From positions 1 through 31,689 of IMG/VR virus record IMGVR_UViG_3300020021_000220: 31,689 nucleotides of DNA, one strand, 5' to 3'. Under the pieces are notes generated by a model. It was not told where the DNA came from. It was given only the letters and a program-made list of their open reading frames with translations, and did not search any database. Position numbers and translations under genes: made by a program. Source of the stretch: a virus. Below are positions 1 to 31,689 of this stretch, piece by piece (the first letter of the stretch is position 1; each line of letters begins with the position of its first letter).

Positions 1-684
1 GATGCCGTCGACCTCGCGCATTTCGGCGTGGTGGATGTGACCACACACGACGCCGTCGAAACCGCGGCGGCGCGCCTCGGCGGCCAATGCGAATTCGAAC
101 CGGTCGATCGCTTTCACCGCCTCCTTCACCTGGCGTTTCAACCAGGCCGACAGCGACCAGTACGGCAGACCGAGACGCCGCCGCGCACTGTTGAACCACC
201 GGTTGACCACCAGCGCGCTGGCGTAAGCCCAGTCACCCAACAGCGCGAGGAATTTGGCGTAGCGGACGACGTTATCGAATTCGTCGCCATGTATGATCAG
301 CAGGCGCTTGCCGTCGGCCGTGACGTGCTCCGCATCCCGGCATAACCGAATGCCGCTGATATCGACTCCGGCCGGCAACCAGGGGCGAAACATTTCGTCG
401 TGATTGCCCGGGATATAAGTCACTTTGGTGCCGCCGCGGGCGTGCCGCAAAATTTGCAGCAGCACCTCGTCGTGATTAGCGTCCCAATACCAGGATTTAC
501 GCAACCTCCAACCATCGATGATGTCGCCGACCAGAAACAAATTTTGCGCACTGCTGCGGCGAAGAAAGTCGGCGAGGAAATCGCCGCGGCAACCGCGCGT
601 CCCTAAATGGGTGTCGGAAATAAAGATGCTCCGATATTGGGCGCGGACGCCGAATCCGGAAGCGGAGAGAAGCGGTGCGTTCAT
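1..684 (-). CDS. LpxH-type metallophosphoesterase (UDP-2,3-diacylglucosamine diphosphatase family), 3' end outside window
   Basis: Reading the minus strand from the ATG at 684 gives 228 uninterrupted codons that run off the window. Calcineurin-type metallophosphoesterase motifs appear in order: ISDTHLG near residue 21, GDIIDGW near 50, a PGNHDE motif near 90, IIHGDEFD near 130, and CGHIHHAE close to the window edge. These supply the aspartate, asparagine and histidine ligands of the two-metal site. The family includes LpxH-like enzymes of lipid A synthesis that cleave UDP-2,3-diacylglucosamine, but many bacterial homologues of this length (about 260-290 residues) have no tested substrate, so the specific reaction is inferred. 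It is divergent from the lipid kinase at 884, about 200 nt away. This is chromosomal host sequence. The coding frame is certain; the exact start is likely but has only a weak ribosome binding site. Confidence 0.85.
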   Translation of the reverse strand, partial: MNAPLLSASGFGVRAQYRSIFISDTHLGTRGCRGDFLADFLRRSSAQNLFLVGDIIDGWRLRKSWYWDANHDEVLLQILRHARGGTKVTYIPGNHDEMFRPWLPAGVDISGIRLCRDAEHVTADGKRLLIIHGDEFDNVVRYAKFLALLGDWAYASALVVNRWFNSARRRLGLPYWSLSAWLKRQVKEAVKAIDRFEFALAAEARRRGFDGVVCGHIHHAEMREVDGI

Positions 685-883
685 TAATATGGAGCACATA
701 CCGCGACGCCCGCGCCGCGTCAGTGAAGTTTCGATGACCAGACGAAAAATCCACACCCCCGGTCGAAGTCATAAATTTGTCAAGAAACGGTCACGAAAGC
801 GTTGCGCGGCGGTGGCATCGATACAACCTTATGTTGCGGCCGGCTGTGGGATTCGCGCTGGCACCCTGAAAGGCCAGACTCGG
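685..883. other. Divergent intergenic region between two host genes
   Basis: About 200 nt between the metallophosphoesterase and the lipid kinase. It must hold both promoters, but I see no convincing -35/-10 pair on either strand. A GAAAGG at about 869-874 could be the ribosome binding site for the kinase start at 884. No gene is supported here; the kinase frame stays open upstream, but that extension does not resemble the family. Confidence 0.5.
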
Positions 884-1753
884 ATGGTCATTGTATTCAA
901 TCCGGTCGCCGGGCGGCGGCGCGCGCATTTGCTCTGGCGTGTGCTGGATGTGTTGGTGGCGAATGGAGTACGGCTGGAACTCGCGGAAACCTGCCGGGCC
1001 GGGCATGCCGAATCGCTTACGTTGGAGGCGGTGAAGCGCGGCGAACCCATGGTTGTCGCCGCTGGTGGCGATGGCACGATCGCCGAGGTCGCCAATGGCC
1101 TGATGGGTACCGGGGCGCGGCTCGGCGTCATTCCATTGGGCACCGCCAACGTACTGGCCCATGAACTGGGCTTGCCATTTTCGCCAAAGGCGGTCGCGGC
1201 GGCTTTGGCATTCGGGCGAACGACCACATTGTGGCCCGGCGTCGCGGCGTCAGCCAACGGCAACCGTTTGTTCGTGCAAATGCTGGGCGTCGGCTTCGAT
1301 GCGCACGTCGTGCATCGTGTATCGTTTCCGATGAAGAAATTGCTCGGCAAAGGCGCCTACGTGTTGCGTTCGTTGGCGGAATTGACGCGGTATTCCTATC
1401 CGCCGATCCGCGTGCGGCTCGATGAAGTGGAGACGCGGGCGGCGAGCGTGATCGTGTCGAAGGGCCGATTGTACGGGGGCAGCTTTCGGCTGGCGCCCGA
1501 CGCAGTGCCGGGAGAGCCGGGCTTCACCGTCGTATTGTTCGATCGCGGCGGCCCAGGAGCGGCGATGATGTACGGCGCGGCGTTGCCGTTGAACCTGCTG
1601 GGGCATGCTCCGGGCGTGCGGCGGGTGCGGGCGAACCGGGTCGATTTCATCGGCAACGCGCCGGTGCCGGCACAGGCCGACGGCGATCCGGCGGGGTGCG
1701 CGATTACCTCGGTCACCAACGCGAGAGCGCCGATTCAGGTGGTGGTGGGATAG
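884..1753 (+). CDS. Diacylglycerol kinase family lipid kinase
   Basis: A 289-residue protein of the DAGK catalytic family (YegS/BmrU-like), which phosphorylates diacylglycerol or related lipids at the membrane with ATP. The protein opens with MVIVFNPVAGRRR, the usual first strand of the fold. The glycine-rich nucleotide loop AAGGDGTIAEVANGL follows near residue 65, then GVIPLGTANVLAHELGLP, the second hallmark block, near residue 85. Length is normal for the family. The frame stays open well upstream of 884, but that extension is low-complexity and unlike family members, so the methionine beginning the first strand was chosen. It is divergent from the LpxH-type gene, and both fit envelope lipid metabolism. 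It is the last host gene before the prophage. The lipid substrate cannot be told from sequence. Confidence 0.9.
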   Translation: MVIVFNPVAGRRRAHLLWRVLDVLVANGVRLELAETCRAGHAESLTLEAVKRGEPMVVAAGGDGTIAEVANGLMGTGARLGVIPLGTANVLAHELGLPFSPKAVAAALAFGRTTTLWPGVAASANGNRLFVQMLGVGFDAHVVHRVSFPMKKLLGKGAYVLRSLAELTRYSYPPIRVRLDEVETRAASVIVSKGRLYGGSFRLAPDAVPGEPGFTVVLFDRGGPGAAMMYGAALPLNLLGHAPGVRRVRANRVDFIGNAPVPAQADGDPAGCAITSVTNARAPIQVVVG

Positions 1754-2058
1754 GGTCCAGAATCCCTGTCATTGTGAGAGTAGCGAAGCTCATTGGCCTC
1801 ACTGATGGAGATTGCTTCTCTCCATCATCTCCCGCTCTCGTTAGTGACATGGCGTGACAGCCCATGACAGAAGCCAAGTTCCTATGGAACTTCCCTCGAT
1901 TTCACCTAACACGACGTTATAACAATTTGCCACGGAATGACCCCTCGTGACAGCCCATGACAACCCTTCCTTGTGGACGTTTTGTGGACATGGCGCTTGA
2001 CAGCCTGGCTCGGAAGAGCGAGTCCAGCGGCACCGAAACGCACACAAGGATTTCCGCC
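1754..2058. other. Host/prophage junction region (probable attL side)
   Basis: Non-coding stretch between the last host gene and the integrase. It holds a hairpin at 1804-1826 (GATGGAGA / TCTCCATC arms, 7-nt loop), text at 1770-1800 resembling the dispersed 'GTCATTGCGAGCG' repeat common in alphaproteobacterial intergenic DNA, five TGACA pentamers (1845-1962), and a tandem TTGTGGAC pair (1971-1978 and 1982-1989). The attachment core cannot be placed without the right end of the prophage. No tRNA lies here, so integration is not into a tRNA gene at this end. Confidence 0.55.
1845..1962. repeat. Phased TGACA repeats / 17-bp direct repeat upstream of the integrase
   Basis: TGACA occurs at 1845, 1855 and 1865, exactly 10 bp apart, and again at 1948 and 1958, also 10 bp apart. 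Two copies of CGTGACAGCCCATGACA at 1853-1869 and 1946-1962 are identical over 17 bp. Spacing of one helical turn is typical of cooperative protein-binding sites. Next to an integrase, arm-type integrase or excisionase sites are the natural inference. Confidence 0.6.
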
Positions 2059-3192
2059 ATGTCCGGCTTTACCATGAAATCAGTTCTGACCATCAAGCCA
2101 GAGTCCGGCGCCTCGGTTGGCAAGCTGAACGATCCCGCCACACCGGGCTTGTATCTTTTCATCCGTGGCAAAAGCCGGTCATGGATTTTTCGCTACATGC
2201 GCCAAGGCAAGGCGAAAGAGATCAGCTTGGGAAGCCTTCGCACCGTCAGCCTTCAAGAGGCCCGTGACAAGATCATCACCATGCGGGCGGCATTGATCAC
2301 CGGCCAGCCGGTGACCGCTCCGGCGCCAGTTCAGACCGCTCCCGTGATCAGCTTCAAGCAAGACGCTCTGACCTGGCACGCTCGCAAGACTCCGGGTTGG
2401 GATGACCTTTATGCACGGAAAGTGATCAAGGCACTTGAATTGCATGTGTTCGATAAGATCGGCGCCACGGCGACCGATAGCCTGACCGCTTGCGATATCA
2501 AGGCGGTTATCTCGCCGCTCTGGACATCGGCGCATGTGACCGCTCGCAACGTTCTGGGTTGGGTTTCCAACATCGTCAAGCATGCGGCCCATGTTCGTGG
2601 TTTCGCTCCGGTGGCCGCTGAAACGGTGCTCGCACACCTTGACGATATCAAAAAGCCGGATGCGATCCATCGCACTGCGGTTTGCTGGAAAGCCGCACCC
2701 GCATTGTTCACCACGCTGGCAGGTATGGACACCATGGCGAGCAAGGCACTTCGGTTGCTGATCTTGACCGGCACACCTCGTGCGGCGGAAATCATCGGCA
2801 TGGATCGGTCAGAGATCGACGGCGCCGTGTGGCATTGCCCGCCGGAGCGGTTGAAGTCTGGCAACCCGGCGGGACTCGACCGGCCATTGACCGGCGCCGC
2901 TCTGGACATCATCGCCACGCTTCCCGCCAGCGGCCCGTTGTTCCCCGGCATGGGTGCCGGTGCGATGCAGAAAGTTTTGAAGTCGCTCGATGGCGGAATG
3001 ACCCACGGCCTCCGGGCAACGTTTCGCACTTGGGCGAGCGAGCACGCCACCACCGTACAGGATCATGATGCCGCTGAAATCAATTTGGATCACAAAATCG
3101 GCAACCGAGTCCACCGGGCATATGATCGGGCGGACATGCTCCCGCAACGCCGGACCATGTTGGATCGGTGGTCAGGCTTCCTGACCGCCTGA
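2059..3192 (+). CDS. int: P4-type tyrosine recombinase (prophage integrase)
   Basis: A 377-residue site-specific recombinase that would insert and excise the prophage. The N-terminal part has the P4-integrase arm-binding style (LNDPATPGLYLFI, SWIFRYMRQGKAKEISLG, SLQEARD). The C-terminal catalytic domain shows Arg241 in LTGTPRAAEI, the H-x-x-R box HGLR (His316, Arg319), His345 in NLDHKIGN, and the likely nucleophile Tyr355 in HRAYDR. The first arginine motif has one extra residue compared with the usual LTG-x-R pattern. The start at 2059 has AAGGA eight bases upstream; an in-frame ATG at 1957 lies inside the repeat region and lacks such a site. It lies directly after host genes and the TGACA repeats, and is followed by a strong terminator. 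It reads into the prophage, so this end is probably attL. Confidence 0.9.
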   Translation: MSGFTMKSVLTIKPESGASVGKLNDPATPGLYLFIRGKSRSWIFRYMRQGKAKEISLGSLRTVSLQEARDKIITMRAALITGQPVTAPAPVQTAPVISFKQDALTWHARKTPGWDDLYARKVIKALELHVFDKIGATATDSLTACDIKAVISPLWTSAHVTARNVLGWVSNIVKHAAHVRGFAPVAAETVLAHLDDIKKPDAIHRTAVCWKAAPALFTTLAGMDTMASKALRLLILTGTPRAAEIIGMDRSEIDGAVWHCPPERLKSGNPAGLDRPLTGAALDIIATLPASGPLFPGMGAGAMQKVLKSLDGGMTHGLRATFRTWASEHATTVQDHDAAEINLDHKIGNRVHRAYDRADMLPQRRTMLDRWSGFLTA

Positions 3193-3214
3193 CAAGGCGC
3201 CAGAGGCGGCGCAC

Positions 3215-3247
3215 AAAAAACCCCGGTCAGTGTGGCCGGGGTTTTTT
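3215..3247. terminator. Bidirectional intrinsic terminator
   Basis: AAAAAACCCCGG (3215-3226) and CCGGGGTTTTTT (3236-3247) form a perfect stem with a nine-base loop. T-runs follow the stem on both strands. It sits between the convergent integrase and AP2-like genes and should end both transcripts. Confidence 0.9.
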
Positions 3248-3272
3248 CATGCCTTGTGCGAGGCTCAGCCGG

Positions 3273-4061
3273 TCAGCAATCCATCGCCCGGTTGCATAGC
3301 GCATCCATGATTTCCGCCGTCAGGTCGTGGCGACTATCGGCCACGGCCAAGGCATCGGCGGGACTCATTTTCTCGATGATGCGTGACACGGTTTCGGGTT
3401 GGCTGGCGATCTTTAGCAGCCGAATGAATTTTTCACATTCCGGCGATTGCGGTTTCGGCAACCGGCGCAATTCTTCGGCCCTATATGCTTCGCCCGCTTG
3501 CTCTTTCGTATCGAAATATCCGAGGAATTGTTGCCCGTGGCCGGTTTCGGCTTTAATGATCGCCCGCCATTTTTTGTTGGCGCTCAGCCAATAAACCCCA
3601 ACGATTCCCGATTGAACCGGACTCCGATTGTAGCCCGCCGCCAGACTCCACGCTGGATTGGCCTCGATGATGCTATCCCGAAAAGTGAAATCAACCCGCA
3701 TGTAGCGGCGGAACACTTCGTCATCGTCGGGCATCGGCTCGCCAGCCCTCGCACGTTTCCAATATGCGAGCTTCGCCACCCTCGCTTCCGCCACGCCTTT
3801 ACCGTTGGCATGGCCTCGCTGGCGCAAGAGCCATGCCGGATTGGCCTCGCCAATGGCGGCGGCGAACACCGGATCACGAGCACACCATTGCCGAAATGAT
3901 GCGGTGTTCGGCCTCGGTTTTCCAGCCGCTGCATCGGCAATGGTTTCACGCTTCGCCACTTCGGTACTGCGATGGCGCCGTTTGACGGGCACCGGCTCGG
4001 GCGGATCGGTCAGGTATGAATTAAGTTCGGGGAAGTCTCGTTGCCAATTATGATTTTCCAT
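3273..4061 (-). CDS. AP2/ERF-like DNA-binding phage protein
   Basis: A 262-residue protein. Residues about 150-200 (GIVGVYWLSANKKWRA, then LGYFDTKEQAGEAYRAEEL) match the AP2 pattern of a three-stranded sheet with tryptophan and arginine contacts, closed by a helix. In phages this domain usually rides on HNH homing endonucleases; no HNH motif is visible here, so this may be a free-standing DNA-binding protein or a decayed endonuclease. The N-terminal half holds two similar segments with 'EANPAW' (in IGEANPAWLL and IIEANPAWSL), suggesting an internal duplication. It is the last gene of the leftward cluster and ends at the shared terminator. The start at 4061 has only a weak ribosome binding site. 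The domain is moderately sure; the biological role is unknown. Confidence 0.7.
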   Translation of the reverse strand: MENHNWQRDFPELNSYLTDPPEPVPVKRRHRSTEVAKRETIADAAAGKPRPNTASFRQWCARDPVFAAAIGEANPAWLLRQRGHANGKGVAEARVAKLAYWKRARAGEPMPDDDEVFRRYMRVDFTFRDSIIEANPAWSLAAGYNRSPVQSGIVGVYWLSANKKWRAIIKAETGHGQQFLGYFDTKEQAGEAYRAEELRRLPKPQSPECEKFIRLLKIASQPETVSRIIEKMSPADALAVADSRHDLTAEIMDALCNRAMDC

Positions 4062-4110
4062 GACTCACGTATAACGCACTGCGCTATCGGTTTTCAATGT
4101 TTGTCGCCGG

Positions 4111-4377
4111 TCAGGTATCGGAAACGACGATGGTTCGATTGATTCGGATCACCTCAAAAATCTTCTCCCGGAATGCCTCGATGGTCGGCGCCTGGATGCA
4201 GGCGAGAGACTGATCACCACTAAACGAAACGAAATGATCATCCTGCCATTCATACGTTCCCACGACGATCCCGGCACCGTCCCCCGACAAGCCCACCAGG
4301 CCGCTGGTCATCATCATGGCGCCACCGGTTGCGCCAGCTTCGGTATGTTCGTCCGTCATGTAGAAAACCCATGCCAT
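4111..4377 (-). CDS. Hypothetical protein, 88 aa
   Basis: I do not recognise this protein. It has a methionine- and glycine-rich stretch near residues 14-40 and a mixed C-terminal half (AFREKIFEVIRINRTIVVSDT). A good ribosome binding site, GAAAGG, sits about nine bases before the ATG at 4377, the same layout as in the next gene upstream. It belongs to the leftward cluster of small genes between the HTH gene (4684-4896) and the AP2-like gene. No signal peptide or membrane helix is obvious. Role unknown; coding status is well supported by the start site and cluster position. Confidence 0.65.
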   Translation of the reverse strand: MAWVFYMTDEHTEAGATGGAMMMTSGLVGLSGDGAGIVVGTYEWQDDHFVSFSGDQSLACIQAPTIEAFREKIFEVIRINRTIVVSDT

Positions 4378-4421
4378 CGTTTAACCTTTCAAGTGCGAGG
4401 TTCAAGAGCCTTATGGAACGG

Positions 4422-4484
4422 TCATAAAAACATCCAACGCAAGACCACCAGGGCCACGATGACGACGAGCCAAACCTTGAACAT
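4422..4484 (-). CDS. 20-residue single-pass membrane peptide
   Basis: The minus strand has an ATG at 4484, a GAAAG ribosome binding site about eight bases upstream, then 20 codons and a TGA. The peptide begins MFKVWLVVIVALVV and is almost wholly hydrophobic, with one lysine near the front and one arginine near the end, so it can span the membrane once. Both flanking leftward genes have the same purine-rich site followed by a short spacer, which supports translation. Phage membrane micropeptides can be toxins, lysis helpers or superinfection factors; nothing here picks between them. It is short enough that chance cannot be fully excluded. Confidence 0.5.
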   Translation of the reverse strand: MFKVWLVVIVALVVLRWMFL

Positions 4485-4521
4485 GGTTCAATCTTTCGTC
4501 ACGAACCGGTCAGATCGTTGA

Positions 4522-4680
4522 TCAATGTTTTGAGCTTGGCAATGCAACCGGGCTAAAGCGCAACCGAAACCGGAAAACGTGGCTGGCGAGCAGCGGTATC
4601 ACGATATCGACATAAACCCGTTCGTGATCGCTACCGACCTTCAACACGTCGTCCACTTGAACCTGGTGAAGTTCAGGCAT
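4522..4680 (-). CDS. Hypothetical protein, 52 aa
   Basis: A small ORF starting MPELHQVQVDDVLKVGSDH, followed by a basic, phenylalanine-rich segment (HVFRFRLRF). It has a clear ribosome binding site (GAAAGG, about nine bases before the ATG) nearly identical to that of the 88-residue gene downstream. Its start lies only three bases beyond the HTH gene's stop, which implies translational coupling in one leftward operon. The early residues look like a short beta-domain. I do not recognise the family. Coding status is well supported; function unknown. Confidence 0.65.
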   Translation of the reverse strand: MPELHQVQVDDVLKVGSDHERVYVDIVIPLLASHVFRFRLRFSPVALPSSKH

Positions 4681-4683
4681 GTT

Positions 4684-4896
4684 TCAACCTTTCATAGGTA
4701 CGCCGACGTTCGGGCACGATTCCATGTGTTCCCTCACGCTGGCGAGGATCACCAAGGTTCTGCCTCTACTTTTTTTCGCCTCGAAGTCGCCATCACTGAG
4801 GCGCCGATAGATCGTGCGCACCGACATGCTTAGCATGATGGCCGTGGCCTTCGTCGTCATGAGCGGTGGATAGATTGAAAAATCAATCATTGTCAT
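4684..4896 (-). CDS. Small helix-turn-helix protein, excisionase/AlpA-like
   Basis: A 70-residue protein whose core (MTTKATAIMLSMSVRTIYRR, then LSDGDFEAKKSRGRTLV) follows the HTH_17 / MerR-like pattern used by phage excisionases and AlpA-type regulators: helix, turn with SVRTIYR as recognition helix, then the DGDF wing and a basic strand. It is first in the leftward four- or five-gene operon and opposite in direction to the integrase. Such proteins bend DNA at attachment sites or regulate integrase, so the phased TGACA repeats at 1845-1962 are possible targets. Two candidate starts lie at 4896 and 4890. The HTH call is fairly sure; excisionase as opposed to regulator is inference. Confidence 0.75.
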   Translation of the reverse strand: MTMIDFSIYPPLMTTKATAIMLSMSVRTIYRRLSDGDFEAKKSRGRTLVILASVREHMESCPNVGVPMKG

Positions 4897-5068
4897 TCGG
4901 GGATGAACTCGGTAAGGGAGTTTAAGGGGATCGGTTGCGGCCCTCTATCGGGTGGGGGCTACATCCCGCCATGGCCTTGCGTTTAACCGTGCGACACGGA
5001 ACCATGAAAACCGCAACCGACACGGGAGATATGGGAATCCCCATATCAAACTTTAAGGGATCGATCCC
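4897..5068. other. Intergenic region with two perfect palindromes
   Basis: GATATGGG / CCCATATC arms with a four-base centre form an inverted repeat at 5028-5047. GGGATCGATCCC at 5057-5068 is a continuous 12-bp palindrome touching the stop codon of the minus-strand gene at 5069. Neither is followed by a T-run, so they look more like operators than terminators. The region should hold the promoter of the leftward HTH operon. No convincing gene is seen. Confidence 0.5.
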
Positions 5069-5872
5069 TCACGCTTTGACGACATTCAACATCGCCTGGA
5101 ACCTGCTTTCTTCAAAGCCAAGCCAGAATGATGTCGCAATGTTGAACACCGCCGTTGCTCGCTTGTTGCCCAGCCGCCTGATACTGAAAACCGGTCCCAA
5201 GATCGATCCGAACTGAGTGAACGACACCGCATGATTCCGATCCGACACCATCGCCTCGCCCTCCTTAAAAATGCCTTCCAGGAATCGAAGACTCGGAGCA
5301 TGGTCAAGACGCATACAGGCGAGTTGATCGAACGACCCGACGCCATAGCGGTACACCTCCCGTGTCAGAGAGATCGTCATTGCGGCCCATGCCGGACGCT
5401 GATCGTACTTCCGCAGGCTAAAGCGCAGCGATGACAGCCCGGTGTCACCGTGCAACACGATATCAGCCGGGAACTCGACCGCCACGGGCGCCAGAGCCGG
5501 TCCAGGCGCCTCGATGACCTGCGGCGCCACATTGCCCGGCAGGACCATCAAAGGGCAGCCAGGCGCCATCCCCACGACCTTGGCAGGCTGGAATACCGGA
5601 TCAGCCCGGCCCAACATATTGAACGGCGGTCCCATGCAAACGATCCCTCGGGTGAAAGCCGGAATCTGGCGTACGGGCCGGGCGGCGTCAATGGCGCTGA
5701 AGTGAAACCCAGATAATCCATATATAGCAGCCGTTCGTTGCTCGGTTGACAGATAATCATTACCTGGTAAGGATCGCAACCCATTAATCACAATCCCGTT
5801 TCCATATCTTCCGGGAACGCAATCATTTTGCCACCCATTGTAAGGAATTGTAACGGAACGGCCAATCGGCAT
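5069..5872 (-). CDS. Hypothetical protein, 267 aa
   Basis: I do not recognise this protein. It is rich in proline, glycine and alanine in the middle (residues 85-135) and more helical at the C-terminus, where KEGEAMVSDRNHAVSFTQFG precedes an FNIATSFWLGFEESRFQAML segment. The start at 5872 is preferred because AAGG lies six bases upstream and because starting at 5908 would overlap the start of the divergent gene. It has no obvious signal peptide or membrane helix. It is separated from its rightward neighbour by 34 bp, so the two promoters must overlap. Its position beside the excisionase-like operon in the accessory left arm suggests a lysogeny or moron role, but that is only positional inference. 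Confidence 0.6.
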   Translation of the reverse strand: MPIGRSVTIPYNGWQNDCVPGRYGNGIVINGLRSLPGNDYLSTEQRTAAIYGLSGFHFSAIDAARPVRQIPAFTRGIVCMGPPFNMLGRADPVFQPAKVVGMAPGCPLMVLPGNVAPQVIEAPGPALAPVAVEFPADIVLHGDTGLSSLRFSLRKYDQRPAWAAMTISLTREVYRYGVGSFDQLACMRLDHAPSLRFLEGIFKEGEAMVSDRNHAVSFTQFGSILGPVFSIRRLGNKRATAVFNIATSFWLGFEESRFQAMLNVVKA

Positions 5873-5906
5873 TGACCTTGCCCGGCCCGGTGCGGATGTT
5901 GGCGCC

Positions 5907-6902
5907 ATGCCTGACGATCCCGACGACCTGAAACCGATTCAATCGGATATGAGCAACGTGCCCACCGTCGAGTCTATCGTCGGCGGCGGCGCCGCACGGG
6001 CGAGGGATTTTAAGGAACACATGGCGAAGCATTCCGCCGCACTGTTTAACTTCTGGATGGCACAAGCTCAGGCCGTGCATGACCTGGTGCGGTTCCATGA
6101 CATCCATGGCGAAGGGAAAGGCCCGAATAGCCTGGAAACCCACGCCAAGAAAATGGGCATGAGCTATCGGACGGCCCGGTTGATCGAAATAATCGCCATC
6201 GAAACGGATTTGATCACCGGAGAGATCAAGAAACTCATTCGCAAGCAGGCGGACAAATTCAAGTACCCGACCCGAGCCAAGATGCTGGAATGGGCGAGAG
6301 GCAGCGCAAAGCTACCGGCCCCCAATGCCCTCGCAATCTTGCGTCGGGAACTGGCCGAGCTTAGAGCCGAAAACAAATCGCTTCGAGCCAAGGGCGACGC
6401 ACCAGACAAGGCGCCAGAGGCGGCAACATCCCAGACCGGTCAATCATCGGCCAACGATTCTAAAGCCGCTGGCGCCGGTCCCAAGGCGATAGCATGGGCT
6501 GATCGAATCACCACACCGGGACGAATGACGGCGGCGTTCAATGTCGCTACCAAAACCCTACCGTCAAACATGACGTGCGCCGATGTCCGGGACCGATTGA
6601 TGCCGGTGTGGGACCGGGTACCGGACGGGATCAGCCGCAAGGCCGTCGTGGCGAAGTTTAAGCGTATGACAAGCGAATTCAGCAAGGCACACGCCAGAGG
6701 CACCTCGCCCAATCCGTTAACAATGGGCCAAGAGCGGCCCGTTTTTCGCACCGAAGGAGAATGGCTCTATGGACCGCCCGTGCATGATGGTTGGCTGATC
6801 CTGCCATACGGCGCTTGGCCAGGCGCCGCTCGCAAGCCGTCATCATCGGAAACCAAAGCGTCCGTGCAACGAGTTAAAGCCAAACTGCTAAAGGATTTTT
6901 GA
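5907..6902 (+). CDS. Hypothetical phage protein with central coiled coil, 331 aa
   Basis: Unrecognised. The N-terminal half is helical, with a segment near residues 75-100 (LETHAKKMGMSYRTARLIEI) that could be a helix-turn-helix. A leucine-rich coiled coil (ILRRELAELRAENKSLRAK) follows near 145-163, then a polar alanine-rich linker and a C-terminal domain with tryptophans (DGWLILPYGAWPGAARK). This layout resembles multimeric DNA-binding regulators but is not diagnostic. The ATG at 5907 has no clear ribosome binding site; the in-frame ATG at 6022 has AAGGA five bases upstream and may be the true start. The linker DNA holds a 20-nt sequence identical to one right after the integrase stop. Confidence 0.6.
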   Translation: MPDDPDDLKPIQSDMSNVPTVESIVGGGAARARDFKEHMAKHSAALFNFWMAQAQAVHDLVRFHDIHGEGKGPNSLETHAKKMGMSYRTARLIEIIAIETDLITGEIKKLIRKQADKFKYPTRAKMLEWARGSAKLPAPNALAILRRELAELRAENKSLRAKGDAPDKAPEAATSQTGQSSANDSKAAGAGPKAIAWADRITTPGRMTAAFNVATKTLPSNMTCADVRDRLMPVWDRVPDGISRKAVVAKFKRMTSEFSKAHARGTSPNPLTMGQERPVFRTEGEWLYGPPVHDGWLILPYGAWPGAARKPSSSETKASVQRVKAKLLKDF

Positions 6903-6938
6903 AAATAAAATCACTTGACAGTTTCGCTCACATAATGG

Positions 6939-6968
6939 TTGCAATCATCCATAGACATTGTGTAGAAT
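6939..6968 (+). promoter_or_regulatory. Candidate sigma-70 promoter for the 7012-7940 operon
   Basis: TTGCAA (6939-6944) and TAGAAT (6963-6968) are spaced 18 bp apart and lie 44 bp before the ATG at 7012, in an AT-rich gap between two rightward genes. A perfect TTGACA at 6915-6920 also occurs here but lacks a matching -10. It would drive three small genes. Confidence 0.55.
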
Positions 6969-7011
6969 ATGATCGTGTGGATTCTCCGCACCGCAGAACA
7001 CGAAGCACAAC

Positions 7012-7359
7012 ATGGATCAGACCCAACAAATCATTAAACGAATTCATACCGACCTGGACGACCTGATTTCAATCATCTCGACGCAAAATTCCGATATCGA
7101 CGCCTTGATGATAGACAATGAACGGTTGCGCAATGCCGTCCCGAAGCCGCCTCGCAGTGTCATCGGCGCCGACACGAAATATGCCGCCATGGCCAAACTT
7201 GAAGTCAGCGAATCGATCTTTCTGCCAGGCGTCACGATCAACCAGGCGTCAAGCGCAGCGTGCTATCTGAAGAAGCGGTACAATCCGCACCTCAGATTTG
7301 GCAACAATGTTCAAACATTAAATGGAATCCACGGCATAAGGTGCATTCGCATCGCTTAA
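7012..7359 (+). CDS. Hypothetical protein, 115 aa, with DUF7303-like C-terminus
   Basis: The N-terminal 45 residues form a heptad-like helix (IIKRIHTDLDDLISIISTQ, then NDERLRNAV), probably a dimerising coiled coil. The C-terminal part (ESIFLPGVTINQ, AACYLKKRYNPH, then GIRCIRIA) resembles the small 'be-functional-and-present' domain of many phage proteins in which a short strand is followed by a helix and an R-x-x-G-I-R-x-x-R-I ending, often annotated DUF7303. That family has no firm function. It is the first gene after the 6939 promoter. The family match is from memory and tentative. Confidence 0.6.
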   Translation: MDQTQQIIKRIHTDLDDLISIISTQNSDIDALMIDNERLRNAVPKPPRSVIGADTKYAAMAKLEVSESIFLPGVTINQASSAACYLKKRYNPHLRFGNNVQTLNGIHGIRCIRIA

Positions 7360-7386
7360 GCAACAATAAGAAACGGAAACGAACAC

Positions 7387-7755
7387 ATGACCATCCACGA
7401 CACCCAATATTTTCTCGATGAGGTTGCCGACCAGGCACCCGACGCATTCAAGAGCCTGATGAACGGCATCGCTGAACATTTCAGCCTCTATGGTTCCCTA
7501 ACCCAGAAACAAAGGAAAGCCGTCCACGTGACCGCATCCAAATTGAATTTGATTCCGCCCGATGACCTGAGTAATTTCGCCGCCGAGGAACCGATCCGGG
7601 AATACCATTCCGATCCATCGGCCAAGGCATTGCTCGATAACCTGGTGAACAAGACCCGACCCGCAGTCAAGGAAACGATCATTCAAAACCCGTTCGCTGA
7701 TCTTCTGCTCGACCTCGCCCAGGTACTCGTCAACCATGCGGAGAAAATTCGATGA
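7387..7755 (+). CDS. Hypothetical protein, 122 aa
   Basis: A mostly helical, acidic protein (MTIHDTQYFLDEVADQAPDA at the front; LLLDLAQVLVNHAEKIR at the end). I do not recognise it. Its stop overlaps the next start in the form ATGA, so the two are translated as a pair. It is in the same operon as the coiled-coil protein upstream. Small acidic helical proteins in the early region of phages often bind host factors, but nothing here identifies a target. Confidence 0.65.
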   Translation: MTIHDTQYFLDEVADQAPDAFKSLMNGIAEHFSLYGSLTQKQRKAVHVTASKLNLIPPDDLSNFAAEEPIREYHSDPSAKALLDNLVNKTRPAVKETIIQNPFADLLLDLAQVLVNHAEKIR

Positions 7756-7940
7756 CATTTGAACTCGATGAAACCGAGGAAGTCACCGAACCCGAATTTG
7801 ATCGCCTCTTGACAGAGATCAAATTCATCACGATCCTCCGCTTCAAATTCACGCCCGAGGAACTTAAAATCCTTGGCGGACTTCTGACCGGCATTGATCC
7901 CGACCTATATGCCGATTTGATGCGGTCAGTCGAATTCTGA
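7752..7940 (+). CDS. Hypothetical acidic protein, 62 aa
   Basis: Overlaps the previous gene by four bases (ATGA). The protein is strongly acidic at the front (FELDETEEVTEPEFDRLL) and amphipathic after that (FTPEELKILGGLLTGIDPDL). Unrecognised. It is last in the 7012-7940 operon and is followed within ten bases by a GC-rich hairpin. Coding status rests on the tight coupling. Confidence 0.6.
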   Translation: MTFELDETEEVTEPEFDRLLTEIKFITILRFKFTPEELKILGGLLTGIDPDLYADLMRSVEF

Positions 7941-7948
7941 AACGAAAA

Positions 7949-7980
7949 GAGCCGGTGCGATTTGGACTCCGCACCGGCTC
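7949..7980. terminator. GC-rich hairpin, terminator-like on the minus strand
   Basis: GAGCCGGTGCG (7949-7959) and CGCACCGGCTC (7970-7980) form an 11-bp perfect stem. Read on the minus strand it is followed by TTTTC, so it should stop leftward transcripts. On the plus strand it has no T-run and could be a transcript-end stabiliser or Rho-assisted stop for the 7012-7940 operon. Confidence 0.6.
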
Positions 7981-7997
7981 GACAGACTTGGAAACAC

Positions 7998-8087
7998 ATG
8001 AACAAGCGCAATATGCCACCACACGATCACGATTGCAACCTAAACTTAAACTTGACCTTGACCATGGGAATCAATTACATTGCCTAA
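7998..8087 (+). CDS. Possible 29-aa peptide
   Basis: A short ORF with a weak GGA site six bases before the ATG. The peptide has an alternating asparagine-leucine run (NLNLNLTLT) near its end. The TAA stop is part of the TAAATA motif at 8085-8090. It may be a leader peptide or may be chance; no homologue is recalled. Confidence 0.25.
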   Translation: MNKRNMPPHDHDCNLNLNLTLTMGINYIA

Positions 8088-8090
8088 ATA
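8085..8090 (+). promoter_or_regulatory. CTAAATA motif copy (candidate phage promoter) before a structured RNA
   Basis: CCTAAATAG, one of about ten plus-strand copies in the window. No -35 is correctly spaced for TAAATA itself. A second option is TTGACC (8052-8057) with TACATT (8076-8081), an 18-bp spaced sigma-70-like pair. Either would start a transcript at about 8088-8097. Confidence 0.45.
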
Positions 8091-8091
8091 G

Positions 8092-8203
8092 ATGAACTGG
8101 TGACGCAGCATCCTCGGAATCGGTTTTGTTTTAGCGGCGAAAGCAAATCAAAACCCAATAGCCCGGCTAGGTTGCGTCACCAACCTAACCGGGCTTTTCT
8201 TTA
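8092..8203 (+). ncRNA. Candidate structured small RNA ending in an intrinsic terminator
   Basis: The stretch has no credible ORF but three designed-looking pairings. GGTTTTG (8122-8128) pairs with CAAAACC (8149-8155). AGCCCGG-C-TAGGTTG (8160-8174) pairs with CAACCTA-A-CCGGGCT (8181-8195), followed by TTTCTTT, a textbook intrinsic terminator. In addition, TGGTGACGCA near the 5' end (8098-8107) is perfectly complementary to TGCGTCACCA in the terminator loop (8173-8182), extendable to 12 pairs with one G-U. So the RNA can either form a loop-tail pseudoknot or open the top of its own terminator. A CTAAATA motif lies just upstream. Either a free small RNA or a leader that controls read-through is possible. 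Confidence 0.55.
8160..8202 (+). terminator. Intrinsic terminator
   Basis: A 14-pair stem with one C/A mismatch, a six-base loop (CGTCAC) and a TTTTCTTT tail on the plus strand. A further hairpin, AAGCCCC (8203-8209) with GGGGCTT (8223-8229), follows at once. Confidence 0.8.
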
Positions 8204-8663
8204 AGCCCCACACCATAGCGCAGGGGCTTATAGGTATCACCCCGTACCAAATCTTAAACCGGGAGTCAGACCGGCGGTGGGCAGCAGCGCAAGCGACAGG
8301 ATGGACATCCGATGCAACGGCAAGAAAGCATTGCAGTCGGAGTAACAGCGGCCTGGCATTCAAAATGCGAATCAACTAAAACGCCCAAAACAAGACGATG
8401 GCGCTCGCTCTGAAATTGCGAACCATCGACGATAGGCCAGTCATTCTCGGCCAGCTTATCGGGATACTAAACCGAGTTTCGATCCCCGGAAATTAAACAG
8501 GACCACCATGCAATAACACGGCATGACCCTTGAAGATATGGACCAGATCGAGGATGACGTTCCAATGCCGGTAAATGGACTCCACCGGCTTCCATCATGT
8601 GCCAACACGACGATGTGACAGGAACGAGAGAAAGCGAAACAACCCATACGGTTATACGCATCA
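8204..8663. other. Non-coding, structure-rich stretch
   Basis: About 460 nt without a supported gene. Visible short hairpins include GGTA/TACC near 8231-8248, GCATT/AATGC near 8357-8370, CGATGG/CCATCG near 8395-8430 and CGATA/TATCG near 8430-8462. A 31-codon ORF at 8523-8618 has no ribosome binding site; a two-codon ORF with an AGGA site at 8508-8516 sits just before it. I would not call either a gene. Confidence 0.4.
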
Positions 8664-8714
8664 ATCCTCCCATGGAATGACCATCATGCTTTGATGGTCA
8701 TTCCGTGGGGGGAT
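8664..8714. promoter_or_regulatory. 23-bp near-perfect hairpin covering a start codon
   Basis: Left arm 8664-8686, five-base loop TGCTT, right arm 8692-8714. All 23 positions pair, two as G-U on the plus strand. The core GGAATGACCATCA / TGATGGTCATTCC is perfect. No T-run follows, so it is not an ordinary terminator. The right arm ends in a G-run and the first two bases of the ATG at 8713, so it would hide the translation start of the downstream ORF. An RNase III site or protein operator is also possible. Confidence 0.6.
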
Positions 8715-8910
8715 GAAAGCATTGTCCCACCGATTGCCGCAACCCACCCACGAAGAGATCGTTGACCGATCACTCATGGAAAACTTAAAGGATGAGATGG
8801 GCAAGCGGGACCAATTCCCCGTTAGGGAGGCGAGCGGCCATGAGCGAGCAACCCCGCTTGGGTTGCGATGGCGATGGCCGATTGCGGTTCGTCGAAGCGA
8901 GCACCTTTAG
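8713..8910 (+). CDS. Possible hypothetical protein, 65 aa
   Basis: Begins inside the right arm of the 8664-8714 hairpin. The first 40 residues (HEEIVDRSLMENLKDEMGKR) look like a soluble helical protein; the last 20 are basic and less convincing. A G-run just before the ATG is a poor but possible ribosome binding site. A second ORF in another frame, ATG at 8840 with GGAGG nine bases upstream and only 26 codons, overlaps its end. Unrecognised. Confidence 0.35.
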   Translation: MKALSHRLPQPTHEEIVDRSLMENLKDEMGKRDQFPVREASGHERATPLGLRWRWPIAVRRSEHL

Positions 8911-9123
8911 GTGCGAGTGAACGGCGAGCCTCTGGACCGGCACGAGATCGGCGCATGATCAATGAGGGAATCCGTCTAAAATCTAGCGGCAAACATGCGG
9001 CGCCAGACGGATGCCGATAGCGCACCAATCCCGCCGCTCAGAGGCAGCCCTGACGCCATGACCACCACCGCCAGCCAGGATGATACCCGAACGGCGCCAG
9101 AGCGGCCCACGGCAGCGCACAGC
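8911..9123. other. Stretch without a supported gene
   Basis: A 73-codon plus-strand ORF at 8995-9216 has no ribosome binding site, is low-complexity in composition, and overlaps the end of the LuxR-type gene. A small palindrome, GCACCT/AGGTGC, lies at 8901-8914. Nothing else convincing is seen. Confidence 0.35.
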
Positions 9124-9155
9124 GAAAAGCGACGCCAGATCGCTCCGGCATCGCT
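9124..9155 (-). terminator. Intrinsic terminator of the LuxR-type gene
   Basis: On the minus strand AGCGA-T-GCCGG, a six-base loop, CTGGC-G-TCGCT and then TTTTCG. It begins 21 bases after the stop of the HTH gene. Confidence 0.6.
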
Positions 9156-9175
9156 CTTCCAATCAATCGCCTCGG

Positions 9176-9511
9176 TTATCGCTGCGCCAGGAACTCGCCG
9201 CTCCGACGATCATTGACCCACGGTTGCCAGTTCGCATCCCGCAGGCAGGCCAATAGCTGACGAGCCGATGCGACCTGTAATGTCCGATAGATGGACGCCA
9301 GATGCACCTTGACCGTCGATGGTGACAGATTCATCTGACGAGCTATCGTTTTGGTGTCGTGGCCACGTTCAACCAACCGGAATACCTGGCGTTGCCGGGA
9401 AGTCAAAAGATCGGATGCCTTGACGGAACGGCAGACCGTGGCGAACTGCTCCGGCGATTGGTGCAGCTTCAAAGCATTGTTATCGTTCACGTATTCCAAA
9501 ATAACCCCCAT
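9176..9511 (-). CDS. LuxR/GerE-type helix-turn-helix transcription regulator, 111 aa
   Basis: Residues about 35-90 form a LuxR C-terminal DNA-binding domain: LTSRQRQVFRLVERGHDTK, then IARQMNLSPSTVKVHLASIY with the recognition helix in STVKVHLASIYRTL. Only about 30 residues precede the domain, so there is no autoinducer or receiver domain; it is a minimal, ligand-free LuxR protein. It is transcribed leftward with its own terminator, opposite to a small rightward operon at 9713. Two inverted repeats with the same AGGA half-site (9557-9569 and 9596-9610) lie in the shared control region, the first between its own -35 and -10, which suggests autorepression. No other regulator is visible in the rightward part of the window, so it is a good candidate switch gene. 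Domain certain; role inferred. Confidence 0.85.
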   Translation of the reverse strand: MGVILEYVNDNNALKLHQSPEQFATVCRSVKASDLLTSRQRQVFRLVERGHDTKTIARQMNLSPSTVKVHLASIYRTLQVASARQLLACLRDANWQPWVNDRRSGEFLAQR

Positions 9512-9547
9512 GGCTTTCAGCCTTGTTCTGAGATACCTTACAAAACT

Positions 9548-9610
9548 GAAATAACCAGGAAATGTTCCTATGTCAAGTGGCTATGGAGTCTCCGTCAGGA
9601 ATATATCCTG
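9548..9610. promoter_or_regulatory. LuxR-gene promoter with palindromic operators
   Basis: On the minus strand TTGACA (9576-9571) and TATTTC (9553-9548) are 17 bp apart. AGGAA-ATG-TTCCT (9557-9569) fills the spacer, and CAGGA-ATATA-TCCTG (9596-9610) lies just upstream of the -35. Shared half-sites suggest one protein, plausibly the HTH regulator itself, binds both. Confidence 0.55.
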
Positions 9611-9677
9611 GCTCGAAGTATAGCACCGTGTTCCGTGTCGAGACGGAGTCATGAAACCAAGTATAGCCAGACCGTTA

Positions 9678-9706
9678 TTGTCAGATCAGCACGAGAATGC
9701 TATAAT
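9678..9706 (+). promoter_or_regulatory. Strong sigma-70 promoter, leaderless start
   Basis: TTGTCA (9678-9683), 17-bp spacer, TATAAT (9701-9706), with TG one base before the -10 (extended -10). The ATG at 9713 lies seven bases after the -10, right where transcription should begin, so the mRNA is expected to be leaderless. Confidence 0.75.
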
Positions 9707-9712
9707 CAAGCA

Positions 9713-9886
9713 ATGATTGAATCCGACCCCGACCCTCGATTGACCAGCGATCAACAGATCAGAGCCGATATCGTCAACACGGCCATCGAACTGGTTGATC
9801 TGATGAAGCTCGCCATTCAACGCAAAATCAAAATCGAAAAATCATTCCATACAGCCTTCGTCAACCTCTTGCATGAAATCGAATAA
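9713..9886 (+). CDS. Hypothetical protein, 57 aa, leaderless
   Basis: Starts at the ATG directly after the consensus promoter. The protein is helical (DQQIRADIVNTAIELVDLM, KLAIQRKIKIEKSFHTAFVN) and charged. The frame is open for another 350 bases upstream, but that DNA is the divergent control region, so this start is preferred. Unrecognised. It is divergent from the LuxR-type gene and followed after three bases by the duplicated-repeat gene, so the two form an operon likely controlled by that regulator. Confidence 0.65.
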   Translation: MIESDPDPRLTSDQQIRADIVNTAIELVDLMKLAIQRKIKIEKSFHTAFVNLLHEIE

Positions 9887-9889
9887 GCA

Positions 9890-10264
9890 ATGAACAATAT
9901 TCTCGGACAGACGCCCAACATGAGTCCATGGTTGCGGATATGGATCGAAGCCCTCGACGATGCCCGACCAAACTGGCGGGACGACGACACGCTCATGATG
10001 TCCGGTGACTCGCTCGCCAGGATCATGGATATCATTTCGGCATATCATCGTCGCACGATGCCGGACGACGATGACGAACAATCCATGAGTCCATGGTTGC
10101 GGATATGGATCGAAGCCCTCGACGAAGCCCGACCGAACTGGCGAGACGACGACGTGCTCATGCCTCGTGCTGATTGGCGAGCCAGGATCGTCGATATCAT
10201 TGAATCCATCATCGTGCCAACGATGCCGGATCACGATGACGAGCAATCCAGCGATCAACCCTAA
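9890..10264 (+). CDS. Hypothetical protein with 55-residue internal tandem duplication, 124 aa
   Basis: The protein consists of two copies of one unit beginning MSPWLRIWIEALD (residues 11 and 66; DNA at 9920 and 10085, 165 bp apart). Each unit runs through ARPNWRDDD, LM, then R-A/R-I-x-DII and ends in a very acidic tail (TMPDDDDEQS / TMPDHDDEQSS). At the DNA level the first 40 bases of each unit are nearly identical, so the duplication is fairly recent. Net charge is strongly negative, which could mimic DNA or bind a basic partner. No ribosome binding site; probably coupled to the upstream gene. Its TAA stop is part of the TAAATA motif at 10262. Family unknown. Confidence 0.7.
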   Translation: MNNILGQTPNMSPWLRIWIEALDDARPNWRDDDTLMMSGDSLARIMDIISAYHRRTMPDDDDEQSMSPWLRIWIEALDEARPNWRDDDVLMPRADWRARIVDIIESIIVPTMPDHDDEQSSDQP

Positions 10265-10267
10265 ATA
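10262..10267 (+). promoter_or_regulatory. CTAAATA motif copy before a short terminated unit
   Basis: CCCTAAATAG overlaps the stop of the preceding gene. An intrinsic terminator follows about 60-100 bases later with no gene between, the same plan as at 8085-8203. Confidence 0.4.
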
Positions 10268-10269
10268 GA

Positions 10270-10369
10270 ATCGCAGTCAAGACCTCGTCCCAGAGTGAGG
10301 CTGAAAACTCCTTTTAGAAGATTTGCGGAAATGCCGTCGAACATCTCACCCTTGATCGGCGGCATTTTT
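10270..10369 (+). ncRNA. Possible second small RNA
   Basis: About 100 nt with no ORF, bounded by a TAAATA motif and a terminator. A short CCTC/GAGG hairpin lies near 10282-10300, and its GTGAG could pair with CTCAC in the terminator loop. The pairing is only five bases, much weaker than in the 8092-8203 element. It may simply be an operon tail. Confidence 0.3.
10329..10369 (+). terminator. Intrinsic terminator
   Basis: AAATGCCG (10329-10336) pairs with CGGCATTT (10360-10367) followed by further T residues. It separates the early-type operon (9713-10264) from the late region that starts with the next TAAATA motif at 10415. Confidence 0.75.
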
Positions 10370-10414
10370 GCGTGCGCATCGTGATCAGATGATGCCGAGA
10401 TGATGGCGTGATCC

Positions 10415-10420
10415 TAAATA
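10415..10420 (+). promoter_or_regulatory. CTAAATA motif copy (GTGATCCTAAATA)
   Basis: Located 46 bases after an intrinsic terminator and 30 bases before the ATG at 10450. The 13-base GTGATCCTAAATA is shared exactly with the copy at 11173. No matching -35 is seen. Confidence 0.5.
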
Positions 10421-10449
10421 CCGACGATCATTTTGAGATAACATTCGCC

Positions 10450-11169
10450 ATGGAATTGCAACCCGGATATCGCCTTTTCAGTTCAGAAGAACTTTACGCC
10501 GCCTTCGGAATGAGCGGCGGCGGCACGATCAACACCCTGACCGCCGCCGTCACGACATTGCAGTTCACCAGGCTCGTTAGCGAGCCTGCGGAAATCATCC
10601 CGCCACCAGGCGACGGCAAAATCATCACCGTCATCTCGTCAACCTATCAGTATATTCAAGGCACTTCGGTGTTCGGGCTGACCCACCAAACGAATCTCCG
10701 ATACGGAGTCGATCCGCTGAACGCACTGAATTCAATCGCAGAATTCAACCCTGATCTTTCGTTGCCGCATGACTATACTGGCACACAATCAGGATTCGCC
10801 GGAGACAGTACCGATGACTGGAGCAATTCATCGATCGTGCTGACGAATGATGTTGAAGACTTTGGGGTATGGGGACCGATCACCTCGTCAACGATCAACG
10901 CACCCGGATCGGGATGGGCAATCAACGATACGTTTACCGTTGGCGATCCTGGCACGGCCACCGGCATCGTGGACACGGTCGATTTGAGCGGTGCGATACT
11001 GACCTATCATCTGACCAGCCCGGCGGGATCGTATACCACCTCCACGTCAGACTTGACGCCATCGTCAGGCATCGGAACGGATGCGACGGTCGATATCGTC
11101 GTGAGCACGCCAGCGACCGGTCACATGCGAATCGACATTTATTACACCATCGTGGCAAAGGCGACGTGA
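10450..11169 (+). CDS. Hypothetical phage structural-type protein, 239 aa
   Basis: Beta-rich, glycine/threonine/serine-rich composition typical of virion surface proteins. The N-terminal part (MELQPGYRLFSSEELYAAFG) is distinct. The C-terminal 100 residues (APGSGWAINDTFTVG, GTATGIVDTVDLSGAIL, then TSPAGSYTTSTSDLTPSSG) match the common phage repeat in which a gap-filling 'GSGYAVGDTFTV' strand pair is followed by a Gly-Ala-Ile turn. It ends with a strand-rich segment. A GTG at 10408 would extend the frame but overlaps the TAAATA motif, so the ATG at 10450 was chosen. It opens the late region. Function unknown; structural role inferred from composition. Confidence 0.6.
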   Translation: MELQPGYRLFSSEELYAAFGMSGGGTINTLTAAVTTLQFTRLVSEPAEIIPPPGDGKIITVISSTYQYIQGTSVFGLTHQTNLRYGVDPLNALNSIAEFNPDLSLPHDYTGTQSGFAGDSTDDWSNSSIVLTNDVEDFGVWGPITSSTINAPGSGWAINDTFTVGDPGTATGIVDTVDLSGAILTYHLTSPAGSYTTSTSDLTPSSGIGTDATVDIVVSTPATGHMRIDIYYTIVAKAT

Positions 11170-11172
11170 TCC

Positions 11173-11178
11173 TAAATA
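11173..11178 (+). promoter_or_regulatory. CTAAATA motif copy immediately before the methyltransferase
   Basis: GTGATCCTAAATA, then four bases, then ATG. If the motif is a -10, the transcript would be nearly leaderless. The same tight spacing occurs at 24442. Confidence 0.45.
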
Positions 11179-11182
11179 TGCG

Positions 11183-12025
11183 ATGGAATGGCTGAACCAG
11201 ATTATTCACGGCGATCTATTCGACATTTTGCCATCGATCCCCGACCAAACAATCAACGCAGTCATCACAAGCCCACCATACGCCATGCAACGGCGCAGCT
11301 TTTACGGTGGCGTCACGGAGGCCGACTATGCGGCATGGTCCGTGCGATGGATGCAGGCGATCAAACCCAAGCTCACCCACGACGGCAACGTCGCCATCGT
11401 GATCCGACCGCATGTCCATAATGGTGGCATTTCGGACTATGTGTTGCGCACCCGGCTGGCGCTCAGAGACGACAAATGGAACGAAGTTGAGGAACTGATA
11501 TGGATCAAGCCCACGTCGGCGCCGATGGGTCACACCGGACGACCACGACGAGCATGGGAATCCATCCTTTGGTTCGCAAAATCACGCCAACCGTACTGCG
11601 AACCTCGTCCCGCTACCATCGCCAAGATGTCAGATCGTATCGGCATGCACGATTGCAAAGCCAAAACGGTCGGCTTGATCAAGGGCAACCAACGAGGTGG
11701 CATCTATTCAGGCATCGCACGAGTGCGTGACTATATCGAATGCGGAACCGGCGACATGATCCGGGAAAGCACGCCGCACCCGGCGCAGTATCCGGTCAAG
11801 CTGGCCGATTGGCTGATCAGAATGCTAAGCCCACCGGGCGGGATGGTCGCTGATCCGTTCAGCGGATCGGGCACCACGCTCGTGGCCGCTCGACAAGCCG
11901 GACGCCAGTTCGTCGGGATGGAAATACAGCAAGAGTACTGCGACATTGCCGCTCAGAGATTGGGGCAACCATGTGTCGTCACTGACGAACAGATAGGCGA
12001 TGACATGGCGATCATGACCGGATGA
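11183..12025 (+). CDS. Solitary DNA methyltransferase, beta class (N4-cytosine or N6-adenine)
   Basis: A 280-residue SAM-dependent DNA methyltransferase. The catalytic motif SPPY is at residues 30-33, a target-recognition stretch lies in the middle, and the SAM-binding motif DPFSGSGTT is at 224-232; this IV-to-I order defines the beta class. SPPY rather than DPPY is more usual in N4-cytosine enzymes, but adenine cannot be excluded. No restriction endonuclease gene is beside it, so it is an orphan enzyme that could protect phage DNA from host restriction or mark it for packaging or timing. It seems to be its own transcription unit, with a TAAATA motif before it and a long non-coding block after it. 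No good ribosome binding site. Confidence 0.9.
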   Translation: MEWLNQIIHGDLFDILPSIPDQTINAVITSPPYAMQRRSFYGGVTEADYAAWSVRWMQAIKPKLTHDGNVAIVIRPHVHNGGISDYVLRTRLALRDDKWNEVEELIWIKPTSAPMGHTGRPRRAWESILWFAKSRQPYCEPRPATIAKMSDRIGMHDCKAKTVGLIKGNQRGGIYSGIARVRDYIECGTGDMIRESTPHPAQYPVKLADWLIRMLSPPGGMVADPFSGSGTTLVAARQAGRQFVGMEIQQEYCDIAAQRLGQPCVVTDEQIGDDMAIMTG

Positions 12026-12056
12026 TGCGGGGATCATGAGCCGATGATATGGCGAT

Positions 12057-12109
12057 GATGACAGCATTATACCCCGACGATGACCGAACGATGACAGCAT
12101 TATACCCCG
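12057..12109. repeat. Two copies of a 20-bp direct repeat
   Basis: GATGACAGCATTATACCCCG occurs at 12057-12076 and 12090-12109, 33 bp apart and identical. It starts 30 bp after the methyltransferase stop. Confidence 0.7.
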
Positions 12110-12585
12110 CACGGCGCCGCAGCGGTTCGAGCCGGGCCGGTGCGGCCCGCCCGGTCCCGTCAACATCCCCACCAATAGCGGCCATGTTTGAATCCTCGCC
12201 CGGCTGATAGCTCGCCAGCATCATGTCACCTATTCCCCGGACCACCGGAGGCATGCCAGCCGGTCACTGCCAGCCAGCGGCAACCTGCCACTGCCGGACA
12301 TGCCGCAAGCCTCTGGCGTGCCCTCTGGCGCCACGCCATCGAGGCCATGTCATCGAGCAACCCGGAGATGGGATATCTTCGCTCGGTCAGGAATGACAGC
12401 CTGATATCAACGGGTTGAACCGCTCCCGCCCGATCATGACCACAACTTGACCACAAGCCAGCCTCGATGACACCTCGATGACCGGGCCGAAGGTTCCCCC
12501 CGGCGCACCGGACCATGGCCGAAGGCGCCACCCGAAAGTCAAATGTCCGCCGGAGCCTCCTGCGGTCCCGGTGCCGGACTCGTGC

Positions 12586-12710
12586 GAAAAATTTCCCCAA
12601 TTTTTCCAACCCCTGATTTCCACCATCGTGAAAAATTTCCCCAATTTTTCCAATCCCAAAATTTCCCCAATTTTTTCGATCCCTTTTTCTAAAATTCCCC
12701 ACCATCGAGC
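12586..12710. repeat. AT-rich iterons around AAAATTTCCCCAATTTT
   Basis: Copies at 12586-12612, 12630-12657 and 12658-12683, with a partial fourth (CTAAAATTCCCC) near 12690-12701. The first two are identical over 24 bp. CACCATCG(T/A)G occurs at 12621 and 12701. The stretch contrasts sharply with the GC-rich DNA around it and ends just before the TAAATA motif at 12719. Confidence 0.7.
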
Positions 12711-12718
12711 CACGATCA

Positions 12719-12724
12719 TAAATA
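12719..12724 (+). promoter_or_regulatory. ATAAATACCCGATA motif copy
   Basis: CATAAATACCCGATA, 33 bases before the fibre gene start. The 14-base core ATAAATACCCGATA is repeated exactly at 29453, before the ejection genes. It would drive the fibre-terminase-portal-scaffold run. Confidence 0.5.
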
Positions 12725-12756
12725 CCCGATAATTTCACTCAGGATATTGAATTGCC

Positions 12757-13335
12757 ATGACTGACGTACCAGCCGGATATGCTCCCGGATATTCACAAGG
12801 CGTTTGGAGCGTCGAAGCTCTGGTTGATTTGATTGTCGCCGTTGGCGCCAGCAATGATTTCGACGGCGCCACGATCACCAACTCGACGGTCAACTCTTCG
12901 GTCATCGGTGGCGCCGTACCCGCCGCCGCCCATGTCACCACCCTATCAGCGACCGGCACGGCCACCCTGGTGGCGATCAACGCCAGCGGCACAGTGACCG
13001 CCAATGGTTCCCTGGTTGCGGCCAATGCGGTCGCACTCTCGCCAGCGAGCCATAACGTCGTGATCAGCCCGACCGGTACCGGTGTGGTGACGATCAATCC
13101 GGCGACTCTCGGCACTCTCGACAAAATGACCATCGGTGGCGCTACTCCGGCGGCTATCACCGGAACAACCATCGTCGGCACGACCATCACGGCAACCACC
13201 TTGATCACGGCGACCCATACGCCAGCATCGTCAAGTGCCGCTGGCGTGGCTGGCACGGTCGCATGGGATGCCGGTTTCCTATATGTGTGCTCGGCAACGA
13301 ATACCTGGCTTCGTGTCGCAATCGCTACCTGGTAA
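12757..13335 (+). CDS. Phage fibre/appendage-like virion protein, 192 aa
   Basis: Rich in threonine, alanine, valine and glycine, with strand-turn repeats (TTLSATGTATLVAINASG, TGTTIVGTTITATT) like those of beta-helical or trimeric phage fibres. The C-terminal segment ends with AWDAGFLYVCSATNTWLRVA, a closing motif seen at the tips of many tail-fibre and head-fibre proteins. It stands before the packaging genes rather than among tail genes, so a head-fibre or decoration role is also possible. An AGGA lies 12 bases before the ATG. Structural nature likely; exact place in the virion unknown. Confidence 0.65.
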   Translation: MTDVPAGYAPGYSQGVWSVEALVDLIVAVGASNDFDGATITNSTVNSSVIGGAVPAAAHVTTLSATGTATLVAINASGTVTANGSLVAANAVALSPASHNVVISPTGTGVVTINPATLGTLDKMTIGGATPAAITGTTIVGTTITATTLITATHTPASSSAAGVAGTVAWDAGFLYVCSATNTWLRVAIATW

Positions 13336-13341
13336 GATCAG

Positions 13342-14115
13342 ATGACCGGTTCGATTGTTCCGCTTCCACGATGGCAGCTAATTGATGCGAATGGCGCTCC
13401 GATAGTCGGGGCGACCATCGCAACATATGTGCCGAACACGACGACGCCAGCCGCCACATTCCTTGACCAGGCTCTGGCCACACCGAATCTCAATCCCATA
13501 GTGACCGATGCCACCGGCTCGTTTATCGCCTGGGGGGCGACGGACTATCGCTATGTGGCGCATGATTCGGTTGGCAATTTGATTTTCGACGCCGACACGA
13601 GCAGCCCGTTGGCGGCAAGTGTCATTTCCAGTTTCATGTTGCCGGTTGTCGGCGCCGCTAATTCAACTCAGTTCCTAAATTTGTCAGGCACGACCGCAGC
13701 GATCAACCAGGCCGTGGCCAGTGTGGCAACCATCGTGGGACCAACGGGACCAGCAGGCGCCGACAGCACCGTGCCAGGCCCCACCGGCCCCACCGGCCCG
13801 CAGGGACCAGGCGCAAGCTCGTTGTTTGCGACCGTGCATGATGCCACCGGATCACGGGCATTCAACAACACCTATACGAACTCGACCGGCGTTCCGATGT
13901 TTGTTTCCGTTGCGTGTCATTCTGGCGGCGTTTCCTATCAGCCGTGTTCATTGATCGTCAACGGCGTCACCGTTTCGGTTGTGTGGTCACAAGACCCGAA
14001 GAATGGTGGCAGCCCGACCACCTTAAGCGTCTCCGGCATGGTGCCGATTGGCGCCAATTATGGCGTCACCGAATCGACATGGAGCGGGATTCAATCGTGG
14101 ACGGAAACCTATTGA
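13342..14115 (+). CDS. Tail-fibre-like protein with collagen-like repeat, 257 aa
   Basis: The N-terminal 90 residues (LPRWQLIDANGAPIVGATI, ATYVPNTTTPAATF, then GSFIAWGATDYRYVAHDSVG) follow the common phage adaptor-domain pattern 'F-D-x-G-x-P-L-x-G-G', with a final Y-x-x-x-x-D-x-x-G. A short collagen-like Gly-X-Y run (GPTGPAGAD, then GPTGPTGPQGPG) at residues about 134-155 should trimerise the protein. The C-terminal 100 residues form a beta-rich head with two cysteines. It starts six bases after the previous gene and its stop overlaps the next start (TGATG). This is the arrangement of a trimeric receptor-binding or appendage protein. Structural role fairly sure; receptor unknown. Confidence 0.75.
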   Translation: MTGSIVPLPRWQLIDANGAPIVGATIATYVPNTTTPAATFLDQALATPNLNPIVTDATGSFIAWGATDYRYVAHDSVGNLIFDADTSSPLAASVISSFMLPVVGAANSTQFLNLSGTTAAINQAVASVATIVGPTGPAGADSTVPGPTGPTGPQGPGASSLFATVHDATGSRAFNNTYTNSTGVPMFVSVACHSGGVSYQPCSLIVNGVTVSVVWSQDPKNGGSPTTLSVSGMVPIGANYGVTESTWSGIQSWTETY

Positions 14116-14618
14116 TGTTTGAGCCGAATTCAGAACTCGAAACCGAAACAACTCCCGAGATCGTCGAGGCCATCGAGGCCAAAGAGATCAAACCGGCGAA
14201 GCCTCCGGTTCCGCTCCCGGTCAGGTATAGGGGCTTAGCCAAAAAGCCTTTCAGAAAGCGCAACATTCCTGAATTGCTCAGGCCGGAAGAGATTCTAAGC
14301 ATGACTGGTACCGCCAAGGCGGGCACCATTGCGGCGATGGTCACACCGGAACAGATGCTTCAGAAAGCCGCCAGACGCACCTATTATCTGATCTATTGCG
14401 AGGCCATGGATTTGATGTTGAACGGCCAGACGCACACCGCAAAATATATTGGCATGAAAATGCTCTGGGAATTCGGCAACGGCATCATTGGCGGATCGAA
14501 GAATCGCAATCTCAAAAATCAGGGCGCCGATGTCGTGCCAGGCGTCACCAACATTCAAATAAGGGGCGTCAAGCCTCCGGTCCCAATCGATGACGCTGAC
14601 ACCGACGACGAAGCCTAA
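14115..14618 (+). CDS. Candidate small terminase subunit, 167 aa
   Basis: Directly precedes and overlaps the large terminase gene by 29 bases, the usual position of a small terminase, which recognises phage DNA for packaging. The protein has an acidic front (ETETTPEIVEAIEAKEIK), a basic proline-rich segment (VPLPVRYRGLAKKPFRKRN), then a helical body (EQMLQKAARRTYYLIYCEAMDL) and an acidic tail. I cannot see a clear N-terminal HTH of the usual kind. The start overlaps the fibre gene's stop. The assignment rests mainly on position; a packaging-associated protein of another type is possible. Confidence 0.5.
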   Translation: MFEPNSELETETTPEIVEAIEAKEIKPAKPPVPLPVRYRGLAKKPFRKRNIPELLRPEEILSMTGTAKAGTIAAMVTPEQMLQKAARRTYYLIYCEAMDLMLNGQTHTAKYIGMKMLWEFGNGIIGGSKNRNLKNQGADVVPGVTNIQIRGVKPPVPIDDADTDDEA

Positions 14619-15990
14619 ACGCACACGCAAACCATCGAGCACCTCGGGCTTAACGATCACCACGGTTGATGCGGGTTTCCCCGAGAAGTTCTTGCCGCTG
14701 ACCTATACTCCGGCGCCAATCAAGGTCATTTTTGGTGGTCGCTCGTCCGGCAAGAGTACGGGCGTTGCTCGTACATTGTTGCTCATGGGCAAGCAATGGC
14801 CGATGCGGATTCTCTGTTGCCGAGAATTCCATAAGTCAATGGATACGAGTGTTCACAAGGTGCTCAAGGACGAGATATATGCGCTCGGATTGCAAGACTT
14901 CTATACGGTCAACAATTCATCGATCACCGGCAAAGAGATACCCGAGAGTCATTTTCCTGGCTATCAGATTCGCCAGACCGAATTCATTTTCATGGGCATC
15001 GCCAACAATTCTCAATCGCTCAAATCGACGCAGCTAATCACGACGGCATGGATCGAGGAAGCGCAGAACCTCACCGAAAAATCATGGATCGATCTAGAGC
15101 CGACCGTCAGGCAGAATTTGCCGGATGGTCGTGAGCCTGAGATATGGCTGACCTTCAATCCACAATTTTGCGATGATTTTTCATGGGAAAACTTCGTGTT
15201 GAATCCGCAAGAGGATTCCATGGTGGTCGAACTGAACTATCTGGACAACCCATGGCTACCGACACGATCCAAGGCTCTGGCCAATCGAGACAAGCGGAAC
15301 AATTTCCATAAGTGGGAAAATGTCTGGATGGGCAAGCCGATGACCAATTTTATTGGCTCGGTTTACGAGGATTATCTCAACGATGCTTATACGCAGAATC
15401 GCATTTGTGAGGTGCCCTATGCCGAAGGCTATCCCGTCGAACTTTATTTCGATCTTGGATGGACCGATATGTGTTGCGTATGGGCGTGCCAGCGGTGTGA
15501 CAACGAGATCAGGTTGATCGACTATTACGAGAATAAGCGCCGACCGGCGAGCCATTATATCGATGTCATGTCGAGTCGTGGTTATCCCATATCGAAATGG
15601 GTGCTCCCGCATGATGCCAAGCAAAAGGCCAGCGGCACCGGATTGTCGTGGGAAGACGTTTTAAGAAAGTCTGGCAAACCGCTTCGCATCTTAAAAAACC
15701 TTTCCGTCATGGATGGGATCAATGCGGCACGGGAACAATTCTCCCGAATGGTATTTGATGCTGATCGCTGCGCACGAGGACTTAATTGTCTCCGGCATTA
15801 TCGTTTCGCTGAAGTGCGGGAGGGAGATCGGACGCAGGCTAAGCCGGTACACGACGTTTATTCGAATGGTGCGGATGCGTTTCGATATCTCGCCATCGGC
15901 GTCAAAACAAGAGAGCAGAAGCCATACGCTAAATATCTGGACCCATACCGGAACGTTTCAGGCCGTGGGGATTCATGGATGTCATTATGA
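14590..15990 (+). CDS. terL: Terminase large subunit (packaging ATPase-nuclease)
   Basis: A 466-residue motor protein that drives DNA into the capsid and cuts it. Walker A GGRSSGKS lies at 49-56, Walker B with the catalytic glutamate (AWIEEAQ) at 153-159, the coupling motif TFNP at 188-191, and the first nuclease aspartate in YFDLGWTD at 286-293. The pattern fits the PBSX/XtmB-like (Terminase_3) family. Length is normal. It overlaps the candidate small subunit upstream and the portal downstream (16 bases). A CTAAATA copy lies inside its 3' end at 15930, 40 bases before the portal start. Confidence 0.93.
   Translation: MTLTPTTKPKRTRKPSSTSGLTITTVDAGFPEKFLPLTYTPAPIKVIFGGRSSGKSTGVARTLLLMGKQWPMRILCCREFHKSMDTSVHKVLKDEIYALGLQDFYTVNNSSITGKEIPESHFPGYQIRQTEFIFMGIANNSQSLKSTQLITTAWIEEAQNLTEKSWIDLEPTVRQNLPDGREPEIWLTFNPQFCDDFSWENFVLNPQEDSMVVELNYLDNPWLPTRSKALANRDKRNNFHKWENVWMGKPMTNFIGSVYEDYLNDAYTQNRICEVPYAEGYPVELYFDLGWTDMCCVWACQRCDNEIRLIDYYENKRRPASHYIDVMSSRGYPISKWVLPHDAKQKASGTGLSWEDVLRKSGKPLRILKNLSVMDGINAAREQFSRMVFDADRCARGLNCLRHYRFAEVREGDRTQAKPVHDVYSNGADAFRYLAIGVKTREQKPYAKYLDPYRNVSGRGDSWMSL
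15930..15935 (+). promoter_or_regulatory. CTAAATA motif inside the terminase 3' end
   Basis: The one coding copy of the motif, 40 bases before the portal start. It may boost portal expression or be chance, since the codons (CT AAA TA) are ordinary. Confidence 0.25.
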
Positions 15991-18092
15991 GCGACAGAGA
16001 TCAGGACGTTATTGAAGAGGCCCGTGAGCGTTTCAAGCGGTGCGCAGAATGGGAAAACGATTCCCGTGAGGCGTGGAAAGCCGACATGAGGTTCAATTAT
16101 GGCGACAATTCAAATAACTGGCAATGGTCAGAGGCACAATACGGTGCCAGAACCAGAGCCAATCGTCCGTGTCAGACCGTCAACCGTGTCAAGCAATATA
16201 CGCTGCACATAATCAACGACTCGTTGCAGAACAAGGCTTCAATCGAGATCAGGGCCGTGGGCGAAGGCGCCAGCTTCAAATCTGCCGAGATCATGAGCGG
16301 CATCGTGCGGCATATTGAATACATCTCTAACGCTCAGGACGCCTACTATCAGGCGAGCCATGATCAAGTGATTTCGGGCATTGGCTACTGGCGCCTGGAG
16401 GCCGATTATATTGATTCGCAATCGGATAGTTTCGATCAGGAAATCTATATTCGCCAGATCAGCGAGAGTCTTTCGGTCTATGTTGACCCCGACGTGCCTC
16501 GCAATTCCGCCGGACTGGAGGCCAAATTCGCATTTATCTTCAGTGACGTTGATCGCAAGGAACTCGAAAAGGATTACCCGAAAGCCACGATATCATCGAG
16601 CACCACGGTGCTGAACGAGAATGATACAGACTATCGTCAGATATGGGCTGGCAAGAGCAAGGTTCGCTGCGTCGAGTATTTCAGGATCGTGCACGATGCC
16701 GACACTCTTCATGTGTTACCCGATGGCCAGACCATGCGGGAGAGCGATGCCGACGATGTTAAATTGCTGCGCAAGCTATCGGTCAAATCTCGTGAGCTTG
16801 CGATTCCCAAGGTGGAATGGTTCAAGATCGCTGGAGATTCCGTGCTTGAAAAGCGCACTCTCGTCGGGCGGTTCGTTCCGATTATTCGTGTTTGCGGAAC
16901 TGAAACAATCATCGACGGCCAGCTTGATCGTCGGGGTTTGATTCGTGACCTTATCGGCCCGCAGCAATCGCTTAACTGGTACACCTCGGGCGGCATCGAG
17001 TACGTTGCGATGCAAACCAAATCAAGTTGGACCGCTCCGGCGGAATCGATTGAAGGTTATGAAACTTACTGGAACACGGCGAACACGATCAACCATGCCG
17101 TGCTTCCCTATAAGGCCCTCGATGACGAAGGCAATGCGCTTCCCACGCCACAACGAGTCGATCCCCCGAGCTATCCGGCGGCATTTCAGGAAGGCCGAAC
17201 CGCAGCCATTGCCGATATGCAATTAACGTCCGGGATGACCGAAGCTCTCATGGGCGATCCGGGAAATGAAAGGTCAGGTTCGGGCATTGCGGAACGGCAA
17301 CGAGCGTCCGTCAATTCAACCTATGCGTTTCCTGACCGGCTCGCCAATGCGTTACGGGCGGCGGGCCAGATTATCATTGAATGGTTGCCGCACATTTATG
17401 ACACTTCCAGGGTGCTTAAAATTTTGGCGCTCGATGGGACACAGCAGACCATTCAGGTTGATCCGAATCATCCGCAAGCGCACCAAGACGTGCCTGGCCT
17501 CGATAGCGAATCGATCAGCCCTCAGCAGGTCGCTGCGATCTTCAATCCATCGGTCGGGACTTATGATGTCGTTGCCGAAGTGGGACCGCAATTCTCGACA
17601 CGCCGCCAGGAGGCTTTTAACGCCCTATCCGATATCATGGCGCAGAATGAAGGTTTGGCCAGCAGCGTCATGGACATATGGGCGTTGACCGCCGATTTTC
17701 CATATTCGGATGTACTTGCCGAACGATTCCGCAACATGCTCCCGCCGCAGGCTACTGGCCAGGTCAATCCGCAGGTTCAGGAACTTCAAGGATTGCTTGG
17801 GCAACAGCACATGGCGATGATTGAGCAACAAGAGAAGATCAAGCGGCTTGAAAGCAAGGCGCTAAACGAATCGGCGCAAAAAGAGATCGATATCCAAAAG
17901 GCTCGCACTGATCTTCTATCGGTGCTCGGAAAACTTGATCCGACCGGCGTGATTCCGTTGACCAGGGAATACATCAGCCAGCTAACCGGAAACCAGGCGA
18001 ACGCATTGGTTGCGGCGCATGCCATCGAGCAGCAAGAGCTAGAGATCGCTCTAAAAGCCATGTTGCCATCGGGACCGGATCAGCCGCAATGA
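15975..18092 (+). CDS. P22-like portal protein, 705 aa
   Basis: Forms the dodecameric ring at the capsid vertex through which DNA is packaged and ejected. The length matches P22 gp1 (725 residues) rather than the shorter HK97-type portals. Diagnostic stretches include NRPCQTVNRVKQYTLHIIND, GIVRHIEYISNAQDAYYQAS and VISGIGYWRLEADY near the front, FKIAGDSVLEKR and GPQQSLNWYTSGGIEY in the middle, and a GNERSGSGIAERQRAS segment near 435. The C-terminal 100 residues are glutamine-rich and helical, as expected for the barrel. The start at 15975 has GGGGA five bases upstream. Overlaps both neighbours, so translation is coupled. Confidence 0.92.
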   Translation: MDVIMSDRDQDVIEEARERFKRCAEWENDSREAWKADMRFNYGDNSNNWQWSEAQYGARTRANRPCQTVNRVKQYTLHIINDSLQNKASIEIRAVGEGASFKSAEIMSGIVRHIEYISNAQDAYYQASHDQVISGIGYWRLEADYIDSQSDSFDQEIYIRQISESLSVYVDPDVPRNSAGLEAKFAFIFSDVDRKELEKDYPKATISSSTTVLNENDTDYRQIWAGKSKVRCVEYFRIVHDADTLHVLPDGQTMRESDADDVKLLRKLSVKSRELAIPKVEWFKIAGDSVLEKRTLVGRFVPIIRVCGTETIIDGQLDRRGLIRDLIGPQQSLNWYTSGGIEYVAMQTKSSWTAPAESIEGYETYWNTANTINHAVLPYKALDDEGNALPTPQRVDPPSYPAAFQEGRTAAIADMQLTSGMTEALMGDPGNERSGSGIAERQRASVNSTYAFPDRLANALRAAGQIIIEWLPHIYDTSRVLKILALDGTQQTIQVDPNHPQAHQDVPGLDSESISPQQVAAIFNPSVGTYDVVAEVGPQFSTRRQEAFNALSDIMAQNEGLASSVMDIWALTADFPYSDVLAERFRNMLPPQATGQVNPQVQELQGLLGQQHMAMIEQQEKIKRLESKALNESAQKEIDIQKARTDLLSVLGKLDPTGVIPLTREYISQLTGNQANALVAAHAIEQQELEIALKAMLPSGPDQPQ

Positions 18093-18373
18093 CCATGAAA
18101 AAGAACAAGGTGGCGCACAACCGTGTCGCCAGCATTTGTCACGAGATCGCCCGAGAGATTTATGAGCAGAACGCCAAGAATAACGAATTTTTCCGATTGA
18201 ACGGCGACGCTGACCTCTTCGTCAGAAACGTGGCGCCATATGTGCGGCCAATCGCCCGGAGAATCCTCGCCACGATGATGCGTGATCCGCTCGTCACCGA
18301 GGAACACAAGCGAGAGCTATATGACGCTTTCATGCTCGACGGCGTCATTGGCGAGACCGCCGACCTAAATTAA
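18089..18373 (+). CDS. Hypothetical protein between portal and scaffold, 94 aa
   Basis: Overlaps the portal stop by four bases (ATGA). A helical, basic protein (NRVASICHEIAREIYEQNA, then RNVAPYVRPIARRILATMM) with no recognised domain. Small genes at this place in P22-like phages are variable; some act in head assembly. No membrane segment. Confidence 0.7.
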   Translation: MTMKKNKVAHNRVASICHEIAREIYEQNAKNNEFFRLNGDADLFVRNVAPYVRPIARRILATMMRDPLVTEEHKRELYDAFMLDGVIGETADLN

Positions 18374-18393
18374 ACCAACCATAGGACAATTTT

Positions 18394-19224
18394 ATGCCAG
18401 ACGACAAGCTAGCCCACATTCATTCTGAAATGACGGATAACGTCCACCTCACGGTTCCGACCGATGACGCAGACCAATGGGCGCAGCAATTCACCGACCC
18501 GGCCCCAACGGCGCCGGAGGACACCACGGAGGCGCCGGAGGCGGACACCGGCACCGATGATACCACCGATGCGACGCAAGCCGCTCAGGCCAGCCCGGAG
18601 GCTGATCCCGAGGCCAGCGATGTCCGGGACCGGCGCATAGCTCGCCTGGCCAACGATGTCAGAGAGAAAAATCGCAAGCTGGCGATGCAATCCCAAGAGA
18701 TCGAACGCCTAAAGGGCATGCGACCGGAAAGCCGGGACCATGAGCTTGATCGTTTGGCCGATGAGCGTGCCGAGCAAAAGGTCAAGGTCAAGGAATTCGT
18801 CAGTGCGTGCGATTCGATCAACAAAACCGGCATCGCAACCTACGGTCAGGACTTCAGGAAGGCGGTCGATTCGCTGAATGATGTTTGCAGCGATCCGATT
18901 ATGCTGAACGGCATGTTGGAAGGGATCATCGAGGCCGGAGGCACCACCGAAGGCGCAGCGATCATTAAGCACCTTGGCGAGAATGTTGACCTTTTGGAGG
19001 ATATCGTTGCCATGGCACCGCACCGTCAGGGGGCGGCTATCGCCAAACTGGCGGCGAAGCTAGCGGCGCCGAAGACCAGGGCCGTCAGCAAGGCCCCGGC
19101 GCCAATCAAAGCGGTATCCGGCAACGCCAGCACGGCGAGCGGTGTTGACCCCATGAAAATGAGCATGGATGAATTTGCTAAATGGAGCCGCAACCGGGAC
19201 ATCGAGCGAGGCCGGATTCACTGA
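18394..19224 (+). CDS. Scaffolding protein, 276 aa
   Basis: Expected between portal and coat in P22-like order, and the sequence fits: a long acidic, disordered N-terminal third (residues 25-75, rich in D, E, T, A), a coiled coil (RLANDVREKNRKLAMQSQEI near 90-115), a helical middle, and a basic C-terminal tail (WSRNRDIERGRIH) like the coat-binding helix-turn-helix of P22 gp8. AGGA lies seven bases before the ATG. It would guide procapsid assembly and leave before DNA filling. There is no protease motif. Function rests on position and physical character; the family is too variable for a motif. Confidence 0.75.
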   Translation: MPDDKLAHIHSEMTDNVHLTVPTDDADQWAQQFTDPAPTAPEDTTEAPEADTGTDDTTDATQAAQASPEADPEASDVRDRRIARLANDVREKNRKLAMQSQEIERLKGMRPESRDHELDRLADERAEQKVKVKEFVSACDSINKTGIATYGQDFRKAVDSLNDVCSDPIMLNGMLEGIIEAGGTTEGAAIIKHLGENVDLLEDIVAMAPHRQGAAIAKLAAKLAAPKTRAVSKAPAPIKAVSGNASTASGVDPMKMSMDEFAKWSRNRDIERGRIH

Positions 19225-19248
19225 TCTTCACGATGCTTTTCATCATCG

Positions 19249-19279
19249 CCACGGTTGTGATTTTATATCATGACCGTGG
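19249..19279. other. Hairpin after the scaffold gene
   Basis: CCACGGT (19249-19255) pairs with ACCGTGG (19273-19279); inner TGAT pairs with ATCA. There is no T-run after it, so it may protect the scaffold mRNA 3' end or weaken read-through to the coat gene. Confidence 0.5.
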
Positions 19280-19296
19280 AATATATTGATCGGCGC

Positions 19297-19302
19297 TAAA
19301 TA
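19297..19302 (+). promoter_or_regulatory. CTAAATA motif copy before the coat gene
   Basis: CGCTAAATAGCG lies 134 bases before the coat ATG. The downstream repeat at 19348 starts with a variant (AAAATATG). With the terminator at 20733 it would give the coat gene its own transcript. Confidence 0.45.
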
Positions 19303-19311
19303 GCGTCAGTT

Positions 19312-19386
19312 CGTTTACGGAATCGCATATCCGATGGGTGGTAACCTCAAAATATGCTGACGTTTACGGAACCGTATATCCGATGG
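19312..19386. repeat. 26-bp direct repeat in the coat gene leader
   Basis: CGTTTACGGA-(A)-TCGCATATCCGATGG type units at 19312-19337 and 19361-19386 differ at only two positions, 49 bp apart. Each is preceded by an (A/T)AAATA-like hexamer, so the whole promoter-plus-leader may be duplicated. Each unit can fold CGGA..TCCG. Confidence 0.65.
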
Positions 19387-19397
19387 CCGACCTCCCC

Positions 19398-19426
19398 CCT
19401 GAGTGTCAAACATTTTTCACTCAAGG
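19398..19426 (+). promoter_or_regulatory. Hairpin overlapping the coat ribosome binding site
   Basis: CCTGAGTG (19398-19405) pairs with CACTCAAGG (19418-19426) with one bulged A. The right arm contains the AAGG of the ribosome binding site AAGGA, ten bases before the coat ATG. It could limit coat translation until opened. Confidence 0.45.
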
Positions 19427-19435
19427 ACACATTAA

Positions 19436-20698
19436 ATGTCAAATACACTTCTCACCGTGGATTTTATCACCCGCAAAGCGGTCAGCATGTTCGTCAACTC
19501 GAACGCATTTTTGCAGACCATCGACCGTCGTTACGAAAAGGATTATGGCCAGGACTTCAAAATTGGAGGCACGCTCAGAATTCGTCTCCCGGTAGACTAT
19601 ACCGTAGGCGTTGGCCAGTCTGTTTCACCACAAGCGACCGTCGAGCAGTACACCACGCTGACCGTTGGCACACAGAACAACGTTCCGTTGTCATTCAGTT
19701 CAGCCGACTACGCTCTGAGCATCGATGATTTTACCGACCGCTTCCTCGCCAAGGCCGTGAACGATCTTGCTGCGACCGTGGCCGCCAACATCATGTCAAT
19801 GGTCGATTGCGGCAACACCGATATCGGTGCGGTCATTGGTATCCCGAACTTCGTTTCAAACGTCGATGGATCAGGCGACATCATCAGCCCAATTCAGTCA
19901 ACCTGGCTGAAAGCCGGTGCCAAGCTCGACAAACTTTCCGCTGACAGAATGAACCGGACTTCTGTGTTGTCACCCGATACTCAGGCAAACACCGTGGCGT
20001 CTTTTGCAGGACTCTTCAACCCGACCACAATGGTATCGGAACAATACAAAACCGGATCGATGGGCGGCATGATGGCGTTCGGAATTCGTGACTGGCGCCT
20101 TGACCAGACCGTCCTGGCGCACACCACGGGCACCGGCACCGGCATGGAAATCGACGGCGGTACCCAGACGGGTACCACCATTACGATCAAGAGCCTTTCG
20201 GGCACTTTGCTTGCTGGCGATATCATCACCATCGGAGCGGGCGGACCCCATGTGAATTCCGTGAACCGCTTGACCAAAAAGTCTAATAACGAACTGGCTC
20301 AGTTCGTAATCACGGCGAACGTTGGGAACGGTGGCACCACGATGCACATTTACCCGGCGATCACTCCGCCATCGGGTAGCAACCCGGTGCAGTACCAGAC
20401 GGTGACGACCTCCCCGGCTGATTCCGCAGTGATTACTTTCGTCACCAAAGCGAGCGAGACCTACTATAAGAATCTCGTTTACAAGCCGGAAGCGTTCACC
20501 ATGGTAACGGCCGACCTACCACTGCCACGCAGCGGTGTGGTCAAGGCGTCACGTGCGAATTACGATGGCGTTTCGCTTCGCATGATCGAAGGATATCAGG
20601 TACTTGACGATCTTTTCGTTACGAGACTGGATATTCTCTATGGCGCAACGACCCCTAAACCTGACTGGTGCGTCATTGTTGCCGATGCAGTATTGTAA
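19436..20698 (+). CDS. Major capsid (coat) protein, P22 gp5-like, 420 aa
   Basis: Length and order match P22 coat protein (430 residues), which has the HK97 fold with an inserted domain. The front (MSNTLLTVDFITRKAVSMFV, NSNAFLQTIDRRYEKDY) and the segment GGTLRIRLPVDYTVG agree with the family. Residues 235-290 (TGTTITIKSLSGTLLAGDII, TIGAGGPHVNSVN) look like the inserted beta-barrel. The C-terminus has MIEGYQVLDDLFVTRLDILYG, also typical. A good ribosome binding site (AAGGA) precedes it, set in a hairpin. It is bracketed by a TAAATA motif and an intrinsic terminator, fitting separate high expression. Confidence 0.92.
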   Translation: MSNTLLTVDFITRKAVSMFVNSNAFLQTIDRRYEKDYGQDFKIGGTLRIRLPVDYTVGVGQSVSPQATVEQYTTLTVGTQNNVPLSFSSADYALSIDDFTDRFLAKAVNDLAATVAANIMSMVDCGNTDIGAVIGIPNFVSNVDGSGDIISPIQSTWLKAGAKLDKLSADRMNRTSVLSPDTQANTVASFAGLFNPTTMVSEQYKTGSMGGMMAFGIRDWRLDQTVLAHTTGTGTGMEIDGGTQTGTTITIKSLSGTLLAGDIITIGAGGPHVNSVNRLTKKSNNELAQFVITANVGNGGTTMHIYPAITPPSGSNPVQYQTVTTSPADSAVITFVTKASETYYKNLVYKPEAFTMVTADLPLPRSGVVKASRANYDGVSLRMIEGYQVLDDLFVTRLDILYGATTPKPDWCVIVADAVL

Positions 20699-20732
20699 CG
20701 GTTGAATCGGTTTCACTAACCGCTCAGGAATT

Positions 20733-20763
20733 GAGCCAGTCTCGCAAGAGGCTGGCTCTTTTC
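20733..20763 (+). terminator. Intrinsic terminator after the coat gene
   Basis: GAGCCAG-T-CTC, loop GCAA, GAG-G-CTGGCTC, then TTTTC. A TAAATA motif follows 30 bases later, so transcription stops and restarts here. Confidence 0.85.
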
Positions 20764-20792
20764 ATAGGCGCATGGTCAACCCCACCGATTCC

Positions 20793-20798
20793 TAAATA
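20793..20798 (+). promoter_or_regulatory. CTAAATA motif copy after the coat terminator
   Basis: GATTCCTAAATACG, 28 bases before the gp4-like start and just after the terminator. Its position is the best single argument that the motif starts transcription. Confidence 0.55.
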
Positions 20799-20825
20799 CG
20801 AGGATACGTTCAAGGTATTCTCTCG

Positions 20826-21580
20826 ATGTCTGCCCAAGGTACCATCACCACACCAATCGATCTAATTCAACAGTGCTTCCAGATTTCGTCCGTGTTCGGC
20901 CAAGGCCAGACGCCAGCGGCGGCGGATGTCAACCGTGCGTTTATCCAGCTTAATGCCATGATCAGCCAATGGTCGAGACAAAGATGGCTCTTGTTCCATC
21001 TTCAGGACGTTTTCGTTCTGGGATCGGGTGCTCAAAAGTATAGTGTGGGGATCGGCGGCGACATAGACACGCCACGGCCCGACCGCCTCGAATCGGCCTA
21101 TGTGCGCCTCGTTCAAGGATCACCAGGCAATCCGGTTGATTTCCCGCTCGCAATCATTCCATCCTATGAGAATTATTCTCAGGTATCATTGAAGAAATTG
21201 AACTCGTTTCCGGCGGCGATCTTTTACGATTCGGCATGGCCATTGGGTTTTATCTATCCTTATCCGGTCGCATCGAACCAATACGAGATTCATATCATCA
21301 TCAAAGCAGCGATCAACCAATTTGCACGTTAACAACTCAGATCAACTTGCCACCCGAATATACCGATCCGCTTCTCTGGAATTTAAGTGCGAGGCTCAGG
21401 ACTCTTTATGGGCAAGGCCCAGACCCTTCAATCATCGCACTCGCCAAGACATCGCTATCCGTGCTGCGTGGCGCCAACGCTCAAATATCCGCACTTAATT
21501 TCCCGTCAGACATGCCGGGCGGATCGTCGGGCTTTGATCCCACGATGGGCAATTTTAACGGCTTGCCGTGGGGGATTTGA
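20826..21580 (+). pseudogene. P22 gp4-like tail accessory (head-completion) protein, frameshifted
   Basis: Frame one (20826-21332) gives the expected N-terminal two-thirds: IDLIQQCFQISSVFGQGQTP, LNAMISQWSRQRW, then GAQKYSVGIGGDIDTPRPDR, LPLA..PSYENYSQV and GFIYPYPVASNQYEIHI. It stops at a TAA just after IKAAINQFAR. The missing end (TQINLPPEYTDPLLWNLSAR, then ALAKTSLSVLRG) continues in the -1 frame to 21580. Adding one A at the GCACG near 21324 would join the two as INQFATLTTQINLPPEY, which is the normal family sequence. The protein binds the portal ring and closes the head. No standard slippery heptamer is present, so a one-base deletion or a sequencing error is more likely than programmed frameshifting. 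Confidence 0.85.
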
Positions 21581-21583
21581 TCG

Positions 21584-23470
21584 ATGCCATCTAGTTTCGT
21601 TCCCCTGACCGGCGGCGCATATGAAACCCGTTCCCTTATCGGATCGGCGCAGAGATCGGTCAATTTTGTTGTCGAACAAATCCCCGCCCAACAGGGCGAG
21701 CCGATCCAGTTCATTCATTTCCCAAGGCCTGGTTTAACACTTGAAGCCTTCGGCCCTAATGCGACCTTCGGATGGCGTTGCCTCTATACATCCAGCCAAG
21801 GCGACCTATGGGGCGTGAACGGAAATCAAGTCTTTTGGATTGAAGAGTCTGGCACCGTCAACCTGGTCGGAACACTGACACCGTTGACGCTCGATGACAC
21901 GGCGCCTCGTTATGATCCGGTATCCATGGCTGACAACGGATCGGCGCTCTTGATCGTTGACGGTAGCTCGACGGGCTGGCACGCCAACGTGATCACGCAT
22001 GACGAATTCACGCCATTCAGTGCCGCTACCTCGCCGCTACTGAGCGGGTTTTTAGGTGGGACCAGAGCCGAATATTCAGATACTTTTTTCATTCTGAATT
22101 CGCCCGGAACGTTTATCTTCTATACGTCGGGATCAGAGGCGATCACATTTAATCCGCTCGATTTCGCATCGAAGGTTGCGAAGCCCGATCCGATTCAGAT
22201 TTGCGTCATCGTGCAACGGGTGCTCTGGCTGATCGGGACACAATCGATAGAGATATGGATCAACAGCGGCGGCTCAGGCAGCGGCGCACTGGTCAACAAT
22301 ACGTTCCCATACGAGGCACTGCCGACCGCTCAATTTGATATCGGATGCGTGGCGCCGTATTCGCTCGCCCGTGGCACCAATGAAATTTTCTTTTTGTCAC
22401 TCAATCAATGGGGAAAAGGCCAGGTCTTGAAAGGCATGGGCCAGAATATCACGGAAATCTCGACCTATTATATCTGTCACGAGATCAGCACGTATAGCCG
22501 GATCGATGACGCCATCGGCATGATATTTCAGCAAGCCGGTCACTTACAATATTTTCTGACCTTCCCAACGGCGGACGTGACATGGGTATACGATCTAAGT
22601 AACCAACAATGGCATCAAGAGATGTGGCAGGATGAAAACGGAAAAGAACACCGGCATCGTGCGAATTGCATTTCGGCGGCATATGGCAAGGTCTATGCGG
22701 GCGATTGGGCCAACTCGAATCTTTACAGCCTTGACCAGAACAACCACACCGACAACGGCCAGGAGATTGTTTGCATCCGTGCTTTCCCGCATCAAATCGA
22801 TGTCCAGGGCAACGCCAGAATAAACTTCAAGTCACTGATCGCCAGAATGCAAGTCGGGTCACCGCAAGGTTCACCGAACAAGGCGCCATTCCTGAATACC
22901 AGTTTCCACGCCACCGATGGAACTTTACTTCAGAGCTATTCAAACCCGAATGATCTTGGCGCCACGTTCGTGAAAATTTCAGGCGAAACCGCCGTGATCC
23001 TGAATGATGCCGTGGTGGGATCGTTGGGCGGCAGTGCGCTCTATTCGATCAGCGGCACGGCCACCACGGCGGACTATACCTTGACCTACCTGGCGAAGCC
23101 TTCGGCCTATGACGAGGTGCAAGCAAGCGGTTCCGAGATATTCGTCATCGGTCGGGCGAATTCCAGCCATAACGGATACCAGGCATCGGTCACGAGCGAC
23201 GGCACGGCATACAGTGTCAACCTCGTGGTCATGAACACGGCAACCACGGTCACGCTGGCGCTTGGAAGCCTCGCCAGCGGCTCTTTTACGGTCACGCTTA
23301 CGATGCAGGCTCAGGCGATATCGATCACCATACAGCGCAGTCAGGACGGCAACTGGCTATCACCGGCTGGCCTATGGGTTGGTTCGTTCTCGACCGCCAT
23401 ATCAATCGAAGATTCAACATACCAGGCGATTGGTTCAAATCTCTTGGGCGGCACGTGGGCGTCGTTCTGA
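21584..23470 (+). CDS. P22 gp10-like packaged DNA stabilisation protein with added C-terminal lectin-like domain, 628 aa
   Basis: Residues 1 to about 430 follow the gp10/'Phage_stabilise' family: MPSSFVPLTGGAYETRSLIG, SAQRSVNFVVEQIP, then DGSSTGWHANV, SPGTFIFYTSGSEA, and TYYICHEISTYSRIDDAIGM with YFLTFPTADVTWVYDLSNQQ. This protein forms the hub below the gp4 ring and holds DNA in the head. P22 gp10 is 472 residues; the extra 190 residues (YSNPNDLGATFVKISGETAV, LAKPSAYDEVQASGSEIFVI) are a beta-sandwich resembling a concanavalin/LamG fold. The usual gp10 ending with an S-D-D-G-G-x-T-W strand is missing here but appears on two downstream proteins. Confidence 0.85.
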   Translation: MPSSFVPLTGGAYETRSLIGSAQRSVNFVVEQIPAQQGEPIQFIHFPRPGLTLEAFGPNATFGWRCLYTSSQGDLWGVNGNQVFWIEESGTVNLVGTLTPLTLDDTAPRYDPVSMADNGSALLIVDGSSTGWHANVITHDEFTPFSAATSPLLSGFLGGTRAEYSDTFFILNSPGTFIFYTSGSEAITFNPLDFASKVAKPDPIQICVIVQRVLWLIGTQSIEIWINSGGSGSGALVNNTFPYEALPTAQFDIGCVAPYSLARGTNEIFFLSLNQWGKGQVLKGMGQNITEISTYYICHEISTYSRIDDAIGMIFQQAGHLQYFLTFPTADVTWVYDLSNQQWHQEMWQDENGKEHRHRANCISAAYGKVYAGDWANSNLYSLDQNNHTDNGQEIVCIRAFPHQIDVQGNARINFKSLIARMQVGSPQGSPNKAPFLNTSFHATDGTLLQSYSNPNDLGATFVKISGETAVILNDAVVGSLGGSALYSISGTATTADYTLTYLAKPSAYDEVQASGSEIFVIGRANSSHNGYQASVTSDGTAYSVNLVVMNTATTVTLALGSLASGSFTVTLTMQAQAISITIQRSQDGNWLSPAGLWVGSFSTAISIEDSTYQAIGSNLLGGTWASF

Positions 23471-23471
23471 C

Positions 23472-24431
23472 ATGCCGTTTTGGATGCGCAAAAATGGCGG
23501 GGATTGGAATGCCGATGCGACCGCCGATCCCGCCACGAAAACCGGAGGCTATCCGCTAACCGGACTCTTCGAGCCGCTGATCCCGTTCGGCCTGGTTGAT
23601 AACATCACTCTGACCTATAACTTTGGATCGTCGGCGTTCACATATATTCCGCCATCGGGATTCACCGGCTGGCCGAATGCGGCCAATACCGGATTCACGC
23701 ATTTTGATGCGACCACGTTGCAAGGCGATGTCACCATTGTTCCGGCGACCAATAACCTGAAGATCACGTCCGGCTCGACCAATGGCCTGGCGTTTTGTGT
23801 CACGGCTGATCAGCAAGGCACCGGCTCATTTTATTGGGAGTTCACTTTCACCGCTGGCGACATTTTCACGACAACATCCGGCGGCGGCGTCGGCATCGAT
23901 GGCGCAGACCTCAATTTCATCGTCGCTGGCGAATTCAGCCTAAGCGACCCGAACGGCGGCGCCACGATCCGCAGCGGCTCAATCGTCGATAACCAGACGC
24001 TATCGGTTTGGATATCCGGCGTCGAGGTGGCGCACAATTTGTTTGCCTCGTTCGTGCAAGGCGATATCTTGTCAATAGCGGTCACGCTCGAAAGTCTGAT
24101 CCTGCCAGGTGTCTCCGGGACCGGCGAGGCTGGCACCATCGGCGTCGATATCGTCGATATTCCAACGATGACCATGACCGGCCTATTTGGCACGGAACTT
24201 TATCAAGAGATCGGCAGCAATAACCTATCGCTGCGATGGTCGGATGACGGCGGCAACACATGGGGCAACCCGCTCTTGCTTTCCATGGGATCACCAGGCG
24301 CCTTCAATTCGTCGCTGATCTTTCAAAATCTCGGATATTCGAGAGATCGTATCTGGGAACTTTCTTTCGCCAGCGATGGCAATTCGGCACTCGCCGGAGT
24401 CTTTGAAGTGGCCGTCACGGCTGACAGTTAA
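23472..24431 (+). CDS. Tail protein: SPRY/lectin-like domain plus gp10-type C-terminal module, 319 aa
   Basis: Starts at the ATG one base after the gp10 stop. The N-terminal 30 residues are polar; residues about 45-210 form a beta-sandwich with SPRY-like strands (FYWEFTFTAGD, GGGVGIDGADLNFIVAGEF). One copy of the repeat 'L-x-G-V-S-G-T-G-E-A-G-T' is near 213. The last 75 residues, from MTGLFGTELYQEIGSNNL through LSLRWSDDGGNTWGNPLLL to YSRDRIWELSFASDG, match the ending of classical gp10 proteins. The same ending closes the 670-residue protein at 25642. It probably sits on the tail surface and may bind glycan. Family of the first domain is tentative. Confidence 0.7.
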   Translation: MPFWMRKNGGDWNADATADPATKTGGYPLTGLFEPLIPFGLVDNITLTYNFGSSAFTYIPPSGFTGWPNAANTGFTHFDATTLQGDVTIVPATNNLKITSGSTNGLAFCVTADQQGTGSFYWEFTFTAGDIFTTTSGGGVGIDGADLNFIVAGEFSLSDPNGGATIRSGSIVDNQTLSVWISGVEVAHNLFASFVQGDILSIAVTLESLILPGVSGTGEAGTIGVDIVDIPTMTMTGLFGTELYQEIGSNNLSLRWSDDGGNTWGNPLLLSMGSPGAFNSSLIFQNLGYSRDRIWELSFASDGNSALAGVFEVAVTADS

Positions 24432-24441
24432 GGCTTGCGCA

Positions 24442-24447
24442 TAAATA
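24442..24447 (+). promoter_or_regulatory. ATAAATA motif copy immediately before a start codon
   Basis: CATAAATATCGTCATG: the ATG follows by five bases, as at 11173. No -35 visible. Confidence 0.4.
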
Positions 24448-24452
24448 TCGTC

Positions 24453-24914
24453 ATGACAAGTGTTTTAATTTCCGAGACCAACACGAACCACCCGCCCGAG
24501 TCTTACGCTCTGGCGACCGCTGGTCAACTGGTACCGTCCGATGGATACAATCCGCAGGGCATTAGTCCGTTGCGAATTCGTGAACTCCAGGTCAAGGTTG
24601 CGCTGATACTGACACCATATTTTGCGTCGATCATAGGCCGTCAACGGCAATCTCTTGAAGCCGATCCGCATGATTTAAGGCTGGCGTCAAACGTCGTCGA
24701 GATGGCCGACACGGCGGCGGGAAAACTTCAAACGCTATCACGGAATTCATTCTGGCACGCCGTCACGATGAGCGATGAATGGTTGAATACCGCCATCGGT
24801 ATCATCGGCACGCATTTGATGACCGCCGTTCATGTCGAAAATTTAGTGCACGCCGACAACCACCCGGACGTGCCAGAAGCCAAAGCATACAAAACCAAAT
24901 ACCAGGGATCATAA
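24453..24914 (+). CDS. Hypothetical tail-region protein, 153 aa
   Basis: The first methionine codon in the frame after the TAAATA motif is at 24453; a TTG at 24435 would overlap the motif. The protein is mostly helical with an extended front (ISETNTNHPPESYALATAGQ). Middle helices are amphipathic (LRIRELQVKVALILTPYFAS). Unrecognised. It sits between two surface proteins and could be a tail chaperone or minor virion component; no signal decides. Confidence 0.6.
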   Translation: MTSVLISETNTNHPPESYALATAGQLVPSDGYNPQGISPLRIRELQVKVALILTPYFASIIGRQRQSLEADPHDLRLASNVVEMADTAAGKLQTLSRNSFWHAVTMSDEWLNTAIGIIGTHLMTAVHVENLVHADNHPDVPEAKAYKTKYQGS

Positions 24915-24918
24915 CGAG

Positions 24919-25602
24919 ATGGGATCAATCACGACCGCAATGACGACAAGCAGCAAGGCCGAATACATGGCAGCCGCCCATTGCATAAACGCAACCGTCA
25001 CCGCAACGGCGAGTTCGTCAACTTCAACCTCATATACCGCAGCGTCGTCACTGGCTGGAATCGCAATCGGAATGACCTTCAGCGGCACCAATGTCGGAAG
25101 CGGTAGCGTTGTCGCTGCGATCACAAGCGCATCGGCATTCACGTCATCGGTTGCGAGCACCGGTTCAATCTCCGGCGGAACGCTAACCTTCGTTGCCGAT
25201 CCGCTTTTCGTGGCGTTGATCATTCCTTCGCCAGCCGGAACATACGGCGCCGCAAGCGTCAACTTCACCGATATCACCGGCAACACGGACGAGGTGTCTG
25301 GCACCGGCTATACCACGGGCGGACTCTTGTTGACCAATGTTTCGCCGGTCACGAGCGGCACGACCGGTTATGTGAACTTTAGTCCCAACCCTAGTTGGAC
25401 AAGCGCAACGTTCTCAACGGCGGGTTGCATGATTTACAACACGGTCGCTCGCAACGGCGGAACCTCCGGCACGAACACGGTCGGCGGCGGACGAGCACTC
25501 GGGGTTTACAGCTTCTCGGGAACCCAGACCGTTTCGGCAGGCGTACTCACTTTGATCATGCCATCGGCCACGAGTTCAACCGCCGTGCTGCGCATTTCGT
25601 GA
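24919..25602 (+). CDS. Phage virion protein of the 'EvsgtGYtaGG' decoration type, 227 aa
   Basis: Residues 110-227 carry the pattern of a common phage surface protein: SVNFTDITGNTDEVSGTGYT, TGGLLLTNVSPV, then WTSATFSTAGCMIYN and a closing GVYSFSGTQTVSAG, LTLIMPSATSSTAVLRIS. Such proteins occur near coat or tail genes in many podoviruses and siphoviruses. Between the usual first helix (TSSKAEYMAAAHCI) and this core lies a 60-residue threonine/serine-rich beta insertion (SSTSTSYTAASSLAGIAIGM). That insertion looks like an added surface domain. Role in the virion is inferred. Confidence 0.7.
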   Translation: MGSITTAMTTSSKAEYMAAAHCINATVTATASSSTSTSYTAASSLAGIAIGMTFSGTNVGSGSVVAAITSASAFTSSVASTGSISGGTLTFVADPLFVALIIPSPAGTYGAASVNFTDITGNTDEVSGTGYTTGGLLLTNVSPVTSGTTGYVNFSPNPSWTSATFSTAGCMIYNTVARNGGTSGTNTVGGGRALGVYSFSGTQTVSAGVLTLIMPSATSSTAVLRIS

Positions 25603-25610
25603 TTTGAGGA

Positions 25611-25634
25611 GAGAGCGCACTTAAATGCGTTCTC
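25611..25634. other. Hairpin before the 670-residue tail gene
   Basis: GAGAGCGCA (25611-25619) pairs with TGCGTTCTC (25626-25634), one G-U, loop CTTAAA. It lies eight bases before the ATG, which has no ribosome binding site outside the hairpin. Confidence 0.45.
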
Positions 25635-25641
25635 GCATTGA

Positions 25642-27654
25642 ATGGCAACCTGGAACACAGCCTATCCGGGCTTTACCTATTCAAACGGCAATCTAACAGC
25701 GACATCGACTCAGCTTGGCCATGCCGTGACCATCGGTGTGGCGGTTGATCTAACGCATTCAAAAGTCTGGTTCTACAATCCCGCAACGAAGTTGTGGAAC
25801 AATGCGGCGATAGGAAGCCAGAATCCGGCGACCAATACCGGCGGATCAACGATATCCGGTATCGGCACACCGCTATTCCCGGCATGGTCGGGATTCTTTA
25901 GCTCCGGGATTGCCGCTGATATCGTGATCGCCAACTTTGGCGCAACCGCTTTCTTCAACACGATGCCATCCGGGTTTTCGACATGGAACACATTAGCCGG
26001 TGTCACCACATGGAATCCCGCCGATAAGTCTGCCAGTATCGCACTATCGAATGGCAACCTCACGGCGACGCAGGGGACGAGCGGCTCCTCGTGGCAATCG
26101 GTCAGAGCGAACACAAGTTTAACCTCTGGCCTCGCCTATTACGAGTTGAATGCGTTTCAGGTCGATACCGCTGACGGCTGGATAGCTGGCGTCGCCAATG
26201 GTAGCGCCAGCCTCGCCACCTTTATCGGAGCGAGTGCCACGGGCGGCGGCATTCAGACCCAGGGATCAAGCTATAATCTCGCCAATGGCAACGGAACGTT
26301 TAACCAGCTATGGGCGTCTACGCTGGCGACGGTTTCGCATAACTCCGGCTTGCTATACTTTGAAGTCAAGGTCAACACGGTTGACGCAAACTCAGGCTTC
26401 ACGTTCGGCCTCGCTAATGCGACCTTCAACACGATTGCCTTTTTCGTCGGCCAGGACAATAACGGAATCGGCAACCAACCGGTCACGAACGCTATTCTAC
26501 GGAACGGTTCAACCATTGGCACGAATTCTTCCGCCGCTGGCGTCACGGTCGGAATAGCAACAGACTTCACGAATCAGAAAGTTTGGTTCTGGTCCCCGAC
26601 GACATCGCAATGGAATAATGCGGCGATAGGAAGCCAGAATCCGGCGACCAATACCGGCGGCTTGGCGATCACCGCATTGGGCGGCGCCGGTACCCAACTG
26701 TTTCCCGTATTCGGCGCCAGGTTCATTGATGCCGCCATACTGAACAGCGGAACGTCATCCTTCGCCAACACGGTGCCCTCGGGATTCTCGTCATGGGACG
26801 CACCGGTAAACGTCAACGTCAATCTGATCGGTGTGGCCGGTTCAGGATCACCGGGAACCGTCAAGGTCGAGATTGACAAGAGCCTGACCGGAGTCGCCGG
26901 GTCCGGCGCCGCTGGCATCATCGCAGTTCTCACGAATAACAATATCCTTGGCGTAGCAGGCACCGGCCATGCGGGAACGCTGGCAGCCAACCCAGAGGCG
27001 GTCATGATCGGCGCCGCTGGCATCGGTCAGGCCGGGACCATGACCGCCTCTATCACCATCCAGATGGCTGGCGTAGCAGGCATCGGTCAGGCTGGCCTCG
27101 TGGCCGGTAGCGTCGGCGGCATATCGATCCTCGGGGTTGGCGGAACCGGCCACCCTGGCACCATCATGGTTGAACTGACGCCAACCCATTCCCTTACCGG
27201 AGTCTTCGGGGTTGGATCGGCTGGCGCCATGGGCGTCGCCATCGATGTCATACGAGTGAACGTGCCGTTAATCGGTGTGGCCGCTACTGGCGCCGCTGGC
27301 ACCCTGGCGCCGTCACTGACGTTCAGGTTGCTTGGCGTAGCTGGCGCCGGTCACGCTGGCGTCATGGCCGCTCTGGCGACCATGCCGGGATTGACCTTCG
27401 CTGGCTTGTCGGGAACCGAATTGCCAACCCATACCGATGACATTTATTTTTCGGTCAGATGGTCAGACGACGGCGGGCAGACATGGGGCAACCCATTGGT
27501 GCAATCGCTTGGCAGTACTGGCGAATTCCTCTTGTTTCCGACGATCAAGAATTTGGGTCAAGGCAGGGATCGAATTTTCGAGATTTCCTTATCCTCGCCA
27601 AAAGCCACGGCATTGTCGGGCATCTTTATCGAAACCGAGATCGCATCGTCATGA
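25642..27654 (+). CDS. Large modular tail protein: SPRY-like domains, nine 20-residue repeats, gp10-type C-terminus, 670 aa
   Basis: Residues 1-115 are the second half of a SPRY-like domain (VTIGVAVDLTHSKVWFYNPA, then IANFGATAFFNTMPSGFSTW). Residues 116-390 hold further SPRY-like units (SGLAYYELNAFQVDTADGWI; SGLLYFEVKVNTVDANSGFT; VGIATDFTNQKVWFWSPTT). Residues 394-587 are nine repeats of about 20 residues of the form L-x-G-V-A-G-x-G-x-A-G-T, a likely beta-solenoid shaft. The last 80 residues (LTFAGLSGTELP through VRWSDDGGQTWGNP) repeat the ending of the protein at 23472. No ribosome binding site is evident. It is probably the main receptor-binding or tail-surface protein; SPRY and repeat parts are by pattern only. 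Confidence 0.75.
   Translation: MATWNTAYPGFTYSNGNLTATSTQLGHAVTIGVAVDLTHSKVWFYNPATKLWNNAAIGSQNPATNTGGSTISGIGTPLFPAWSGFFSSGIAADIVIANFGATAFFNTMPSGFSTWNTLAGVTTWNPADKSASIALSNGNLTATQGTSGSSWQSVRANTSLTSGLAYYELNAFQVDTADGWIAGVANGSASLATFIGASATGGGIQTQGSSYNLANGNGTFNQLWASTLATVSHNSGLLYFEVKVNTVDANSGFTFGLANATFNTIAFFVGQDNNGIGNQPVTNAILRNGSTIGTNSSAAGVTVGIATDFTNQKVWFWSPTTSQWNNAAIGSQNPATNTGGLAITALGGAGTQLFPVFGARFIDAAILNSGTSSFANTVPSGFSSWDAPVNVNVNLIGVAGSGSPGTVKVEIDKSLTGVAGSGAAGIIAVLTNNNILGVAGTGHAGTLAANPEAVMIGAAGIGQAGTMTASITIQMAGVAGIGQAGLVAGSVGGISILGVGGTGHPGTIMVELTPTHSLTGVFGVGSAGAMGVAIDVIRVNVPLIGVAATGAAGTLAPSLTFRLLGVAGAGHAGVMAALATMPGLTFAGLSGTELPTHTDDIYFSVRWSDDGGQTWGNPLVQSLGSTGEFLLFPTIKNLGQGRDRIFEISLSSPKATALSGIFIETEIASS
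25801..26660. repeat. 44-bp identical direct repeat inside the tail gene
   Basis: Positions 25801-25844 and 26617-26660 are identical for 44 bases, 816 bp apart (272 codons, in frame). The surrounding sequence is similar but diverged, so this marks a domain duplication kept alike by recombination or selection. Confidence 0.8.
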
Positions 27655-28394
27655 CAAATCCGATCAGCCCCATTGCCGTCACTCAATTACCGCCAACATC
27701 AGAGCCATTTGTTGACGGCAACTATTACATCACGGTCGATTGGTACCATTGCCTTTTCGCTCTGTTTCAACGATCCGGCGGTACTGGCGGCTTCGATATC
27801 GCCACCATAAGGACGACCGCCGATGATGCACTATTGCTCGCATCGGTGACGGCGACTAAGGAGGCTGCAACCAATATCCTGGCGACCGATGCCAATGCGA
27901 CGGCGATCACGGCGAGCACCACGGCGAACACCGCAGAAGCAATTTCAAATTCAAATGTCATCGCCATAACGACAATCAAATCAGCGGCGCTATTCAAGAG
28001 CGATAATCTCTCGGGCTTGACTGATCCGGCGCAAGCACGGGCCAACATCGGCGCCGATACTTTTCCGCTGATATTCAACATCGATTCAGCGGTATCCGGG
28101 ATCAAGCAGTGCATTCCGCTCTGGCGTCCGATGACCTTCGACACCAATTTCATAGGATCGGCTGGTTATTGCATGACCGCTCCGACCTCGAATCTGACAA
28201 TCAGCATAAACTATATCAGAAGCGGAACCAGTTTCACCATCGCCACGATGACATTTTTCGCTGGCGGACAAATCGCTTTCTTTACTGCGCAACCGCCATT
28301 CAGCACCGAAGCGGGCGACATACTGACCTTGACCGGTGCAGCCGATGCGACCTTCGCCGGAGCCGGAATAACCTTGCTCACGATTTTAGGATAA
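27651..28394 (+). CDS. Tail fibre-like protein, 247 aa
   Basis: Overlaps the previous stop (ATGA). The front has NYYITVDWYHCLFALFQRSG, then an alanine/threonine-rich helix (ADDALLLASVTATKEAATNI, ATAITASTTANTAEAISNSN) likely to be a trimeric coiled coil. FKSDNLSGLTDPAQARANIG is the hallmark 'DNLSDLxxxAxARxNLG' joint found in tail fibres. The last 80 residues form a compact beta-domain (GYCMTAPTSNLTISINYIRS). A host-recognition or fibre role is likely. Confidence 0.75.
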   Translation: MTNPISPIAVTQLPPTSEPFVDGNYYITVDWYHCLFALFQRSGGTGGFDIATIRTTADDALLLASVTATKEAATNILATDANATAITASTTANTAEAISNSNVIAITTIKSAALFKSDNLSGLTDPAQARANIGADTFPLIFNIDSAVSGIKQCIPLWRPMTFDTNFIGSAGYCMTAPTSNLTISINYIRSGTSFTIATMTFFAGGQIAFFTAQPPFSTEAGDILTLTGAADATFAGAGITLLTILG

Positions 28395-28397
28395 TCC

Positions 28398-28958
28398 ATG
28401 CGAAATTTTCTAAGGATTGCTCAGAACGTCAACGTCTCGCCATTGGCGCACGCATTGATTCGCAATCCGCACTTATGGAATGCCGATGAGTTCCGCACCA
28501 CCTTTCCCGGCACGCCGCATATCGATGTTGACGACATATTGTTGCGGTTTTCCGATACCACTAAATGCGACACGACAACCAAGGTCATCGGGGATGATTT
28601 CCCGATATGGCTTCCCGCCGCTGAAACTTTATTCCCGCATTGCGCTGATATCGTTTTCGGATTGATGCGAGAAATCAGAGCGTATCAACTTGACCGCTTG
28701 ATTGTGTCCCGCATTCGGCCAGGTGGTCAAATACTCGCTCATGCCGATAACGAGGGTGCGTACGTCAACACCGATGACCGGGCACGATATCATGTCGCCA
28801 TTCAAGGCTATCCGGGATCACTTTATCATTGTGGAAGTGAAACCGTGCAAATGTTGACCGGCGAGATATGGTGGTTCAATGCTCACGAAGTTCACTCAAT
28901 CCAGAATAATTCAGTCGAGGATCGTATTCATTTGCTCGTCGATGTCAGGACGAGATGA
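28398..28958 (+). CDS. Aspartyl/asparaginyl beta-hydroxylase-like 2-oxoglutarate dioxygenase, 186 aa
   Basis: An Fe(II)/2-oxoglutarate enzyme of the Asp/Asn hydroxylase fold. The metal triad can be read: His115 and Asp117 in ILAHADNEG, and His166 in WWFNAHEVHSIQN; Arg176 in DRIHLLVDVR is placed to bind 2-oxoglutarate. The order and spacing are typical of the small phage and cyanophage members of this family. Its target could be a virion protein, host protein or small molecule; that is not known. It stands between fibre and ejection genes and overlaps the acetyltransferase start by four bases, so the two are co-translated. No sign of damage. Confidence 0.85.
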   Translation: MRNFLRIAQNVNVSPLAHALIRNPHLWNADEFRTTFPGTPHIDVDDILLRFSDTTKCDTTTKVIGDDFPIWLPAAETLFPHCADIVFGLMREIRAYQLDRLIVSRIRPGGQILAHADNEGAYVNTDDRARYHVAIQGYPGSLYHCGSETVQMLTGEIWWFNAHEVHSIQNNSVEDRIHLLVDVRTR

Positions 28959-29428
28959 TTACCTATCAGACTGAACCGCTCGCCACATGCCAGCACGAGA
29001 TCAATCAACTTTTGTTTGCGCACTATGACGAGATCGCACTTGATCAAGACACCATACCGCTCGATCCCGATTGGCAGGCTTATCAGAGCCTTGAAGCGCA
29101 AGGCAAACTTCACATAACGACATGCCGCAAGGATGGCGTGATCATCGGCTATTATGTCGCCAGGGTGGACACGTCTCCGCACTATAAGTCAACGCTCCAT
29201 GGTTTCGTGGACGTGTATTTCATCCTCGCTGAATATCGTTTCGGCAAAGTTGGATTGAGCCTCTTTATCGAGGCTGAAAAAGCCTTGAAACATCGAGGTG
29301 TCGTCAAGCTCTCGTCGGGCACCAAGATTCACGACAGCAACCGTACCGGTAAGTCATTGGATGCGTCAAGGCTTTTCAAGTTCCTCGGTTGGCGAGAGAT
29401 CGAACGGCTTTACAGCAAAATCCTCTGA
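28955..29428 (+). CDS. GNAT-family acetyltransferase, 157 aa
   Basis: Shows the GNAT layout: strands 2-3 with IIGYYVARVDTSPHYKS, then FVDVYFILAEYRFGKVGLSL in place of the acetyl-CoA binding turn (consensus V-x-P-x-x-R-G-x-G), helix FIEAEKALKHRGVV, strand KLSSGTKIHD, and the final FKFLGWREIERLYSKIL. The R-F-G-K-V-G turn is a variant of R/Q-x-x-G-x-G/A. Similar proteins occur in the tail region of many podoviruses and may modify a virion or host protein. Coupled to the dioxygenase upstream. Function beyond family not known. Confidence 0.75.
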   Translation: MITYQTEPLATCQHEINQLLFAHYDEIALDQDTIPLDPDWQAYQSLEAQGKLHITTCRKDGVIIGYYVARVDTSPHYKSTLHGFVDVYFILAEYRFGKVGLSLFIEAEKALKHRGVVKLSSGTKIHDSNRTGKSLDASRLFKFLGWREIERLYSKIL

Positions 29429-29453
29429 CTTAACCGATGCGAGAGTGATTCAA

Positions 29454-29459
29454 TAAATA
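29454..29459 (+). promoter_or_regulatory. ATAAATACCCGATA motif copy before the ejection genes
   Basis: Shares ATAAATACCCGATA with the copy at 12719. It is followed by a CCCGA/TCGGG hairpin (29460-29476) and the ATG at 29488, which has no ribosome binding site. Confidence 0.5.
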
Positions 29460-29487
29460 CCCGATATACATTCGGGATTTTAGTTAA

Positions 29488-30297
29488 ATGGTTGCAGCAG
29501 CAATAGGCGGATCGGCAATAGCGGGACTCGCAGGTTCGGCGTTATCAGCGGGTGCGGCGGGTAGTGCGGCATCGGCACAGGCGGCGGCGCAGCTTAAAGC
29601 AGCCGAGATACAGCACGATCAATTTGAGCAAACCCTCGGAAACCTTCAACCGTATAACAATGCCGGTCAGACCAATCTGGCAGGGTATCAGAACTTTTAC
29701 AATTCGACCAATAGCGCATTGAACAATGCCTCGGGCATGGCGCTATCGCAGGTTCCCAACGGCGCCTCTATCGCTCAGGCCGTCACCAGTTCGCCAGCGT
29801 ATCAGTTCAATTTGCAACAAGGATTGCAGGCGACACAAAACAGTGCCGCCAGTCGTGGCCTCGGGGTTTCCGGTGCGGCGATCAAGGGTGCGACGAATTA
29901 TTCGACCGGATTGGCGAATACATATTTTCAAAATGCGTTCAATAACCAGCAGTCGATTTACGGCGACTATCAGAACAATTATGGAAACGCATTGAACACC
30001 CAGAATGCGACATTTAGCCAGCTATCGGCGCCGATCAACCTTGGCGAAAACGCAGCAGCACAGGCCGGTAACATCGGCCAGCAAGCCGCCGCCGCTCAGG
30101 GCGGATATGTCGCCGGAGCGGGACAATCGACCGCCGCAGGTATCACCGGAACCGCCAACGCATTGAATAACGGGTTGCAGCAACTCGGTAGTCTGCCGAT
30201 GACATATATGGCGTACAACAATCTCTTGAATGGTGGCAGCGGCGCCAGCGGTGGCAACACCAATAGCGGGCCGACGACATTGGGATCGAATTACTGA
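29488..30297 (+). CDS. DNA ejection (pilot) protein, P22 gp7-like, 269 aa
   Basis: The front (AAIGGSAIAGLAGSALSAGA, AGSAASAQAAAQ) is a glycine/alanine-rich hydrophobic segment that could insert in the membrane. QTLGNLQPYNNAGQTNLAGY and the later SPAYQFNLQQGLQATQNSAA, SRGLGVSGAAIKG follow the pattern of podovirus internal proteins released with the DNA. The body is rich in Asn, Gln, Ala and Gly and predicted helical. It lies just after the tail genes and before a second, larger ejection protein. The AY-x-F-N-L-Q-Q-G pattern makes this assignment fairly sure. Confidence 0.75.
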   Translation: MVAAAIGGSAIAGLAGSALSAGAAGSAASAQAAAQLKAAEIQHDQFEQTLGNLQPYNNAGQTNLAGYQNFYNSTNSALNNASGMALSQVPNGASIAQAVTSSPAYQFNLQQGLQATQNSAASRGLGVSGAAIKGATNYSTGLANTYFQNAFNNQQSIYGDYQNNYGNALNTQNATFSQLSAPINLGENAAAQAGNIGQQAAAAQGGYVAGAGQSTAAGITGTANALNNGLQQLGSLPMTYMAYNNLLNGGSGASGGNTNSGPTTLGSNY

Positions 30298-31689
30298 TGG
30301 TCGATGTCTCTTCAATTCTAACTCAAAACTTGCCACCGGTATCGAACCCACTCGATACGTTGTCGAAAGTTCAGGGATTGAGTTTGCAGCAGGCTCAGAT
30401 TGCGAACACGCAACAACAACTTCAAAATCTTAAAACACAGAACGACACCGGCCAGCAAGCCTTGCAAGTGGCGAGAATGAACCGCCAGGCACAGGTCGCT
30501 TATGGTCTAAGCAATCTCTCGGATGACCAGTTAAAGGGCGGGCAACCCGTCAGGGATGCGCTCGATGCCGAACTGAGATCGGGAACGATTGATCAGAATA
30601 CACACGACGTGATGATAAGCAATCTCCCGTCAGCCGACGCACCGGCCAGTGCCTGGCGTCAATCGATCAATTCGCACTTGATTGGCACGCTGGCGGGACC
30701 AGCGGCCATTCAGGCCGTGACCGGTAGCCCGTATCAAATCAACAATGGCGGTCAGGTCGTCGGCGGCGTGCAAGAGGGACCACTTTCGCCAAATGCCGGA
30801 AGGCTGAACACGAATGGCGGCGGTATTCCCATGGGATTGGGACCGACCACTATTGATCGTTACGATCCCAATGCCGGAGGCCCCGGCGTCGGCGGTATGG
30901 TCAAGGTTCCCATTGGTGGCACCTATGGCGTACCGCCTCCGGCGCCTGGCGCAGTGCCTTCGGTGCCCGGTATGCCGTCACAAGGCAACCCATTGATGCG
31001 GCCTATGCCACAAGGCACGGGAGGTGCGCCACCGCCTCCGGGATCGGCCACGCCTGGCAGCGGTGGCATTCCGATCAACGGCCCACCGGTAAACCCTTCA
31101 AGCGTTCCAACGGTCGCTGACCGTCCGTCAATCGGTAATTCAGCGGTTCCAAGATTCAACGATCAGACCGGAGCACCATACAATCCCGGCGACATGATCG
31201 TGCCGTCAGGATTGCCACCTAAATTTGATCCACAGACCGGAACATCATTGAACGGTTTCCGTCAGACCGGACGGCTTCCCCCACCGCCACCGATTGCCAA
31301 TGTCACACCGGGTGCGGTTCCGCCACCGGTTCGCACCGCCGCCAATCCATTCATGTCGGCACCTCCGATTGGCGCAGCAGAATCGGCCACACAGAATCAA
31401 CAAGCATTCCGTAATGCGCAGGTCGAGACCGCCGCACTTCCATTGCAAAATACACAATATAAGGAAGCGTACGACGCCATTGCGAGATTGAATCAAACCG
31501 GAGTACTTCCGACCACGGGAATCGGCGCAACGGCCATTGCAAAGGCAAGGCAAGTACTTAGTGACCTTGGCGCATCATCGTTTTCGCCGTTGGTTGTTGA
31601 TGCGGCATCGGCTGAAAAGTATCTCAGTATGGCGATTGCCAACAAGGCGCCGTCAAGCGATGCGAGACAACAACTATTCGAGCAAAGCA
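30297..31689 (+). CDS. Internal virion/ejection-type protein, 5' part only (464 codons)
   Basis: The ATG at 30297 overlaps the previous stop (TGATG) and the frame is open to the window end. The first 60 residues are glutamine-rich and helical (LSLQQAQIANTQQQLQNL), the usual front of podovirus internal proteins. From about 150 to 360 it is unusually rich in proline and glycine (VPPPAPGAVPSVPGM; GGAPPPPGSATPG), likely unfolded. A helical domain follows (EAYDAIARLNQTGVLPTTGI, VVDAASAEKYLSMAIAN). Position matches P22 gp20/gp16. It probably enters the host envelope with the DNA. The C-terminus is unseen, so a lysozyme domain cannot be ruled in or out. Confidence 0.7.
   Translation, partial: MVDVSSILTQNLPPVSNPLDTLSKVQGLSLQQAQIANTQQQLQNLKTQNDTGQQALQVARMNRQAQVAYGLSNLSDDQLKGGQPVRDALDAELRSGTIDQNTHDVMISNLPSADAPASAWRQSINSHLIGTLAGPAAIQAVTGSPYQINNGGQVVGGVQEGPLSPNAGRLNTNGGGIPMGLGPTTIDRYDPNAGGPGVGGMVKVPIGGTYGVPPPAPGAVPSVPGMPSQGNPLMRPMPQGTGGAPPPPGSATPGSGGIPINGPPVNPSSVPTVADRPSIGNSAVPRFNDQTGAPYNPGDMIVPSGLPPKFDPQTGTSLNGFRQTGRLPPPPPIANVTPGAVPPPVRTAANPFMSAPPIGAAESATQNQQAFRNAQVETAALPLQNTQYKEAYDAIARLNQTGVLPTTGIGATAIAKARQVLSDLGASSFSPLVVDAASAEKYLSMAIANKAPSSDARQQLFEQS

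Follow-up and report, generated by a model that had tools for sequence, protein, structure and literature searches.

The apical loop of a strong intrinsic terminator in this phage DNA is perfectly complementary to a segment of the same strand further upstream, and the pairing of the two is probably a real RNA structure rather than a coincidence. Our preferred reading, to which we assign a probability of roughly one half, is a terminator at the end of an operon whose loop makes a kissing or pseudoknot contact with the upstream segment. A plus-strand phage transcript, most probably the one carrying the ORF run at 5907–7940, would end here, and the terminator loop (CGUCAC with flanking UG and CA) would pair with UGGUGACGCA ∼65 nt upstream, forming a kissing or pseudoknot contact that spans a middle hairpin. 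With the lower stem beside the U-tract able to stay formed, such a contact would hold the 3′ end in a compact form without preventing termination, and would plausibly protect or tune that end.

The stretch analyzed (the window; 31,689 nt) covers the integrase-side end of a prophage whose portal is P22-like. At the left prophage junction (518–1957), the phage integrase (1957–3192) adjoins a host diacylglycerol-kinase gene (518–1753). The predicted host is a member of the Acetobacteraceae, since this host gene is closest to genes of that family, which also contains Acetobacter farinalis. Early genes follow the integrase, and then come the terminase, the P22-like portal and the major head protein; the terminase lies 6.4 kb from the element. 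The plus-strand ORF run at 5907–7940 reads toward the terminator, its last ORF (7752–7940) encoding 62 aa without a recognized family, and the element starts 157 nt after this co-directional ORF. From there to a LuxR-type gene on the minus strand (9176–9511), ∼1 kb beyond the locus, we found no gene of a recognizable family, as expected from the first-pass annotation, which had called the region gene-poor. With a co-directional gene before the element and no credible gene directly after it in the window, a 3′-end terminator with a stabilizing contact is favored over an attenuator.

Several other features of this neighborhood were recorded. Right after the ORF ending at 7940 lies a hairpin with a perfect 11-bp stem (7949–7980), which has a U-rich tail on the minus strand only. 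A further hairpin (8199–8233) is found directly 3′ of the terminator, and the gene-poor region also contains a 23-nt inverted repeat (8664–8714; 91% complementary, 5-nt loop) without a U-tract. For a neighboring protein of 331 aa, the AlphaFold model had a mean pLDDT of 44, too low for use.

The element itself begins with the upstream arm (8097–8108, plus strand), which contains the 10-mer TGGTGACGCA at 8098–8107 and can form a mini-hairpin of 3 bp with a 6-nt loop, CTG[GTGACG]CAG. The terminator hairpin (8160–8195, plus strand) consists of a 7-bp GC-rich lower stem, a C-A mismatch, a 7-bp upper stem and the 6-nt loop CGTCAC; with its U-rich tail TTTCTTTA (8196–8203, plus strand), the whole intrinsic terminator covers 8160–8203. 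Its loop and the top of its stem, TGCGTCACCA (8173–8182, plus strand), form the perfect 10-nt complement of 8098–8107 that had been described beforehand, with the same sequence and coordinates. The second hairpin reported between the complementary segments was found at 8122–8155 (plus strand), and the proposed extension to 12 pairs is seen in a forced fold, with G8108 pairing to U8172 and C8109 to G8171. The sole imperfect pair of the terminator is C-A on the plus strand and U-G on the minus strand, which mildly favors the latter.

The same annotation had placed a candidate promoter just upstream and suggested a separate small RNA of ∼110 nt. Neither idea is supported: the region has three promoter-like sites against 2.1 expected in shuffled sequence, which is chance level. 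This segment could be no more than the 3′ end of the plus-strand operon ending at 7940.

How readily would such complementarity arise by chance? A complement of at least 10 nt to the loop region occurred in 6 of 20,000 dinucleotide shuffles of the upstream 110 nt, which is ∼3 in 10,000 for each terminator. We also compared 140 distinct terminator-like hairpins from ∼0.5 Mb of retrieved DNA; 10 nt was reached only by the window element and by phage relatives that had themselves been found by searching this 10-mer; the highest value among the remaining hairpins was 9. Given the ∼25 terminator-like hairpins within the window, a chance origin of the complementarity is unlikely. It is true that hundreds of sequence relations might have drawn attention in a first reading. 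Moreover, no homologues of the window locus were found in 397 Acetobacteraceae genomes, in phage or plasmid collections, or in IMG/VR by way of the neighboring proteins (13 matches were scraps of roughly 25–50 nt), so there is no covariation from the window's own lineage. Nor did distant terminase relatives in host-order genomes have a comparable terminator loop. Yet an identical 10-mer arrangement occurs in another phage group and covaries there, and we consider a fortuitous match, between the loop of an ordinary operon terminator and sequence upstream of it, quite unlikely.

That other group came from a search of IMG/VR for TGGTGACGCA and TGCGTCACCA separated by 40–70 nt, which returned 23 contigs; two scrambled 10-mers (one permuted, one reversed) had no match in the same collection. 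Sixteen of the 23 come from freshwater phages; in these, the loop of a terminator-like hairpin contains the complement, and the second segment is found upstream. The order is that of the window: arm, spacer with a hairpin, then a terminator-like hairpin carrying the complement in its loop. Since these 16 contigs were chosen by the motif, they prove nothing alone. By searching with the terminase protein that adjoins the element, and not with the motif, we also obtained 80 relatives. In the freshwater relatives, the two 6-nt loops take seven sequence-pair types and are complementary in 33 of the 33 loci tabulated. The first loop reads GTGACG, GTGAAG, GTGCAA, TTGCAC, TGACAG, ATGAAG or AT(T)GCGC, and each time the second hairpin holds the matching complement; the window loop pair is one of these types. 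In a 17-row alignment, all six loop base pairs show changes on both sides, and the loops are 100% paired, a figure that is not independent because the rows were picked by complementarity. The covariance model leaves the loops unpaired, and two of the seven types were absent from its building set; the new types that it found, AT(T)GCGC/GCGCAT (one bulged base, 11 loci) and ATGAAG/CTTCAT, are both complementary. Eight loci of the former subtype (L108, L112, L146, L095, L140, L097, L113 and L098) have a 7-nt first loop, AUUGCGC, facing GCGCAU with one base bulged. Many of the 80 terminase loci gave no match, some being cut by a contig end and others seemingly lacking the element. Covariation of the two segments in the freshwater phages supports real pairing.

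The stems of the freshwater hairpins contain 25 G-U cells and no A-C cells, indicating that the RNA reads from arm to terminator, the orientation seen in the window. The first hairpin has a 5-bp stem, GAATG[N6]CATTC. In many of these phages the element lies ∼45–50 nt after a co-directional terminase gene, and in L143 it lies 31 nt after another gene; in phages of the L002–L007 type, the genes beside it run the opposite way. The U-tract after the hairpin is good in the L002–L007 type and in L143 and weak in many terminase-linked members, suggesting stronger conservation of the loop contact than of termination. On the strand opposite the element, L013 (13640–13900) and L002 (150–480) carry another conserved, structured region that contains GGTTCNCCAAAGCC and GTGGTACGCATTCAC motifs, ends at the element's hairpin from the other side and has no Rfam match. 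Its wobble pairs suggest a minus-strand RNA that would converge on the element.

Does the window element belong with these? A covariance model built without the window (R1) scored highest, over the whole window, at 8093–8207 on the plus strand, with 15.8 bits and an E-value of 0.13; this is not significant, and the score comes partly from the very 10-mer by which the freshwater family was found. Plus-strand freshwater members score 49–105 bits. The first hairpin of the window element reads UG[GUGACG]CA, but its stem has 3 bp (CUG/CAG) versus 5 bp in the family. The element also has a second, GC-rich hairpin whose 6-nt loop is complementary to the first loop, and it lies 3′ of a co-directional gene. 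Layout, loop size and the UG/CA closing pairs are shared, while the first hairpin is weaker and nearly all other sequence differs. From these comparisons, we hold with moderate confidence that the window element would be the same kind of structure as the freshwater element, whether or not the two share a common descent.

A close rival, though in our judgment a somewhat doubtful one, is a two-state terminator resembling an attenuator. Here, the arm would pair with the 5′ side of the terminator as it emerges, making a terminator-excluding helix of 12 bp plus 4 bp, and the terminator would win only once its 3′ side is complete. The 4 bp come from a segment at 8114–8117 (plus strand), which in this alternative long-range fold pairs with 8163–8166, in the 5′ strand of the lower terminator stem. 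Because the long-range helix also takes these bases, its nested form is incompatible with the terminator; when the loop bases alone pair, the lower stem may stay, giving a kissing or pseudoknot contact. For the window RNA, the terminator fold was calculated at –37.7 kcal/mol and the forced long-range fold at –36.9 kcal/mol, energies that leave out pseudoknots and do not decide between the two-state and the kissing or pseudoknot forms. Their near equality means that a switch is possible. The long-range fold has the lowest energy for a growing transcript whose end lies at 8182–8194, and in some freshwater members it is the minimum-energy fold outright. There, the helix extends over CTGA:TCGG, with 99.6% of cells paired, but this extension beyond the loops hardly varies and is thus weakly tested. 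The balance between the two states would be set by some factor, such as a protein, an RNA, or a ribosome on the frame ATG AAC TGG TGA (8092–8103). This tiny frame lacks an obvious ribosome site and is not followed by a trp-type gene. Nor is there a plus-strand gene with coding support close downstream, the LuxR gene ∼1 kb on being on the minus strand. The first-pass annotation had offered a pseudoknotted RNA and an anti-termination switch as alternatives, and both survive: the loop pairing is strengthened by the freshwater covariation, and the attenuator is weakened by the lack of a plus-strand gene with coding support just downstream.

Attenuation of the trp type was rejected, there being no downstream biosynthetic gene and the Rfam Trp-leader match reaching only 20.7 bits (E-value 0.18) against a cut-off of 41. 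Like trp-leader attenuators (RF00513), the element has an upstream segment that can pair with the 5′ side of the terminator and exclude it; unlike them, it has no regulated gene directly downstream, a single Trp codon and an Rfam score far below the cut-off.

The 10-mer could also act as DNA. The two copies of TGGTGACGCA would then be inverted protein-binding sites, like the GGTGACGCA iterons that adjoin SF3-type helicase genes in other phages of Alphaproteobacteria. The same 10-mer does occur inverted, spanning 70–87 bp, in L022, L024, L026 (Acetobacter farinalis) and L036, with a helicase gene directly beside the repeats in three of the four. But those loci carry at least two copies per arm within long inverted repeats, whereas the window has one per arm and no further good copies. 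In the freshwater phages, moreover, the sequence varies while complementarity is kept, with wobbles on one strand, unlike a fixed protein site. We regard this explanation as unlikely. An iteron replication origin was rejected for the window, which has one copy per arm and whose record has no match to a DUF5906 helicase.

The four loci are of interest in their own right. Tandem iteron-like GGTNACGCA repeats make up long inverted repeats on either side of a GC-rich center in L022 (4320–4470), L024 (2160–2405), L026 (1470–1600) and L036 (1215–1330), and in the last three they lie directly downstream of SF3-type helicase genes (D5_N/DUF5906/VapE). On this arrangement, the GGTNACGCA loci are probable replication origins of phages in Alphaproteobacteria. 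They resemble origins of the P4 alpha type. A genome-wide scan for the pattern gave 12 matches, two of which are iteron elements; most of the others resemble coding sequence or long hairpins.

Searches of Rfam 15 returned nothing in the window at the curated cut-off, nothing significant when the E-value was relaxed, and no match to the freshwater element, near which there were only tRNA-type matches. A literature search for the motif string yielded nothing relevant. Two known RNAs provide partial parallels for the preferred reading, a terminator held in a kissing or pseudoknot contact. In RydC, an enterobacterial small RNA with a U-rich 3′ end, the pseudoknot has a strong, simple terminator hairpin as its competing fold, and the RNA becomes unstable when the pseudoknot is broken; a pseudoknot fold can thus decide the stability of an RNA ending in a terminator (PMC4337610). 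The window element would likewise set a pseudoknot fold against a terminator hairpin at a U-rich 3′ end. RydC, however, is a proven Hfq-bound, trans-acting RNA, whereas the window element is a putative transcript in which the spacer is longer and includes a middle hairpin, and it has no known sequence relation to RydC. The prohead RNA (pRNA) of phi29, a component of the packaging motor, makes loop-loop contacts of 4 bp between molecules (PMC7357161). It is, like the element, a phage RNA with two mutually complementary hairpin loops, and the freshwater members adjoin a terminase gene. Unlike in pRNA, the element's loops pair by 6 bp (10 with closing pairs), a terminator is present and nothing links the element to packaging.

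Possibly, and we put this forward as a tentative proposal, the freshwater-lake phages and the Acetobacteraceae prophage share a previously unrecorded kind of phage RNA, with two hairpin loops, one of which caps a terminator, that stay complementary despite sequence drift. The contact could be intramolecular, giving a loop-locked or two-state terminator, or could join RNAs head to tail, the arrangement of phi29 pRNA. Intrinsic terminators are usually treated as self-contained hairpins. A terminator loop kept complementary to an upstream segment, and covarying with it across many phages, would be a recurrent RNA fold without an Rfam 15 match. The seven kinds of loop pair allow comparison in a simple in vitro assay, and the effect of such a fold on termination or on 3′-end stability would be testable.
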